Of a stretch of DNA of 64,000 bases, positions 1 to 64,000 are shown in pieces (within the stretch, counting starts at the first letter, position 1; every line of letters begins with the position of its first letter). Origin of the DNA: Aureispira sp. CCB-QB1. GTDB taxonomy: Bacteria; Bacteroidota; Bacteroidia; Chitinophagales; Saprospiraceae. The notes beneath the pieces are model-generated. The model was not told where the DNA came from. It ran no database searches and was given only the letters and a program-made list of their open reading frames with translations. The stretch lies in contig CAMBRK010000003.1 of the NCBI GenBank assembly GCA_945870185.1, positions 1 through 64,000 of the forward strand, read 5' to 3'. A program made the translations under genes and the position numbers.

Positions 1-35
1 ATTTCGTTTTTATCATAAATTGAAAACATTACATT

Positions 36-626
36 TTGAATACAATACATGCACTTTCTGTATTTTGTGGATCTTCGCTTGGAAATGTAGAAGCATTCAG
101 AGTAAACGCCATTGAGCTAGGGCAATATTTGGCAGCACATAAAATAAAACTTGTATATGGTGGAGCGCGGGTAGGATTGATGGGTACTATTGCCGATGCT
201 GTATTGGCTTCCCAAGGTCATGTCATAGGTGTAATTCCTGATTTTATCAAAACCAAGGAAGTAGCTCATGAAGGGCTGACCCAACTTATCGAAGTAAAAT
301 CCATGCAAGAAAGAAAAATGAAGATGTTTGAGATTTCTGATGGTGCTATAGTACTTCCGGGAGGATTTGGTACTATGGATGAATTGTTTGAGCTTTTAAC
401 TTGGGGCCAATTGGGTTTACACAAAAAACCGATTGGCATTTTAAATACTAATGGCTACTATAATGATTTGATTAAATTTTTGGATAATATGGTCACGACA
501 GGATTACTAAGAATCTCAAATCGGGATATGCTTTTAGTTCATCATGACATAAGTAAACTTGTAGACCTTATGAAGACCTATGAAGCACCTCTAAAAGCCA
601 AGTGGATGGACCCTGACCAAGTGTAG
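36..626 (+). CDS. LOG-family protein (cytokinin riboside 5'-monophosphate phosphoribohydrolase-like)
   Basis: A 196-residue Rossmann-fold protein of the LOG / TIGR00730 family. The family signature PGGFGTMDE starts at about residue 108 and an N-terminal glycine-rich YGGARVGLMG segment binds the nucleotide. Characterised members hydrolyse nucleoside 5'-monophosphates to free base and ribose 5-phosphate in the cytoplasm; bacterial substrates are often uncertain. The start is a TTG: an in-frame TGA lies 15 bases upstream and no ATG fits, and the family's usual N-terminal FCGSS motif follows at once. Length is normal for the family. The next gene begins 6 bases after the stop, so the two are probably co-transcribed. 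Confidence 0.88.
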   Translation: MNTIHALSVFCGSSLGNVEAFRVNAIELGQYLAAHKIKLVYGGARVGLMGTIADAVLASQGHVIGVIPDFIKTKEVAHEGLTQLIEVKSMQERKMKMFEISDGAIVLPGGFGTMDELFELLTWGQLGLHKKPIGILNTNGYYNDLIKFLDNMVTTGLLRISNRDMLLVHHDISKLVDLMKTYEAPLKAKWMDPDQV

Positions 627-632
627 CTGTAC

Positions 633-3056
633 ATGAAAAAAAATATTAGCTTTTTTTATATATTAATATTACTGATTTTTAATACTTTAATTTTAGAAGG
701 ACAAGTTGTACATATATTGAAATACAACAGTACACTTCCTGTTCCTTATGCTACCATTACTGAAGAATCCCAAGGAATTTTACTTTATGTTGATGATGAA
801 GGAAAAATTGATTTGAAGGGTTTAGATACGACATCACAGTTACTGATCACTTCTATAGGGTTTAAATCTCACCAAACATCATACTCTAAAATAAAAAGAG
901 ACGGTTATAAAGTATATCTTGAACAAAATGACTTTGTCTTGGATGAAATAGTGGTCTCTGCTTCAAAATTTAGTAAAAGCTCATCGGATTTAGCTTCTCG
1001 CGTTCTTGTTTTAAATAAGAATAAAGTAGAACTTCAAAATCCGCAAACCGCAGCCGATCTATTAGGTAGCAGTGGAGAAGTTTTTATTCAAAAATCTCAA
1101 GCTGGCGGTGGTAGCCCCATGATCAGGGGATTTGCGACCAACAGGCTGCTTTATGCAATAGATGGAGTGAGAATGAATACGGCTATTTTTAGAGCAGGAA
1201 ATATTCAAAATGTAATCTCTTTGGATCCTTTTACCATTGAACGAACAGAAATACTCTTTGGCCCTGGTTCCGTGATTTATGGTAGTGATGCCATAGGTGG
1301 TGTTATGAGTTTTTCTTCCCTCAATCCAAGGTTTGCACTGGACAATAAACTTCTCGTTACTGGTAATGCGACCGCAAGATATAGTTCTGCCAATCAAGAA
1401 AAAACATGGCATGCTGACATCACCTTAGCTAAAAACGGATTTTCTTCGGTAACCAGTTTTACAAGATCGGATTTTGGTGATTTAAAAATGGGTGCAAATG
1501 GTTCCTATGATTACAGGAAAAATTTTGTTGTAATCAATGAATCAAATAAGGATATAGCTATACCCAATTCTAATCCACTTGTTCAGTCACCATCAGGATA
1601 TCTGCAAAAAAATTTTATGCAAAAACTGAAATTTAGACTGTCACCCAAATGGGACATTCAGTATGATTTGCATATCTCAGATATTTCGTCTTATGCAAGA
1701 TATGATAGGTTGATCGAAACAAATTCTATCGGAGTTCCGAGTTCAGCAGTATGGAATTATGGTCCACAGTTATGGCGTATGCATCAATTATCGCTATCCA
1801 GCAAAGCCAAAACAAAATGGTATGATCAAATGGTATTGAGAACTGCATATCAATTTTTTGAAGAAAGTAGGATCGACAGGAGATTTAATAATACCAGACT
1901 TCGCACTCAAAAGGAACAAGTTAAAGCCTACAGTGTTAATCTTGATTTTGAGAAAAAATCTGGAAAACATCTGTTAACTTACGGTGGCGAATGGGTGCAA
2001 AATGATGTACATTCAGAAGGAACAGCCATAAATTATATAACCCAAGCTCCCATAGCCGTTGCGGATAGATATCCGTTGTCGAAGTGGTTCAGTACCGCAG
2101 GATATTTAAATTATCAGTATTATTGGGGAAGTAAAACCATTCTGGAAATAGGAACCAGATATAGTTATTTTGGTTTGCGTTCTGATTTTTCTAGACTCAT
2201 TCCTTTCTTTCCGTTTGATTTTAAAGAAGTTACATTGCACCATGGATCGTTTTCAGGTAACTTGGGCTTTATACATAGATTAAATGATAAATTAAAACTT
2301 GCTGTCCAATTGGGTTCAGGCTTCAGAGCGCCTAATGTAGATGATATCGGAAAAATATTTGATTTCACCGCAGGCAACGTAAATGTACCCAATCCTAATT
2401 TAAAAAATGAACAGGCTTACAATGCTGAAATCAACATCAATGGTTTGATTTCTGATCATGTTAAATGGGATTTGAGTGGGTATTATACCTATTTGGATGA
2501 TGCCATGGTGAAAAGACCATACGCCGTAAATGGTAAAGATAGTATTTTGTATAATGGAGTTTTAAGTAAGACCTTTGCTATCCAAAACGCTGCTTTTGCC
2601 AGAATTTTGGGTGCTCATGTTGGTGTGGAAATAAACTTGGGAAAAGGTTTTTATACAGGCGCTAAGTTTAATTATCAATACGGTACTGAAGAAATGGATA
2701 ATGGAGAAAAAGCCCGATCAAGACATGCAGCTCCAGCTTTTGGAGAGTATAAGCTCGGATTTGTCCAAAAAAATCTGACTGTAGAATTTTATACCATTTT
2801 TTCTGATCAAGTCAGTCACCAAAACTTGAATCCTGAAGAAATAGCCAAATCATTTATTTATGCTAAAGATGAACAAGGGAATCCATTCTCTCCCTCTTGG
2901 TATACTTTAAATCTAAAAGCTAGATATAAAATTTTTAAGTATTTGAGCATCAATGCAGGGGTTGAGAATATTGCAGATTTAATGTATCGACCTTATAGCT
3001 CAGGTATTGCTGCTGCCGGAAGGAATATTGTATTTTCTGCATCTGCAAAGTTTTGA
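633..3056 (+). CDS. TonB-dependent outer-membrane receptor
   Basis: An 807-residue outer-membrane receptor. A hydrophobic signal peptide ends near residue 23, followed by a carboxypeptidase-D-regulatory-like domain (about 25-100), a plug domain with the typical GGGSPMIRGF and GSDAIGGV motifs (about 130-225) and a long beta-barrel ending in phenylalanine. It should import a siderophore, vitamin or other ligand using TonB energy; the sequence does not show which. The plug start and barrel resemble the haem/haemoglobin or vitamin receptor type more than SusC. It follows the LOG gene with a 6-base gap. No iron-box or riboswitch was recognised upstream. Confidence 0.9.
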   Translation: MKKNISFFYILILLIFNTLILEGQVVHILKYNSTLPVPYATITEESQGILLYVDDEGKIDLKGLDTTSQLLITSIGFKSHQTSYSKIKRDGYKVYLEQNDFVLDEIVVSASKFSKSSSDLASRVLVLNKNKVELQNPQTAADLLGSSGEVFIQKSQAGGGSPMIRGFATNRLLYAIDGVRMNTAIFRAGNIQNVISLDPFTIERTEILFGPGSVIYGSDAIGGVMSFSSLNPRFALDNKLLVTGNATARYSSANQEKTWHADITLAKNGFSSVTSFTRSDFGDLKMGANGSYDYRKNFVVINESNKDIAIPNSNPLVQSPSGYLQKNFMQKLKFRLSPKWDIQYDLHISDISSYARYDRLIETNSIGVPSSAVWNYGPQLWRMHQLSLSSKAKTKWYDQMVLRTAYQFFEESRIDRRFNNTRLRTQKEQVKAYSVNLDFEKKSGKHLLTYGGEWVQNDVHSEGTAINYITQAPIAVADRYPLSKWFSTAGYLNYQYYWGSKTILEIGTRYSYFGLRSDFSRLIPFFPFDFKEVTLHHGSFSGNLGFIHRLNDKLKLAVQLGSGFRAPNVDDIGKIFDFTAGNVNVPNPNLKNEQAYNAEININGLISDHVKWDLSGYYTYLDDAMVKRPYAVNGKDSILYNGVLSKTFAIQNAAFARILGAHVGVEINLGKGFYTGAKFNYQYGTEEMDNGEKARSRHAAPAFGEYKLGFVQKNLTVEFYTIFSDQVSHQNLNPEEIAKSFIYAKDEQGNPFSPSWYTLNLKARYKIFKYLSINAGVENIADLMYRPYSSGIAAAGRNIVFSASAKF

Positions 3057-3111
3057 ATATTTTTGTTTATTTGTTTGTTCAATAGGGTAGGCAGTACACT
3101 GTTGAAAAGCA

Positions 3112-3669
3112 TTAAGAGCCTTGTTCCCATAGACTATCTAAAAAATGTTTTTGTTCAGCTATCTGTTCAAATTTTTTAAAATTGTATTCTTCTGATTTGT
3201 TTTTGGCTATAGACAAAGATTGCCAGTTTTCAGTAGACAACTGCTTGCATTTATAAACAATCTGGCCACAATGGTAACTGTAATGGCACAACTGTCTCAA
3301 TATGGCATCTGAAACGGTCATACCTTCATTTCTTACATAAATAATGCGACCAAGATCGGAATCTGATAGATGTTCCAGTGTTTGAAATAAGACTTGCCAA
3401 CCATCATTCCATAGTTGAAATATTTCTCCGGCATTTGTTGTTATGGGTTCAAACTCTTCATCCCTTTTTCTCCATATCTTTTCACCATCTTCCGTAAAGA
3501 TATTGGTCCAGCGGGATTTCATATTGCCTGACATATGTTGTATGATAATGGCAATACTATTATCATCCTCATGAAATCTATGACATAGTTGATCAGGCTG
3601 GATTTGGGCTAATGCTTTATCTGCTAATTGTTTGTAATATTTAAATTGCTTGATTGATGAAGTTATCAT
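3112..3669 (-). CDS. DinB-superfamily protein, DUF1572-like
   Basis: A 185-residue soluble protein of the DinB/YfiT-like four-helix-bundle superfamily, most like DUF1572. Two histidine-bearing helices that normally bind a metal are visible: IIQHMSGNMKSRW near residue 45 and CHYSYHCGQIVY near residue 130. Function in this subfamily is not established; relatives include bacillithiol/mycothiol-dependent transferases. It stands alone between convergent and divergent neighbours. Confidence 0.75.
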   Translation of the reverse strand: MITSSIKQFKYYKQLADKALAQIQPDQLCHRFHEDDNSIAIIIQHMSGNMKSRWTNIFTEDGEKIWRKRDEEFEPITTNAGEIFQLWNDGWQVLFQTLEHLSDSDLGRIIYVRNEGMTVSDAILRQLCHYSYHCGQIVYKCKQLSTENWQSLSIAKNKSEEYNFKKFEQIAEQKHFLDSLWEQGS

Positions 3670-3832
3670 AAGTTGTCATATGCTGTATTGATACAAAAGT
3701 AACGCTTTCTGTATAAATCAATTCAAATTTGTCTGTTTGAGTTAAGAAAATTTAGGTGATTTTTAATAAAAAAGTATTTTTTCTAGGATATATATTATAA
3801 TTATATTTAATTTGTGTTAAATTTATTGAATC

Positions 3833-4741
3833 TTGCAAATCACAGGGCTAGTTGCTGACTTTTTAAAATACCTCAAAGTAGAAAAGAAGTATAGTGGGCA
3901 TACAATTATTTCTTATGAAAATGACTTAACACAATTTAGCTTGTTTTGCGATAGAAATTTCGATATTGAGGAAATTTCCCTAGTTAAACATACCCAAATC
4001 AGGACTTGGATTGTAAGTATGATTAGTGAAGATATTTCGTCCACTTCGGTCAATAGAAAAATTTCTGCATTGCGATCATTTTACAAGTGGCTCATGAAAA
4101 AGGATATCATAGTGCTCAATCCAATGCTCAAAGTAAATGCACCCAAAAAACCAAAAAGATTACCAGTCATAGTGCAAGATGCTAATATCAGTAGATTGAT
4201 GGAAAAAAGTATCATCATCGATCACGACCTTGATAATACTTATGAATTAGCCAGAAATCAGTTTATAATAACTTTATTGTACAGTACAGGTATACGAAGA
4301 GCAGAGCTTATAAGTCTTAAAATTTCTGATTTTAATCTTCCCCGAAAAGAAATAAGGGTAGTGGGTAAAGGTAATAAAGTCAGAAGTATACCCTTGACTG
4401 ATGAAATGATCGGATCCTTTAAAGAATATCTTGACCACAGGCAGAAGGAAACCAGTGAGGATCACGATGTACTCCTATTAACATCGAGTGGGAAACCTAT
4501 TTACGCAAGAATGGTACATACGATAGTAAATCGGCAATTGAGTTCCGTCACTTCATTAGAAAAAAAGAGTCCACACGTACTCAGGCATTCTTTTGCCACA
4601 CATATGCTAGATAGAGGTGCAGACTTAAATGCCATAAAGGAAATTTTGGGCCATGCAAGTTTAGCTGCTACTCAAGTTTATACACACAATAGTATCTCAA
4701 AACTGAAAGAAGCTTACAATAAAGCACACCCAAGAACATAA
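3833..4741 (+). CDS. xerC: XerC/XerD-type tyrosine recombinase
   Basis: A 302-residue tyrosine recombinase, the normal length for XerC/XerD. It has an N-terminal SAM-like core-binding domain (about 5-90) and a catalytic domain with the full set of active-site residues: Arg155 in TGIRRAEL, His248 and Arg251 in HVLRH, His274 in LGHASL and nucleophile Tyr283 in TQVYTH. It would resolve chromosome dimers at dif. The start is a TTG with no better ATG nearby. The gene is followed 82 bases later by hpf, an order common in Bacteroidota, which supports a housekeeping role rather than a mobile integrase. XerC versus XerD cannot be decided from sequence alone. Confidence 0.9.
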   Translation: MQITGLVADFLKYLKVEKKYSGHTIISYENDLTQFSLFCDRNFDIEEISLVKHTQIRTWIVSMISEDISSTSVNRKISALRSFYKWLMKKDIIVLNPMLKVNAPKKPKRLPVIVQDANISRLMEKSIIIDHDLDNTYELARNQFIITLLYSTGIRRAELISLKISDFNLPRKEIRVVGKGNKVRSIPLTDEMIGSFKEYLDHRQKETSEDHDVLLLTSSGKPIYARMVHTIVNRQLSSVTSLEKKSPHVLRHSFATHMLDRGADLNAIKEILGHASLAATQVYTHNSISKLKEAYNKAHPRT

Positions 4742-4823
4742 ATTTTGTCACATTTTGAAAACTAAACGAATTGTTAATACGTTTTATTTATAAATATTAT
4801 TTAACCATTAAATTTTTTGAAGT

Positions 4824-5135
4824 ATGCAAGTAACATTTCAGGCAGTTCATTTTACTGCCGATCAAAAGTTGAAGGATTATATGAGTGATAAGCTTCAAAA
4901 ACTTGTGAAATTTTATCCAAAAATTATACAAGCAACCGTATATCTAAAACTTGAAAACTCAGGACAAGTTAAAGATAAAGTTATAGAAGTAAAAATGAAT
5001 GTACCTGGAAGTACCCTTATTGCGACTAATTCAGATAAATCATTCGAAGCCTCATTTGACGATGGTCTTGAAAATATCAAAAGGCAACTGAAAAAGTTGA
5101 ATGATAAGGCTCAAGCCGCTAGACAAGAGCATTAA
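4824..5135 (+). CDS. hpf: Ribosome hibernation-promoting factor HPF/RaiA (short form)
   Basis: A 103-residue protein of the HPF/YfiA family with the beta-alpha-beta-beta-beta-alpha pattern, ending in a basic helix (ENIKRQLKKLNDKAQAARQ). It binds in the 30S decoding centre and inactivates ribosomes during slow growth. It is the short form and lacks the C-terminal dimerisation domain of long HPF. Placed directly after xerC and closed by a strong terminator. In many Bacteroidota a tRNA-tuf cluster follows; here it does not. Confidence 0.9.
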   Translation: MQVTFQAVHFTADQKLKDYMSDKLQKLVKFYPKIIQATVYLKLENSGQVKDKVIEVKMNVPGSTLIATNSDKSFEASFDDGLENIKRQLKKLNDKAQAARQEH

Positions 5136-5142
5136 AAATCAT

Positions 5143-5177
5143 AAAAAGGCTGTTTCCGATCTTGGGCAGCCTTTTTT
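5143..5177 (+). terminator. Rho-independent terminator after hpf
   Basis: The 10-base arm AAAAAGGCTG pairs with CAGCCTTTTT across a 14-base loop and is followed by T residues. It ends the xerC-hpf transcription unit and may also serve the convergent gene that ends at 5207. Confidence 0.85.
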
Positions 5178-5206
5178 ATTAATAAAAAGTACTCGGATTA
5201 GTTTTG

Positions 5207-6388
5207 TTAATCAAGGACTACAATTCTAAAATTATACATTACACCTTCCATTTCCATTTTCAACCCATATATACCTGGAACCATCATTTCTGGAAGTTGA
5301 ATTTGGTCTTTAAAATCTTCATTTTGGAAAACGAGTTGACCAGCTTGGTCATACACAGTAATTTTGTAAGCATTTTTTATGTTCATGATGTTTAATATAC
5401 CATTGCATCCGACTATTGTAGGATATATAATTGGAGGTCGATGATTATGATTTTCTACATTAGTGATTTTATTGCAGTCAGAAAGATTTAACCCAAAATG
5501 AACTTGCATATATTCAATCACGGATTCTACAAATGCTAAGGCAAAAAGGATTCTATTGGAAGGCGTATCTCTTAATTTTTGGAAATTGCACTCTACTTGC
5601 ACTCCATTGATATCTAGCATAGGATTATAACAAGTATGATTTACGGTGTTATATCCGCCACTGAAGTAGTTGGTATTGATTCCTGGTCTCGGTATGGATT
5701 GACTAGGTACAGCAGGAAAACTTCTCTTAGCAAGGAAACTACCAAAAGAAAATGAACCACGCAATAGCTGAGCGTGACTAAAATTATTTTTATTGACTTT
5801 TGCAAGATTTTGGATAGAACTGTTTTCAATGTATTGGCTTGTATTGAGTGTTTCATCATCAAGTTCCAATTCGTCATCATACAATAAATATCCTAGTTCT
5901 ACCCTTTGTATGGGATTGCCATGACCATGGAGGTCAAAATAAAAAGCTTGATTTGGATAGCTTTGATTAACGATAAATCTAGCGGTATCTATAAATTTAT
6001 GAAATTCATTCCAAGCATTTACCGCTATTGGATGACCACATGTCCCGTTGGTGAGATTTCTGTTGGCGTCAAGTTTGGTTCTTTTGAGATTACACAGTAT
6101 GACATGGGGTTTGCAGCCCGTTCTTACTATAAATACACTATCTATTTTTTTAGCCAAATCTATGGTATTTGCATCGGTGACGGTCGTAGGATTGTTACAC
6201 GTTCTATCAGGGATATCATTGGGTGCCAGGTTGCCTCCATGCGGTACACTTATGATAATTGGCAGTTTACCCAAGGAGTATTCGATATACTTATCCTTTC
6301 CATAAATAGTTTGAGCTGTTATAGGTTTAAAAGCTAGAAGATTAAAAATTAAAAAACAGAGCAAGTTTGAATGGAATTTACATATCAT
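5207..6388 (-). CDS. Secreted N-formylglutamate amidohydrolase-like protein with T9SS sorting domain
   Basis: A 393-residue exported protein. Residues 1-25 form a signal peptide ending ITAQ. The middle (about 35-300) resembles the N-formylglutamate amidohydrolase family, with SVPHGGN near residue 48 and YFDLHGHG near 150, the His/Asp-rich stretches of a zinc hydrolase. The last 75 residues form a T9SS type A sorting domain (KITVYDQAGQLVFQNE followed by PGIYGLKME). The protein is therefore expected outside the cell or on its surface, while the named family is usually cytoplasmic histidine catabolism, so the true substrate is unknown. Confidence 0.78.
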   Translation of the reverse strand: MICKFHSNLLCFLIFNLLAFKPITAQTIYGKDKYIEYSLGKLPIIISVPHGGNLAPNDIPDRTCNNPTTVTDANTIDLAKKIDSVFIVRTGCKPHVILCNLKRTKLDANRNLTNGTCGHPIAVNAWNEFHKFIDTARFIVNQSYPNQAFYFDLHGHGNPIQRVELGYLLYDDELELDDETLNTSQYIENSSIQNLAKVNKNNFSHAQLLRGSFSFGSFLAKRSFPAVPSQSIPRPGINTNYFSGGYNTVNHTCYNPMLDINGVQVECNFQKLRDTPSNRILFALAFVESVIEYMQVHFGLNLSDCNKITNVENHNHRPPIIYPTIVGCNGILNIMNIKNAYKITVYDQAGQLVFQNEDFKDQIQLPEMMVPGIYGLKMEMEGVMYNFRIVVLD

Positions 6389-6728
6389 GGTATTAACCTA
6401 TTTGAATCAATTTTAAGTACACTTTTAAAATGGCAACACAATGATAAAACTTTTTATCCATGGTCATTTAAAATTCCTTCTTATTTTATTTGTTAGAAAA
6501 GAATCAAGATGATAGCACCTGCATGACTATGCTATAAAAGCATCCAAGAGGATACTATGATGCTCAAAAGTTAATAATAATTAAATATAAATTTAACATA
6601 AAGTATATTTTTTTAATCAAAAGTAATGTTTTAAAAATAAGCTTAAACTGTTTTAATACAGTGTAATATAAATTATAAATTAAATTATGTTTGTAGGATT
6701 TCTATATAAAGGCAGCATTTATGTTAAA
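6389..6728. other. AT-rich intergenic region upstream of the first susC
   Basis: About 340 bases of very AT-rich DNA without a convincing ORF. Nothing was recognised in the first 320 bases; the end (from 6711) belongs to the leader block shared with the second susC gene. Confidence 0.5.
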
Positions 6729-6912
6729 TTAACGTTAAATAAATTGTAGTAAAATGTTTAATTAAGTCAACTAAGGTTTTATATTTGTCACGTTAAACAT
6801 GCTTATTGCATAATATATTAATTTATTTTCTAACAAAACATTTTTAAATATGAAGCAAGTCTTATTTGTATTGCTGGTGCTCTTTGGAAGCATAAGCATG
6901 ACTTTTGGACAA
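6711..6912 (+). repeat. Leader block, copy 1 (shared with 12065-12266)
   Basis: About 202 bases nearly identical, without gaps, to 12065-12266; I count roughly a dozen mismatches by eye. The block spans a palindrome, the promoter, the 5' untranslated region and the whole signal-peptide coding part. Similarity falls sharply just after the signal-peptide cleavage region. Confidence 0.9.
6729..6787 (+). promoter_or_regulatory. Promoter and palindrome of first susC locus
   Basis: TATATTTG at 6780-6787 fits the Bacteroidetes -7 element TAnnTTTG, 62 bases before the start codon. A perfect palindrome TTAACGTTAA lies at 6729-6738, 41 bases before the -7 box, a plausible operator. No clear TTTG -33 box is present at the expected distance. 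Both elements recur at identical spacing before the second susC gene. Confidence 0.65.
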
Positions 6913-9900
6913 AAGACCATCTCCGGTAAGATTACAGACCCTTCTGGAGAGACGCTTATTGGTGCCAATGTCATCGTAAAAGAAAATCCAACTATCGGTA
7001 CTATTACTGATGTAGATGGAATGTATCAATTGACTTTACCTGTTGAAGCTAAAACGCTCATAATGAGTTATACGGGATATGAAAGTCAGGAAATTGCCAT
7101 AGATGGAAGAGCAATTATTGATGTGGTACTGTCACAAGGTAATTTTCTAGAAGAAGTTATTGTAGTAGGTTATGGAACTCAGAGGAAAGCGGACTTAACA
7201 GGATCAGTATCTTCGATTAAAGGATCTGATATCGCTTTAGCCCCTGTTCAAAGTTTTGACCAAGCTTTACAAGGAAGAGCTGCAGGGGTACAAATCACTA
7301 CTCCAAATGGGGTTTTGAACAATCCGCCAGTAATCAGAATTAGAGGTACAAACTCTATAAACTTAAGCTCACAGCCTTTGATCGTTATTGATGGTGTGCC
7401 TACATTTACAGGTAACTTGTCAGGAAATGCTGCTGCAAACAACCCATTAGCTAACATCAATCCAGCAGACATCGAAAGTTTTGAAGTACTTAAAGATGCG
7501 TCTGCTAGTGCAATTTATGGTTCTAGGGCTGCTGCCGGTGTGATTCTTGTAACCACTAAAAAAGGTAAGTCTGGTTCTACAAAAGTGAACTATGATGGAT
7601 GGTTTGGCCAGACAGAAGGTATAAGATTATTTGATCTCCTCAATTCTTCTCAATATTTGGAAGTCAAAAATGAAGCTCTTGCCAATGCAAACAATCCTGC
7701 AAGATATATCGCCGGTCAAGATGTAAACGGAAGCCCAATAGATACAAGATGGTATGATCATACTCATCAAAAGGGTTTTTCACACAATCACAATTTAAGT
7801 TTTTCAGGTGGTAATACTTCCACTACCTATTATGCTGCAGTAGGTTACACAGAGCAAGAAGGATTTTTAAGAGCTAGTTCTTTCGACAGGACGACAGCGA
7901 GGATTAATCTCGACCATAAATTGACTAAAAGAATTAAAGTCGGTACTAATATCACCTATGCCAATACTGAAAATAATGGCCCTAACTCAGGTATCAATGG
8001 AGCTGGTTTTAGTATAGCAGGTTTAGGTCGTTTACCTTTAGTACTTCAGCCTATGCTTTCACCTTTTATTAATGCTGATGGTAAGGGTTCACAAACTCAG
8101 GATGCTGGATTTGATTATAACATAAATTCATCGAATACTATAGGTGGAATGGGCAATACTTTAGCAGTCAGTTTTTATAATCCAAACTTCATTATTGATA
8201 ACAACACGCAAAATTCATCAAATAATCACTTCATAGGAAATGTTTACGCTGATATAGAATTGTTAAGTGGATTGAATTTTAGAACAGCTTATGGTGTTGA
8301 TAGATTAGGCATTGAGAATGTTTTATTTTGGGATAGAAGACATGGTGATGGTTTCGGAAGTGGTGGATTAGCAAACAATTCTTTTGATAAATTCAATAGA
8401 TGGAACTGGCAAAATACATTAAGCTACAATAAAACAATCTCAGATGTTCACAATTTAAGTCTTTTATTAGGAAGTGAAGAACAAAGAACAACAAGAGATA
8501 TTTGGGGAGCACAAAGAACTCAAATATCAGATCCTTTTTTCAGTACTTTCCAAGGTAACTTTACAACCATTACTCCGGGCGTTAATTTTCAAACAGAAAA
8601 TTTCTTGACATCTTTATTTTCAAGAGTCAATTACAATTATGCTAATAAATATTATGCTTCATTTAATGTCAGAAGAGATGGGTTCTCAGCTTTTGCATCG
8701 GGCAGACAATATGGTAACTTTTATGGTGCAGCTGTAGGATATACTATTAGTCAAGAGGATTTTTGGAAAAATAATCTAGAATCAATCAATTACTTTAAAC
8801 TTAGAGCTAGTTACGGTTTAGTGGGCAATAATGCTGTAAATGATTTTGCTGCACTGTCATTGTTTAATTCTGGTTTATACGGTCCTTCAGCTACACTAAA
8901 TTATAGTCAGGCAGGTAATCCATTATTGACTTGGGAAAGTAGTAAAAAGCTAGATGCAGGATTTACCATCGGATTATTTGAAGATAAGCTCCAAGGAGAG
9001 TTTGCATATTATAAAAACGATATTGATGGCCTTATATTGGCAGTTCCTCAAGCTCCTTCAAAAGGAATACCTGGAAACAGTGTAAATGCTAACGTAGGTG
9101 CGATGGTAAATTCAGGTATTGAAGCCACTTTAACATATAATGCAATCAAAACAACTGACTTTAGTTGGACGGTAAGTGCTAACTTTACAACCCAAAAGAA
9201 TGAAGTAGTCGCATTAGGTGCTGATGGTTCTGATATACAAGGAGCAACATCTGGATTGGAAGTCGCAAATATCACTAGAGTAGGCCAATCTGTAGGTAGT
9301 CTTTATGCAGTGGAAACAAATGGTGTAAACCCAGCAAACGGACAAAGAATTTTTATTAGAAGAGATGTTAAAGATGGTGTAACTACTTTGACGGAAGTAC
9401 AGTATAATCATGCTGCACCTGCTGCTTCAAGATGGACTTTAGTGTCTGATGGTACGCCTACAACAGCAGTATCAGTAGCCAATAGCGGCGTAGTTTATGG
9501 CCCTACGCTCCCTACATACTATGGTGGTTTGGATAATACATTTAGTTACAAATCTTTTGATGCAAATATCATGTTCCAATTCTCTGGTGGAAATTATATA
9601 TATAATGGAACCAAAGCTGGTCTTAGAGACATGAGACAGTGGAATAATCATACTGATGTGCTAGATAGATGGACACCTGAAAACACGGATGGTACCATAC
9701 CGAGAGTTGTTTTTGGTGATAATGTATCTAATGGCTCAGCACTACCTATATCTGAAAATGTAGAAAAAGGTGACTTCTTGAGATTAAGAAATTTCTCTCT
9801 AGGATATGCTTTACCTAAGTCATTAGTCAACAGGATTTCTATAGCTAATGCAAGGGTATATGGTCAAGTTCAAAATGCTTTCGTATTGACTGGATATACT

Positions 9901-10014
9901 GGATCTGATCCGGAGATATCTGCCAATGGAGATACCAATATTGCGCCAGGTGTAGATAGAAACTCTGTAGGTCAAGGTAGGACTTATACTTTTGGTTTAC
10001 AAGTAGGATTTTAA
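6850..10014 (+). CDS. SusC/RagA-family TonB-linked outer-membrane protein
   Basis: A 1054-residue SusC-type transporter barrel. The signal peptide ends at TFGQ (residue 21), followed by a carboxypeptidase-regulatory-like domain (about 22-100, TISGKITDPSGETLIGANV), the SusC linker VIVVGYGTQRKADLTGSV (about 104-121), a plug with RIRGTNSI and ASASAIYGSRAAAGVILVTTKKG (about 125-240) and a long barrel ending in Phe. It forms the gated outer-membrane channel of a SusCD complex for glycan or peptide import. The partner SusD gene begins 30 bases downstream. The ligand cannot be read from the sequence: no glycoside hydrolase or peptidase gene is attached. Confidence 0.95.
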   Translation: MKQVLFVLLVLFGSISMTFGQKTISGKITDPSGETLIGANVIVKENPTIGTITDVDGMYQLTLPVEAKTLIMSYTGYESQEIAIDGRAIIDVVLSQGNFLEEVIVVGYGTQRKADLTGSVSSIKGSDIALAPVQSFDQALQGRAAGVQITTPNGVLNNPPVIRIRGTNSINLSSQPLIVIDGVPTFTGNLSGNAAANNPLANINPADIESFEVLKDASASAIYGSRAAAGVILVTTKKGKSGSTKVNYDGWFGQTEGIRLFDLLNSSQYLEVKNEALANANNPARYIAGQDVNGSPIDTRWYDHTHQKGFSHNHNLSFSGGNTSTTYYAAVGYTEQEGFLRASSFDRTTARINLDHKLTKRIKVGTNITYANTENNGPNSGINGAGFSIAGLGRLPLVLQPMLSPFINADGKGSQTQDAGFDYNINSSNTIGGMGNTLAVSFYNPNFIIDNNTQNSSNNHFIGNVYADIELLSGLNFRTAYGVDRLGIENVLFWDRRHGDGFGSGGLANNSFDKFNRWNWQNTLSYNKTISDVHNLSLLLGSEEQRTTRDIWGAQRTQISDPFFSTFQGNFTTITPGVNFQTENFLTSLFSRVNYNYANKYYASFNVRRDGFSAFASGRQYGNFYGAAVGYTISQEDFWKNNLESINYFKLRASYGLVGNNAVNDFAALSLFNSGLYGPSATLNYSQAGNPLLTWESSKKLDAGFTIGLFEDKLQGEFAYYKNDIDGLILAVPQAPSKGIPGNSVNANVGAMVNSGIEATLTYNAIKTTDFSWTVSANFTTQKNEVVALGADGSDIQGATSGLEVANITRVGQSVGSLYAVETNGVNPANGQRIFIRRDVKDGVTTLTEVQYNHAAPAASRWTLVSDGTPTTAVSVANSGVVYGPTLPTYYGGLDNTFSYKSFDANIMFQFSGGNYIYNGTKAGLRDMRQWNNHTDVLDRWTPENTDGTIPRVVFGDNVSNGSALPISENVEKGDFLRLRNFSLGYALPKSLVNRISIANARVYGQVQNAFVLTGYTGSDPEISANGDTNIAPGVDRNSVGQGRTYTFGLQVGF

Positions 10015-10044
10015 TAATTAATGACAAAATAAATTTAAAATATT

Positions 10045-11505
10045 TTGAAAATGAGAACAATCAATAAAATATTTATTATACTATTAAGCACTATTTTCTT
10101 TGTGTCGTGCAATAGTGACTTATTAGAAACAGCACCCGTCACGAGTTTTTCTGACCTAACTGTTTTTGATAATGTAGGTCGTGTTGAACAACAGGTAAAT
10201 GGTCTATACGGTTCTGTTAAAAATGGTAATTTTTTGGGAGGTCGAAATTATGTTTATCATGATATCCGTTGTGAAAACTTTCTAAATGAAACAGCAAATA
10301 ATGTGACAGGATTTTCAGTGTGGAATCATACTGTACAGCCGTCAAATCAAAATGATGTTACTAACCTTTGGAATACTGCCTATCTCGCCATTAATAGGAT
10401 TAATGTTTTCCTTGTTGGTTTGGATAATAATGCAGATAAACTTAAGGCACAAGGAGTAACCGATGCAACATTAAACGGATTTAGAGCAGAAGCCAGATTT
10501 TTGAGAGGTCTTTCTTATTTTAGTTTACTACAATTATATGCTTCACCATATGCTGATGGCAATGGAGCTAAATTAGGCGTTCCACTGCAACTAAATGCCA
10601 ATGTAGCATCTGGTGATAATAATCTGGAAAGAGCGACTGTAGCTAAAGTTTATGAAGTGATTGTCGAGGATCTTAATTTCGCTGATAATAACCTGCCAGC
10701 TACAAGAGCTACCAATACAAGAGTAGCTAAAAACGCTGCAATAGCACTAAAGACACGTGTATTTTTACATCAAGGCAGATATGCTGATGTTGTGACTGAA
10801 GCTAATAAAATAGTATCTCAATCTGCGCCTTTTGAATCACCAATCGGTGCAAAACATGCTTTATCACCATCTGTAGCTGATGTATTTAAAACACCTTACG
10901 CTCATGTAGAGAGAATATTTAATTTCCCTTTTACAGATCTTGATTTACCTGGTACACAGAATGGTTTAGGATCATATTATAATCCAGGTCCACGTGGTAT
11001 TGGTGATTATTTTTTAAATCCAAATGGAATTATAAAAGATTCTGTGAATTGGGTTGTAAAGGATGAAAGAAGGGCTTTTATTTTCGCTAATACCAATAAC
11101 AAGTTATACTGGAATAAATTTTCTACAGGTCCATTGCATGTTGATCATGTTCCTGTGATCAGATATGCAGAGGTATTATTAAATCTTTCAGAGGCTATTG
11201 CAAGAACTGCAGGAAATGATGCTAGAGCTCTTGCATTGTTAAATGCGGTAAGAACTAGATCTAAAGGTACAGCTTACAATGCTTTTTCAAGTGCTAACGA
11301 TCTTATAGAAGCTATCTTAGTAGAAAGACAAATTGAGTTTTTAGGTGAAGGCTTTAGAGGTATCGATCAACAAAGATTGCTAAGACCACTTCCTGGAAAG
11401 TCAAATGTTACAGCAATACAATCAACATCTCCAGCTTACCTATGGCCAATACCTGCTGGTGAGCTTCTTGTGAACAAACTTTGTGTTCAAAATCCTGGGT
11501 ACTAG
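10045..11505 (+). CDS. SusD/RagB-family nutrient-binding lipoprotein
   Basis: A 486-residue surface lipoprotein and partner of the SusC gene just upstream. The signal ends in a lipobox with Cys near residue 22 (FFVSCNSD), followed by an acidic stretch typical of surface lipoprotein export. SusD features are present: TPR-like helices with EARFLRGLSYFSLLQLYA, the RYAEVLLNLSEA motif near residue 374, and the C-terminal ERQIEFLGEGFRG and LWPIP...QNPGY ending. It binds the substrate above the SusC barrel. A strong terminator follows. Confidence 0.93.
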   Translation: MKMRTINKIFIILLSTIFFVSCNSDLLETAPVTSFSDLTVFDNVGRVEQQVNGLYGSVKNGNFLGGRNYVYHDIRCENFLNETANNVTGFSVWNHTVQPSNQNDVTNLWNTAYLAINRINVFLVGLDNNADKLKAQGVTDATLNGFRAEARFLRGLSYFSLLQLYASPYADGNGAKLGVPLQLNANVASGDNNLERATVAKVYEVIVEDLNFADNNLPATRATNTRVAKNAAIALKTRVFLHQGRYADVVTEANKIVSQSAPFESPIGAKHALSPSVADVFKTPYAHVERIFNFPFTDLDLPGTQNGLGSYYNPGPRGIGDYFLNPNGIIKDSVNWVVKDERRAFIFANTNNKLYWNKFSTGPLHVDHVPVIRYAEVLLNLSEAIARTAGNDARALALLNAVRTRSKGTAYNAFSSANDLIEAILVERQIEFLGEGFRGIDQQRLLRPLPGKSNVTAIQSTSPAYLWPIPAGELLVNKLCVQNPGY

Positions 11506-11539
11506 TCCAAATAAATCAAATCATAACTTTTAAGTTGAA

Positions 11540-11573
11540 GGGTCAGAAAATTATAAATTCTGACCCTTTTTTT
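11540..11573 (+). terminator. Terminator of first SusCD operon
   Basis: The inverted repeat GGGTCAGAA / TTCTGACCC with a 9-base loop is followed by a run of seven T residues, 35 bases after the SusD stop codon. Confidence 0.9.
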
Positions 11574-11580
11574 ATATATC

Positions 11581-11709
11581 AGTCTGTACTCACTATCTAG
11601 AACAATCACATCACGTCCTTATGAAGATTTTAAATTTTTTCGGCCAATACCACAGGATGAGTTAAATACCAATGCGGTATTACGAGGGCAACAGAATCCT
11701 GGTTATTAA
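11581..11709 (+). pseudogene. Relic of a second SusD gene (C-terminal tail only)
   Basis: Downstream of the terminator, the frame ending at TAA 11707-11709 reads FRPIPQDELNTNAVLRGQQ then NPGY, the canonical C-terminal tail of SusD proteins (compare LWPIP...QNPGY at the end of the intact upstream gene). Recognisable similarity covers about 11617-11709. Further upstream the frame is open but not convincingly SusD. It has no start codon or body and is best explained as the remainder of a deleted or recombined SusD paralogue lying between two SusCD loci. Confidence 0.75.
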
Positions 11710-12064
11710 TACTTTAATCTGTCAAAGATTTTAAGGGATTAAAGCGATAGTTTTAAGACCTTTTTAATACTTTTCATTTTTTTTTAGGAAAACGTATATT
11801 AGCCCCATAATTTAGAAAAATGCTCATTTTTTAAATTTTGAGACGAAGGATTTAGCTGTAATGGTTAGAAATAATACCAAAAAAGAGCACGTAATTAAAA
11901 TATAATCAAATATCTCGGTACTTTTATTAACAATGTTGGATCAAAATTACAGTTATAATTTTTTTATAATTAATATTTAAAGAACTAATAAATTCTACAA
12001 ATAGTTTTATGTGTTAATATTACATATGGCATTAAATTATATGTTTCGTGCGCTATAAATTGCA
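11710..12064. other. AT-rich intergenic region upstream of second susC
   Basis: About 355 bases with no ORF. Apart from AT-rich tracts and a TAAGGGATTAAAG-type stretch near 11750, nothing was recognised. The shared leader block begins at 12065. Confidence 0.5.
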
Positions 12065-12266
12065 GGCAGCATTTGTGTTAAATTAACGTTAAATAAATTG
12101 TAATAAAATGTTTAATTTAGTCAACTAAGGTTTTATATTTGCAACGTTAAACATGCTTATTGCATAATTTATTAATTTATTTTCTAACAAAACAATTTTT
12201 AGTATGAAGCAAGTCTTATTTGTATTGCTGGTGCTTTTTGGAAGCATAAGCATGACTTTTGGACAG
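12065..12266 (+). repeat. Leader block, copy 2 (shared with 6711-6912)
   Basis: Gap-free counterpart of 6711-6912 at a constant offset of 5354 bases. It carries the same palindrome, -7 box, untranslated leader (including the short inverted repeat ATGC-TTATT-GCAT) and a signal peptide with an identical amino-acid sequence. Confidence 0.9.
12083..12141 (+). promoter_or_regulatory. Promoter and palindrome of second susC locus
   Basis: Palindrome TTAACGTTAA at 12083-12092 and -7 element TATATTTG at 12134-12141, with the same spacing to each other and to the start codon as in the first locus. The two loci are therefore probably under the same control. Confidence 0.65.
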
Positions 12267-15200
12267 AGGACCGTTTCAGGGAAGGTCACCGACCCAACTG
12301 GCGAAACAGTAATCGGAGCCAATGTTGTCGTTAAAGAAGTACCCACTGTCGGTACGATAACAGACATTGATGGTATGTTCGAATTGAGCATTCCTGCCAA
12401 TGGTACAACCCTTGTAATCAGTTACACAGGGTTTGAAACCAAAGAAATTGCAATTGGTTCTTCTAATGTAATTAACATTACCTTGTCTGAGGGTAAGCTA
12501 TTGGAAGAAGTTGTAGTAACTGGTCTCGCTATCAAGAAAGAAAAGCGTGCCCTAGGTTATGCTGTTACTACCATCAACAAAGAGTTGATAGTCAACAGAC
12601 CGGAAGGAGACGTAAGTAGAATTCTTCAAGGTAAAATTCCTGGGGTGAATATTACATCTACAGGTGGAGTTTCAGGTACAGGTACCAACATTATTATCAG
12701 AGGTTATTCTTCTGTAACAGGAAGTAATCAGCCTTTATGGGTTGTAGACGGTATTCCTTTTAATTCTGGTACCAATCAAGGTACTTCCTTTAACCAAGGT
12801 GGTGTCAGTGCATCATCTAGAATGCTAGACTTAGACCCTAATAATGTTGAATCTGTGAGTGTATTGAAAGGTCTTTCTGCCACAGTACTTTACGGAGACC
12901 AAGGTAGAAACGGGGTAATACTAGTAACAACCAAGTCAGGTGCTACAAGTTCTAAAAATGCGGAGTTAAATTTCTCTCAGTCTTATTTCCAAAATACTAT
13001 AGCATCACTTCCTGATTACCAAGATAATTATGGTGGTGGATTTCAGCAGTTAACTCCGGAGTCTTGGTTCTTCAGTAACTGGGGAGCTAATTTTAAAGAC
13101 TTAAGTGTAGTGCCTCACCCTGTTGGTTTATCAGGTATAGCAGCTATCAGAGATAACTTTCCACAGTTTGCTATAGATCCTAAAAAACCTTGGGGATCTG
13201 GAACACAAGCCCTTAGAGATAATGTGGTAAGATATGAAAACAAGGCTTATCCTAATGTTGGAGAGTCTTTCTTTAGAACAGGAAATGTTTTACAAACTTC
13301 TCTTCAAATTGGAGGATCCACAGATAAGTCTTCTTATACTGCAAGTTTAGGTTATATGGATGAACAAGGATTTACGGTGGGTAATAATTTGAAAAAAATA
13401 AACCTAGGTCTTGGATATTCAGCAGCCTTGAGTTCGAAATTGAGCTTGAGATCTGCATTCAATTATGCTAGAACTGGATTAGAGACTCCACCTTTGAATG
13501 CTGGTTTTGGTTCAGGACCTGATGGAGGTATTCCTTCTGCTTTTGCCAATGTACTCTATACGCCAAGAAATGTGGATTTGGCAAATCTTCCTTACGAAAA
13601 TCCAGTGGATAGATCTTCTGTGTACTACAGAGGTGGAAATGATATTACCAATCCCAATTGGTTGGTGAGAAATATGTCAAATACAAGTGATGTCAATAGA
13701 TTCTTCACTTCCAATACTTTATCGTATGCAGTAAATGACAAATTGGGTATTTTATACCGTTTTGGTTTGGATACATACTCTGAAAATCAAGAAACAAAGT
13801 ACAATAAAGGACACGGAAACCCATCTACTGCTGCATCATCCGCAGTAATTCAAAGTGGATTTTACCAAACCACAGGAATCCAGAACACAATTTTGAATCA
13901 TGATGTCAATGTAAGTTACAAAACCAATTTTTCTGATGATTTATTATTTACAGGTATTCTTGGGGGTAATTATAGAACAGATGATTATGAGCAATTTGGT
14001 TTGGCTAGTTCTGGTCAATTGGCTTTTGGTTTATTTAATCATTCCAATTTTACCAATACTTCTTCTAGAAACCCATTCTCTAATGGAAGATTGGCTTTTG
14101 TTGAGCAACAATCACGTGCTGGATTATATGGTAGTTTCACATTAGATTACAAAGATTATTTATACGTCAATTTATTGGCTAGAAATGATTGGACATCTAC
14201 AGTTGAAAAAGATAACGCTAGAATCCTATATCCAGGAGCCAGTGTGTCTTTCATTCCTACTACAGCATTTGGTATTGACAATAATGTCTTAAAGTATCTT
14301 AAAGTGAGAGTAGGATATGGTACTTCAGCAGGTTTCCCAAGTCCTTACAACACTAGAAATATCTTAGCACAAAATACAAGAGAGTTTTTAGTTGGTGCTA
14401 ATCCTCTTGCCGGACAAACCATCGGAAACGCATTGGGTAATCCAAATTTGAAGCCTGAGCTTCAAAAAGAATTAGAAGGAGGAGTAGAAGCCAATTTATT
14501 TAACAATAAGGTTAAATTAGACCTTTCTATATACGCAAGAACAACTTCAAACCTTATTACTGAGTCACCACTTGATCCTGCAACAGGATATACCAGAACA
14601 TTTATCAATTTGGGAGGTATGAAGACTAATGGTATTGATTTAGGTTTGACAGTTACACCAGTTTCTACAGCTTCAGGCTTCCAGTGGGATGCTACCATCA
14701 ATTATGGTCACTACCGTTCCACAATCACAGAGTTGGCAGCAGGATTGGATAAAGTGTTGATTGGTGGATTTACCAATTTAGGTAACTATGCCAAAGTTGA
14801 CAAACCTTATGGTATTATCGAGGGTATCGGTATAGAAAGAGATGCTAACGGTAACAAAATTGTACAAGCAACAGGTAGATACTTACCTACAGCGGGTAAC
14901 GTTGAACTTGGAGACCCTAACCCAAGATTTACATCTTCACTTTTAAATATGTTTACCTACAAAGGCTTTAGCTTAGGTGCTAATATTGAGTACAGACACA
15001 AAGGTGTTATTGTAAGTAATACGGTAAAAGGGGTATTAGCTAGAGGATTATCTAAAGATACTGATCAGTTAGACAGAGAATTGTCTTTAGTGCTTCCTGG
15101 AGTTCAGGCAGATGGCACACCAAATAATGTACAAATCACAGCAGCCAATTACTTCTTTGATAATTACTTCTTTACGGATGAGGCGATCACATTTGATGGA

Positions 15201-15452
15201 TCTACATTGAGATTGAGAGAAGTAACATTGTCTTACGCAATACCGGCTAGTGTTTTAGGTAAGTCTCCATTTAAGAGAGCTACTTTCAACCTGAATGCAT
15301 CCAATCTTTGGTTTAGAGCTCTAAACATGCCTAAATTTGTAAACTTCGATACAGATGTATTAAGTACAGGAGTTGGAAATACATTAGGTTTTGATTACCT
15401 TACAGGTCCTAGTGCAAGAAGAATCGGTGGTACTTTAAACCTTACTTTCTAA
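12204..15452 (+). CDS. SusC/RagA-family TonB-linked outer-membrane protein
   Basis: A 1082-residue SusC-type barrel. Its 21-residue signal peptide matches that of the first SusC, then a carboxypeptidase-regulatory-like domain (about 22-100), the plug (IIIRGYSSVTGSNQPLWVVDG, LKGLSATVLYGDQGRNGVILVTTKSG) and a barrel ending in LNLTF. Beyond the first ~110 residues it is only distantly similar to the upstream SusC, so the two transport different ligands. It lacks the VVGYGTQ linker of the first protein and instead has VVTGLAIKKEKRALGY, a subtype often paired with SusD_2-type lipoproteins, as here. The partner follows after 18 bases. Confidence 0.95.
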   Translation: MKQVLFVLLVLFGSISMTFGQRTVSGKVTDPTGETVIGANVVVKEVPTVGTITDIDGMFELSIPANGTTLVISYTGFETKEIAIGSSNVINITLSEGKLLEEVVVTGLAIKKEKRALGYAVTTINKELIVNRPEGDVSRILQGKIPGVNITSTGGVSGTGTNIIIRGYSSVTGSNQPLWVVDGIPFNSGTNQGTSFNQGGVSASSRMLDLDPNNVESVSVLKGLSATVLYGDQGRNGVILVTTKSGATSSKNAELNFSQSYFQNTIASLPDYQDNYGGGFQQLTPESWFFSNWGANFKDLSVVPHPVGLSGIAAIRDNFPQFAIDPKKPWGSGTQALRDNVVRYENKAYPNVGESFFRTGNVLQTSLQIGGSTDKSSYTASLGYMDEQGFTVGNNLKKINLGLGYSAALSSKLSLRSAFNYARTGLETPPLNAGFGSGPDGGIPSAFANVLYTPRNVDLANLPYENPVDRSSVYYRGGNDITNPNWLVRNMSNTSDVNRFFTSNTLSYAVNDKLGILYRFGLDTYSENQETKYNKGHGNPSTAASSAVIQSGFYQTTGIQNTILNHDVNVSYKTNFSDDLLFTGILGGNYRTDDYEQFGLASSGQLAFGLFNHSNFTNTSSRNPFSNGRLAFVEQQSRAGLYGSFTLDYKDYLYVNLLARNDWTSTVEKDNARILYPGASVSFIPTTAFGIDNNVLKYLKVRVGYGTSAGFPSPYNTRNILAQNTREFLVGANPLAGQTIGNALGNPNLKPELQKELEGGVEANLFNNKVKLDLSIYARTTSNLITESPLDPATGYTRTFINLGGMKTNGIDLGLTVTPVSTASGFQWDATINYGHYRSTITELAAGLDKVLIGGFTNLGNYAKVDKPYGIIEGIGIERDANGNKIVQATGRYLPTAGNVELGDPNPRFTSSLLNMFTYKGFSLGANIEYRHKGVIVSNTVKGVLARGLSKDTDQLDRELSLVLPGVQADGTPNNVQITAANYFFDNYFFTDEAITFDGSTLRLREVTLSYAIPASVLGKSPFKRATFNLNASNLWFRALNMPKFVNFDTDVLSTGVGNTLGFDYLTGPSARRIGGTLNLTF

Positions 15453-15470
15453 TCTTTAAAATCTTTTATA

Positions 15471-17105
15471 ATGAAGAATTTTTTATATAAATTTTTATTA
15501 ATCATTGGTGTATTCACAATATCATCTTGTGAATTTGACCAATTGGAAAGCCCTAATGATGTTACCATCGGTAGTGCAGATATCAATCTTATCTTAAATA
15601 AAGTGCAAGTAGATTTTGCAGATTTTGTAAATAGCACTTCATATAGAGCAGCAGCAGTAACCCGCCAATATCATCAACCTTCTGACACTTATGAGATAGC
15701 TTATCCTGCTACAAGTCTTAATGGTTCGTGGGATGCTTATTCGTCTTCGCTTCAAGACATCAAAACCATTAAAGAAATTGCAACCCAAGGCAATTTTAAA
15801 AGACACCTAGGTGTTGCTAAAACTTTGGAGGCATATATTCTTATGGGTCTTGTAGATACTTATGGTGATGTACCTTATTCTAAAGCTTTTGATCCGGCCA
15901 ACTTTAGCCCTGGAAGAGACAAAGGTGCAGATGTATATAAAGCAGCCCTTGACTTATTGACTTCTGCACAAGCAGATTTTGTAGATCCTAACTCTGTAGG
16001 TACGGTTAACGATCAGTTCTATGCTGGGAGTATGGCTAAATGGGCAAAAGTGAATAATGCACTACAATTAAAGTATCATTTGAATAGAAGATTGGTCGAT
16101 GCAGCGGGTTCAAAGGCAGCCATTGATGCTTTGATAGCAAAAAATGCCTTTCCTGCTGTTGGAGATGAGTTTGTATGGAGATACGGAACAAGTGTAAATG
16201 ACCCTTTCACTAGACACCCAGAGTTCCAAACTATTGGTGGTGGTGACTATCAGTCCAATTTCTTGATGTGGCATCTTACAGAAGCTAAAGGTTCTGATGA
16301 CCCAAGAGCGCCTTACTATTTCTATAGACAGGTAGTAGCTAACCCTACTAATGCATCTGAAGTAAGATGTTTGGATGAATTTGCACCTGCTCATTTCCCT
16401 AATGGTATGCCTTTTTGCCTTCCAGGTACAAGAGGATATTGGGGTAGAGATCACTTAGATCCTCAAGGTATTCCACCAGATGGGCCAAAGAGAACACTTT
16501 ATGGGGTGTATCCAGTAGGTGGTGTATTTGATGAAGGCAAGGGAGGATCTGTTGGTGCGACACTTCAAGGAAACGTTGGTGCGGGATTGGAACCAATCAT
16601 GCTTCCTGCATATGTTGACTTTATGTTGGCTGAAGCGGCGTTGGAATTGGGAACTGCTGGTGATGCTGGTGTACTTTTGACTAGCGCCATCACTAAGCAT
16701 ATGAATTATGTAAGAGCGTTCTCCACCACAGGGGCGCTTGCTGTTCAAGCTGCCAAAATCACAGCAGCCAAAAGTGCTGCTGACTTTACTGCTGATGTCA
16801 AAGCATATACAGATAAAATCAAGGCTGAATACGACGCGGCTGCAGATAAAAAAGCTAAGTTGAATGTTATCGCTAGAGAATACTGGATTGGTTCTTTTGG
16901 CGCCGGTATTGAGTCTTATAATTTGTACAGAAGAACTGGACTTCCTACGGGAATGCAGCCAGGATTGGTTGCTACGTTTGGTAGTTTCCCGCGTACATTT
17001 TTATATCCATCAAATCACGTAGAGAGAAATAGTACTGAGCCTCAAAAAGCATCAAATAAGGTTAAGGTATTTTGGGATAATAATCCAGATGGATTCATCA
17101 ATTAA
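15471..17105 (+). CDS. SusD-like (SusD_2 type) nutrient-binding lipoprotein
   Basis: A 544-residue lipoprotein with lipobox Cys near residue 20 (TISSCEFDQLE). It matches the SusD-like family 2 pattern: TRQYHQPSDTYE near residue 60, YILMGLVDTYGDVPYSKAF near residue 120, MLAEAALELG near 380 and a C-terminal AREYWIGSFGAGIESYNLYRRTG then LYPSNHVERN. It is the binding partner of the SusC gene 18 bases upstream. Substrate unknown. Confidence 0.92.
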   Translation: MKNFLYKFLLIIGVFTISSCEFDQLESPNDVTIGSADINLILNKVQVDFADFVNSTSYRAAAVTRQYHQPSDTYEIAYPATSLNGSWDAYSSSLQDIKTIKEIATQGNFKRHLGVAKTLEAYILMGLVDTYGDVPYSKAFDPANFSPGRDKGADVYKAALDLLTSAQADFVDPNSVGTVNDQFYAGSMAKWAKVNNALQLKYHLNRRLVDAAGSKAAIDALIAKNAFPAVGDEFVWRYGTSVNDPFTRHPEFQTIGGGDYQSNFLMWHLTEAKGSDDPRAPYYFYRQVVANPTNASEVRCLDEFAPAHFPNGMPFCLPGTRGYWGRDHLDPQGIPPDGPKRTLYGVYPVGGVFDEGKGGSVGATLQGNVGAGLEPIMLPAYVDFMLAEAALELGTAGDAGVLLTSAITKHMNYVRAFSTTGALAVQAAKITAAKSAADFTADVKAYTDKIKAEYDAAADKKAKLNVIAREYWIGSFGAGIESYNLYRRTGLPTGMQPGLVATFGSFPRTFLYPSNHVERNSTEPQKASNKVKVFWDNNPDGFIN

Positions 17106-17125
17106 TAATTGTTAAATTTAAAAAT

Positions 17126-18112
17126 ATGAATAAGTTAAAATTTATAATAGGTATATTTTCACTGATTTGGATTTCAGCTTGTACTGATTTTGTGGAGCCT
17201 GCCATTCCTTATAGTGATTTTACAACTGGGGTATATCTCAGAACAGTACAGACAAAGTCTAATACACTTAATTTCTTTGACCTAGATAATGCCAAATGGA
17301 ATGTAATATTAGAAGTTGTAGGTGAAAATGAAGGAAAAGATCTTGCAAAAGACGTAGAAGTGTATGTAAGAAGAAGGAGAGGTGCAGCGTTGACTCCTTA
17401 TGTGAAGTTGCGCACTATACCAGGAAGCGAATTCGGAGCATATCCAGGGACAAGAGTTTTTCCAGCTGCACCCAATAGAAATTTTCCAGCAAAGGAGGTT
17501 ATTGTAACAGCAAATGAAGCGCTAACAGCTATGGGCTTTACAAAAGCTGATATTTTCGGAGGAGACGCTATCGAAATCAGATTGGTACTTAACACGAACG
17601 ATGGTCGCACTTTTAGTGATAATAATCTATCATCTGATATTTCAGCAGGTGCATTTTATGCATCACCTTTCTTTTACAGAGTGAGCGTAGTATGTCCTTC
17701 TGATTTAGCAGGAAAATATAAGGCTAAAACAACAGGATGGTGTGGTACGGTATTCGAAGGGGATGTAGAATTCAAAAAAGACGGTGCTACAGCTAATTAT
17801 ATCATTTTAACCACCATCAAAGGTACATCCGTGGAGGACTTTACTATGGGTGGTTATGAAGCTTGTTATGGTCAAGATGTAGCGAATGGCAGTAGAGGTC
17901 TTAGGCTTACGGATTCTTGTAATAAAATTGCTTTTAATGCCAGCCAAAGTCAGTTTGGAGACTCTTTTTCAGTAACCAGCATTGCAGTAGAAGGTACCAA
18001 GCTTACTATCGGATGGATAACCAATTGGGATACCGGTGGTGGAGTATTCGAATCAGGTACTTCTGAAATCACTAGAACTGATGGTAAAAATTGGCCTGCT
18101 TTAACAAAATAA
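17126..18112 (+). CDS. Lipoprotein of the second SusCD operon, unknown function
   Basis: A 328-residue protein with a lipoprotein signal (WISACTDFVEP, Cys near residue 19) followed by beta-rich sequence with two segments: an N-terminal half (about 35-190) and a C-terminal half with four cysteines (about 195-325). I do not recognise the family. Position (20 bases after SusD, before a strong terminator) and signal suggest an accessory surface glycan/peptide-binding lipoprotein comparable in role, not in sequence, to SusE/SusF. That role is inference. Confidence 0.7.
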   Translation: MNKLKFIIGIFSLIWISACTDFVEPAIPYSDFTTGVYLRTVQTKSNTLNFFDLDNAKWNVILEVVGENEGKDLAKDVEVYVRRRRGAALTPYVKLRTIPGSEFGAYPGTRVFPAAPNRNFPAKEVIVTANEALTAMGFTKADIFGGDAIEIRLVLNTNDGRTFSDNNLSSDISAGAFYASPFFYRVSVVCPSDLAGKYKAKTTGWCGTVFEGDVEFKKDGATANYIILTTIKGTSVEDFTMGGYEACYGQDVANGSRGLRLTDSCNKIAFNASQSQFGDSFSVTSIAVEGTKLTIGWITNWDTGGGVFESGTSEITRTDGKNWPALTK

Positions 18113-18161
18113 GTTAAATAAAGTCATATATCAATAGTATCTTTGTATACTGAATAATTTA

Positions 18162-18198
18162 AGTAGCTCAGGAGTTTTTTCTGAGCTACTTTTTTTTT
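18162..18198 (+). terminator. Terminator of second SusCD operon
   Basis: AGTAGCTCAG pairs with CTGAGCTACT across a short T-rich loop, followed by a run of T residues. It closes the three-gene operon. Confidence 0.92.
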
Positions 18199-18280
18199 AT
18201 TTATGAAAGCATGGCTAAAGGATTGCTACATTATTTAGAATTTGTATGTTTTTTGGTAACTAAGAGGATCGTAACTTGTT

Positions 18281-18288
18281 TATCTTTG
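18281..18288 (+). promoter_or_regulatory. -7 box upstream of the 18312 gene
   Basis: TATCTTTG matches TAnnTTTG and lies 23 bases before the start codon. A TTTTG at 18251-18255 could be a -33 element, though the spacing is a few bases long. Confidence 0.45.
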
Positions 18289-18311
18289 TGATCCATAATA
18301 ATTGAATTATC

Positions 18312-18707
18312 ATGCCCACTATCATCACCCAACCTTCTGTTACTATAGATACTGACCTGCTTGCAGAGTTAGAGACGTATGTGTCAGATATCGGTCAGGT
18401 AGTCGTACATGGCATTTGTCGTGGTGGTGTAGAAGGAACTATGATAAGGATATGGCCCACTACCTATCTTTTTGACCATCATTCTGACCATACTAGCGAA
18501 TTGGTATACCACGAAAAAATCAGTAGTTTCCCGCAATGGACGGAGATTAAACCTAACAAAGATTTTGGTTTTACGCTAGTCTTTTCAGGTCTTCCTTCGA
18601 GTTGCGTTATTTTTGATTTAGTAGAAGTTATTCCTCAATCCAACGGATTTTATATACCTGCCATTGTCAGAAATGACAGAGATGTTTATTATTTGGATTT
18701 TAGCTAA
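18312..18707 (+). CDS. Conserved hypothetical protein, 131 aa
   Basis: A soluble 131-residue protein without signal peptide or membrane segment. It alternates short beta strands (QVVVHGICRG, TMIRIWPTTYLFD, FTLVFSGLPSSCVIFDLVEVI), suggesting a small beta-sandwich or barrel. I recognise no catalytic motif. It lies 17 bases before the helicase gene and is probably its operon partner. Confidence 0.65.
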   Translation: MPTIITQPSVTIDTDLLAELETYVSDIGQVVVHGICRGGVEGTMIRIWPTTYLFDHHSDHTSELVYHEKISSFPQWTEIKPNKDFGFTLVFSGLPSSCVIFDLVEVIPQSNGFYIPAIVRNDRDVYYLDFS

Positions 18708-18724
18708 TATCCTTAACACTGAAT

Positions 18725-20632
18725 ATGAGTCTTGAATTAGTGCGGTTTGAAAAATTATTGAAAGCAATCCAAGAAGAACGTAAACATGAAGAACGCTTCT
18801 TTAAAGATATCCACCATAGCAAATCTCTGCAAGAAAAAGTCAGTACTGGCTTTGTCTGGTATCCGGTACAGGCGATGAGAAAGTCCTACACAGTTGGGGA
18901 GTATGTTGAGGTAGAATTGGAAAGAAACACGGATCAAAAAACATCTCATAAATTTTCTGAAGGAAGCGCTGCATTGTTGTTTCATATACAAAGCAATGAA
19001 AGAACTGAATTCAAAGGAGTAGTATCATTTGTACGTCAACATAAAATGCGGATTTTACTACATTTGGATCATATGGATCGCTTGGATATCATAGAAAAAG
19101 GTCTCTTGGGCGTAGAAATGATATATGACGATAAGCCATACAAAGTGATGGAAAGTGCTATTAAAAATGTGATGGCGAGCAAACATGAAACCATAACTTA
19201 CCTGAGGTCGGCCCTCATCAAAGGGAAAATAGAAGATCATTACTCCAAAGATATTGCAAACATAGGAATAACACCTCTGTTGAGCCTTAATGAATCACAA
19301 AAACAAGCCATAGTAACATCCATAACTGCTCCAAATATAGCCATAGTCCATGGTCCGCCAGGTACGGGTAAGACTACTACACTGGTCGGATTGATTCAAG
19401 CTTTGACCAAAAATGAGAAAAGAATTTTGGTTTGTGCTTCCAGTAACAATGCTGTAGATTTATTAGCTTCGAGATTACACCAAATGGGAATCAATGTACT
19501 CAGAATAGGAAATATTACTCGGATACACGATGATTTGATGCAACTGACTATTGAAGAAAAGGTAAGGAATCATCATGATTGGGCGCATATCAAAAAAGTG
19601 AGAATTCAGGCTCAAGATGCAGACAGGAAAGCGTCGCAATTTAAAAGAAATTTTGGCCATGAAGAGCGTGATGAGCGTAAAGAACTGCGTAAGGAGTCAC
19701 GGGAACTCAGGAAATGGGCTTCCGAACTCGAAGATCGGTTGATGGAAGATATTGTACATCAAGCTCAGGTGATCGGCACTACATTGATAGGGTGCAGTAA
19801 CAGGGTTTTGGATAAAATGCATTTTACCACTTGTGTTATAGACGAAGCGTCACAAGCATTGGAACCGGAATGTTGGAATGCCATGCTTAAAGCCAACAGG
19901 GTCATACTGGCTGGAGATCACAAACAATTGCCACCTACAGTCAAAAGTCAGGAAGCTAAAATGTTAGGTTTGGAAACCACTATATTGGATATACTGGCAG
20001 ATAACATTCCTCATACATCTTTGCTCAATACTCAATATAGGATGCATGACCTGATCCTAAGATTTAGTAACGAAAGGTTTTACCATAATGCTTTGTATTC
20101 TCATGATACTGTTAAAAATCATGCTCTACGTAATGACCATCAACCTTTAGTCTTTATAGATACGGCTGGAGCAGGCTTTGACGAAAAATTCAACATTAAT
20201 CAAAGGTCTTATTCCAATCCTGGTGAATATTTTATCATCCGAGAACATATACTTTTGCATAAAGAAAATCTGTTGGGTTGCAGTATAGGAATCATAAGTC
20301 CCTATAATGAGCAAGTAAGATATATACGCCAAGAGATTTCTGATGATGCTGATTTAAGACTATTGGATATTGAAGTGAACTCGATTGATGGATTTCAAGG
20401 TCAGGAAAAGGAAGTCATTTATATTTCTCTAGTCAGATGTAATGAAAAAGGGGATATTGGTTTTATAAAGGATGAAAGACGACTTAATGTGGCCATGACC
20501 AGAGCTATGAAAAAATTGGTCATCCTAGGTGATTCTGCAACCTTAGGACAACATAAATTATTTTTGGATTTGATTACTTTTGTACAAGAATCAGGGCATT
20601 ATGACTCAGCATGGAATTATATGGGATATTGA
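18725..20632 (+). CDS. Superfamily 1 AAA helicase, IGHMBP2/UPF1-like
   Basis: A 635-residue SF1B-type DNA/RNA helicase. Walker A HGPPGTGKTTT is near residue 210, followed by motif Ia (CASSNNAVD), Walker B-like CVIDEASQALEPE near 380, GDHKQLPPTVKS (motif III), LNTQYRMH (motif IV region), SIDGFQGQEKEV (motif V) and RLNVAMTRAMKKLVILGD (motif VI). This is the complete IGHMBP2/UPF1-like helicase set. The N-terminal ~190 residues form an OB-like 1B region. Role in Bacteroidota is not established; DNA/RNA-hybrid or repair unwinding is likely. Confidence 0.9.
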   Translation: MSLELVRFEKLLKAIQEERKHEERFFKDIHHSKSLQEKVSTGFVWYPVQAMRKSYTVGEYVEVELERNTDQKTSHKFSEGSAALLFHIQSNERTEFKGVVSFVRQHKMRILLHLDHMDRLDIIEKGLLGVEMIYDDKPYKVMESAIKNVMASKHETITYLRSALIKGKIEDHYSKDIANIGITPLLSLNESQKQAIVTSITAPNIAIVHGPPGTGKTTTLVGLIQALTKNEKRILVCASSNNAVDLLASRLHQMGINVLRIGNITRIHDDLMQLTIEEKVRNHHDWAHIKKVRIQAQDADRKASQFKRNFGHEERDERKELRKESRELRKWASELEDRLMEDIVHQAQVIGTTLIGCSNRVLDKMHFTTCVIDEASQALEPECWNAMLKANRVILAGDHKQLPPTVKSQEAKMLGLETTILDILADNIPHTSLLNTQYRMHDLILRFSNERFYHNALYSHDTVKNHALRNDHQPLVFIDTAGAGFDEKFNINQRSYSNPGEYFIIREHILLHKENLLGCSIGIISPYNEQVRYIRQEISDDADLRLLDIEVNSIDGFQGQEKEVIYISLVRCNEKGDIGFIKDERRLNVAMTRAMKKLVILGDSATLGQHKLFLDLITFVQESGHYDSAWNYMGY

Positions 20633-20681
20633 TTTAGTCATATCAAAATCAATAGCTTATTTTATTTGATTTAAATATTCA

Positions 20682-20886
20682 AATATTGAGTCTACTCCAA
20701 AAAGTGTCATTTTGCCACAACTTGTGACGCATTAAAGCGTTAAAGGCACAAAGACAAAAAGAATCACAAATTACAAATCAATGATAATTAAATATTTATG
20801 CAACTTAGAGTCTTAGAGACTTTAACGCTTGGGCGTAACAAGAGTGGCATTTCAACTTTTACGGTTTTCGGAGTGGACTCAATATT
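20682..20886. repeat. Inverted-repeat element, copy 1 (MITE-like)
   Basis: A 205-base element bounded by AATATTGAGTC and GACTCAATATT, which are reverse complements. Inside, TGCCACAACTTGTGACGC near the left end pairs imperfectly with GGGCGTAACAAGAGTGGCA near the right end, and AGCGTTAAAG with CTTTAACGCT, so the whole unit can fold into one long hairpin. It is homologous to 43170-43375 in the opposite orientation, and to the decayed copy near 31255. It has no coding capacity. Confidence 0.85.
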
Positions 20887-21012
20887 ATAAATAAAAAATA
20901 TTTGAATTAGATGTAGTTTAGTTTATGTTTGCTCGAAAAAAAAAATGTTAATAGCTATATATTTTCTAAAGAAAAAACTCAAAATAAGTAAATAATAGTT
21001 TACCTTTATCGC

Positions 21013-21198
21013 ATGAAATGTTCCGAATTTCTTAGGTTGCTTAAAAAAGATGGTTGGTTTGCCGTAAGTCAAAATGGATTACATGTAAAAATGAAACATC
21101 CAATCAAGAAGGGAATTGTCATTTTTCCAAATCATGGTAGTGATGAATTAGGTAAAGGATTGGAAATGAAATTAAGAAAAGATGCACAAATTAATTAA
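21013..21198 (+). CDS. hicA: HicA-family toxin (mRNA interferase)
   Basis: A 61-residue protein with the HicA double-stranded-RNA-binding-like fold: KCSEFLRLLKKDGW, then the catalytic-histidine strand NGLHVKMKHP and the closing GSDELGKGLEMKLRKDA. HicA cleaves mRNA independently of ribosomes. Size is normal. The HicB antitoxin lies 106 bases downstream, a wider gap than the usual near-overlap. An AT-rich region follows the repeat element just upstream. Confidence 0.88.
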   Translation: MKCSEFLRLLKKDGWFAVSQNGLHVKMKHPIKKGIVIFPNHGSDELGKGLEMKLRKDAQIN

Positions 21199-21304
21199 AG
21201 CGTGAAATCAGCGTGAACGGACCTTTGATTTCTGTCTTGCCAACAGGCACAAACCAGTCATGGAAATTTTACATAATAATTAAAAATCAAATAAAAATAA
21301 ACAG

Positions 21305-21676
21305 ATGAAGTTATTAAAGTTTATAATTGAAAAAACAAACACAGGTTATTCTGCTTATTGCTCTGACAAACCCATTTATACAAGTGGTAAAACCATACAT
21401 GAATTACATTTAAATGCTCTGGAAGCATCAAATTTGTTTTTAGAAGAATCTGGCAAAGACATTACCTTAGATAAAATAGAATTAGACTTTAAGCAATTTT
21501 TTGATTACTACAAGATAATTAATGCAAAACATTTAGCCAAACGAATTGGAATGAATGAAACTTTATTGTCACAATATGTAAACGGGATTAAAAAACCATC
21601 AAAGAAGCAAGTGCACAGAATTGTAGAAGGTTTACATGAGATTGGCAAGGAATTAATGGAGTTAACTTTGGTGTAG
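21305..21676 (+). CDS. hicB: HicB-family antitoxin with C-terminal HTH
   Basis: A 123-residue antitoxin. The N-terminal part (about 1-55, FIIEKTNTGYSAYCSD, with strand-rich partial-RNase-H-like fold) binds the toxin, and the C-terminal part (about 72-120, AKHLAKRIGMNETLLSQYVNG) is an XRE-type helix-turn-helix that binds the operator. It probably represses its own hicAB operon. The upstream toxin and this arrangement toxin-first are typical for hicAB. Confidence 0.87.
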   Translation: MKLLKFIIEKTNTGYSAYCSDKPIYTSGKTIHELHLNALEASNLFLEESGKDITLDKIELDFKQFFDYYKIINAKHLAKRIGMNETLLSQYVNGIKKPSKKQVHRIVEGLHEIGKELMELTLV

Positions 21677-21692
21677 ATTGAATGATGTAACA

Positions 21693-21722
21693 GGCCTTAA
21701 TCTTAATCTCAATCTTAACCTT
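21693..21722 (+). repeat. Short CTTAAT/CTCAAT hexamer tract
   Basis: A run of variants of the hexamer CTTAAT (CTTAAT, CTTAAT, CTCAAT, CTTAAC) ends six bases before the mazG ATG. A longer tract of the same kind lies at 52371-52475. Confidence 0.7.
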
Positions 21723-21728
21723 AAAAAT

Positions 21729-22496
21729 ATGTCAACAAGAGAACAGAAATTAGAAGCATTCGGAAGATTGCTAGATATCATGGATGATCTCAGAGCAAAA
21801 TGCCCTTGGGATATGAAGCAGACTTTGGATACCCTTCGTATGCTTACCATAGAAGAGACCTATGAACTTTCCGATGCTATTGTAGAGAAGGATGTATTAG
21901 GAATCCAAGAAGAGATAGGAGACTTATTGTTACATATGGTTTTTTATGCTAAAATTGGGTCAGAAACCGAGGACTTCGATATCTCGACGTCATTACATGG
22001 GGTTTGTGACAAATTGATCAAACGGCATCCACACATATATGGAGATACCATAGTAGAAAATGAAGAAGATGTCAAAAGAAATTGGGAGCAAATTAAGCTC
22101 TCAGAAGGTAAAAAGTCAGTGCTTTCTGGAGTACCCAATAGTATGCCAGCGATGGTAAAAGCATACAGAATGCAGGAAAAAACGGCCCAAGTTGGTTTTG
22201 AATGGGACAAAAAAGAAGATGTTTGGGCCAAAGTTGAGGAAGAAATCCAAGAGTTTAAAGAAGTAGTAAATCTTTCTGATAAAGATAGGGTAGAGGATGA
22301 GTTTGGAGATATTTTATTTTCGCTCATCAATTATGCGCGTTACGAAGGTATCAATCCTGACAATGCACTCGAAAAAGTCAACAAAAAGTTTAAATCCAGA
22401 TTTGAATACATAGAAGCACATGCTAAAAAGCCGCTGATAGATATGACACTGGCTGAAATGGATGCATTATGGAATGAAGCCAAGACAATTTCTTAA
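21729..22496 (+). CDS. mazG: Nucleoside triphosphate pyrophosphohydrolase MazG
   Basis: A 255-residue MazG with two tandem MazG domains. CPWDMKQT, TIEETYEL and EEIGDLLLHMVFYAKI near the N-terminus provide the EExxE...D metal-binding set, and EEEIQEF...DEFGDILFSLINYAR repeats it in the second half. It hydrolyses (d)NTPs to monophosphates and pyrophosphate. I prefer the ATG at 21729 (MSTREQKLEAF). A TTG at 21678 in frame would add a 17-residue low-complexity Asn-Leu repeat encoded by a hexamer tract and is unlikely. Confidence 0.9.
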   Translation: MSTREQKLEAFGRLLDIMDDLRAKCPWDMKQTLDTLRMLTIEETYELSDAIVEKDVLGIQEEIGDLLLHMVFYAKIGSETEDFDISTSLHGVCDKLIKRHPHIYGDTIVENEEDVKRNWEQIKLSEGKKSVLSGVPNSMPAMVKAYRMQEKTAQVGFEWDKKEDVWAKVEEEIQEFKEVVNLSDKDRVEDEFGDILFSLINYARYEGINPDNALEKVNKKFKSRFEYIEAHAKKPLIDMTLAEMDALWNEAKTIS

Positions 22497-22500
22497 TTTC

Positions 22501-24219
22501 TTAATATCCTTTGGCATCATCGTCTCCTCTCCGATCGGCTGCACCATGGAGTTTGCCGTCTATAGTGACGACAATAGCTTCTACTCTTCCGATGGATTCT
22601 CTATCTTTGAAATTATGGCCTATGGTTTCGAGTATTTTGCGCTCTGAAACGGATATAGCATCCGATTCGCATATGATCACATCGGGCAACCATTGATGAT
22701 GAAATCTAGGCGATTGCACTGATTGATCTGCATCCATGCCAAAATCCAATACATTGATTATGGTTTGGAAAACAGAAGTGATAATGGTGGAACCACCTGG
22801 AGTACCTAATACCATTTTGAGTTTGCCATCTTTTTCTACAATCGTAGGAGTCATTGATGATAGCATTCTTTTGTTGGGTTCTATTTTATTGGCCGCAGCT
22901 CCTACTAATCCGTACATATTGGGAATGCCAGGTTTTACGGAGAAATCATCCATTTCATTATTAAGAATAAAACCTGCTCCTCTTACTACAGTAAATGCTC
23001 CGTAACCTCCATTGAGTGTCGTGGTTATAGATACTGCATTGCCTTCAGTATCTACGATGCTATAATGTGTGGTTTCTTCTGATTCTATTTTTCCAAAGCT
23101 AATACTATCACTTTGGGATGCTATTCTGGGATTAAAGTCAGCCATTCTTGATGCGATGTACGTGCTATCCATTAATGTAGATTGTGGTACAGGATAAAAA
23201 TCTGCATCACCTAAGTGTTGAGATCGGTCAGCAAACACTCTTCTTTCAGCTTCTACCATAAGGTGTACAGCTGCAGCGGATTGAAACTTCATGGATTTTA
23301 TGTCATATGGTTCTACCATTTCCAATAATTGAGATAAGGCAATACCTCCGCTAGATGGTGGTGGCATAGAAATGACTTTGTGCCCTCTATACAAGGTGGT
23401 GACCGGTCTTCTCCATTGGGATTGATAGTTTTTCAGATCTTCATGAGTGATGAGTCCATTTCCTGCTTTCATTTCATTAACGATGTACTCAGCTACGGAT
23501 CCTTCGTAAAATCCTGCTCTGCCACGATCCCTGATAGATTCTAATGTGGCAGCCAACTCAGGATGTTTGATCATGTCGCCTTCAGCCCATTTACTTTTAT
23601 GAAAAGATGTTGTGGATAGATTGTATTTTATAAAGTATGGCTGCTCTTCATTGAGATTGTTGGCTTCACGATCGGTGATTTGATAACCATTTTTGGCCAT
23701 GTCTATAGCTGGTTGTATCAGCATTTTCCAATCCCTGAGTTTACTGTATTTTTCGAATGCCTTGACCATGCCATCTACGGTCCCAGGTACACCTGCTGCC
23801 AAATGTCCAAATTGGCTTAATGCGTCTACAGGGTTACCTAAGCTATCCAAGTACATGTCGCTGGTTGATTTTGATGGTGCTTTCTCTCGATAGTCCAATG
23901 CATCGATTTGACCATCTTTACTCCTATAAATCATAAATCCGCCACCTCCTATATTGCCAGCATTAGGATAACACACTGCCAATGCAAATTGGACTGCGAT
24001 AGAAGCATCAACGGCATTACCTCCTTTTTTGATAATGTCTAAGCCTATAGCTGTGGCAAGTGGATGTGCAGTAACCACCATGGCACTATCAGCAAGTGCT
24101 GACTTTGTAATAGCATAAAGGGCTTTATTTTCATGGGATGTCTTGCAAGAAAGAATATTAAATATTAAAAACAGGAATAATATATAGCTTGGAATGAAAA
24201 AAAAGCGCTTATTTTGCAT
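22501..24219 (-). CDS. ggt: Gamma-glutamyltransferase (lipoprotein form)
   Basis: A 572-residue gamma-glutamyltranspeptidase, full length. The catalytic threonine that becomes the N-terminus of the small subunit after self-cleavage is Thr383 in TTHYSIVD. Other family motifs include GGNAVDASIAVQFAL, NAGNIGGGGFMIYR, PPPSSGGIALSQLLEM and GSPGG-type TPGGSTIITSVFQ. It cleaves gamma-glutamyl bonds, for example in glutathione. The N-terminal signal has a lipobox (NILSCKTS), so it is a lipid-anchored periplasmic or surface enzyme. It converges on mazG with a gap of 4 bases. Confidence 0.93.
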   Translation of the reverse strand: MQNKRFFFIPSYILFLFLIFNILSCKTSHENKALYAITKSALADSAMVVTAHPLATAIGLDIIKKGGNAVDASIAVQFALAVCYPNAGNIGGGGFMIYRSKDGQIDALDYREKAPSKSTSDMYLDSLGNPVDALSQFGHLAAGVPGTVDGMVKAFEKYSKLRDWKMLIQPAIDMAKNGYQITDREANNLNEEQPYFIKYNLSTTSFHKSKWAEGDMIKHPELAATLESIRDRGRAGFYEGSVAEYIVNEMKAGNGLITHEDLKNYQSQWRRPVTTLYRGHKVISMPPPSSGGIALSQLLEMVEPYDIKSMKFQSAAAVHLMVEAERRVFADRSQHLGDADFYPVPQSTLMDSTYIASRMADFNPRIASQSDSISFGKIESEETTHYSIVDTEGNAVSITTTLNGGYGAFTVVRGAGFILNNEMDDFSVKPGIPNMYGLVGAAANKIEPNKRMLSSMTPTIVEKDGKLKMVLGTPGGSTIITSVFQTIINVLDFGMDADQSVQSPRFHHQWLPDVIICESDAISVSERKILETIGHNFKDRESIGRVEAIVVTIDGKLHGAADRRGDDDAKGY

Positions 24220-24301
24220 TTTATATGTTATTTTGGGTAAAGATATAATATTGCGTTAAAATTAGCGTTATGAATATCTTAAAATTTAATTGAACATCAT
24301 C

Positions 24302-25393
24302 ATGAAGAACATACGGTTAAGTCTTTTTATTCTGATATCTACGTTTTGTATGGCATCTCATCTGTCGGCTCAGAAGTTTGTCAATGAGTTCCTAAATATT
24401 GGTGTAGGCGCTCGGGCACATGGAATGTCTGGATCCGTAGTGGCTAGCGTCTCTGATGGTACTGCTGCATACTGGAATACTGCTGGTCTAACTCGTATTA
24501 CAGCCCCATTGCAAATCAATGCGATGCACGCCAAGTGGTTTGGAGGTATTGCCAATTATGACTATCTGTCCATAGCCAAAAGATTAAGTGGTGATAATAA
24601 TCAAGTAGTAGGATTATCATTGGTCAGACTGGGAGTAGATAACATTCCCAATACATTAAATCTTATAGGTCCTGATGGTACAGTAGATTTCAATAGGGTT
24701 TCTAATTTTTCGGCATCTGATTATGCCGGTTTGTTTTCATATGCAAGAACTATAGGTAGGGACGAAGATTTTTCTGTCGGAGCCAATGTGAAAATTATTC
24801 ATCGGTCTATTGGTTCATTTGGTAAAGCTTGGGGTTTTGGAGCTGATATTAGTGCTATGTATAAAGTGTCAGATAACTTTACAATCGGTGCATCAGCTAG
24901 AGATATCACTACCACATTCAATGCTTGGTCATTTAATTTGACAGAGGATGAAAAGAAAGTTTTTGCGTCAACCAATAATGATATTCCGGTAAGCTCTACA
25001 GAACTTACGCTGCCCCGATTAGTAATCGGTGGTGCTTACTCAGGTACTAAAGGTGAATTTTCTTACCTAGGAGAGCTTAATCTGATCATGTCTACTTATG
25101 GAACTCAAGCTGGAATTATCTCAGGCAATAATTTTAGTGTCGACCCTAGTTTGGGTATGGAGTTGGGTTATGCACAAAAGGTTTATTTAAGAGCTGGTGT
25201 AGGTAATATCCAATCCGTAGTCAATCCTATCAATACATCAGAACGTCAGTTAGAACTTCAACCCAATGTTGGATTAGGGCTTAAATTAGGAAGACTTAAG
25301 GTGGATTATGCTTTGGCCAATATCGGAAGTGTCAGTGGGATTCTGGTTTCACATATTTTCACTTTAGGTTTGGATTTTGTGCCAAGGCAGTAA
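24302..25393 (+). CDS. PorV/PorQ-family outer-membrane protein
   Basis: A 363-residue barrel protein. Signal peptide to about residue 23 (SHLSAQ), then the family opening NIGVGARAHGMSGSVVASVSDGTAAYWNTAGL, and a FadL-like barrel ending in LGLDFVPRQ. PorV (LptO) shuttles and PorQ assists cargo proteins at the T9SS outer-membrane machinery. Which paralogue this is cannot be told. ATG 24302 is preferred over TTG 24290 because the hydrophobic signal follows it directly. Confidence 0.82.
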   Translation: MKNIRLSLFILISTFCMASHLSAQKFVNEFLNIGVGARAHGMSGSVVASVSDGTAAYWNTAGLTRITAPLQINAMHAKWFGGIANYDYLSIAKRLSGDNNQVVGLSLVRLGVDNIPNTLNLIGPDGTVDFNRVSNFSASDYAGLFSYARTIGRDEDFSVGANVKIIHRSIGSFGKAWGFGADISAMYKVSDNFTIGASARDITTTFNAWSFNLTEDEKKVFASTNNDIPVSSTELTLPRLVIGGAYSGTKGEFSYLGELNLIMSTYGTQAGIISGNNFSVDPSLGMELGYAQKVYLRAGVGNIQSVVNPINTSERQLELQPNVGLGLKLGRLKVDYALANIGSVSGILVSHIFTLGLDFVPRQ

Positions 25394-25493
25394 GGGTTTT
25401 TTTAAGGCGATTTTAGCTATCTCTGTATTGGCCTGGATGATCATCCTTGAATTACTTATGTATAATTTTATTTCGAAAAAGTAATCATCAATT

Positions 25494-25838
25494 TTAAATT
25501 ATATTTTGATATACTTCAAAACAACAATGTTCTTTGCTGACTAAAAAATCTTTTATTGCACTTATATTAAAGTTTATTAATTCTTTAATTTCTTTGGTTG
25601 TTAAATTGCCAGTTCTTAACCAGATTATTTTAGGCGGGCAAGCAAAAAAGGTTGAAAGGTCACTAAAGTCAGAATCAAGGGTGACTATTGTATAATGGTT
25701 CAGTCTTGCAAAATCCCAAATAATTTTTTCTGAAACATTGATTAGTTTTTCATTTTTTACAGTTGATGATCCATCAAATGCTTCAGGCAGTATTTTTATA
25801 ATTCGATGTGAAATATTTTGATCAAATAAAAGTTTCAT
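25494..25838 (-). CDS. DUF5615-family PIN-like protein (probable toxin)
   Basis: A 114-residue protein with the DUF5615 PIN-like signature: MKLLFDQNISHRI at the N-terminus with the first acidic residue, and TIVTLDSDFSD in the middle with paired Asp residues for metal-dependent RNase activity. Such genes are linked to DUF433 genes as presumed toxin-antitoxin modules. It overlaps the upstream DUF433 gene by 4 bases. Confidence 0.82.
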   Translation of the reverse strand: MKLLFDQNISHRIIKILPEAFDGSSTVKNEKLINVSEKIIWDFARLNHYTIVTLDSDFSDLSTFFACPPKIIWLRTGNLTTKEIKELINFNISAIKDFLVSKEHCCFEVYQNII

Positions 25839-26062
25839 ACTGCTATTCTGTAAATCTTGTTTTCTTTATCTGCCACATATCGTAAAGCAGCGTATATATC
25901 TGATTCTGTAAGTTCATCAAAATCAGATAATATATCTTGTACACTCATACCTGATGCTAACCAATTTAATATATCTGAGACTGTAATTCTCATTCCTCTG
26001 ATGCAAGGTTTTCCTCCTCTTTTGCCTGGCTCAATGGTAATAATACTATGATAATCTTTCAT
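25835..26062 (-). CDS. DUF433 domain protein (probable antitoxin)
   Basis: A 75-residue DUF433 protein, with the typical KRGGKPCIRGMRITVSDIL segment and a helix-turn-helix-like C-terminal half (SVQDILSDFDELTESDIYAAL). It precedes and overlaps the DUF5615 gene, the normal arrangement for this presumed antitoxin-toxin pair. Confidence 0.85.
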   Translation of the reverse strand: MKDYHSIITIEPGKRGGKPCIRGMRITVSDILNWLASGMSVQDILSDFDELTESDIYAALRYVADKENKIYRIAV

Positions 26063-26375
26063 TCAGAACAAATTTACTCAAATGAAAACTTTAGGAAATA
26101 GTAATAAGTTCACTTTTATTTTATTAATGCACAGGTAAATTACTTTGCTTTTGTTCAGCTATCACTAATATTGCGTGAAGGATAGAAGCGTGCATGTGAC
26201 TGAATGCCGCCGAAGGCTCGAGTACGACAGTGCTCGAAGTGAAGGAACCGCGAAAGCGGCTAAATAATTATTTAATCCTAACCCTAAATAAGGGCATGCC
26301 CAAATGAAGTTTGAAAACGTCTCATTTAAAGATCAACTAAAATCATTTTTGAAGAAGATCATCATTTCTCTCCCA
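26063..26375. other. Intergenic region with GC-rich hairpins
   Basis: No ORF. The part 26175-26265 is richer in GC than its surroundings and contains small hairpins (for example CCGC-GAAA-GCGG near 26247 and CTCGAG/CTCGAAG arms). It resembles a decayed Bacteroidota repeat that is also hinted at near 43650-43735. Confidence 0.4.
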
Positions 26376-28004
26376 TCAAAACACCCATTTGATCCCAGCC
26401 ATACCGTTGATACCAATGCTTGGGTAGCCATAGTATCTTTCAAATTGATTGTCTAATAGATTGATACCTTTGGCAAAAATTCGGAAGTGTGATGTTATGG
26501 CATAATTCGCTTCTACGTTGAGGTCAAATAGTACGTTTGATTGGGTAATCACATCATTTTTATTTATGAAGTGAACACCGTTTCCAAAAAATAAATCAGC
26601 TCTTAATATCAACCTTTTATCTAAAAATCCTGCTGTGGCATAGGCATTGGCTTCAAGATTGGGTAGGTGCCAGGCGTGAGCTAGAGTAGATGGATTGTAA
26701 ATATTTTGGGTAAGCCATCCTCCAAAAGTGTATCTGTCAGAGAATACAAAATCAACATTACCACTTATAAATATGACGCTCATATCATCGTAAACCATAT
26801 CAAAAAGTCTACGGTCTGTATGGTTATTGAGCAAAAACATTTGATTGTTGACATCTTTATATCCACCTTTAACTTGATAGGTCAGGAATGAAAATTTACC
26901 TTTAAGCCCAGCTGCATATTGTCTCCACACACTATTCGTTATAGAATCCATTTGGGTGTTTAGGAATGGATTTCTTGGGCTTACTTGTGTAAAGGTGTTG
27001 GTATGATAATCTTGTAGTACTTCACCAAAAACCTGTATTTTTTGTCCTAACAAGCCATAGGAGATCATCACTTCTGGAAACAATGCTGAATTTTCATCAC
27101 TGCTATATAATACATCCAAACCCAAATCAAAGGTGAGGTTTTTAATTTTGGTTTTGAAGGTTGGTGTTACAAAAGCTGTGCTTAAGCTTACATCTTTTGT
27201 ACTGTTGAATGCGCTATAATCATATCCGGCCTGCACTTCTAATACTGTACTTTTACCAAATGATTTATTGGCCATAGCCATCAACCCAAAACCATTATCT
27301 CTTGCATCTTGCTGTGTGATGCTCATATTTCTGAGTGTGACTCGAACATCGTAGTTGATATTAAATCTTGTTGGTTCGGGATTGGCAATACCTGCTGTTA
27401 TCTTTAAACCATTGATACTTCTATTGGATTCGGCATCAGAGTACAAAGTATCTACTCCGAGATCAGTATGATACATGTTTCTACTCAAAAATTGAGTGTT
27501 GATATGACCATATAACTTTAGATTTTCTTTAAGCAGGTAATTGCCATATAGGGCTGCACCTGCATCGCGATATTTTTGGAAGGGTACATTGGTGCTATTA
27601 TCCAATGATTCATAACCTAAATGTATACCCGCATCATACCTATCTTTTTTAATCACATGATAACCCAATTTTACATCCGGGTTTTTTCTAAATCCATAAC
27701 CTGCGTAGAGATATCCTTTTTTTACAATAAAGGGTTCATCAGGATTCATGGCCAATGGTTTGATTTGTGGATCGGGATATTGGAGTTCCAATGGCACTAT
27801 ACTGATGTCATATTCATATTTGGGATTGAAAGCCGGAGCAACTAGCATAATGGGAGCTACAGGAATAAAGTTGGCTTCTTCCAGTGTTGCTTCAAATGAC
27901 TTGATAACTTCTACCTGCTTGATGTCCAGCTTAGTGGAGTCTTTTTGACTAAAAATAAAAGTAGATGTAAGGAGTCCTATGATGATGATGATGATGTATT
28001 TCAT
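26376..28004 (-). CDS. Outer-membrane beta-barrel protein (TonB-receptor-like)
   Basis: A 542-residue exported protein: signal peptide of about 19 residues (TSTFIFSQ), then ~60 residues without structure and a long barrel of amphipathic strands (for example GYLYAGYGFRKNPDVKLGYHV, LYGHINTQFLSRNMY) that ends in aromatic KWVF. It has no plug domain, so it is not a normal TonB receptor. The TPR gene 32 bases upstream on the same strand is probably its operon partner. Function unknown. Confidence 0.75.
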   Translation of the reverse strand: MKYIIIIIIGLLTSTFIFSQKDSTKLDIKQVEVIKSFEATLEEANFIPVAPIMLVAPAFNPKYEYDISIVPLELQYPDPQIKPLAMNPDEPFIVKKGYLYAGYGFRKNPDVKLGYHVIKKDRYDAGIHLGYESLDNSTNVPFQKYRDAGAALYGNYLLKENLKLYGHINTQFLSRNMYHTDLGVDTLYSDAESNRSINGLKITAGIANPEPTRFNINYDVRVTLRNMSITQQDARDNGFGLMAMANKSFGKSTVLEVQAGYDYSAFNSTKDVSLSTAFVTPTFKTKIKNLTFDLGLDVLYSSDENSALFPEVMISYGLLGQKIQVFGEVLQDYHTNTFTQVSPRNPFLNTQMDSITNSVWRQYAAGLKGKFSFLTYQVKGGYKDVNNQMFLLNNHTDRRLFDMVYDDMSVIFISGNVDFVFSDRYTFGGWLTQNIYNPSTLAHAWHLPNLEANAYATAGFLDKRLILRADLFFGNGVHFINKNDVITQSNVLFDLNVEANYAITSHFRIFAKGINLLDNQFERYYGYPSIGINGMAGIKWVF

Positions 28005-28036
28005 GGATATCTTATTTTTGGTTTTTAGTAATAGAA

Positions 28037-31000
28037 TCAGTTTCCTTTTCCAGATTGGAGTTCCAGAAGATTTTGGGTCGGAGCACTTGGTTTGATTCTT
28101 GATTTTTGTTTTTCTAATTGCTCGATCACCTTAAGTTTGTCATTAGCTATTGTAAGCAAATCTTTGTCTTCAGGAAAGTTTTCCACTACGGCTTCTAGTG
28201 CTGCTCGAGCATTGAATAAGTCAGATCTATCTACATAAATATCAGACAATAAGATCAAGCTTTTGGCAATCCAAAAAGGGTAGGCCGTATTTGCATCATT
28301 AGCGGCATTGCATTGATCTTCAGCTTCTTTCTTTTTATCTTGTTTGTAAAGAATTTCAGCGATAAGGTATCTAGACTCGGCAGCTTGGTTATTTTCTGAT
28401 TTTTCACTTACTTTCGTGAAGGCTACCAAAGCTGATGGTAAATTATTTTCTCTATAATGCACTTTGCCCAAATAGTAAGAAGCGGTGGCTTGCTCTTCGG
28501 CATTGGCTTTTTTATGGGTAGAGACGATATTACCATAATTTTTGACAGCTGCTGCATTCGAATTTCTAAACGCACTTCTCATTGCGCCTAAGGCAGCTTT
28601 AAATTTTTCATCTTCATCATTGATGTTTTGATAATAAAGGTCATAGTATAGATACGCTTTTTCAAAATTTAGCGTATAATGGTAAGCGATTAATGCAGAT
28701 TTGCGCAATGCTGGAATATAAAATTCTGAATTACCACTATTTGCTAGTCTTTCATAATCGGATAAGGCATCTTCATATCTTTTGAGCAAGGTATTGGATT
28801 CTGCTCTATAATATATTGCCTTGATCCTATTAGCGCCGGCAGGATATTTATCCAGATAATTGTTGAAGCCGAGAATTGCTTTATCATAAAAACCTTCATT
28901 GTACCTCAGTGCCCCGACCATATACGCCAGAGAATCAGCAGCCGAATCTGTAATTTTGTATCCTGGCAAACCACTTACAAAAGCTACATATTCTTCTGAT
29001 TTTCCTAAGTCATTGATATATATTTCTTGTAATCCGAGAAGAGCACTTTCTGATTCTTTGGCATTAGGATTATTGGCAAAAATAGCTTTATAATGAGTGA
29101 TAGCGCGATTCATGTCCCCTTTATTATAGGCTAGGAGCCCAAGCTTAAGGTGTGCACTATTGACTAATGGACTGTTTTTGTATTTAGTAACTAAGTCTAA
29201 ATAGGATTGATAAGCATTTTCTACATTTTCTACTTCAAAGTATGTGTCACCTAGTTGTAGTAGGGCATCATCTGCATATTCTGATTCTGGATATTTTACC
29301 TTGATATCACGCATGGTGAGAATTTTCTCATAAGGCTCACCCGTTAGACCTTCTATCATACCTTTTTGGTACATGGCATAAACATAACTTCCTTGTTTTT
29401 TTTGTATCGCTTGATCATAAAACTTCATAGCTTCTTGGTAGTTTCGGTATTTAAACAAGCAATCGCCTGTTCTGACCATGGCATCAGGCCACACTTTTTC
29501 CGTGACAGTTTTATTCTTTATTTTGGATGCATTTTTATTAAACAGTTCTAGTGATGCTTTGAATTCTTTTTCTGCCTTGCTATAATCTTTTTGTTGTAAA
29601 TGATTGTATCCTTGAGTATAGTAGGCCATGGCTTGAGTGGATTCATCAGGCATCCAGGTGATACCTTCACTGAGTTTGAAGTACTTTTCTAAAGTAGAGA
29701 TGGATTGTTTAAAATCTCCTTTTTCATGTTGGATCGTTCCTGTCCAGTAGGTACCTTGGGCAGCTGTTATTCTGCTAGATTGATATTGCGCAGCTTTTGC
29801 AAACTGGATGAGAGCTGATTCTTTATCTTGGTTGTTATAAAGTTGTATTCCATACTTCAATGCAAGACTTTGATAGGTAATTTTCATCTTTTCACCTAAG
29901 GAAAGCATTTCTTCTATGATTTGAAGACCTGTGGCATAATCAGATGTATTTTCTAATAATTGGCCGATGATGTCTTGAGCTTTAGGATGGTATTTTCCGG
30001 TTTTATTTATTTTAAGTAAAGTATTGATCGCTTCTCTTTCAAAGCCAGACTCAGCTGAAAGTTTGCCGTAATTAAAAAGGGACTCTTCTTGCATTTCTTT
30101 ATCGTACTCCATCTGACTTACTTTTTTAAATGCTGTTCTAGCTGATATTAAGTCTCCTGTTCTATAATAACAATCTGCCAAATAATAATTGGATACCTGA
30201 CCTATTTTGTTATCGAGTAGATTGAGTTCTTTAAAATTTTTAATGGCTGCATCATACTTTTTGAGTTGATACTGAGTGAATGCCAATTGATAAAATTCTT
30301 CAGTGGTCAATTTTTCGGTTTGAGATTCGTAATATTCTAGGTGTGGCAATGCTTTGTCAAATTGGCCTTTTTTAAAGTAGGATTGACCTGCTAACTGTCT
30401 GATTTCTGTACGATTTCTGAGTTCTGAATCTTTAAGAGACTTCTCGCTATAAGCAATGACCTCATCATATTGATTTTGACTAAAGTAAATCTGAGTAAGA
30501 TAATAAGGCACATAGGACTTGTAAACTGTATTGTTTTTTATTTTTTCAAAATAAGATACGGCTGCTGTGTAGTTGTTGGTAAAATATTCGCACATACCAT
30601 AATAATAGTTGACGGGGTAGTAGTATTCATTTTGTTTATCCTTGGATAGTGAAAATACTTGTTTAGCTAAGGCGAATTCTTTACTTACGAAGTGAGCGTA
30701 CCCTTTTTTTAAGGCTGCTTCGGACATGTCGTATTCTGCCAATGTCTTGAGGTCGACCATATCATAAGTTTCAATACACTTTTTGTACCATTTCTTATTG
30801 TAATAGTAACTGCCCAATTCTAAAATAGCTGGAGTCGTCACTGGGTCGGGATATTGGGCATGAATAAAAGAAACTACTTCGTTTTCGCCACTCATCATAT
30901 CCGACCTTAATCCTGATATGGCATACATTGCTGCTGCGTCATCTTTCAGATTTACGAAGTCATCTTCAGTTGCTGGATGAACCAAATGAATGTATTGGCT

Positions 31001-31147
31001 ATGCTGCCATCGGGAAGGCCCATAAAGATTTTGATCAAAAAAATCTTGACCCAGTTTATATGTTTTTTGTAAATCCACTTGGCTGGCAGTCTGCTGAGCA
31101 TTTACTTGGAAAGATAATGCCATAATAACCCATAAAAGGTGCTTCAT
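28037..31147 (-). CDS. Large TPR-repeat exported protein
   Basis: A 1036-residue protein with a cleavable signal peptide (about 17 residues ending NAQQ) and roughly twenty tetratricopeptide-like repeats covering nearly its whole length (for example AVSYFEKIKNN, AMKFYDQAIQKK, AILGFNNYLDKYP). Such proteins act as periplasmic scaffolds in Bacteroidota. Followed by the barrel gene, with which it probably forms a complex; this is inference from operon order. Confidence 0.82.
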   Translation of the reverse strand: MKHLLWVIMALSFQVNAQQTASQVDLQKTYKLGQDFFDQNLYGPSRWQHSQYIHLVHPATEDDFVNLKDDAAAMYAISGLRSDMMSGENEVVSFIHAQYPDPVTTPAILELGSYYYNKKWYKKCIETYDMVDLKTLAEYDMSEAALKKGYAHFVSKEFALAKQVFSLSKDKQNEYYYPVNYYYGMCEYFTNNYTAAVSYFEKIKNNTVYKSYVPYYLTQIYFSQNQYDEVIAYSEKSLKDSELRNRTEIRQLAGQSYFKKGQFDKALPHLEYYESQTEKLTTEEFYQLAFTQYQLKKYDAAIKNFKELNLLDNKIGQVSNYYLADCYYRTGDLISARTAFKKVSQMEYDKEMQEESLFNYGKLSAESGFEREAINTLLKINKTGKYHPKAQDIIGQLLENTSDYATGLQIIEEMLSLGEKMKITYQSLALKYGIQLYNNQDKESALIQFAKAAQYQSSRITAAQGTYWTGTIQHEKGDFKQSISTLEKYFKLSEGITWMPDESTQAMAYYTQGYNHLQQKDYSKAEKEFKASLELFNKNASKIKNKTVTEKVWPDAMVRTGDCLFKYRNYQEAMKFYDQAIQKKQGSYVYAMYQKGMIEGLTGEPYEKILTMRDIKVKYPESEYADDALLQLGDTYFEVENVENAYQSYLDLVTKYKNSPLVNSAHLKLGLLAYNKGDMNRAITHYKAIFANNPNAKESESALLGLQEIYINDLGKSEEYVAFVSGLPGYKITDSAADSLAYMVGALRYNEGFYDKAILGFNNYLDKYPAGANRIKAIYYRAESNTLLKRYEDALSDYERLANSGNSEFYIPALRKSALIAYHYTLNFEKAYLYYDLYYQNINDEDEKFKAALGAMRSAFRNSNAAAVKNYGNIVSTHKKANAEEQATASYYLGKVHYRENNLPSALVAFTKVSEKSENNQAAESRYLIAEILYKQDKKKEAEDQCNAANDANTAYPFWIAKSLILLSDIYVDRSDLFNARAALEAVVENFPEDKDLLTIANDKLKVIEQLEKQKSRIKPSAPTQNLLELQSGKGN

Positions 31148-31249
31148 ATCTATATACTTTTATTATTAGTTATATGAAAATAAAACGCAAATATATGACA
31201 AATAATTTTAATTTGAATGGCTTTATTATCTGGATATTAAAATATGTAA

Positions 31250-31412
31250 AGGTGAGACCACACCGAAAAGTCAAAAATGATGTAATGTCACTTTTGTGAC
31301 GCATAAGTATTAAAGACCCCAAGGTCTATAAATAAATGATTATCATCTGTTTGGAATTTGCGATTCTTTGTGTTTTTGTGCCTTTGTGGCTTCTTTTTGT
31401 GAGTTTGGACTT
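31250..31412. repeat. Inverted-repeat element, copy 2 (decayed)
   Basis: Alignable with 43170-43375 in the same orientation: CGAAAAGTCAAAAATGATG, CACTTTTGTGACGCA, ATTAAAGACCCCAAGGTCT and TTTTTGTGCCTTTGTGGC match segments of the full copies. The outer AATATTGAGTC ends are lost. Its right end runs into the truncated pentapeptide-repeat gene. Confidence 0.7.
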
Positions 31413-31721
31413 TCTTTTACATTGGATAATTGCCAACTCAATCATGCTTCTTTTTACCAGATGAAAATCAGGAAAACGATATTTAAAAATTCACAATTAC
31501 AGGAAGTAGACTTTGCCCAAGCCGACTTAAGCCAAGTAATATTTGAAAACTGCAATCTGGCACAAGCAAGTTTGGATCACACCAGACTAGACAAAACAGA
31601 CTTTCGCACTGCTTACAATTATTCCATCGATCCTGAAATCAACAGAATTAAAAAAGCAAAATTTTCAGTTTTGGGCCTTTCTGGTCTTTGGGATAAATAT
31701 GATTTGGATATAGAAAATTGA
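31405..31721 (+). pseudogene. Truncated pentapeptide-repeat protein gene
   Basis: From about 31405 the frame encodes the C-terminal half of a pentapeptide-repeat protein: LDNCQLNHASFYQMKI, then repeats of the A(D/N)LxX kind (VDFAQADLSQVIFENCNL), then the conserved tail DFRTAYNYSIDPEINRIKK. Full members are about 190 residues, so the first half is missing. The frame upstream (31368-31405) is only the inverted-repeat element read through. The gene is thus 5'-truncated at the element border. Any protein from it is unlikely to be functional. Confidence 0.72.
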
Positions 31722-31826
31722 TGTGGATATCTATAATCTATTTTTAGTCATTTTATTTTTGACAAAGAAATGTATTTAGATTTAGCAAAACTTAAAATAT
31801 CGAATTACCTGAAATCAAACTGTATC

Positions 31827-32252
31827 TTACTTAATAAGCCTACATAATTTACTAATATAAAAAGCCTTGACAATCAAAAGACTATCAAGGCTTATTGTAG
31901 CGGGAGCAGAGCCTGTGCCGCTTATGCGGTAACTCGAACCTACGATCCGCCGCGGCGGAGTAAATGAGCCCGACGAGCTACCAAAGTAAAGAATAAATCG
32001 GAAAAACAGAAGTTCTAATAAATTCTCTACCAACGCCAGATTTAAATATTTTTCACGAGATAAAGCGTCTGATTTGGTATAAAAAATTTCAGAATAAAGA
32101 ACGACCCAAGGTCTACATTTGACAGTAAAGCCAGAAATGTTATTGTAATTATGATCATTAAAACGTTTTACCAAGTTAGAAGTATAACCTGTATAAAAGA
32201 TGTTGTTTTTAAATGAAAATAAAACATACACAGTGTAGATATCATTATGCAT
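31827..32252 (-). CDS. GIY-YIG nuclease-domain protein with tRNA-derived C-terminus
   Basis: The first ~90 residues form a small GIY-YIG endonuclease domain: YTVYVLFSF and IFYTGYTSNLVKRFNDHN give the GIY and YIG strands and the active-site Arg, and DALSREKYLN the final helix with Glu. After that the reading frame runs through a degenerate copy of the initiator tRNA gene (GSSSGSFTPPRRI and onward), so the last 50 residues are not nuclease sequence. I prefer ATG 32252; an ATG at 32303 would begin inside a terminator hairpin. The gene sits between two partial tRNA copies, behind an intact tRNA. Confidence 0.75.
   Translation of the reverse strand: MHNDIYTVYVLFSFKNNIFYTGYTSNLVKRFNDHNYNNISGFTVKCRPWVVLYSEIFYTKSDALSREKYLNLALVENLLELLFFRFILYFGSSSGSFTPPRRIVGSSYRISGTGSAPATISLDSLLIVKAFYISKLCRLIK
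31857..31892 (-). terminator. Terminator hairpin after pseudo-tRNA copy A
   Basis: Read on the minus strand, AAGCCTTGATAGTC and a near-complement ending GTCAAGGCTTTTT form a hairpin nearly identical to the terminator of the intact tRNA at 32373-32408. Confidence 0.75.
31896..31984 (-). pseudogene. Degenerate initiator tRNA, copy A
   Basis: On the minus strand it matches the initiator tRNA from the D arm (GGTAGCTCGTCGGGCTCAT) to the 3' end (TGCTCCCGCTACAA), but the anticodon-arm 3' side is replaced by a CCGCCGCGGCGG palindrome and about 20 bases with hairpin CCGC-ATAA-GCGG type are inserted in the T arm. The 5' acceptor strand is absent. Cannot fold as a tRNA. Confidence 0.8.
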
Positions 32253-32283
32253 AAGAGAATTAATTGGAATATTGACAAAACAG

Positions 32284-32313
32284 AAAAGCCCTGAATTATT
32301 CATTCAAGGCTTT
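32284..32313 (-). terminator. Terminator-like hairpin after pseudo-tRNA copy B
   Basis: On the minus strand AAAGCCTTGAATG and the partly complementary AATTCAGGGCTTTTC form a weaker version of the tRNA terminator. It directly precedes the GIY-YIG start codon. Confidence 0.6.
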
Positions 32314-32319
32314 CTATTT

Positions 32320-32368
32320 GTAGCGGGAGCAGAGCCTGTGCCGCCATAGCGGTAACTCGAACCTACCA
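32320..32368 (-). pseudogene. Degenerate initiator tRNA, copy B (3' end only)
   Basis: On the minus strand it holds only the T arm and 3' acceptor strand of the initiator tRNA (GGTAGGTTCGAGT ... TGCTCCCGCTACAA), interrupted by an insert like that in copy A (CCGC-TATG-GCGG hairpin). Not a functional tRNA. Confidence 0.8.
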
Positions 32369-32372
32369 AAAT

Positions 32373-32408
32373 AAAAAAAGCCTTGATAATCAAAAGACTA
32401 TCAAGGCT
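32373..32408 (-). terminator. Terminator of initiator tRNA gene
   Basis: On the minus strand AGCCTTGATAGTC, loop, and GATTATCAAGGCT followed by T residues, beginning a few bases after the tRNA 3' end. Confidence 0.85.
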
Positions 32409-32413
32409 AATTG

Positions 32414-32486
<73 letters not shown>

Positions 32487-32601
32487 ATCCTGACATTAAA
32501 ATTCTACAATCTTCATTGTGTGTTTTCTAATGGACTGCAAAGGTATGGTAATTATTTTATACTACCAATCTTTTAACCATATAAAATGAATAATAATCAA
32601 A

Positions 32602-33828
32602 TTACTGTTGTAAACCTAAATTTGTACAGATCAAATAGAACATCATGGCGATCAAAGCGCTGATAGGTATCGTGAGTACCCATGCCCAAAGTAGATTGAT
32701 CGTAACGCCCCATCTTACTGCAGACAGTCTTTTGGTCGCACCGACACCTATAATAGATCCTGTTATGGTATGCGTTGTAGAAACGGGTATTTTCATGAAT
32801 TCAGTCAGGAATAGAGTGATAGCACCTGCGGTTTCTGCTGCAACTCCTTCAAAAGGAGTCACTTTAGTAATCTTAGTACCCATAGTTTTGATGATTTTCC
32901 ATCCACCACTCAAAGTGCCCAAACTTATAGCGGCATAGCATGTCATAGGTACCCACCATACCATATGATCTAGCGAATACATCATAGGGTCATAGGCAAC
33001 CATAGCCGCCATAATGATACCCATTACTTTTTGAGCATCATTACCACCGTGACCTATACTGAACGCAGCCGAGGAGACTAGTTGCATTCTTTTAAACCAC
33101 CGTTCTGATTGCATGTAGTTTAAAGAATTTAAAAACAATGTAAATAAAGCCATTATAGCAATGATGAATCCTAATAGAATCAACTTAAAATTATGACTGT
33201 CAAATATTACATTAAAAATATAAGCTTCATATCCTGATTTTAAGTCTTCTGGATTAAGTTTGAGTGTTTTCGATAAAAAGATGACAATGCCTACCAATAT
33301 GGTAAGAGAAATCAACTTGGGCATTATGGTTTTCTTAAACGAATGCAAAAACCAGATGGAGATCAAAAAAGCAATAAACATCCCAATGGCTGGCGCCAAA
33401 ACGATGAAGCTCGCAATTTGAATGATTTTACCTGAGTTGATAGATTCGAAACCAGTATGCGCTATAGCTGCCCCTGCAAAACCACCTATCAAGGTGTGCG
33501 AAGATGATGAAGGAATACCAAACCACCAAGTGAGCAAATTCCAAATGATTGCAGCGATTAAGCCAGATAAAATCACCGTAAGTGTTATGTAACGCACTCC
33601 TTCTGCATTAGTACCTTCATTTACGGTTTTCGCTATGGTATTGGCCACACCGTGATCTTTAAATATAAAATAAGCAGCAAAATTAAAAAAGGCAGCCCAA
33701 GCCACAGCTTGGAATGGCGTGAGAACCTTGGTAGAGACCACGGTGGCTATAGAGTTTGCTGCATCATGAAAACCATTAATGTAATCAAAAATTAAGGCTA
33801 AAGCAATAATAGTAATCAATAAAGTCAT
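32602..33828 (-). CDS. Inorganic phosphate transporter, PiT family
   Basis: A 408-residue membrane protein with about ten hydrophobic segments. The two PiT signature motifs are visible: GFHDAANSIATVVSTKVLTP near residue 20 and GANDAQK-type GHGGNDAQKVMGI near residue 260, and the paired SSSHTLIGG / VSTTHTITG motifs. It imports phosphate (or metal-phosphate) driven by H+ or Na+. It follows the DUF47 gene by 27 bases in the same direction, a standard pair. Confidence 0.93.
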   Translation of the reverse strand: MTLLITIIALALIFDYINGFHDAANSIATVVSTKVLTPFQAVAWAAFFNFAAYFIFKDHGVANTIAKTVNEGTNAEGVRYITLTVILSGLIAAIIWNLLTWWFGIPSSSSHTLIGGFAGAAIAHTGFESINSGKIIQIASFIVLAPAIGMFIAFLISIWFLHSFKKTIMPKLISLTILVGIVIFLSKTLKLNPEDLKSGYEAYIFNVIFDSHNFKLILLGFIIAIMALFTLFLNSLNYMQSERWFKRMQLVSSAAFSIGHGGNDAQKVMGIIMAAMVAYDPMMYSLDHMVWWVPMTCYAAISLGTLSGGWKIIKTMGTKITKVTPFEGVAAETAGAITLFLTEFMKIPVSTTHTITGSIIGVGATKRLSAVRWGVTINLLWAWVLTIPISALIAMMFYLICTNLGLQQ

Positions 33829-33855
33829 AAGAAGGCGATTGTATAATGAATACTA

Positions 33856-34506
33856 TTAAGCATATTTGATGATGATGGATTCTATCACATTAGAAGCATC
33901 TTCGCACTTGTCAGAGATAACTTCTAGGTCCTCATAAATATCTTTGAGTTTTATGATATCTATAGCTGTCATGCTCGTATCTGAAAATAGATTAATGATG
34001 GCATTATCGAGCACATCGTCAGCATTGTTTTCTAGGCTATTGATCAAAACACAGTCTTGTTTGATTTGACTTACGTTTTTCATACTTCTCAGTTTCGTCA
34101 CTGCATCAGATAGTATTTTAATCGACTTATGGCTAATTTCAGCAAGATCTTTCATATAAATATCGTCTTCAAGAATATTGTAATTCAAAATCTTCTTTGA
34201 TGAAGCATAGATATAATCAGCAATATCGTCCAATGATGTGGCCAAATAATGTATATCCTCTCTGTCAAATGGCGTAATGAAGTTTTTGCCTAATTCTACA
34301 AAAATTTGATGAGTGTATTCGTCATTTCTATGCTCACCATCCTCCAACGATTTTAAAAGATTCAGCCTTTTTACAGGATCAGATTCATTCATTGCTTTCT
34401 TGAGGGTAGCTCCCATATCTTTAAGATTGGCAACAATATTTTCAAATATATCGTAAAAGATCCTGTCTTTAGGTAGAAATATTCTGATGATGTTATTAAT
34501 CGACAT
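33856..34506 (-). CDS. DUF47 / PhoU-like phosphate transport regulator
   Basis: A 216-residue all-helical protein of the DUF47 (PhoU-like) family. E/D-rich metal-binding helices are visible: LLKSLEDGEHRNDEYTHQI and VLINSLENNADDVLD, then IYEDLEVISDKCEDASNVIESI. Members are encoded next to PiT transporters and are thought to regulate them. It is the first gene of the pair. Confidence 0.92.
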   Translation of the reverse strand: MSINNIIRIFLPKDRIFYDIFENIVANLKDMGATLKKAMNESDPVKRLNLLKSLEDGEHRNDEYTHQIFVELGKNFITPFDREDIHYLATSLDDIADYIYASSKKILNYNILEDDIYMKDLAEISHKSIKILSDAVTKLRSMKNVSQIKQDCVLINSLENNADDVLDNAIINLFSDTSMTAIDIIKLKDIYEDLEVISDKCEDASNVIESIIIKYA

Positions 34507-35106
34507 GGTGTAAAATATTTGTTTATGGTATAAAATAATGAAATGACTAGCACTATAAAAAGCATCGAAAAAGTATCTTGATAATGCTTCTTACATTTTA
34601 ATCGATGTAACTTGTTATCGATCTTTATTTTCGAGGCGTAAATGTAATTCAATTTTATCAAATAGGATAATTGTTGGAAATTTTATCAATTGGCATCATA
34701 ACTTTATTTATCTCTGACGATAGGAGTAGAAGGACCCATAACACAAATTTTACAGATATTTAATAAGCTAAAAAAAATGCTTATCTTTGCATTGTCATTA
34801 GTTATTGAAATTAACCTTGTTTCAGTTTGAACTTCCCTATGGTATTTACCAGTTTTCTTTTATGGTACATCATTGCAAAGTATATTTATTATTCAAAGGC
34901 ATCAAATGTCATAGACATATTAAATTATTTTATAATATTTTGATTTAAAATATATTAGAATAAATAATAATGTGTATTTTTGCAGTTAAATTGAAAGTTT
35001 AAATGGTAAGGATATGTCGTAATGTGTTGATTGTAATTTATTTGTGGTGTGATTTGACGTTCATTTAAATTTGACAGGATTTCAAAATTTTATAAAAATT
35101 AGGATT
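34507..35106. other. AT-rich intergenic region between DUF47 and OmpA genes
   Basis: About 600 bases between divergent genes. Two -7-like boxes face the OmpA gene: TATCTTTG at 34782-34789 and TATTTTTG near 34975-34982. No well-placed TTTG -33 partner was found for either. Nothing else recognised; the TTG in-frame extension of the OmpA ORF (from 35071) is not taken as coding. Confidence 0.5.
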
Positions 35107-36558
35107 ATGAGAATTTTTTTTAAGACACTTTTTATGGTCTTGCTCATTTCGACCATAGCAAATGCCCAAAATCCAGAGCTAAAATCTGGGGTAACATTTA
35201 AAAAACTTTTTTTGGATTATCAAAGCCAAAATGGAGGGAATTTTTCGAAATTTAACGATTATCGTCATGGGTTTGAAATTGGTTATCATAGAATGTTATC
35301 CAATAAGGTTGCACTATCCTTACCATTAAGATATGGTGTTGTAGATACTCATTTTGATAGCATCAATTGTCTTAAAAAAAGAATCGCAAGTCTCGATGCT
35401 CAATTTCAATATCAATTTAATGCACCCGGCAGAAAAATTATTCCATTTGTAATGGCAGGAATAGGCGGTGTGTATGAAGACGAAGGAGATTTCAATATGC
35501 AGGTGCCGGTTGGCTTAGGGTTTTATTTTCGCTTGGCTCCCCATGCATTTGTAAACTTACAATCTGAATTTAGATATTCATTTGCCGAAGATAGGAATAA
35601 CTTGCAACACGGAATTGGATTTACCTATTTGTTTGGTAAGACTGAAACTCCGAAAGAAGTGACCAAAGAAATGCCAAAGGATAGCGATAATGACGGCATA
35701 CCTGATGATCTAGATTTGTGTCCTAATGCTTTCGGAGCTAAAGAACTGAACGGTTGTCCCGATAAAGATGGTGACGGCATAGCTGATTATATGGACAAAT
35801 GCCCTGAATTTAAGGGTCTTAAGGAGTTTGGTGGTTGTCCTGATACGGATGGTGATGGAGTAGCGGATAACGAAGATGAATGTCCGAAAGTTGCAGGAAC
35901 CAAAGCCAATAAAGGATGCCCAGAAGTCAATAAAATCAAAGATAGTGATGGTGACGGTGTATCAGATGATGAAGACCAATGTCCAAATCAAAAAGGAAGC
36001 GCTGATGCCATGGGATGTCCAGATAAAGATGGTGACGGTGTACCTGATAAAGATGATAAGTGTCCTGATGCACCAGGTCTTCGTATATACTACGGATGTC
36101 CTGATACGGATGGTGATGGTATAGATGATAGTAGAGATAAGTGCCCTAAAGTAGCCGGTACAGTAGCAAATGATGGTTGCCCTGAGATTAAAAAAGAAGA
36201 TAAGAAAACATTGGAAGTAGCCATGCAAGCCGTACAATTCCAAACAGGTAGCGCTATTTTGAAACCTGAATCCAATATCGTTTTGACACAGATTGCGGAC
36301 ATTATGTCTAGATATCCAGATTTTAATATGAACATCAGCGGACATACAGACAATACAGGAAGTTCAGTAGCTAATCAAACTCTTTCAGAAAAAAGAGCGA
36401 AAGCATGTTATGATTTTCTTATTAAAAAAGGCGTTTCTGCAGCAAGAATGAGCTTTGTCGGATTTGGAGAATCGAGACCTATCTCTACCAATGAAAATGA
36501 AAAAGGTAGAACACTCAATAGAAGAGTAGAATTCAATTTGGTGCCTAAGGAAAACTAA
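35107..36558 (+). CDS. OmpA-family outer-membrane protein with thrombospondin type 3 repeats
   Basis: A 483-residue protein. Signal peptide of about 20 residues (TIANAQ), an eight-strand-type barrel (about 25-190), then five to six calcium-binding thrombospondin type 3 repeats (DSDNDGIPDDLDLCP, DKDGDGVPDKDDKCP and similar), and a C-terminal OmpA peptidoglycan-binding domain (NISGHTDNTGS, LSEKRAKACYDFL, GFGESRPI). It links the outer membrane to peptidoglycan. ATG 35107 is chosen because the signal peptide starts there. A terminator follows the stop. Confidence 0.93.
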   Translation: MRIFFKTLFMVLLISTIANAQNPELKSGVTFKKLFLDYQSQNGGNFSKFNDYRHGFEIGYHRMLSNKVALSLPLRYGVVDTHFDSINCLKKRIASLDAQFQYQFNAPGRKIIPFVMAGIGGVYEDEGDFNMQVPVGLGFYFRLAPHAFVNLQSEFRYSFAEDRNNLQHGIGFTYLFGKTETPKEVTKEMPKDSDNDGIPDDLDLCPNAFGAKELNGCPDKDGDGIADYMDKCPEFKGLKEFGGCPDTDGDGVADNEDECPKVAGTKANKGCPEVNKIKDSDGDGVSDDEDQCPNQKGSADAMGCPDKDGDGVPDKDDKCPDAPGLRIYYGCPDTDGDGIDDSRDKCPKVAGTVANDGCPEIKKEDKKTLEVAMQAVQFQTGSAILKPESNIVLTQIADIMSRYPDFNMNISGHTDNTGSSVANQTLSEKRAKACYDFLIKKGVSAARMSFVGFGESRPISTNENEKGRTLNRRVEFNLVPKEN

Positions 36559-36592
36559 AACTAAACAAGGTAAACTCTAAATTTTAATAAAT

Positions 36593-36626
36593 AGGGCAGC
36601 GTATTTCGATATGTTGCCCTTTTTTT
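36593..36626 (+). terminator. Terminator after OmpA-family gene
   Basis: AGGGCA and TGCCCT arms around a loop with further partial pairing, followed by a run of seven T residues. Confidence 0.82.
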
Positions 36627-36717
36627 GTCTATATATTATGTTGATTATGTGTAAATTAGTAAAATTTACTCACATTTTGGGTTGGAAACATTTTTTGGAT
36701 TTGGCTACATAAAAGTT

Positions 36718-37046
36718 TTATTCTGGCACAAATTTTAATAATTCTTGCAGTTCTTTGTTTGATAAGTTTTCTTTTTCGGATTTATCATAAATAGTAAGTA
36801 AATAAACGGCTTTGTCAGCGATTACGAAATTTGTAATAAGTCTTGCTCCACCACTTTTGCCCTGTCCTTTAGAAGAAATGTTAATCCTTATTTTATAACA
36901 ATTTTTACCTAGTGCCGTACCTTGATGAGGGTTTTCTTCTAGGCTTTCAAATACTCCTTCCAAGTCGCTTTTTAGTGATGAGTATTTTTTTGATAATCGT
37001 TTAGCTCTTTTCTGAAAGTAGGTATTGCTAATACATTATAACTCAT
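36718..37046 (-). pseudogene. RelE/ParE-family toxin gene, frameshifted
   Basis: The reading frame from ATG 37046 gives MSYNVLAIPTFRKEL then stops after 24 codons. Adding one base in the AAA at about 37000-37002 restores KRLSKKYSSLKSDLEGVFE and the remaining 81 codons (GTALGKNCYKIRI, ARLITNFVIADKAVYLLTIYDK). The full product would be about 109 residues, the family's normal length. Either the toxin is inactivated by a single-base deletion, or this is a sequencing error. Its start overlaps the antitoxin stop by about 11 bases. Confidence 0.8.
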
Positions 37047-37242
37047 CTAATAACTGTTGAGCTGGTATACCTTTAAGCTTTCCTTTTCGTATTAACTTAA
37101 GTTCTTGTACAGCTTCTGTAAATTCTTCAATTAGCAAAGATTTTTCATCAGATAGTGTTTTAGTTTTTACATATGATAAACCCTTTGGCACTTCTAGTAG
37201 GTGGCTCGCTTTGTTATCTTTTATATCTAATAAAACTTTCAT
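37036..37242 (-). CDS. Type II antitoxin of the RelE-type pair
   Basis: A 68-residue protein: MKVLLDIKDNKASHLLEV at the start and GKLKGIPAQQLLDEL at the end, the usual pattern of the antitoxin paired with this toxin family in Bacteroidota. It is intact and directly upstream of, and overlapping, the frameshifted toxin. It probably binds both the toxin and the operator; the DNA-binding mode is not evident. Confidence 0.78.
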   Translation of the reverse strand: MKVLLDIKDNKASHLLEVPKGLSYVKTKTLSDEKSLLIEEFTEAVQELKLIRKGKLKGIPAQQLLDEL

Positions 37243-37462
37243 TTATTAAATGATTTTACAATTAAATTAATTCGTTTTTATTGTTGATCAGAGTCATTTG
37301 TTAAATGAGTACTTTAATTCTTAAATGACATTTTTTATAAAAACATGTTCGAAATAATATTAGTTCCTTTTTATTACATAAAATTATAGATCTAATATTC
37401 TTATAATTCTAGTTATTAAGCGATAAAATATTTAAAATTAATTAATTATCTAGAAAGAAGCT

Positions 37463-38671
37463 CTACTCATATATCAAATACTTCTGCCTAACTTCCATAA
37501 ATTTCTTTAAGCCCGGCTGCCACGTTTTCTTAATTTCAGCCTCACTCATACCAGCATCTATCTGTTTGCGAAGCTGATCACTACCGGCAAGTTTATCTAC
37601 AAAATTGTTGTCCAACCAGTATTTTTGTTGGACGGTTTTCATCTGTTTATGGAAGTCAATGAGGTAACTTAGGTCAATGCCTTTTTGGGTTATAATACTA
37701 CCTGTGGTGACTTTGCTTAAGTCTTGTCCATAACAAAGCTGTCCTTTGAGTGGTGGTTCTTTAGCACCTTCATTGGGTTGCGGTGTGAAAGAGAAGTCTG
37801 ATTTTAAGGCAGGATGTCCGATGTATTGAAAAGGTTTTGAAGTTCCTCTTCCCAAAGATAAGATAGTGCCTTCAAAGAAGCAAGTAGAAGGGTAGAGTAG
37901 GATAGACCTGATATCCGGAAGGTTTGGACTTGGTTTTACTGGTAGCTCATAGTAGCTGTTATGGGTATAGTTTTTACAAGGTATAACAATAAGTTCTATC
38001 TGTTTGTCTTTTCCAATCCATCCTTCACCTTGAATCATTTTAGCATATTCGCCTATGGTCATACCATAAACTGTTGGCACGGGATGCATCCCAACGAATG
38101 ACTTGAAGGCAGGGTTTAATATTTCTCCATCTACAAAGTAAGCATTGGGATTTGGTCTGTCCAGTACTATCAAAGGAAGTGAAAATTCGTGACAAGCTTC
38201 CATGACGTAATGTAGCGTAGAAATATAAGTATAAAATCGGAGGCCAACATCCTGAATGTCAAATAATATGAGATCTACATTTTTAAGATCATCAGCAATA
38301 GGTTTTTTCTTTTTTCCATATAGAGATATGATGGGCAATCCTGTTTTTTTATCTCGGGTATCACTGACCACTTCTCCTGCATCGGCTTGACCGCGAAAAC
38401 CATGTTCCGGCGCAAAAACCACCTGAATGTCTACCCCAAGTTTTAATAAGGTATCCACCAGATGTTTGTCTTTGATCATACTTGTCTGATTGACCACCAA
38501 TGCTACTCTTTGATTTTGGAGTATAGGCAAATAAGTCACTACGCGTTCAGCTGCGGTAATGATTTGAGTGGTATCTCTATCTATAGGCTGATATTCACAT
38601 CCTACTCTGCTTTCTTCCGGATGAAAGGTGGCTATAGCTAATACAAAAAACAGGTAAGTGAACAGATTCAT
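37463..38671 (-). CDS. DUF1343 family protein, NamZ-like exo-beta-N-acetylmuramidase
   Basis: A 402-residue exported protein of the DUF1343 family, now represented by NamZ, an exo-lytic beta-N-acetylmuramidase. Family sequences are clear: RVALVVNQTSM near residue 55, VFAPEHGFRGQADAGE near 85, LILFDIQDVGLRFYTYI near 135, PLIVLDRPNPN and the tail region GTSKPFQYIGHP. The signal has a cysteine (SRVGCEYQP) that could be a lipobox, although it is weak. It would recycle peptidoglycan sugars. Confidence 0.88.
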   Translation of the reverse strand: MNLFTYLFFVLAIATFHPEESRVGCEYQPIDRDTTQIITAAERVVTYLPILQNQRVALVVNQTSMIKDKHLVDTLLKLGVDIQVVFAPEHGFRGQADAGEVVSDTRDKKTGLPIISLYGKKKKPIADDLKNVDLILFDIQDVGLRFYTYISTLHYVMEACHEFSLPLIVLDRPNPNAYFVDGEILNPAFKSFVGMHPVPTVYGMTIGEYAKMIQGEGWIGKDKQIELIVIPCKNYTHNSYYELPVKPSPNLPDIRSILLYPSTCFFEGTILSLGRGTSKPFQYIGHPALKSDFSFTPQPNEGAKEPPLKGQLCYGQDLSKVTTGSIITQKGIDLSYLIDFHKQMKTVQQKYWLDNNFVDKLAGSDQLRKQIDAGMSEAEIKKTWQPGLKKFMEVRQKYLIYE

Positions 38672-38685
38672 CTGCTAAAGTTTAA

Positions 38686-38994
38686 TCAGGCCATACCTGC
38701 GGTCGGGAAATTCATAGGCGGCATCATACCTGCTTCAGGGTCTTCTATATTGCCATGCTGAGCTTCGTATCTTCTGATATTGTCTTGGAGTGCCTTCATC
38801 AGCCTTTTGGCGTGTTGTGGAGTCAAAATAATCCTTGACTTTACCTTAGCTTTGGGCACATTGGGCACCAACCTGACAAAGTCAACAATAAACTCTGAGT
38901 GAGAATGCGAGATGATGGCCAAGTTACTGTAAATACCTTCAGCTACTTCTTCGCTAAGTTCTATATTGATTTGATTTTGATTATCTTCTGCCAT
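38686..38994 (-). CDS. DUF3467 domain protein
   Basis: A 102-residue soluble protein of the DUF3467 family: AEGIYSNLAIISHSHSEFIVDFVRLVPNVPKAKVKSRIILTP pattern is recognisable, split here as AEGIYSNLAIISHSHSEF followed by DFVRLVP and RIILTPQHAKRLMKAL. Function unknown. It lies 14 bases before the NamZ-like gene on the same strand. Confidence 0.88.
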   Translation of the reverse strand: MAEDNQNQINIELSEEVAEGIYSNLAIISHSHSEFIVDFVRLVPNVPKAKVKSRIILTPQHAKRLMKALQDNIRRYEAQHGNIEDPEAGMMPPMNFPTAGMA

Positions 38995-39107
38995 TCTAAG
39001 TTTGATTTGATTAAATTAAAACGCAAAATTAGAATAAATATTCTGGAGTTTGTGCAAAATGATAGAATTTAAGTCTTTTTTAGCTTTTATCATTATTTCA
39101 TAAAGTG

Positions 39108-39115
39108 TATCTTTG
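39108..39115 (+). promoter_or_regulatory. -7 box upstream of isocitrate dehydrogenase
   Basis: TATCTTTG matches the TAnnTTTG -7 element, 37 bases before the start codon. The -33 region is only T-rich. Confidence 0.5.
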
Positions 39116-39152
39116 CCTTTTTTAACAAAACAAAATCATACAAAACATTTAT

Positions 39153-40391
39153 ATGGCTTTTAGTAAAATCAAAGTTGCCAATCCCGTGGTAGAACTCGAT
39201 GGCGATGAAATGACAAGAATTATCTGGAAATTTATCAAAGACAAACTCATTTTACCCTATCTTGACATAGATATCAAATACTACGACTTGGGAATGGAAT
39301 ATAGAGATGAGACTGATGATCAGGTGACCATAGACGCCGCACATGCTATCAAAAAATATGGCGTAGGTATCAAATGTGCCACCATCACTCCTGATGAGCA
39401 AAGAGTAGAAGAGTTCAAACTCAAACAAATGTGGAAATCTCCCAATGGTACGATCAGAAATATCTTGGATGGGACTGTTTTTAGAGAGCCTATCGTGATG
39501 AGCAATGTACCACGCTTAGTACCTAATTGGACGTCACCTATCATCATAGGTCGGCACGCTTTTGGTGATCAGTATAGAGCCACAGATACCGTGATCAAAG
39601 GTAAAGGTAAGCTTACGATGACGTTTACAGCTGAAGACGGGCAAGAAACCAGTTGGTCAGTATATGATTTCAAAGGTGATGGTGTGGCGATGTGTATGTA
39701 CAATACAGATGAGTCTATCCGAGGTTTTGCCCATTCATGCTTCAATATGGCATTGTCCAAAGGATGGCCACTATATCTTTCGACCAAAAACACCATCTTA
39801 AAAAAATATGACGGTAGGTTTAAAGATATCTTCCAAGAGATATTCGAAGCAGATTATAAGGCCCAATTTGTTGCAGCAGGTATTGTATACGAGCACAGAC
39901 TTATCGATGATATGGTAGCCAGCGCATTGAAATGGAATGGTAACTTCGTATGGGCTTGTAAAAACTATGACGGTGATGTACAGTCTGATACGGTAGCACA
40001 AGGGTTCGGTTCACTAGGTTTGATGACTTCTGTATTAGTAACTCCCGATGGCAATACTATGGAAGCCGAAGCTGCACACGGTACGGTAACACGTCACTAC
40101 AGAGAGCACCAAGCAGGAAGACCTACATCTACCAACCCAATCGCATCTATCTATGCTTGGACACGTGGATTGGCATTCAGAGGTAAGTTGGACAACAATC
40201 CTGAGTTGATCCGATTTAGTGAAGCTCTTGAAGAAGTGTGTGTAGAAACGGTAGAAAGTGGTAAAATGACCAAAGACTTGGCTGTCATTATTCATGGTAA
40301 CAAAGTCACACATGGCGATCATTATCTTTACACAGAAGAGTTTTTGGAAGCGTTGAACAAAGGATTGAAAGCAAAGTTAGGCTATTCATAA
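39153..40391 (+). CDS. icd: NADP-dependent isocitrate dehydrogenase (IDH1-like)
   Basis: A 412-residue isocitrate dehydrogenase of the homodimeric type shared with eukaryotes (subfamily II): [19 protein letters not shown] at the start, [19 protein letters not shown] (substrate-binding Ser/Asn/Arg set), the YKAQF helix region, [11 protein letters not shown] with the catalytic Asp and [21 protein letters not shown]. It converts isocitrate to 2-oxoglutarate in the TCA cycle. Full length, with its own promoter. Confidence 0.96.
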
Positions 40392-40400
40392 ACAATACAT

Positions 40401-40458
40401 AAGTTTGGCTGGTTAATAAAGGCATGCATGTCAAGATACCTTTTAGCTGGCCAAACTT
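40401..40458 (+). promoter_or_regulatory. Long-range inverted repeat around the gmhB-like start
   Basis: AAGTTTGGC at 40401-40409 and its exact complement GCCAAACTT at 40450-40458 flank a 40-base loop that holds the ATG at 40424. It could fold over the ribosome-binding region of the phosphatase gene. No evidence of function beyond the base pairing. Confidence 0.35.
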
Positions 40459-41008
40459 TAAATTTAACCATGAGTGGTCACTCTTTCTAGACCGCGACGG
40501 TGTGATCAATGAAAGGCTGCCTGATGACTATGTAAAAAAGTGGGACGACTTCAAATTTCTTCCCGGAGTGTTAGACGCCTTGACTGCATTTAACCAATAC
40601 TTCAGCCGAATATTTATCGTCACCAATCAGGCTGGCATAGAAAAAGAATTATATACACATCAGGATTTGAAGCAGATACATGAACAAATGATGGAGTATA
40701 TACAATATCACGGCGGTCGTATTGACGAAATTTACTATTGTCCGTACAAAGGAGATTTGGACCCACTATGCAGAAAACCCAATCCGGGCATGGCATTGGA
40801 AGCCAAAAAGGATTTTCCGGAGATTGATTTTAAAAAATGTATCATGGTAGGAGACTCTGCCAGTGACATCGCTTTTGGCAATAATCTAGGTATGAAAACC
40901 ATTTTAGTAGGAAATAAAGGAGACCAATCAGCTTATATCAATGCTATCCCCGATTGCAGATTGGATTCACTCAAGGATTTTGGAGATTTTGTGGCGGCTA
41001 TGGAGTGA
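40424..41008 (+). CDS. HAD-IIIA phosphatase (GmhB/HisB-like)
   Basis: A 194-residue phosphatase with the HAD catalytic DxD at Asp23 and Asp25 (FLDRDGVIN), motif II FIVTNQAGI, and the KPNPGM plus GDSASDIAFGNNLGM motifs. It resembles D,D-heptose 1,7-bisphosphate phosphatase GmhB, but the zinc-binding Cys/His pattern is incomplete (YYCPYKGDLDPLC), so the substrate is uncertain. Confidence 0.85.
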   Translation: MHVKIPFSWPNFKFNHEWSLFLDRDGVINERLPDDYVKKWDDFKFLPGVLDALTAFNQYFSRIFIVTNQAGIEKELYTHQDLKQIHEQMMEYIQYHGGRIDEIYYCPYKGDLDPLCRKPNPGMALEAKKDFPEIDFKKCIMVGDSASDIAFGNNLGMKTILVGNKGDQSAYINAIPDCRLDSLKDFGDFVAAME

Positions 41009-41213
41009 TTTCACTTAAAAAATCTTATACCTTATAAATCAGCATCAATGTAGTGACATTTTCAAATACATTTGATATCTATGAAACTGATGAATTATAA
41101 AAATGTTATTTTCTTATAATATTTTTCAGATTTGTAAAACAAAAATTACAAAATGTACGTTATACTTTACATAATGTAATTTATAAGTATTATTTATCTC
41201 TAAATTTTAAGAC

Positions 41214-41702
41214 ATGAGTACAAAATTGTTATTGCCACATCAATACAAAAAAATAGGTTGGTGGCTCTTTTTTCCTGGATCTATTTTAGGTTTATATGTT
41301 TTATTTACGAGCTTTGAGTGGGATATGTTAGGTGGAAAGGTATTTACGCTCTATGCTGGAAGTGGATTGAAAATATTGAACGAAAAGGATACAGGTACTT
41401 TTTTTACATGGACTGCTGGTAATTATACCAATACTGTAGTTGGTTTATGGTGCTTGATTTCACTGATGCTGATTGCATTTTCTAAAGAAGAAAGGGAAGA
41501 TGAGTTCATAAGTCAATATAGATTGGAAGCATTGCTTTGGGCTACATATATCAATTATGCCGTATTGATTTTCAGTTTTATTTTCTTTTTTGATTTCGAA
41601 TTTTTGTACGTAATGATTTTCAACATGTTTACTATTTTGATCTTTTTTATAGCGAGACTGAATTACAAACTTTATCAGGAACGAAAAGGTTTAGCATTAT
41701 GA
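41214..41702 (+). CDS. Membrane protein, unknown function
   Basis: A 162-residue protein with about four hydrophobic helices (WWLFFPGSILGLYVLF, NTVVGLWCLISLMLIAF, LLWATYINYAVLIFSFIFF, FLYVMIFNMFTILIFFI). It overlaps the following HTH regulator gene by 4 bases (ATGA). Small membrane protein plus XRE regulator pairs of this kind are common in Bacteroidota; function is unknown. Confidence 0.75.
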   Translation: MSTKLLLPHQYKKIGWWLFFPGSILGLYVLFTSFEWDMLGGKVFTLYAGSGLKILNEKDTGTFFTWTAGNYTNTVVGLWCLISLMLIAFSKEEREDEFISQYRLEALLWATYINYAVLIFSFIFFFDFEFLYVMIFNMFTILIFFIARLNYKLYQERKGLAL

Positions 41703-41899
41703 AAAACACCATTAAAATACAAAGAGCCATCAAAAACATCACACAAGATGACTTGGCTAAAGTCATTGGAGTCTCTAGACAAGCCATAAATGCCATCGAA
41801 ACCAACAAATATGTGCCATCAACCTTATTAGCATTGAAGCTTTCAGCCTTTTTTGAGAAATCCGTAAACGATATTTTTATTTTAGAAGAAGGAGATTGA
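41699..41899 (+). CDS. XRE-family helix-turn-helix regulator
   Basis: A 66-residue regulator consisting of an XRE helix-turn-helix (KNITQDDLAKVIGVSRQAINAIETNKYVPS) and the short tail seen in YozG-like proteins (FFEKSVNDIF). It overlaps the preceding membrane-protein gene by 4 bases and probably regulates it. Confidence 0.88.
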   Translation: MKNTIKIQRAIKNITQDDLAKVIGVSRQAINAIETNKYVPSTLLALKLSAFFEKSVNDIFILEEGD

Positions 41900-41950
41900 A
41901 ATAAAAGCTTTACTTTTGCAATTCTTCATCATTATTAATGTACGATTTTC

Positions 41951-42331
41951 ATGAAAACAAAACTCAGTTCTAGCGCCATCTGGGAAGATATCATCGGGTA
42001 CTCCAGAGCAGTCAAAACGGGCAATATCATAGAGATAGCCGGAACAGCCGCTGTCAGAAATGGAGATGTAGTTCATACGGGTGACCCGTACAATCAAACC
42101 AAGTACATTCTTCAAATCATCGAGCACGTACTCAAACAATTGGATGCATCGTTGGATGATGTGGTACGCACCAGGATATATCTTAAGCACGTGACCGATT
42201 GGGAAGAAGTAGGTCGAGCCCATGGCGAATATTTTAGTAAAATCAAACCCGCAAGTACGATGGTGGCCGTATCTAGTATGATCAATCCGGAGATGCTCGT
42301 AGAAATAGAAGCAACGGCCATTATTTCATAA
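41951..42331 (+). CDS. RidA family protein (enamine/imine deaminase)
   Basis: A 126-residue protein of the YjgF/RidA family: KTGNIIEIAGTAAVRNG, TRIYLKHVTDWEEVGRAHGEYF with the substrate-binding Arg, and MVAVSSMINPEMLVEIEATAI at the end. RidA hydrolyses reactive imines formed by PLP enzymes. It lies 13 bases before queE. Confidence 0.9.
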   Translation: MKTKLSSSAIWEDIIGYSRAVKTGNIIEIAGTAAVRNGDVVHTGDPYNQTKYILQIIEHVLKQLDASLDDVVRTRIYLKHVTDWEEVGRAHGEYFSKIKPASTMVAVSSMINPEMLVEIEATAIIS

Positions 42332-42344
42332 TTTCAATGTGTAC

Positions 42345-42971
42345 ATGTACAAAATCAAAGAAATATATTATACCATACAAGGAGAAGGCTACTACACGGG
42401 CAGACCTGCTTTGTTTTGTAGATTTGCCGGCTGCAATCTGTGGTCGGGTAGGGAAGAGGATAGGGACAAAGCCATCTGTAAATTCTGTGATACCGATTTT
42501 TGGGGTACAGATGGTGTTAATGGTGGTAAATATACCGGAGAATCCTTGGTCAAAGTTTTAATGTCTTTATGGCCAAAATCAAATATAACTCCTTTTATTG
42601 TCTGCACAGGTGGAGAACCGGGATTGCAAATGGATCAGGACCTGATCGATTTATTGCATGCTCATGATTTTGAAATAGCTATAGAAACCAATGGAACTGT
42701 ATCCTTGCCCGACGGTATCGATTGGATTTGTGTAAGTCCGAAGGCCGATACAGATATCATCATCACCCGTGGTAATGAACTTAAACTGGTATACCCGCAA
42801 AAGGAAAATCATCCATCACAGTACCAACATCTGGATTTTGAACATTTTTATTTGCAACCCTTGGATGATGCTGCACAGTCACAACATATCCAATCTTGCG
42901 TAGCATACTGTCTCCAACATCCCTTGTGGAAACTAAGCCTGCAAACCCATAAGTTTATAGGTATAGATTAG
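42345..42971 (+). CDS. queE: 7-carboxy-7-deazaguanine synthase QueE
   Basis: A 208-residue radical-SAM enzyme of queuosine precursor synthesis, converting 6-carboxy-tetrahydropterin to 7-carboxy-7-deazaguanine. It begins MYKIKEIYYTIQGEGYYTGR and has the QueE cluster motif CX14CX2C at Cys30, Cys45 and Cys48, unlike the usual CX3CX2C of radical-SAM proteins. CTGGEPGLQ is the glycine-rich SAM-binding strand. ATG 42345 is preferred; a GTG at 42339 would add two residues. Confidence 0.92.
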   Translation: MYKIKEIYYTIQGEGYYTGRPALFCRFAGCNLWSGREEDRDKAICKFCDTDFWGTDGVNGGKYTGESLVKVLMSLWPKSNITPFIVCTGGEPGLQMDQDLIDLLHAHDFEIAIETNGTVSLPDGIDWICVSPKADTDIIITRGNELKLVYPQKENHPSQYQHLDFEHFYLQPLDDAAQSQHIQSCVAYCLQHPLWKLSLQTHKFIGID

Positions 42972-43788
42972 TGAATGGGTTAATGAGTAAATGTGTGAAT
43001 GATGTAATTTGTGAATGATATAGTGAGTAAGTTTGTTCATGCGTAAATTTGTGAATCCAATAAATGATATCACTTTTGTACCAAAGAATGTTACCACCCA
43101 CATGATTACTCTAAATTTTCCGCCAAATTTGAATTGGTTATTAAAATTTTTGAAGCAGATTTTTCTTCAAATATTGAGTTCACTCCAAAAAGTCAAAAAT
43201 GGATAAATGCCACTCTTGTGACGCCCAAGCGTTAAAGTCTCCAAGACTCCAAGGTTCGTAAATATTTGAATATTAATTGTTTGATATTTACAATTTTTTG
43301 TGTTTTTGTGCCTTTAACGCTTTAATGCGTCACAAGTTGTGGCAAGATTTTAGTTTTCGAATTGGACTCAATATTAAGTTACAAAGTAGTCATACAATGT
43401 CAGAAGCAAGATTAGATTTCGTTGCCTTCCCTAATTAGGGAATAGCCCGAAAAAAATATACATTACTAAAATCACCGATTTTTCGGAATCAATTCCAAAA
43501 AAGTGTATTTTATGGTAAAAAACAAACCATGTGACAAAAGAACTAATAACTCACCTGGACGACAAAAAGACAAAGTAATCCATGGTACTATCGTCAAAAT
43601 GATCACTCTTGAACCAACAAATACATATTTTCATTGAGGATCTCAGTTTTGAAAGCGATAGGGATAGTAACGAGCACGACCATAGCATAGTGAAGGAAGT
43701 AAAGTGGATAGCCCGACCCTTTGGGGATCGCCCATAAAGATATCAATTATAAGTTCCTATTTTATGGTATTAGTGATCTTGTTTGACA
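42972..43788. other. 817-base intergenic region with repeats
   Basis: No ORF. In order: a TGTGAATGA-type low-complexity tract (42972-43060); the inverted-repeat element copy 3 (43170-43375); the perfect palindrome TTCCCTAATTAGGGAA at 43427-43442; and a GC-richer hairpin-bearing stretch (about 43650-43735, with GCCCGACCCTTTGGGGATCGCC). It looks like a recombination-tolerant spot between convergent genes queE and purF. Confidence 0.6.
43170..43375. repeat. Inverted-repeat element, copy 3
   Basis: A 206-base element bounded by AATATTGAGT and GACTCAATATT. Its reverse complement aligns along its full length with 20682-20886 (for example TGCCACAACTTGTGACGCA and TTTAACGCTTGGGCGT are shared). It is able to form a long hairpin. 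Confidence 0.87.
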
Positions 43789-45687
43789 TTAATACGCCCG
43801 TTCGTCGCTGTTTTTCATGTAATTCATAAATGCTCTGTTGACTACTCTCATACCACCGGGTGTAGGATAGTCACCAGAAAAATACCAGTCACCGTGATGA
43901 TTAGGACATGCTTGATGTAAGTCTTCTATACTTTGATAAATGACTTGAACTTCAGGCGTGATGTTTTCAGGCGTCACCAAGGTAGATATTTTGGCAGAGA
44001 TTTGTTCATCTGTATAGTGAGCGTACAAAGCTTTGACCTGATTGGTGACTTGTTCTATCGGGAGGCTCTCTTGCTCCTGACATTTTTGAAATACTTCGTC
44101 CATGAGATGTGCTTTACCATCTTCGTGGAGGAGCTCTACGAGTGCACGGAAAGCTACAAACTCTTTCATCTTACTCATATCTATGCCATAACAATCGGGA
44201 TATCTGATCTGTGGTGCTGAAGATACGATGATGATTTTTTTGGGCTTCAGTGTAGAAAGTATATAGATAATGCTTTCCTTTAGGGTAGTGCCTCTTACGA
44301 TGGAGTCATCTATGAGCACCAAGGTATCGATTCCGTTTTGAACGATACCATAAGTGACATCATACACGTGGGACACCATCTGATTACGGGAAGCATCATC
44401 AGCAATGAATGTCCGGAGTTTTTCATCCTTTACAGCCAATTTTTCGGCTCGGATCGATAGGTTCATTATTTTTTGGAGTACTTCATCGGTCAGTTCATTC
44501 TTTTGGGTTAGTTCCAGTATCTTTTGACTCTTGATTTCATTAAGCTTGGCTTCTAGACCTTTGACCATACCAAAAAAGGCTACCTCGGCCGTATTGGGTA
44601 TAAAGGAGAAGATAGTATTCTCGATATCGTAGTTGATGGCCTTCATGATCTTTTCGGCGAGCAACTCTCCTAGTTTTTTGCGTTCCAGGTAGATGTCTCG
44701 ATCTGTACCTCGGCTGAAGTAAATACGCTCAAAACTGCATGCCGATGGTGCTGTGGGCTCTTTGCAAGCTTCTTCGGTGACAGTACCATTTTTTTTGATG
44801 ATCAGGGCATGACCCGGCTTAAGTTCTTTGACTTGGAAATATCGGATATTAAGGCTTGTCTGTATCGCCGGCCTTTCTGAGGCCACCACTACGATCTCAT
44901 CATCTACATAATAAAATGCCGGCCGAATACCACCCGGATCTCTAAGTACGAATGCATCGCCATGTCCGATGAGTCCTGCCATGACATATCCACCATCGAA
45001 CTTACGGCATGACCGCTGCAAAAGTCTCTGTACATCGAGATGTTCTGCTATTAACTTATTGATCTCTTGAATGCTATATCCTTCAGGCTTAAACCAGTTA
45101 AACAATCGCTGTACCTCATCATCCAGAAAGTGACCGATTTTTTCCATCACGGTCACAGTATCTGACTTTTCTTTGGGATACTGACCGAGGTCGAGCAATT
45201 CACCAAATAATTCGTCCACATTAGTCAGATTAAAGTTGCCCGCAAGCACCAGATTTCGGGTGATCCAGTTATTTTGACGGAGGAAAGGATGCACGGTTTC
45301 TATAGTATTGACACCATGCGTACCATACCGGAGATGTCCCAAAAGCAACTCTCCTGTGTAAGGTTTGTTGGCTTTAAGCCAAGCAGGATCATTGAGTTGT
45401 TCGGGAGTGATATCCTGAAAATGCGCAAAAACGCCTTCAAAAAGGTCTTTGAGATATTGTGGGCTATTGCTGCGTTTTCTACTGATATATCGGGTACCGG
45501 GTTCGGAGTCCAGCTTTATAGTAACGAGCCCTGCACCATCCTGGCCTCTATTGCGTTGCTTTTGGAGCAAGAGATTCATTTTGTTGAGACCATAAAGAGC
45601 AGTCCCATATTTTTTGTGGTAGTAGTCTATGGGCTTCAGAAGGCGGATCATCGCTAGTCCGCATTCATGTTTTATGGCGTCACTCAT
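43789..45687 (-). CDS. purF: Amidophosphoribosyltransferase (PurF-like, Bacteroidota type)
   Basis: A 632-residue enzyme of the first committed step of purine synthesis: PRPP plus glutamine gives phosphoribosylamine. The N-terminal nucleophile is Cys9 (HECGLAM), exposed by removal of an 8-residue propeptide. Glutaminase features NRGQDGAG and GHLRYGTHG follow, then FDGGYVMAGLIG, and the PRPP-binding loop VLIDDSIVRGTT. It is longer than the usual ~500 residues through an insert of about 100 residues, a known feature of the long PurF variant in this phylum. A -7-like box TAACTTTG lies on its strand at 45723-45730. Confidence 0.92.
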   Translation of the reverse strand: MSDAIKHECGLAMIRLLKPIDYYHKKYGTALYGLNKMNLLLQKQRNRGQDGAGLVTIKLDSEPGTRYISRKRSNSPQYLKDLFEGVFAHFQDITPEQLNDPAWLKANKPYTGELLLGHLRYGTHGVNTIETVHPFLRQNNWITRNLVLAGNFNLTNVDELFGELLDLGQYPKEKSDTVTVMEKIGHFLDDEVQRLFNWFKPEGYSIQEINKLIAEHLDVQRLLQRSCRKFDGGYVMAGLIGHGDAFVLRDPGGIRPAFYYVDDEIVVVASERPAIQTSLNIRYFQVKELKPGHALIIKKNGTVTEEACKEPTAPSACSFERIYFSRGTDRDIYLERKKLGELLAEKIMKAINYDIENTIFSFIPNTAEVAFFGMVKGLEAKLNEIKSQKILELTQKNELTDEVLQKIMNLSIRAEKLAVKDEKLRTFIADDASRNQMVSHVYDVTYGIVQNGIDTLVLIDDSIVRGTTLKESIIYILSTLKPKKIIIVSSAPQIRYPDCYGIDMSKMKEFVAFRALVELLHEDGKAHLMDEVFQKCQEQESLPIEQVTNQVKALYAHYTDEQISAKISTLVTPENITPEVQVIYQSIEDLHQACPNHHGDWYFSGDYPTPGGMRVVNRAFMNYMKNSDERAY

Positions 45688-45960
45688 ATGTGATGTGTGG
45701 TTATGGTCATTTTATCAAAGTGCAAAGTTAATAGAATTGTATGGGTATATGAAAGATTTTCTTATTTTAATTTGAATAGATGGATTATTGATTTTATATA
45801 CCCTATATCACTATTTATCCAGTTGATTGATAGAAATTTTGGTTTGCTAATATCTATTTTTGAAATGGATTTTTATCTTTATCGGGTTGTTTGTCACCTT
45901 CAATCCCATAAAAATGGGTTTTGCTTCAGTATTCTTTGGATTCGCACTTTTTTTGAGTAC

Positions 45961-46017
45961 TCACATCATCATGTGACAATTTAAAAATAAAAATCATTGA
46001 ATTTGTAACTATTTTTG
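45961..46017 (+). promoter_or_regulatory. Shared operator and promoter, copy 1 (response regulator)
   Basis: Inverted repeat TCACATCATCATGTGA at 45961-45976, 33 bases before the -7 element TATTTTTG at 46010-46017; the start codon follows at 46038. Identical operator and spacing occur at 52557 and 59571. There is no TTTG -33 box, so an activator may be needed. Confidence 0.75.
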
Positions 46018-46037
46018 CAACATTAAATGCGAAAGTC

Positions 46038-46679
46038 ATGAGCAACAAGATTAGGGTGGCTATTTACGAAGATAATGCGGGATTGAGAGAGATCCTGGCA
46101 TCTATTATCAGAGAGTCAGAAGAGTTCGAATTGACAGGAGAGTTTGGTCACTGCCTTGATGTGGTGCAAAATACCAAAGCATTTGCCCCTGAGGTCATCA
46201 TTATGGATATAGACATGCCGGGGCGTACAGGCATCGAAGGCGTCCAAGAGTTGAAATCTCATTATCCTGATATAGAAGTCATTATGAATACGGTCTTCGA
46301 TGATGATGATCGAATATTTAATGCCTTAAAAGCAGGTGCTACCGGTTACTTGCTGAAAAAAAATTCATTGGCTACCTTGCTGACAGCCATCAAAGATGTG
46401 AAAAATGGAGGTGCTCCGATAAGCCCTTCTTTAGCCAGAAAGGTGTTACAGTTGCCTTTTGCTGCAGGCAAAGCTTCTGAATCTACCTATAACCTATCTG
46501 AGCGTGAGATAGAAATATTAAAATCTCTTTCCAAAGGCCTTAGTTATAAAATGGTGGCGGGTGAGATGCTCATTAGTTTAGATACAGTACGGACCTATGT
46601 TAAGCGGATTTATGAAAAATTACATGTACATTCAGTCACTGAGGCCGTTCATAAGGTATTTATTGAAAAAAAGAATTAG
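46038..46679 (+). CDS. NarL/LuxR-type response regulator
   Basis: A 213-residue two-component regulator. The receiver domain (about 5-120) has the phosphoacceptor Asp57 in IIMDIDMPG, the acidic pair near residue 12 (YEDNAG) and Lys in LLKKNS. A NarL-type HTH domain (about 148-210, LSEREIEILKSLSKGLSYKMVAGEMLIS...VRTYVKRIYEKLHVHS) follows. It lies directly before, and probably pairs with, the propeller-type histidine kinase. Its promoter carries the shared inverted repeat. Confidence 0.94.
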   Translation: MSNKIRVAIYEDNAGLREILASIIRESEEFELTGEFGHCLDVVQNTKAFAPEVIIMDIDMPGRTGIEGVQELKSHYPDIEVIMNTVFDDDDRIFNALKAGATGYLLKKNSLATLLTAIKDVKNGGAPISPSLARKVLQLPFAAGKASESTYNLSEREIEILKSLSKGLSYKMVAGEMLISLDTVRTYVKRIYEKLHVHSVTEAVHKVFIEKKN

Positions 46680-46722
46680 TTTTATTCCTTTATTTTATTA
46701 TATCTGTAATGCCATAAATATC

Positions 46723-49700
46723 GTGACCATTAAAAACCTTCATATCATCTCGATTTTAAGTTTGTTTGTTTTTGTGTTCTTCCATAACACATCAGGACAA
46801 ACTATGAAGCAGGCGATTATTTTTGACCATTATGGTGCTCTACAGGGATTTAATGCTTCTCAAGCGTTGTGCCTAGAGAAAACTAAAGACGGATTCCTTT
46901 GGATAGGGACAGAACAAGGTTTATTGAAATATGATGGTCATAGTTTTAAATTGTTTCGATCAGATCCATTAGATTCAACCACTATATCGTCCAATTATAT
47001 CAGAAATATAATAGAGGATAAACATGATAGGTTGTGGGTATCTGCATTACCACATCTAAACATTTTTGATACAAAAACTGGTAAAAGTAGAAAAGTAGAT
47101 ATTCCTGCAAGTATTGACAATGCAAAAAAACTCGATATCAGGAGCATGAAATATGATGAAAAAAATGATGTCATTTGGTTGGGAACCAATAAAGGATTGT
47201 TGTATTGCCAGGGAAAAGAAGGTGGTTTAAAGCAAGAAATCATTCCTGATAAAGATATAGATTCTGGAATTTACGATATAGAGATAGATGATCAAGGTAT
47301 TTTTTGGCTTGCTGCAAATGACGGTTTGTGGCGATATGATGCTGAACAATGTACTGTAAAAAACTATCACCATCCCAAGTATGATTCCAATATACGTTTT
47401 GATGATGGATTTATGAGTTTGTATGTTGATAACAGAAATAAGTTTATATGGATTGGAAGTTGGTCTAATGGATTGATGAAATTTGATATGTCTACCGAGA
47501 AAATGGTGGAATATAATTTTGCTGATAAATCAAAAATACAAAATGGTGTTATAACTATTCAACAATCTGGTTTTACAGGAGAAGAGAATATTTTATGGTT
47601 AGGTACTACAGATGGTGTAAAAACCTTTGATATCATAGATGAAAAATTTTATGATTTTAAATCATCCAATCGAGACGACATCAAGAGGATACCAGGCGCA
47701 GGATTTTGTTTTGAACCCACAGACACAGAAGGCATGTGGATCGGTACACATGGAGGACTCCACCGATACGACCCATACAAACAAAATGTAAGAGTGATCG
47801 ATATTTCCTTACCAGATAGCCAGGCTGATTGGGTGTTAGGAGATGTTACTTTTGAAAAAGGTGGTTATATGGATAGCATATTGTGGTTTGGTGTAGCATA
47901 TGAGTCTTTTTTTAAATATGATATAGTCCTTAAGAAAACAGTTCCTGTCCCGTCTGTACTAAAACCTTATTGTAATAAAGTTAAACCATATACATCTTAC
48001 ATTGATTCAAAAAATATTTTGTGGTTATCATCAGAGAAGAAAGGATTTGTAGGATATGATTTGAATTCGGGCAAGCTGGTACTCCCTATTTTTAATATGG
48101 GCGAAAAGACAATACCCCCAATTTTTAAAATTCTCGAAGATGCTGATGGAAAACTCTGGTTAGGGTCTACAACCGGAATGTATATTTTGAATAAAGATCA
48201 AAATGAAATCACCGAGCAGTATGATATACGCAGGTTTCTGGATGAAAACAAACTCTCAGATTTCACTTTTAGATTTACGATAGGTACGAAGGGTAAGGTA
48301 TGGATATTTGCTACACAAAAATATGAAGAAGACGATGCAATGTATAGTTTTGATCCATTATCAAAAGATTTACAATTGTTTACTCAAGACAAGTATCCGG
48401 CACTAAAGAGATTAAAATCCTTAGAATCTGTAGAAAGTATCTCTCCAGGTAAACTGATGATCACATCATTTAATGGGTTTTGTGTTGTCGATATATCTAC
48501 TGAAATACCCACCTTTACCCTTTTTGAAACTTACAATGATAAGCCTCTAGGAGTATTCAATCATATTGCCAAAGACAACAAAGGAAATGTCTGGATGTCA
48601 TCTGACAATGGTGTTACCCGATTTGATGCTCAAACCAACACTATTAGCAATTTTACACATTTTAATTCAAATATGGGGATGACTCCTCAGCCTTTAATTA
48701 CTTTTTCAAAGCTAACGAATACTGTTTATTTATCTCAAAATCTTGCCATAAATACTATAAATCTTGATGATCTAAATATGGCAAAACCGGGAAAAGTCAT
48801 TTTGTCCGACATGAAGATTCTTAATTTTAGTTTTGATATGTTGCCGTATTCTGGTCAGACTTTACCATTGGATTATGATCAAAATAGTATTGATTTGCAT
48901 TTTTCAAATTTAAGTTTTACCAATTCACAAGACAATGCATATCAATACAATCTGAATGGGCAAGATGGCGAATGGATATCTATGACAGACAATCATTTAA
49001 AATTTGATAATCTCGGCTATGGTACTTATTTACTCAAAGTCAGGGCTGAGAATAGTTTTGGTCTGAAAAGTCCGAATGAATTTGAATTAAATATTGTTAT
49101 TAGTCCTCCTTTTTGGCGTACTTGGTGGTTTAATTTATTGATCATAATTTCGATATCTTTTATTATTTACAGTTTTTTTAAATACAGAGATGTACAAAGA
49201 AAAAAGTTAGACAAAATAAGGCATACTATAGCTCGTGACCTGCATGACGATATGGGTAGTACGCTCTCACACATCAGGATGATGAGCGAACGTGAAGCTA
49301 TGAGAAAAGAAGCCAACCAATCATTCCAAACCATTGCTGACAAAACAGCAGAAGTGATGAATAATATGACTGAAATTATCTGGAGTATCAATCCTAAAAA
49401 TGATAGCCTGAAAAACATCATAGGAAAAATTCAGGAATTTGCTATCGATACTTTGGAGCCCATGGGTATAGAAATTAGTTTTGATATAGAAGAAGTACCT
49501 TACCATGTTAAACTAAATCCTGAAGACCGAAGGCATTTTTACCTTATTTTTAAGGAAGCCATTAATAATACAGCCAAATACAGCAAGGCAAGTAAAGTTC
49601 AATATTCATTTAAAATCGAAAAAGGAAATATGGTCATCCAGTTTGCAGATAATGGATTGGGATTTGACCCTATGCTCATCTCTAGAGGCAACGGTCTCAA

Positions 49701-49794
49701 AAATATGGCTAGCAGGGCACAAGCTTTGCATGGCAAAATTGATATACAAACGACAAATAATGGAACCATCATTTTATTAATCCTAAAAAATTGA
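46723..49794 (+). CDS. Two-component sensor histidine kinase with periplasmic propeller
   Basis: About 1023 residues. A signal-like hydrophobic segment (residues about 8-25, ILSLFVFVFF) is followed by two-component-regulator propeller repeats (FLWIGTEQGLLKYDG, VIWLGTNKGLLYC and many more) forming periplasmic beta-propellers, a Y_Y_Y domain (YQYNLNGQDGEWISM), one membrane helix (WFNLLIIISISFIIYSFF), and a HisKA_3 domain with His at bases 49243-49245 (ARDLHDDMGSTLS) plus HATPase (EAINNTAKYS, DNGLGFD, GNGLKNM). No receiver or HTH is fused. The start is uncertain: GTG 46723 gives a good signal peptide. It pairs with the response regulator ending 43 bases upstream. Confidence 0.88.
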   Translation: MTIKNLHIISILSLFVFVFFHNTSGQTMKQAIIFDHYGALQGFNASQALCLEKTKDGFLWIGTEQGLLKYDGHSFKLFRSDPLDSTTISSNYIRNIIEDKHDRLWVSALPHLNIFDTKTGKSRKVDIPASIDNAKKLDIRSMKYDEKNDVIWLGTNKGLLYCQGKEGGLKQEIIPDKDIDSGIYDIEIDDQGIFWLAANDGLWRYDAEQCTVKNYHHPKYDSNIRFDDGFMSLYVDNRNKFIWIGSWSNGLMKFDMSTEKMVEYNFADKSKIQNGVITIQQSGFTGEENILWLGTTDGVKTFDIIDEKFYDFKSSNRDDIKRIPGAGFCFEPTDTEGMWIGTHGGLHRYDPYKQNVRVIDISLPDSQADWVLGDVTFEKGGYMDSILWFGVAYESFFKYDIVLKKTVPVPSVLKPYCNKVKPYTSYIDSKNILWLSSEKKGFVGYDLNSGKLVLPIFNMGEKTIPPIFKILEDADGKLWLGSTTGMYILNKDQNEITEQYDIRRFLDENKLSDFTFRFTIGTKGKVWIFATQKYEEDDAMYSFDPLSKDLQLFTQDKYPALKRLKSLESVESISPGKLMITSFNGFCVVDISTEIPTFTLFETYNDKPLGVFNHIAKDNKGNVWMSSDNGVTRFDAQTNTISNFTHFNSNMGMTPQPLITFSKLTNTVYLSQNLAINTINLDDLNMAKPGKVILSDMKILNFSFDMLPYSGQTLPLDYDQNSIDLHFSNLSFTNSQDNAYQYNLNGQDGEWISMTDNHLKFDNLGYGTYLLKVRAENSFGLKSPNEFELNIVISPPFWRTWWFNLLIIISISFIIYSFFKYRDVQRKKLDKIRHTIARDLHDDMGSTLSHIRMMSEREAMRKEANQSFQTIADKTAEVMNNMTEIIWSINPKNDSLKNIIGKIQEFAIDTLEPMGIEISFDIEEVPYHVKLNPEDRRHFYLIFKEAINNTAKYSKASKVQYSFKIEKGNMVIQFADNGLGFDPMLISRGNGLKNMASRAQALHGKIDIQTTNNGTIILLILKN

Positions 49795-49926
49795 CCATGT
49801 ATAACAAAAGTTATATAGATTTGTACAAATAAAAGTTTTAATCTTGCACTCATAAAAAATAAGAGAACCATTTATTTTAATAAAAATATTTTGAAATTTA
49901 TTTTTATCCCCTTTAAATTCATAATC

Positions 49927-49990
49927 ATGAAACGCTTTAAAGCCACCATATTTAGTTTATTCTTGTTGTGTGGCAAAGCATCGATCTTCC
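49927..49990 (+). pseudogene. Signal-peptide coding segment out of frame with the propeller gene
   Basis: ATG 49927 begins MKRFKATIFSLFLLCG, a good signal-peptide start, but this frame hits a stop at 50014. The downstream propeller protein is in another frame from 49956 (after a TAG at 49953). A frameshift or small deletion between about 49956 and 49975 is required to join them. Confidence 0.6.
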
Positions 49991-51926
49991 GAATGCTAGA
50001 TATTTCCATGATGTAAAATTCAGTAATAAACCCGGAAAAATATGGGCGGGTGGCAATGGCCTTTACTCTTCAGATGATAATGGAGTTATCTGGAAGACGC
50101 ACAGGTTTGGAGATTTTTCATCAGTTGTGATAGACCCAAATAAACCAGATACAGCCTTTATTAGTGATTTTGGTAAGGGTATCTTCAGAACCTTTGATGG
50201 TGGTACTACTTGGACTAAACTGACTAATGGGCTTCCTTCAGAAAATTTCAACAGGATTGAACTCACTATATGTGACCAGCAACCTAACGTACTTTATGCA
50301 TGGATTTGTAATGAATTAAACGCTTCAAAAGGAGTTTGGAAAACCATAGATCATGGTGAAACCTGGACGGAGTGTACCGTTCTTAATTCAAATTACGAAC
50401 CTGCTGATAATATTCATCTGGAAGCCGGTGACTTTCATTCTACCATCAGTGTATCACCTACAGATCCCGATAAAGTGCTCATTGGTGGATGGTGGTACGC
50501 TGTTACGGATAACGGAGAGATATTTGTAGGTCCCAACTCAGGATCTCATGTGGACTATCACCATGCTACATGGGACGACGAAGGGAAAACCATTTTTATG
50601 GCTACTGATGGAGGCGTCAGTTATATGGATTTTGATGAAATTACCATTTTTGAAGATAATGTAAGCAAGATAAAAACAGATCTGATCAAAGTGCCCACCT
50701 TACAATTTGTGAGTGTATCTACAGGTAAAAAGTCCGATTTTATTGTAGGTGGTACTCAAGATAATGGGTATATATTTTACCGTTCGAGCAATGACAAATG
50801 GTATTATAGTGGCGGAGATGGTTCAGATGTATCAGCACATTATGAGGATAACCATACATTTCATGGAACTGATGGTGTATTTGGAGAACCACTTACTTTT
50901 AGAAACGCCAGCAACATGACAGAGTTGCCAAATGAGTTGTATGATATAAACGCGGGCTTGAGACCTAGTGGTGAGTGGTTCAGACATGTAGGCAACTCCT
51001 ACAGTCCCGAGATCATTCTATATACACAGACAGATCAGCATTTTTATTATTCGACCAATCTTGGCACCCAATGGATTCCATACGATGTATCTGCTTTTGA
51101 TGTAGGCGCCATTAATGCCATGTGTAGTCCTCACGACCCTAAACCCATAGCATTTGTTTCCGGCAATGGTAGTCCCGCTACATCCATCATGAAGGTAGAT
51201 TTGACAAAACTTACCCATGAATTTGTATCTGAAGGGTTACCCATCCAAAAAAACATCTCTTGGCCCCAAGTGTATACCAGTCCTTCGCCCAAACTAAAAC
51301 ACAAAGTGTACACCTTTATACATGCGCCAAATGGACATACTCCAAGTGCTAAGATATTTGCATCTGATGCAACATCCATAAAATGGGTCAATACCACCGG
51401 TAACTTACCTGATATACCTATTACCAGTATGTTTGTGCATCCTGAAGATGAAAATTTTATTTTGGTAGGGACGGATGGATTTGGTGTTTTTGCTACTCAA
51501 TACGGTGGTAAAAACTGGAATCCCTACAATACTGACCTGCCGCAAGGATGTCTAATCACTGACTTTGATTACCAAATACAGGGCGGAAAACTGCATGTCA
51601 TCATGGCCACGTATGGCAACGGCCTCTACAGATCAGAACTGCCTTCCAATAAAGTGCAAACAATGGACACAAAACAAGAAAACCCACGCATGACCATACA
51701 TACGCACGGTGATATAGCCAGAATTTTCCTGCCTTCCGCATTAACCAATGACATCCAAATCAAAGTATTAGATATCAAAGGTAGTTCCGTTGCTAAATTA
51801 TATAACATCACATTCCTAAGCGAACATATTTTGGAGACATCATTACCTGTTTTACCTGCAGGTATAAACATTTTTGATGTAAGGGTAGGGAAGGATCATT
51901 ATTCGCAAAAGGTAGTGATACCTTAA
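49968..51926 (+). CDS. Secreted beta-propeller (BNR/sialidase-like) protein with T9SS sorting domain
   Basis: A 652-residue frame. It consists of BNR/Asp-box type propeller repeats (SSDDNGVIWKTH, RTFDGGTTWTKL, KTIDHGETWTEC, TQYGGKNWNPYN; sites of S/T-x-D-x-G-x-T/x-W) up to about residue 560, then a T9SS type A sorting domain (DIQIKVLDIKGSSVAKLY ... LPAGINIFDVRV). It would be exported by T9SS and act on or bind extracellular polymers. It lacks an in-frame signal peptide: the frame opens with GTG 49968 (MWQSIDLP) and a signal-peptide start lies out of frame at 49927. Either it is a pseudogene or the sequence has an error. Confidence 0.75.
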   Translation: MWQSIDLPNARYFHDVKFSNKPGKIWAGGNGLYSSDDNGVIWKTHRFGDFSSVVIDPNKPDTAFISDFGKGIFRTFDGGTTWTKLTNGLPSENFNRIELTICDQQPNVLYAWICNELNASKGVWKTIDHGETWTECTVLNSNYEPADNIHLEAGDFHSTISVSPTDPDKVLIGGWWYAVTDNGEIFVGPNSGSHVDYHHATWDDEGKTIFMATDGGVSYMDFDEITIFEDNVSKIKTDLIKVPTLQFVSVSTGKKSDFIVGGTQDNGYIFYRSSNDKWYYSGGDGSDVSAHYEDNHTFHGTDGVFGEPLTFRNASNMTELPNELYDINAGLRPSGEWFRHVGNSYSPEIILYTQTDQHFYYSTNLGTQWIPYDVSAFDVGAINAMCSPHDPKPIAFVSGNGSPATSIMKVDLTKLTHEFVSEGLPIQKNISWPQVYTSPSPKLKHKVYTFIHAPNGHTPSAKIFASDATSIKWVNTTGNLPDIPITSMFVHPEDENFILVGTDGFGVFATQYGGKNWNPYNTDLPQGCLITDFDYQIQGGKLHVIMATYGNGLYRSELPSNKVQTMDTKQENPRMTIHTHGDIARIFLPSALTNDIQIKVLDIKGSSVAKLYNITFLSEHILETSLPVLPAGINIFDVRVGKDHYSQKVVIP

Positions 51927-52556
51927 TAATGTCATGCTGTACCACAGCTTTCGCATATTTCTTTTGGTTCAAAGCTTTGCTCGATGTAGCTTCGGCTCCA
52001 CAGTTTCCGCACACTGCAGCTGGTTGCGCTCAGCCACCGGCTTCGTGCTTGATGGAGCGTGGTTATTGAGCATGTCATACTGTGTGTGTTATTGGTGTCA
52101 TGCTAAAGCTTGATTAAACGCAATAGAATGAAGCCGAAATCAGAAGCGTGGCTTTGCTTCACCATGATCGTCGAAGGTTCTGGCCGCTATGGGGCAGACA
52201 AGTGTAACTTCGATACTATATCCGACCGGTCTCTGACCGAAAATGATGCTGCTCTAGGCATGATATACCAATCCTGACCAATACCAGCGCTGCGCCATAA
52301 ATTTGAAACCGGATGAATTTCATACACAACATGACGTAGATCTACCTACATTTCATTGTAGTAGACAAGCCTTAATCTCAATTTTAATCTCAAACTTTGT
52401 CTCAACCTAAGTCTTGACCTTAACCTTAATCTCAATCTTAATCTAAGCCTTAAGCTTAATCTCCATCTAAACCATTTCCACCTACTAAACCATCTAAACC
52501 ACCACCTTAACACCTTCACACTTTCACACCTTTACAAATTCACAATTCCCAAATTC
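51927..52556. other. Intergenic region with low-complexity tract
   Basis: No convincing ORF. The first 400 bases are moderately GC-richer than the genes around them. From 52371 to 52475 runs a CTTAAT/CTCAAT hexamer tract, then a G-poor C/A/T tract (52475-52556, CACCTTAACACCTTCACACTT-like) leading straight into the shared operator at 52557. Confidence 0.6.
52371..52475 (+). repeat. CTTAAT/CTCAAT hexamer tract
   Basis: About 100 bases made almost only of variants of CTTAAT (CTTAAT, CTCAAT, TTTAAT, CTTAAC, CTAAGC). The same kind of tract occurs in short form at 21693-21722 before mazG. Confidence 0.75.
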
Positions 52557-52613
52557 TCACATCATCATGTGACAGACGAAATTTGATACCTTCCTTTAAT
52601 GGGCATAATTTTG
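52557..52613 (+). promoter_or_regulatory. Shared operator and promoter, copy 2 (LytTR gene)
   Basis: Inverted repeat TCACATCATCATGTGA at 52557-52572, a TTTG -33 element at 52582-52585 and the -7 element TAATTTTG at 52606-52613, with 20 bases between -33 and -7. The best start codon (52637) follows at 23 bases. Spacing from repeat to -7 box is 33 bases as in the other two copies. Confidence 0.82.
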
Positions 52614-52636
52614 CACTAAATATATTGAAAAGCAAT

Positions 52637-53050
52637 ATGAAATTAGTAAAAGAAGCATATCCCAAAACCGATCTTAAGATAGATGCGGAACCCATCATCC
52701 TTCGTCATGAGCCATCGCTTCATGCTGCTATAGAAGCGTCAGGTCGCGTTATATTGCCCATCCCTGGAGGTTATCAATGCTGTAAACCTGAAGATATCTT
52801 ATTTCTGAAAGCCGAGAGCAACTACACGGAGATTCATTATCTTGATGGTTCCAAAAAATTACTTTCCAAGACGCTGAAAGTATTAGAAGAAGTCTTGCCT
52901 GCACATAGGTTTTTTAGAGTTCATAAAAGTTATGTAGTTAATGCAGCTCATATCACGGACATCATCCTATCGACCCATGAGCGAGCTGTAAAGCTGGCAC
53001 GTGGGTTTACCATACCGGTGAGTAGGGATAAGAAAGGCATACTTATGTAA
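52637..53050 (+). CDS. LytTR-domain DNA-binding regulator
   Basis: A 137-residue protein with a C-terminal LytTR DNA-binding domain (about 40-135): PEDILFLKAESNYTEIHYLDGSKKLLSKTL, HRFFRVHKSYVVNAAHI. There is no receiver domain, so it is a stand-alone LytTR regulator. I use ATG 52637, because the -7 box lies at 52606-52613; the longer TTG frame at 52583 would start upstream of the transcription start. It sits just before the secreted-protein cluster, which it may control. Confidence 0.88.
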   Translation: MKLVKEAYPKTDLKIDAEPIILRHEPSLHAAIEASGRVILPIPGGYQCCKPEDILFLKAESNYTEIHYLDGSKKLLSKTLKVLEEVLPAHRFFRVHKSYVVNAAHITDIILSTHERAVKLARGFTIPVSRDKKGILM

Positions 53051-53160
53051 TAGCGAAGTATGTCATAAAAAGAAATATTAAATGAGTTTAAATTAGTCAT
53101 TGTCATTTGACAAAAAATTAATTAAATATTATTCATCACTTGTTAAAATATCATAAAAAA

Positions 53161-54270
53161 ATGAGACAAATTTTTTATGTACTTTCAGTACTTTTTATTT
53201 TTGAGAATGCCAAAACCCAAAATGTGGGAGTTGGTACAACTAATCCTGTTGCTAAATTCACTATCCAAGGAACAGGAAGCAATCCTAGTATTCCAAGTGC
53301 AACTTCTACTGGTATTTTGAGGATTGGGATAGCAAATGACGAAGGTCTTGATATTGGTAAACAATCAGCTACTCCATATTCTAGCTGGATTCAAGCTGGA
53401 TTTAATGCGAACGCTGATCCGTTATCATTACAACCTCTTGGTGGTAATTTAGGTATTGGTACCCTGTCGCCAAATGCACAAATCCAACTAGGAAACACTG
53501 CTTCAAATAGAAAAATTGTTTTGTATGAAGGAGTGAATAATGACCACCAGTTTTATGGTCTAGGAATCAATACATCAATGCTTCGCTATCAAGTTGATGC
53601 GACCACTTCAAATCATATATTTTTTGCTGGTGCAAGTGCATCATCTTCCAATGAAATTATGCGCATTCAGGGAAATGGTAATGTAGGTATTGGGACCCCA
53701 TCTCCTACAGATAGATTAGATGTAAATGGAAATATTGCCATGAGAAGTTTAGGAATTTTTGAATTCGGAAAAGGGGTTGTAGGAAAAGAAGTTAATGCAG
53801 GAAAAGTTGGCTATAATGCGTTTGGTCAAGAAGGATTAACTTTTGTCGGTGGTGGGACTAATACTAATAATAGGAAAGTATTTTTTTACGCGGAGGGTGG
53901 TGCATCTTTTAGTGGAAATATTAATGCACTGACAACCATATCAGTAGGTACATCCAATGTGCCGGCAGGTTATAAAGTTGCGGTAGATGGTAAGATTATC
54001 GCTGAAGAATTAAGAATTCAAAATTCAACTGCATGGCCAGATTATGTTTTTGAAAAAGATTATGATCTTATGCCACTGAAAGATGTAGAAAATCATATTA
54101 CAAAACATAAGCATTTGCCAGATGTACCATCAGCGAAAGAAGTAACCACAGATGGTTTTGCTGTAGGTGAAATACAGAAAGTATTGTTAAGGAAAATAGA
54201 GGAGCTCACTCTATATATTATTGAGCAAGAGAAAAGAATACAAGGATTAGAGCTTAAATTAAAAAAATAA
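53161..54270 (+). CDS. Secreted fibre-like protein with C-terminal coiled coil
   Basis: A 369-residue protein. Signal peptide of about 19 residues (ENAKTQ), then repeated short GVGTxxP-type motifs (NVGVGTTNPVAKFTIQG, NLGIGTLSPNAQIQLG, NVGIGTPSPTDRLDVNG), typical of Bacteroidota tail-fibre-like proteins. The end (DYVFEKDYDLMPLKDVENHI, HLPDVPSAKEV, then a coiled coil EELTLYIIEQEKRIQGLELKL) resembles the conserved C-terminal region of such proteins, related to the endosialidase-chaperone context. ATG 53161 is chosen over TTG 53140. It begins the secreted cluster and is 6 bases before the next gene. Confidence 0.8.
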   Translation: MRQIFYVLSVLFIFENAKTQNVGVGTTNPVAKFTIQGTGSNPSIPSATSTGILRIGIANDEGLDIGKQSATPYSSWIQAGFNANADPLSLQPLGGNLGIGTLSPNAQIQLGNTASNRKIVLYEGVNNDHQFYGLGINTSMLRYQVDATTSNHIFFAGASASSSNEIMRIQGNGNVGIGTPSPTDRLDVNGNIAMRSLGIFEFGKGVVGKEVNAGKVGYNAFGQEGLTFVGGGTNTNNRKVFFYAEGGASFSGNINALTTISVGTSNVPAGYKVAVDGKIIAEELRIQNSTAWPDYVFEKDYDLMPLKDVENHITKHKHLPDVPSAKEVTTDGFAVGEIQKVLLRKIEELTLYIIEQEKRIQGLELKLKK

Positions 54271-54276
54271 TATATC

Positions 54277-56760
54277 ATGAAATTAATATTTAATTTATTT
54301 TTAATTTCTATCTTAATCATAATGGGAGAAATCCAAGGAGCTTATGGTCAAGAATGGACACAATATGTCAATACAAAAGATAATTATAGCACAGTAATTA
54401 ATAATATTGATCAACATTTTGAAAAAAATGGTAAAGGTCGTGGAAGTGGTTTTAAACAATATATGAGATGGAGATATAAGATGGATGCAGCTATTCACCC
54501 AAATGAAACTATAAAGAATATTGAAGTCTTACATCAAGGAGAGTATGAGTCTTTTGCAAGAAGAAGACCAGAAATTACAAGTAGATCTACCAATGGTGAT
54601 TGGGAAAGTTTGGGCCCGTATTCAGCTTCGGGCAATTCTGGTGTAGGAAGAATTAATTGTATGGCTTTTCATCCGACTAATCCTAATATAATGTGGGCGG
54701 GTTCGCCAAATGGTGGCTTATGGAAAACAACAGATGGTGGTAGTTCATGGACGATCATCACTAACTATTTTGTTTCCCTTGGCATAAGTGGTATCGCAGT
54801 AGATTATACAAATCCTGATATCATTTATATAATGACTGGCGATGGTGATGGAGCTGATTCTTGGTCTATTGGCGTTTTAAAAACTACCGATGGTGGAGTC
54901 AATTGGCAAAAAACAGGATTGTCTTTTGGTGTTACATCTTTGGTTAGAGGTTTTTTTATCAAAATTCATCCAACAAACCCTTTAATACTTCATGTGGGCA
55001 CCACTCAAGGGCTTTATACTAATAGCAATGGAGGAGCTGGGAGTTGGGGACAAACATTTCTTGCAAATTGGATTTGGGATTTGGAATATAAACCCAATGA
55101 CCCTAATATATTTTATTTGGCCACTAACGGAGGTATTGTTAGGATAAATAATGGGGTAGTTTATACTTATACTGGCGGACCAAGTATTTATGACCGTATT
55201 GCTTTAGCGGTTACTCCAGCTGCCCCTAATAATGTTTATGCCTTGTTTGGAGGAAGTGTTCCTGACCCAGGAGCTTTTACAGGACTTTTTCTCTCTACTG
55301 ACAGTGGAAATTCTTATACAGCTCAAAGTTTTTCACCAAATATTTTAGGTTGGGGTAATGGTGGTGATTTAGGTAATCAGGCCAATTATGATCTTTGTTT
55401 GGCTGTACATCAGACTGATGCTAATCGGGTTTACATTGGTGGAATAAATACATGGACTTCAACCAATGCAGGAGTTAATTGGAGCCGAATGAGTCATTGG
55501 AATGGTAGCGGCTCTCCATATGTGCACGCTGATTTTCATAATTTATACTATTTAAATGGTACCTTATTTGCCTGCAATGATGGAGGGGTTTATAAAACAA
55601 CTAATCATGGGGCCAATTGGACAGAATTGTCTAGTGGCATCAATACTATGCAGTTTTACTATATTGATTTTCACGATAATTCCTGGATGGGAGGTACGCA
55701 AGATAATGGTACACATAAATCTACACTTGGCAATCTTCAATCCAATCAAATTGGTGGCGGGGATGGGTTTGGATGTCAATGGCACAATACTGATCATAGT
55801 ATCCAATTTATATCAAATCAGAGTAGAATTACTAGGAAACAACCAGGAATTGCCGTAGATTATCAAATTTATGAAGTGAGTAATGGGTTTTGGTTTTCAG
55901 AACTTTCTATGTCTAAAAATAACAATGGACATTTATGGGTAAATCGTGGGGAATCGCTTTTTCGGGGCAACCAAAATGTATTTCCTTGGGATTGGTCATG
56001 GCCTTCTACAGGGAGTGATGCCATTTTAACTGCTGATATAAGAGGTTATGAGCAAGGTGTAAATAATACAAATATCATGTACGTTGTAAGCCCGGTCGAA
56101 ATTATAAAATCAACTAATGTTAATACACTTCCTAGCACTTGGACTTTAATAACACATCCATCACCTGGCACAATTTTACAAAATGTAACTGTTGATCCAG
56201 CAAATGCTAATAGAGTATGGGTTGTTTGCTCTGGATTTGACGCAGGTAATAAAGTCTTCAAATCTGAAACGGGTGGTTCATCTTGGGTTAATATATCTGG
56301 GACATTGCCAAATGTTGAAATAAGATCCATAGTTTATGATACTCCTGGAAGTGACAATATATATATAGGCACTGATTTAGGCGTGTTTTACAGAAATAGC
56401 ACAATGAGTGACTGGCTTTACTTTTCTAACAATCTTCCACCAGCAAATGTAACTTCATTAAAAATTTCTGGTAATTATCTTTATGCTGGAACTTATGGAA
56501 GAGGTATGTGGAGATCAACTAAATTCTCTACTTGTCCTGAAAACCTTACATTAACTCAAGCTAATGATCCAGGCACAATTTATAATCATGGAAAACAGAT
56601 ACACCATGCATCCAATTCGATAACAAATAGTAGAATTGTTTCTGGCACTTTTGGTACAGAAGCCAGATATACATCAGGTAACTTTATAGAATTTACAGAT
56701 GGCTTCCAAGGACTTACAGGCACTTTTATTGAAGCTAAAATAGGTGGATGTCCGGAGTGA
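54277..56760 (+). CDS. Secreted beta-propeller protein (sortilin/BNR-like) with C-terminal coat-hanger-type domain
   Basis: An 827-residue secreted protein. Signal peptide ending at about residue 24 (AYGQ). A propeller with BNR motifs follows: GRINCMAFHPTNPNIMWAGSP, GGLWKTTDGGSSWTII, VLKTTDGGVNWQKT, VYKTTNHGANWTEL, then a second propeller-like region. The last ~60 residues (IHHASNSITNSRIVSG, GNFIEFTDGFQGLTGTFIEAKI) form a short repetitive domain like the coat-hanger stack at the C-terminus of many T9SS cargo proteins. It has no classic type A sorting domain, so export by T9SS is inferred. Confidence 0.85.
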   Translation: MKLIFNLFLISILIIMGEIQGAYGQEWTQYVNTKDNYSTVINNIDQHFEKNGKGRGSGFKQYMRWRYKMDAAIHPNETIKNIEVLHQGEYESFARRRPEITSRSTNGDWESLGPYSASGNSGVGRINCMAFHPTNPNIMWAGSPNGGLWKTTDGGSSWTIITNYFVSLGISGIAVDYTNPDIIYIMTGDGDGADSWSIGVLKTTDGGVNWQKTGLSFGVTSLVRGFFIKIHPTNPLILHVGTTQGLYTNSNGGAGSWGQTFLANWIWDLEYKPNDPNIFYLATNGGIVRINNGVVYTYTGGPSIYDRIALAVTPAAPNNVYALFGGSVPDPGAFTGLFLSTDSGNSYTAQSFSPNILGWGNGGDLGNQANYDLCLAVHQTDANRVYIGGINTWTSTNAGVNWSRMSHWNGSGSPYVHADFHNLYYLNGTLFACNDGGVYKTTNHGANWTELSSGINTMQFYYIDFHDNSWMGGTQDNGTHKSTLGNLQSNQIGGGDGFGCQWHNTDHSIQFISNQSRITRKQPGIAVDYQIYEVSNGFWFSELSMSKNNNGHLWVNRGESLFRGNQNVFPWDWSWPSTGSDAILTADIRGYEQGVNNTNIMYVVSPVEIIKSTNVNTLPSTWTLITHPSPGTILQNVTVDPANANRVWVVCSGFDAGNKVFKSETGGSSWVNISGTLPNVEIRSIVYDTPGSDNIYIGTDLGVFYRNSTMSDWLYFSNNLPPANVTSLKISGNYLYAGTYGRGMWRSTKFSTCPENLTLTQANDPGTIYNHGKQIHHASNSITNSRIVSGTFGTEARYTSGNFIEFTDGFQGLTGTFIEAKIGGCPE

Positions 56761-56803
56761 TCTTATCTTTTAAAATATCAAGTAAATTTACAAAAGTCAT
56801 AAA

Positions 56804-59500
56804 ATGAAAACCACCTTATACTTCTTTTTTTTCCTAATCTTAAGTGTAAATAAAACATATGCCATCACCATCAACTGGGATGGAGGCGGCAATGGCACCA
56901 CTTGGACTGATCCTTTAAATTGGGATTGTGATTGTTTGCCGGGCGCCAATGATTATGCTGTGTTGCTTACAAATAATTCCGTAGTGATCCCCACAGGTGC
57001 TTCTGTTCATGTCGATGAGATTTTGGCTTATTGGAGTTTGACTGTATCTAGTGGAGCTACCCTTACAGTTGATGATAAAATTCGTTTGTGGTTTGGTAGT
57101 GACTTTGTGAATAATGGTACCATAAATATCAATGGTGAAGGACTTTATGTTAATGACAGTAGAGCTATTATAAACAATGGCACGATCCATTTTAATGGAA
57201 CGGTAGGTGCTAGTTTGATACTCTCGTCTTTCGGGACGGATACTATTTCTTTTATCAATAATGGTATACTCCATTGGAATAGCAACTTAGGGTTTTTGCA
57301 AAAATCTGGTAAAACAGGTTTTATCAATCAATCGTCAGGGTCTATTAGTTTTGATCAAGAATCCAATGGGCTCAATAATCTCGGTGGAACATTTATCAAT
57401 CATGGTAATATTGGCAATAAAGGCAAAATTTTTAATTCCGGCACTTTTACCAATCAAGCCACGGGACAAATCAATTTGAACAATCTAAACAGTGAAGGTA
57501 TCTCAAATGATGGCCATTTGACCAATCATGGTTTTGTAGATATTTCCAATACAGGTACGCAAGTTTGTGTCACCAATAATTGGGTATGGAATAGCAATGG
57601 TACCCTGAATGTAGATGGAAAAAACATCTTATTAAATAATCACGAGATACATCTCAATGGCCCCACGGTCTTTAACGCAGATATTACTTATAGTGGCCTT
57701 GTTAACAACGGTGACCTATTTTTGGGCGGGAGTGATTACAATACACAACTCAATTGTCAATGGACCAATAATGCAGGTAAGGTCGTGATCATCGAAGCTT
57801 GCGAAAATGTAATACACCAAGGGCCATTTATCAATCAAGGTACCTGGCACAATAATGGTGTTTTTAGGCATACGCATAGTGATATTCCCACATTAGGCAC
57901 TTTTAATAATTCAGGTGTTTTTTACAGCAATGTGGATTTGATTGGATTTCCACCGCCTATAATGCCTGAACCTTCGGCCAATAATGGTATTCATCTGAAA
58001 AAAATTCAAGGCCAGCAGTGCGCAGGTACCCCAATTAATGATATATTTACAGGAAATTTGGTCAATATCAATCAAATTCCTTCTGGAGTTTTTACCAATG
58101 CAGGACTGACCATATCGGCAGGAAGTCTGGATTTTGCAAATAAAATATTTACACCCAATGCTGCTTGTCATGGCCTTACTACACTTTATATTTCAGTACA
58201 ACGGAATGGCTGCGGGCAAGATGTTTATGAATTGAAATTTGTCCTTCCCATCTACGCACCTACTACGTATTATGAAGATACGGATTTTGATGGATTTGGC
58301 AATATAGCCAGTCCGTTGTTGGTAGCATGTGCCGTGGCACCTTATGGCTACTCACTGTTCAGTACGGACTGTGATGACGGTAATCCTAGTGTATATCCGG
58401 GAGCACCTGAAGTGTGTAGTGACAAGGATTATAACTGTGATGGTATGATCACCGGAACCAATCCTGCACCGACATGGTATAGAGACTTTGATATGGATGG
58501 ATATGGCGATGCTTCGAAAAGTATAGTAAATTGTACTGCTTTAGTAGGATATGTGGCTTTAGGCAATGACTGCAACGACAATGATGGTTTCATTTACCCT
58601 TCGGCACTCGAAGCGTGCAATAATATAGACGACGATTGTGATGGACTCATTGACGAGGATTTTCCACCTACAACGGTCACTTTTAATGGAAGTGTAGATT
58701 CGGATTGGTTTGATGCCACCAATTGGACACCTGCTATGGTCCCCGGGTATTGCGTCGATGCCGTCATCCCAGCTGGTATGATGGTCACCGCAGGTGGTGT
58801 GGGCATGATGGCCACATGTAGGTCTATGAGTATAGCGGCTACATCTTCTGTTTCTGTAAATGATAATGTGCAGTTCAATATTACGGGTGGAACTATGTTC
58901 GGTATCTCCAATGCAGGTACCTTGACCTTAAATAATGATTCCTACACCAACATCCAATACATCAATGGCAATGGTGTAGAAAATAGCAACGCCATCATCA
59001 TGAATGGAAATGCCATCCTGTACATCAGCGTGACGTCTCAAAGCAGCATTCGCAATCTATCAGGAGGTACGATAACCATAAACAGCAATAATGGTCTGGA
59101 TATGAATGCCGCTACTGAAAATGCCATAAACAATTCGGGAACCATCAACAGAAATGGAGCTTTTAATGCCAATAATATCACAGGGAGTGCGATAAAAAAC
59201 GATGGCACATTTAATAATCAAGGTGACTTATTTATCAATGCCATTGGTCTTCCAGGGTGGTTTGTGGAGAATCTGTCCGGTGGCATCATCAATAACAATG
59301 CCTTACAATTATGGACTTTCCCGATACCAGGAACTTTTTATAATGTATCAGACATGGGATTGATCAATCATTCAGGCTCGACCTTCAATAATTATGGTAC
59401 GCTTCAGTTTTTTGGTCATAGGATAGCAGGCTCCGGTGCCTTCGTGAGTTTTACAGGTAGCATGATAGAAGGGTGTGTGCCGGGATTGGGATGTCCGTAA
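56804..59500 (+). CDS. Large secreted repeat protein with MopE-like metal-binding motifs
   Basis: An 898-residue secreted protein. Signal peptide of about 20 residues (NKTYA). Residues about 20-430 contain many NNGTI/FNNSG/NHG repeats in a beta-helix or stacking pattern. About 500-620 holds two MopE-type calcium/copper-binding motifs (DCDDGNPSVYPGAPEVCSDKDYNCDG and DCNDNDGFIYPSALEACNNIDDDCDG, each longer than quoted elsewhere). Residues 640-890 repeat the NNG pattern. The end (SFTGSMIEGCVPGLGCP) resembles the neighbour's C-terminus. Probably an adhesive or metal-binding surface protein. Confidence 0.82.
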   Translation: MKTTLYFFFFLILSVNKTYAITINWDGGGNGTTWTDPLNWDCDCLPGANDYAVLLTNNSVVIPTGASVHVDEILAYWSLTVSSGATLTVDDKIRLWFGSDFVNNGTININGEGLYVNDSRAIINNGTIHFNGTVGASLILSSFGTDTISFINNGILHWNSNLGFLQKSGKTGFINQSSGSISFDQESNGLNNLGGTFINHGNIGNKGKIFNSGTFTNQATGQINLNNLNSEGISNDGHLTNHGFVDISNTGTQVCVTNNWVWNSNGTLNVDGKNILLNNHEIHLNGPTVFNADITYSGLVNNGDLFLGGSDYNTQLNCQWTNNAGKVVIIEACENVIHQGPFINQGTWHNNGVFRHTHSDIPTLGTFNNSGVFYSNVDLIGFPPPIMPEPSANNGIHLKKIQGQQCAGTPINDIFTGNLVNINQIPSGVFTNAGLTISAGSLDFANKIFTPNAACHGLTTLYISVQRNGCGQDVYELKFVLPIYAPTTYYEDTDFDGFGNIASPLLVACAVAPYGYSLFSTDCDDGNPSVYPGAPEVCSDKDYNCDGMITGTNPAPTWYRDFDMDGYGDASKSIVNCTALVGYVALGNDCNDNDGFIYPSALEACNNIDDDCDGLIDEDFPPTTVTFNGSVDSDWFDATNWTPAMVPGYCVDAVIPAGMMVTAGGVGMMATCRSMSIAATSSVSVNDNVQFNITGGTMFGISNAGTLTLNNDSYTNIQYINGNGVENSNAIIMNGNAILYISVTSQSSIRNLSGGTITINSNNGLDMNAATENAINNSGTINRNGAFNANNITGSAIKNDGTFNNQGDLFINAIGLPGWFVENLSGGIINNNALQLWTFPIPGTFYNVSDMGLINHSGSTFNNYGTLQFFGHRIAGSGAFVSFTGSMIEGCVPGLGCP

Positions 59501-59570
59501 TCTCATAACCTTATTCTTAATCTGCCTTCATTGCATTACAGCAGACAGGTCTCAATCTTTTTCTAAATGC

Positions 59571-59627
59571 TCACATCATCATGTGACAGACAGTTTTTAT
59601 AAATGATATACAAGTCCTTTACCTTTG
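59571..59627 (+). promoter_or_regulatory. Shared operator and promoter, copy 3 (collagen/Rhs operon)
   Basis: Inverted repeat TCACATCATCATGTGA at 59571-59586 and -7 element TACCTTTG at 59620-59627, again 33 bases apart. The region upstream (59510-59570) is also similar to the region upstream of copy 2, sharing TTCATTG...AGACAGGTCTCAATC-like sequence. The gene start follows at 59671. Confidence 0.78.
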
Positions 59628-59670
59628 TATTATTAAATTTAAAATCTTTTTTAAACCTTAAAATCAGCCA

Positions 59671-60174
59671 ATGGAATCAGTTCGTTTTTTTAGTAGAATA
59701 AAAGCATCGCACGGATGTTTCCTATATCTGTTATGCTTTTTTATCAATAATGCCCAAGCGCAATGCCATTACAGTCCTATCATTGGACAAGCATATTATC
59801 ATGAGAATTGTGGAGGTAATTCGATGCAAAATTTGACTGGTGTAGTCATACCTGTCTATGGGAGTTATAATGGCATACAATTTACATCTCCATTGACCAA
59901 TACTGTCGTCATTACGTCTACAAAAGACGAAAAATTTTCAGACTTGGAAATTTATCCCAATCCCACTTTTGATCATATAAATATTAAATGGCCTCACACA
60001 TTTGATGCAGAAATTTTCATTTATACCCAGGTTGGCCAATTGATCTCTACGTCGTACATTAATGCAAATACTGTAAGCATTATAGATATTAACCATCTTT
60101 TGTCTGGTTATTATACCATAAAAGCAGTTACAAAAAACAATCAAATATTCATCTCAAAACTTATAAAACAATAA
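59671..60174 (+). CDS. Small secreted protein with T9SS type A sorting domain
   Basis: A 167-residue protein: hydrophobic signal (about 16-32, ending NAQAQ), about 60 residues of unknown fold with two Cys, then a T9SS type A sorting domain (DLEIYPNPTFDHINIKWP, ending TKNNQIFISKLIKQ). It is first in the operon behind the shared operator and is 4 bases before the collagen-like gene. Confidence 0.83.
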   Translation: MESVRFFSRIKASHGCFLYLLCFFINNAQAQCHYSPIIGQAYYHENCGGNSMQNLTGVVIPVYGSYNGIQFTSPLTNTVVITSTKDEKFSDLEIYPNPTFDHINIKWPHTFDAEIFIYTQVGQLISTSYINANTVSIIDINHLLSGYYTIKAVTKNNQIFISKLIKQ

Positions 60175-60178
60175 TAAA

Positions 60179-62236
<2,058 letters not shown>

Positions 62237-62291
62237 GACGTTAGTTCGTCATAGCACCATTTAATTATTCATCTTTTATAAATGATTTACT

Positions 62292-63461
62292 ATGTCAAAG
62301 AATAGGTTTCTATTCCTAATCGTCATGTTTTGTTTGTTGCAAACTGGCTATAGCCAATATACACTTGACATTATGAGACCCAATGAATTTGCACTCAAAT
62401 CAGCAGATCTTTGGAATTGTGTTATTAACAACTCTGGAAACGAAAAGCCCAATGTATTTTTATATGGCATATTATCAGAAAAGAAAAAAGGGAAATTATT
62501 GGAAATAGAATCAGGTAGATTTGCTTTAGCCAATGGAATTACAATGTTTAATACAAGTAATTATGATGCTCTGAAAAATGAAAAAGTACTGTATTCTGAC
62601 AAAACATTTGAAGATCACATTTTTAGAACTAATTCGCTACCTAATGGAGCCTACACCTTATGTATTACTTTAGTTAGGGAAGGAAGTCTCCAGCAATTAT
62701 TTACATCTTGTATCGATATAGATGTAAATAAGATGACGTCCATGAATCTCATTTTACCTTATGATCAAGATTCTATATGTGAGCAAAACATGATGTTTCT
62801 TTGGATGCCAATAAGTCAAGAAAATAGTATCGTTTCAAGTTACACATTAAATATTTACGAAGTTTTAAAACATCAAACACCCATTGCTGCAACGTTAAAA
62901 AATGCTCCCTTTTATATAGAAAAGAATATTTCGTCTACTCAATTTCAAGTGCCAAACATGATAGTTCCTTTTAAAGATAAATCGCAATATGCATGGCAAA
63001 TTACCGCTTTTGATGATAAAAACAGGGTTTTGACTAGATCAGAAGTATGGTCTTTTTACAATAAAAATTGCATGGGTGCCGATGGCTTAACTGAAACTGT
63101 TGAAGATGGTATACCGCCAAAACCCATAAAAAAGAAACAGAAATTGGTCAGTTACTTTTCGATGTATGATAAGTACAATGCCCACGCTGTATATGTAAAT
63201 GCTGATACGCTGAGAGTATTGTATCCGACATATTTGAATGAAGAAAAAGTGTTTTGTCAAATTTTTGATGGTAGCGGAAAGTCGATTTTTTCAGAAGAAA
63301 AATCTGTAAATGATGCTAGTAATTTATTGGTCTTTCCTTTTGCGCAAATCAAAGCGATTCCAGATCAAAATTATACTATGGAAATTACCAATAGGGTTGG
63401 AAAAAGAAAATTCCTAAAGTTCAAAAGGTTAAAAGTTGTACCAAAACCCAATGGCAAATAA
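62292..63461 (+). CDS. Secreted protein of unknown function in collagen/Rhs cluster
   Basis: A 389-residue exported protein: signal peptide of about 21 residues (LLQTGYSQ), then beta-rich sequence with possible fibronectin-III-like segments (FLWMPISQENSIVSSYTLNI, YAWQITAFDDKNRVLTRSEVWSF). The second half (about 275-389) has several lysine-rich strands. It is not recognised as a named family. It lies between the collagen-like and Rhs genes and may be an assembly partner; that is inference. Confidence 0.72.
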   Translation: MSKNRFLFLIVMFCLLQTGYSQYTLDIMRPNEFALKSADLWNCVINNSGNEKPNVFLYGILSEKKKGKLLEIESGRFALANGITMFNTSNYDALKNEKVLYSDKTFEDHIFRTNSLPNGAYTLCITLVREGSLQQLFTSCIDIDVNKMTSMNLILPYDQDSICEQNMMFLWMPISQENSIVSSYTLNIYEVLKHQTPIAATLKNAPFYIEKNISSTQFQVPNMIVPFKDKSQYAWQITAFDDKNRVLTRSEVWSFYNKNCMGADGLTETVEDGIPPKPIKKKQKLVSYFSMYDKYNAHAVYVNADTLRVLYPTYLNEEKVFCQIFDGSGKSIFSEEKSVNDASNLLVFPFAQIKAIPDQNYTMEITNRVGKRKFLKFKRLKVVPKPNGK

Positions 63462-63520
63462 CGTTGCCTAAATCCCCCAATATATTAGATAGTTGATCAT
63501 TAAAAATCAAATTTTAAAAA

Positions 63521-64000
63521 ATGAACCAGTCCAACAAAATCAGAGAATATTATGCTAAGTTTTTACTGTGCATCATGTTCATAAATATATTTAATCTTCC
63601 AAACCAATCTTTGTTTGCTCATTCAACATCCCACATTTATGTTGACAAAAAATCAGCTGAATTTAATAATAATGATTACGCACCAAAATCCAAAATAGAT
63701 GAGACCAAAATTGAAAATTTGGATTTACCTAAAAAAGAAATAAATACTAATAATGCTGTTCATCAGATAGTAATGTTGACTGACAAACAAGACCAAGGCG
63801 GTCCAAGTACTCCTGAAGTTCAAAAATTTACACCTGCAAGTCATAGTTCTATGGTAGATCCTTTTACGGGCGATTTTACCTACAACATCCCATTGTTTGA
63901 TGTTGAAGGTTATCCGGTTAATCTGGCATATAGTGGCAATATTGGTGTTAATGATGAAGCTTCATGGGTTGGACTAGGATGGAATCTAAATCCTGGTGCG
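63521..64000 (+). CDS. Rhs/YD-repeat-type giant secreted protein, N-terminal part (runs off the window)
   Basis: The frame opens at ATG 63521 and stays open to the last base (160 codons, 5' part only). It begins with a hydrophobic signal (KFLLCIMFINIFNLPNQSLFA), then a variable linker. From about residue 116 the conserved opening of the Bacteroidota Rhs-like family appears: MVDPFTGDFTYNIPLFDVEG, YPVNLAYSGNIGVN, and EASWVGLGWNLNPGA. These proteins are usually very long, with YD repeats and a variable C-terminal domain. The operon upstream (collagen-like and unknown secreted proteins) and this start place it in one transcription unit. Confidence 0.85.
   Translation, partial: MNQSNKIREYYAKFLLCIMFINIFNLPNQSLFAHSTSHIYVDKKSAEFNNNDYAPKSKIDETKIENLDLPKKEINTNNAVHQIVMLTDKQDQGGPSTPEVQKFTPASHSSMVDPFTGDFTYNIPLFDVEGYPVNLAYSGNIGVNDEASWVGLGWNLNPGA

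Follow-up and report, generated by a model that had tools for sequence, protein, structure and literature searches.

A phased TCACAT-N4-ATGTGA palindrome as the probable autoregulatory operator of a response regulator in Aureispira

Three promoters in one stretch of Aureispira DNA carry the same short sequence at the same place, which raises the question of what protein reads it and which genes that protein would control. The stretch (64,000 nucleotides from the start of contig CAMBRK010000003.1, hereafter the window) contains the 16-base core TCACATCATCATGTGA at three places, all on the + strand, and each core is separated by exactly 33 bases from a -7 box of the form TAnnTTTG, as the original prediction had stated (Table). 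The identity extends to a 19-mer, CTCACATCATCATGTGACA, starting one base before the core. This had been described as a 19-bp inverted repeat; the 19-mer is indeed identical at all three sites, but symmetry is limited to TCACAT-N4-ATGTGA (6-4-6) and the flanking C and CA are asymmetric, so the description was overstated. When up to three mismatches were allowed, the window gave six matches (three places, both strands) versus a mean of 1.14 in shuffled sequence, and none of 100 shuffles reached six. In 3/3 window promoters the palindrome precedes the -7 box, and a TTTG at 52582-52585 matches the position of the -33 element for the promoter of operator 2.

Table. Features of the locus, in window coordinates. 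RR, response regulator.
Feature	Position	Strand	Match or remark
Operator 1, TCACAT-CATC-ATGTGA	45961..45976	+	identical 19-mer 45960-45978; kept upstream of RR orthologs
-7 box TATTTTTG, gap 33 from operator 1	46010..46017	+	
RR, receiver and LuxR-type (GerE) HTH; proposed autoregulated activator, predicted operator binder	46038..46679	+	Response_reg 8.8e-22, GerE 6.5e-16
Sensor kinase ORF: Reg_prop propeller, Y_Y_Y, HisKA_3, HATPase_c	46597..49794	+	domain search
Sortilin-Vps10-like protein ORF, 652 aa, downstream of kinase	49968..51926	+	
Operator 2	52557..52572	+	
-7 box TAATTTTG, gap 33 from operator 2	52606..52613	+	
LytTR DNA-binding protein without receiver	52637..53050 (ORF listed from 52583)	+	LytTR 1.3e-18
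376-aa protein, secreted, tail-fibre-like by eye	53140..54270	+	no Pfam or NCBIfam match
827-aa protein, Sortilin-Vps10 and GCX_COOH C-terminal domain	54277..56760	+	
898-aa protein, MopE metal-binding motifs	56804..59500	+	
Operator 3	59571..59586	+	
-7 box TACCTTTG, gap 33 from operator 3	59620..59627	+	
Small T9SS-tail protein, 167 aa, first in collagen/Rhs operon	59671..60174	+	Por_Secre_tail 1.1e-10
Collagen-like protein, 685 aa	60179..62236	+	Collagen 2.9e-22
389-aa protein, same gene row as collagen-like protein	62292..63461	+	no family match
2147-aa protein, start only, extends beyond window	63521..64000	+	

The RR combines a receiver with a GerE helix-turn-helix, both above cut-off, which is the domain arrangement of the NarL/FixJ (LuxR-HTH) family. 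The true start of the sensor kinase is probably located after the RR stop. For the LytTR gene, the start previously proposed (52637) is a plausible ATG and is more likely than 52583, because the listed ORF start lies upstream of the -7 box. A homologue of the 652-aa Sortilin-Vps10-like protein (35% identity) also comes after the RR-kinase pair in genome G003. NCBIfam and Pfam assign no family to the 2147-aa protein, which is followed in the collagen/Rhs row by a DUF6443-like protein (below cut-off) and an Rhs-core protein. Pfam scans under the sites covered a chosen subset of the downstream genes.

Searching the 4.9-Mb genome for the core yielded four exact copies and one copy with a single mismatch. 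All four exact copies are on contig C3, in the same orientation and inside 34 kb. The genome-wide pairing of core and box that the original prediction called for held with respect to distance (gap 33 at all four exact copies) and fell short at the fourth box, where the core at C3:79776 is followed by TAATTATG, one letter off the -7 consensus. Downstream of a site at C4:79786 in the same genome there is no clear gene, and only an IS1595-family transposase ORF is present on the opposite strand. A relaxed pattern, TCACATNNNNATGTGA, with one mismatch gave 24 matches in this genome versus 17 for the reversed control and is mostly noise. The exact 16-mer core was not found in the literature searched.

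We consider it likely, judging from sequence comparisons, that the LuxR/NarL-type RR uses TCACAT-N4-ATGTGA as its operator and is the autoregulated two-component activator of a putative surface-fibre regulon. The Reg_prop sensor kinase encoded directly downstream would phosphorylate the RR, and an RR dimer would then bind the palindrome on one helix face, immediately 5' of the -33 region, and recruit the housekeeping polymerase. If the -7 box occupies -12 to -5, the numbering published for Flavobacterium psychrophilum, the operator centre would fall near -53.5. Predicted targets, with operon extents that are likewise putative, number four: the operon of the RR itself, which would be positively autoregulated, the LytTR regulator/fibre operon, the T9SS-tail/collagen/Rhs operon and, beyond the window, an operon with a beta-helix protein. 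The regulon would be new and the kind of regulator is already known; the paper listings searched showed neither a description of such a system nor an operator for any relative of the RR.

That a single regulator, possibly the RR itself, acts at these sites had been suggested before, and comparative genomics supports this: a palindrome with no more than one mismatch closely precedes the RR gene in 8/8 fetched relatives with at least 62% identity. Within 300 bp 5' of the RR gene, such palindromes were present in 13 of the 41 relatives examined, and other assemblies retain the site before RR genes whose products are as little as 48% identical. When 60 of 89 permuted half-sites were searched in the same upstream regions, the mean was 0.017 and the maximum 1. 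The 41 upstream regions (L074-L113 and L117, out of 75 loci) include L091, which has only 3 bases of upstream sequence; the 34 loci left out (L114-L116 and L118-L148) have 26-47% identity and comprise many from other phyla and several partial matches. Further palindromes in the loci of RR relatives precede genes for T9SS/collagen/fibre-like, lipoprotein-like or LytTR proteins. For the 24 palindromes in the 41 loci, the in-phase -7 box was exact in 14, had one mismatch in 5 and was absent in 5, the last group including the T9SS/collagen operon sites of two loci, L077 and L078, and the site at the RR gene of L097. No site was found in L085, L087, L088 or L089 (RR 55-58% identical, with near-identical recognition helices), and the recognition helix fails to separate site-bearing RRs from close relatives that lack a site.

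Palindrome/box pairs were then counted in 398 genomes of the family. In 48/52 pairs the palindrome keeps to a fixed phase of the helix 5' of the core promoter, the architecture of an activator promoter, with gaps of 32-34 (class A) or 22-24 (class B), one helical turn apart; the reversed-pattern control gave 3 matches among the rows listed. RR linkage was assessed at cut-offs of E ≤ 1e-50 for the window RR and E ≤ 1e-38 for the class B RR, and for 27 of the 48 in-phase sites an RR gene is found no more than 20 kb away, compared with ∼0.8 expected (an expectation that ignores contig breaks). For co-occurrence, 56 genomes were used: the 28 that bear sites and 28 of the 370 without a match, hand-picked and mostly large and complete. 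The gap 32-34 class occurs in eight genomes, and an RR with at least 56% identity (E ≤ 1e-50) was present in 7/8 of these versus 0/48 of the others searched (Fisher P 3e-8, uncorrected for relatedness, which makes counts from these genomes interdependent). TCACATNATNATGTGA was found in 4/60 genomes (own included), exactly those with an RR of at least 77% identity, and in all four it is upstream of the RR gene. RR relatives in general are common, being detected in 31/60 genomes at E ≤ 1e-30. Note that G318 has two gap-33 sites, yet no RR at E ≤ 1e-50, and that G002 has a one-mismatch site at gap 33 before a Sortilin-like protein, its best RR being only 43% identical. The class B RR (E ≤ 1e-48), for its part, is found in 13/28 genomes without a perfect site/box pair. 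TTG occurs at the -33 place in only 6/16 class A promoters and is absent from 24/32 class B promoters, a scarcity that fits activator dependence without proving it.

As an alternative, the same RR may use this operator to repress its own and the fibre operons, with derepression on signal; the sign of regulation is not readable from sequence. The class B palindrome, spanning about -51 to -36 in F. psychrophilum numbering, extends as far as the -33 region, and a protein sitting there could obstruct polymerase. Repression is nevertheless unlikely: palindromes sit at the two positions upstream of the -7 box in 48/52 cases (in a search that excluded overlapping positions), and absence of the -33 TTG from 10/16 class A promoters, as from most of class B, is the pattern of an activator that touches polymerase. 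The LytTR protein, for its part, could be the common regulator of all sites, as a site is followed by a LytTR gene in the window and also in L080 and L151. No such gene was seen beside the sites in the G003 locus, on G007 contig C118 or in G008 (from ORF lists, mostly without an HMM scan), where an RR gene is on the site's contig except for G008 contig C198. Direct repeats are the usual binding sites of LytTR proteins, and the conserved element is an inverted repeat. From these neighbouring genes, a role as master regulator is very improbable and was rejected; the LytTR gene itself resembles a target.

The earlier hint that a CRP/FNR-family protein binds arms turned inside out comes from TCACA and TGTGA, which have the letters of the CRP half-site; CRP-type HTH domains are also present in the genome. 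The hint did not survive comparison. The CRP consensus is TGTGA-N6-TCACA, the opposite of the arm order here (TCACA-N6-TGTGA), and HTH_Crp_2 occurs in 10/10 genus genomes (in 9 of them above the curated cut-off), in contrast to TCACATNATNATGTGA, which occurs in the 4/10 that carry the RR at 77% identity or above; on arm order and genome distribution a CRP/FNR operator was rejected as highly improbable. Identical 19-mers at three places might also suggest a dispersed repeat or mobile element with no regulatory role. The flanks are unrelated, orientation and -7 spacing are fixed and exact copies number only four; in addition, the site persists before diverged RR genes and in fixed phase across the family. 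Contradicted by phase and by copy number, a dispersed repeat is scarcely credible and was rejected.

Within the activator model, paralogous LuxR-type RRs may share the half-site TCACAT and be kept separate by the operator centre and a one-turn position code, a tentative reading that we regard as possible and rather doubtful. Class A would then belong to the window RR, with CAT-type centres near -53.5, and class B to an RR ∼40% identical to it, with CAA-type centres near -43.5. Both classes of site occur in G007 and G008, where the five class A sites have gaps of 33-34 and CATC or CATT centres (4/5 on the contig of RR A) and the four class B sites have gaps of 22-24 and CAAA, CAAG or CAAC centres (3/4 adjoin RR B). 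Against a strict family-wide code, L079 encodes an RR of the window type (68% identity) with gap 22 at its own promoter and gap 34 at a target site, and CATC or CAAA centres occur in the opposite class in G101, G092 and G318. If the code is real, promoter position besides sequence decides which two-component system drives which operon. The two positions, a helical turn apart, make it possible to test how paralogous regulators that share a half-site are kept distinct.

The autoregulated activator model supplies a concrete candidate operator, regulator and target list for one two-component system, in a host family represented here mainly by metagenome-assembled genomes. A single signal path would link collagen-like, YadA-head and T9SS-tail proteins. 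Being both short and phased, the site lends itself to genome-by-genome searches that propose regulons.

Among known regulators, the RR resembles the NarL/FixJ family (VraR, DesR and NarL), with a receiver and a GerE helix-turn-helix in ∼200 aa; its best PDB match is VraR 5hev (E 9e-26), and this similarity is probably too distant for transferring DNA specificity. The partner kinase of the LuxR-type regulator ComA is ComP, unlike which the kinase here is of Reg_prop type. According to PMC4797271, ComA of Bacillus subtilis binds two inverted hexamers separated by a 4-nt spacer of critical length, at a type I position upstream of the promoter. The present system shares with it a LuxR-type RR, the paired hexamers with their 4-nt spacer and the upstream placement, and differs in half-site (TCACAT versus TTGCGG), in its Bacteroidota -7 promoter and in its T9SS/collagen targets. 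As with PorX/PorY (PMC10951265), a two-component system is tied to T9SS in Bacteroidota; the present regulator is an RR with a LuxR HTH and lies beside the substrate operons. The Bacteroidota sigma-A promoter is given as -7 TAnnTTTG and -33 TTTG in PMC7366714 and PMC9723704; the -7 box is present in 3/3 window promoters, whose starts are predicted, whereas most promoters here lack the -33 TTG and have the palindrome upstream instead. By its geometry the TCACAT site would work like ComA's box; by its half-site it is not one.

The core TCACATCATCATGTGA was found at three positions in the window (table), each followed after exactly 33 bases by a -7 box matching TAnnTTTG (TATTTTTG, TAATTTTG and TACCTTTG at sites 1, 2 and 3), just as the original prediction had described. 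The 19-mer around the core, which begins one base before it, is identical at all three, and symmetry is confined to TCACAT-N4-ATGTGA (hereafter the palindrome). Genome-wide (4.9 Mb in 168 contigs), a search for the core gave four exact copies and one single-mismatch copy; the fourth exact copy (site 4) lies on the same contig as the window, and its gap of 33 bases leads to a box, TAATTATG, a single letter from consensus.

Operator sites, the genes downstream of them, and small DNA-binding proteins that lead target operons
Feature	Position	Strand	Source	Downstream genes
Core, site 1	45961	+	pattern search of window	LuxR-type response regulator (receiver + GerE), Reg_prop/Y_Y_Y sensor kinase, Sortilin-like protein
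Core, site 2	52557	+	pattern search of window	receiver-less LytTR protein, 376-aa protein, Sortilin-like protein, MopE-motif protein
Core, site 3	59571	+	pattern search of window	small T9SS-tail protein, collagen-like protein, further large ORFs
Core, site 4 (outside window)	C3:79776			right-handed beta-helix protein, 158-aa lipoprotein-like ORF
Operon-leading protein	window 52637-53050
Operon-leading protein	L080 15510-15809
Operon-leading protein	L151 4346-4804
Operon-leading protein	L189 2979-3224
Operon-leading protein	L188 1203-1472

By eye, the 376-aa protein looks secreted and tail-fibre-like. The row under site 3 continues past the window with a DUF6443-like ORF (below cut-off) and an Rhs-core protein, and the 158-aa ORF under site 4 has no family match. 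Several target operons start with a small stand-alone LytTR or receiver-less LuxR-type HTH protein and then encode a larger protein that is probably secreted, an arrangement in which each surface-protein cassette would have its own local regulator. Note also that degenerate short repeats lie directly upstream of some operators, CTTAATCTCAAT in the window (52371-52560) and AAGGTTAAGG-like repeats at both sites on contig C118 of the relative G007.

Co-occurrence was assessed in 60 genomes (this one and 59 relatives). TCACATNATNATGTGA is present in four, precisely those with a response regulator (RR) at least 77% identical to that of the window (100, 92, 85 and 77%), and in all four the palindrome precedes the RR gene at a gap of 33 or 34. 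Other sites lie ahead of a YadA-head protein and, next to it, a protein with a T9SS-tail match just under cut-off (G007), of two fibre-like proteins judged by eye, one with no Pfam match at all (G008), and of homologues of the window's small T9SS-tail (26% identity) and collagen-like (40%) proteins (G003; box CAGTTTTG, a single letter off, gap 33). The kinases of the three relatives are 75, 50 and 39% identical to the window kinase at 46597-49794 and diverge far faster than the RRs (77-92%), which suggests, from sequence comparison, that signals change while output stays constant. In another relative, G002, a one-mismatch site at gap 33 (C214:21363; L068/L213) lies ahead of a Sortilin-like protein whose T9SS-tail match is below cut-off, despite a best RR relative only 43% identical.

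Named genomes were scanned for RR relatives, of which 75 came up, and the upstream regions of 41 were examined for the palindrome (at most one mismatch, within 300 bp of the RR gene). It was found at 13: all eight RRs of at least 62% identity (L074-L081; four with one mismatch), four of nine at 55-58% (L082, L083, L084 and L086; not found upstream in L085, L087, L088 and L089, while L091 has no usable upstream sequence), and L097 (48%), where the 16-mer is exact. Across all 41 loci (672,913 bases) there are 24 such palindromes, 13 of them at RR genes. Nine of the 11 away from RR genes precede T9SS-tail, collagen, YadA-head, fibre-like or LytTR ORFs. One lies between a divergent kinase gene and a T9SS-tail operon (L079 8691). 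The remaining one, L080 14105, precedes a lipoprotein-like ORF without family match. It is one of four further sites in locus L080; the other three stand before a LytTR protein, a protein of the Fib_succ_major family and a T9SS-tail/collagen operon, a set closely resembling that of the window. An in-phase TAnnTTTG box follows 14 of the 24 exactly and five with a single mismatch; five lack one (L077 14143, L078 14125, L079 8691, L080 15835 and L097). Among sixty permuted half-sites, the mean number of palindromes was 1.6 in total (maximum 7) and 0.017 upstream of RRs (maximum 1).

The pattern TCACATNNNNATGTGA-N{12,42}-TANNTTTG was then searched in 398 genomes of the family, yielding 52 matches in 28 genomes (three for the reversed-pattern control). 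Gaps were 22-24 in 32 matches (class B), 32-34 in 16 (class A), 28 in three and 12 in one; under a uniform null such clustering has a probability of 7e-30, a value that is too small since the genomes are related. At least one in-phase site occurs in 25 of the 28 genomes. If the -7 box spans -12 to -5, its placement in Flavobacterium psychrophilum according to an excerpt of PMC9723704, palindrome centres would fall near -53.5 in class A and near -43.5 in class B promoters. Of these, 6/16 and 8/32, respectively, have TTG 18-21 bases before the box. The three gap-28 matches are one homologous promoter in G178 (ahead of a DUF6909 gene), G356 and G317 (L212 1686), and their out-of-phase palindrome, TCACATTATAATGTGA, probably belongs to another regulator.

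The regulator was sought in 56 genomes, 28 with sites and 28 hand-picked without. With thresholds of at least 56% identity and E <= 1e-50, the window RR occurs in 7 of 8 class A genomes, the exception being G318, and in 0/48 others. A second RR, ~40% identical to it, occurs in 18/20 class B genomes (E <= 1e-48) and also in 13/28 genomes lacking a site/box pair, so class B sites go with this RR more loosely than class A sites with the window RR. Of the 48 in-phase sites, 27 (class A, 12/16; class B, 15/32) have an RR gene no more than 20 kb away, where ~0.8 would be expected. The arms had also been likened to CRP/FNR half-sites; CRP-type HTH domains occur in 10/10 genomes of the genus, and such a regulator therefore fails to explain the distribution.

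Among chosen downstream genes scanned, class B targets are mixed (S74-chaperone, lectin/T9SS-tail, LuxR-HTH, LytTR, thioredoxin-like and SnoaL-like proteins), and several had no match at all; a SprB/T9SS-tail target listed with them sits at gap 33 in G318. A single open frame in L187 (3163-6486) joins an N-terminal LuxR-type HTH to M43 peptidase and PPC domains and could be either a genuine fusion or an artefact of the reading frame. The window's own genome has one class B type site (C4:79786, L014 9787-9802; gap 23) without a clear forward gene. An IS1595-family transposase ORF (L014 9865-10443) lies on the opposite strand ~30 bases past its -7 box, and homology search found no clear class B RR in this genome; the site is possibly a relic promoter severed by the element.

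Beyond the observed sites, spacing, conservation and co-occurrence, we infer that the window RR would bind the palindrome upstream of the core promoter and, once bound, would activate its own gene, with the sensor kinase as putative partner; the function of the secreted proteins is likewise predicted. Several features make a positively autoregulated activator the best reading: the ComA-like geometry, a site location upstream of the core promoter, two alternative positions one helical turn apart, and the occurrence of the palindrome ahead of the RR's own gene. Within the literature searched, where text search gave no occurrence of the exact 16-mer and no regulon of such kind was found, neither the operator nor the regulon nor the two-position pattern seems to have been described before; the kind of regulator is already well known. 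According to an excerpt of PMC4797271, ComA, like the window RR a LuxR-type response regulator, binds two inverted hexamers with a 4-nt spacer, the same geometry as the palindrome, and its inverted repeat occupies a type I position.
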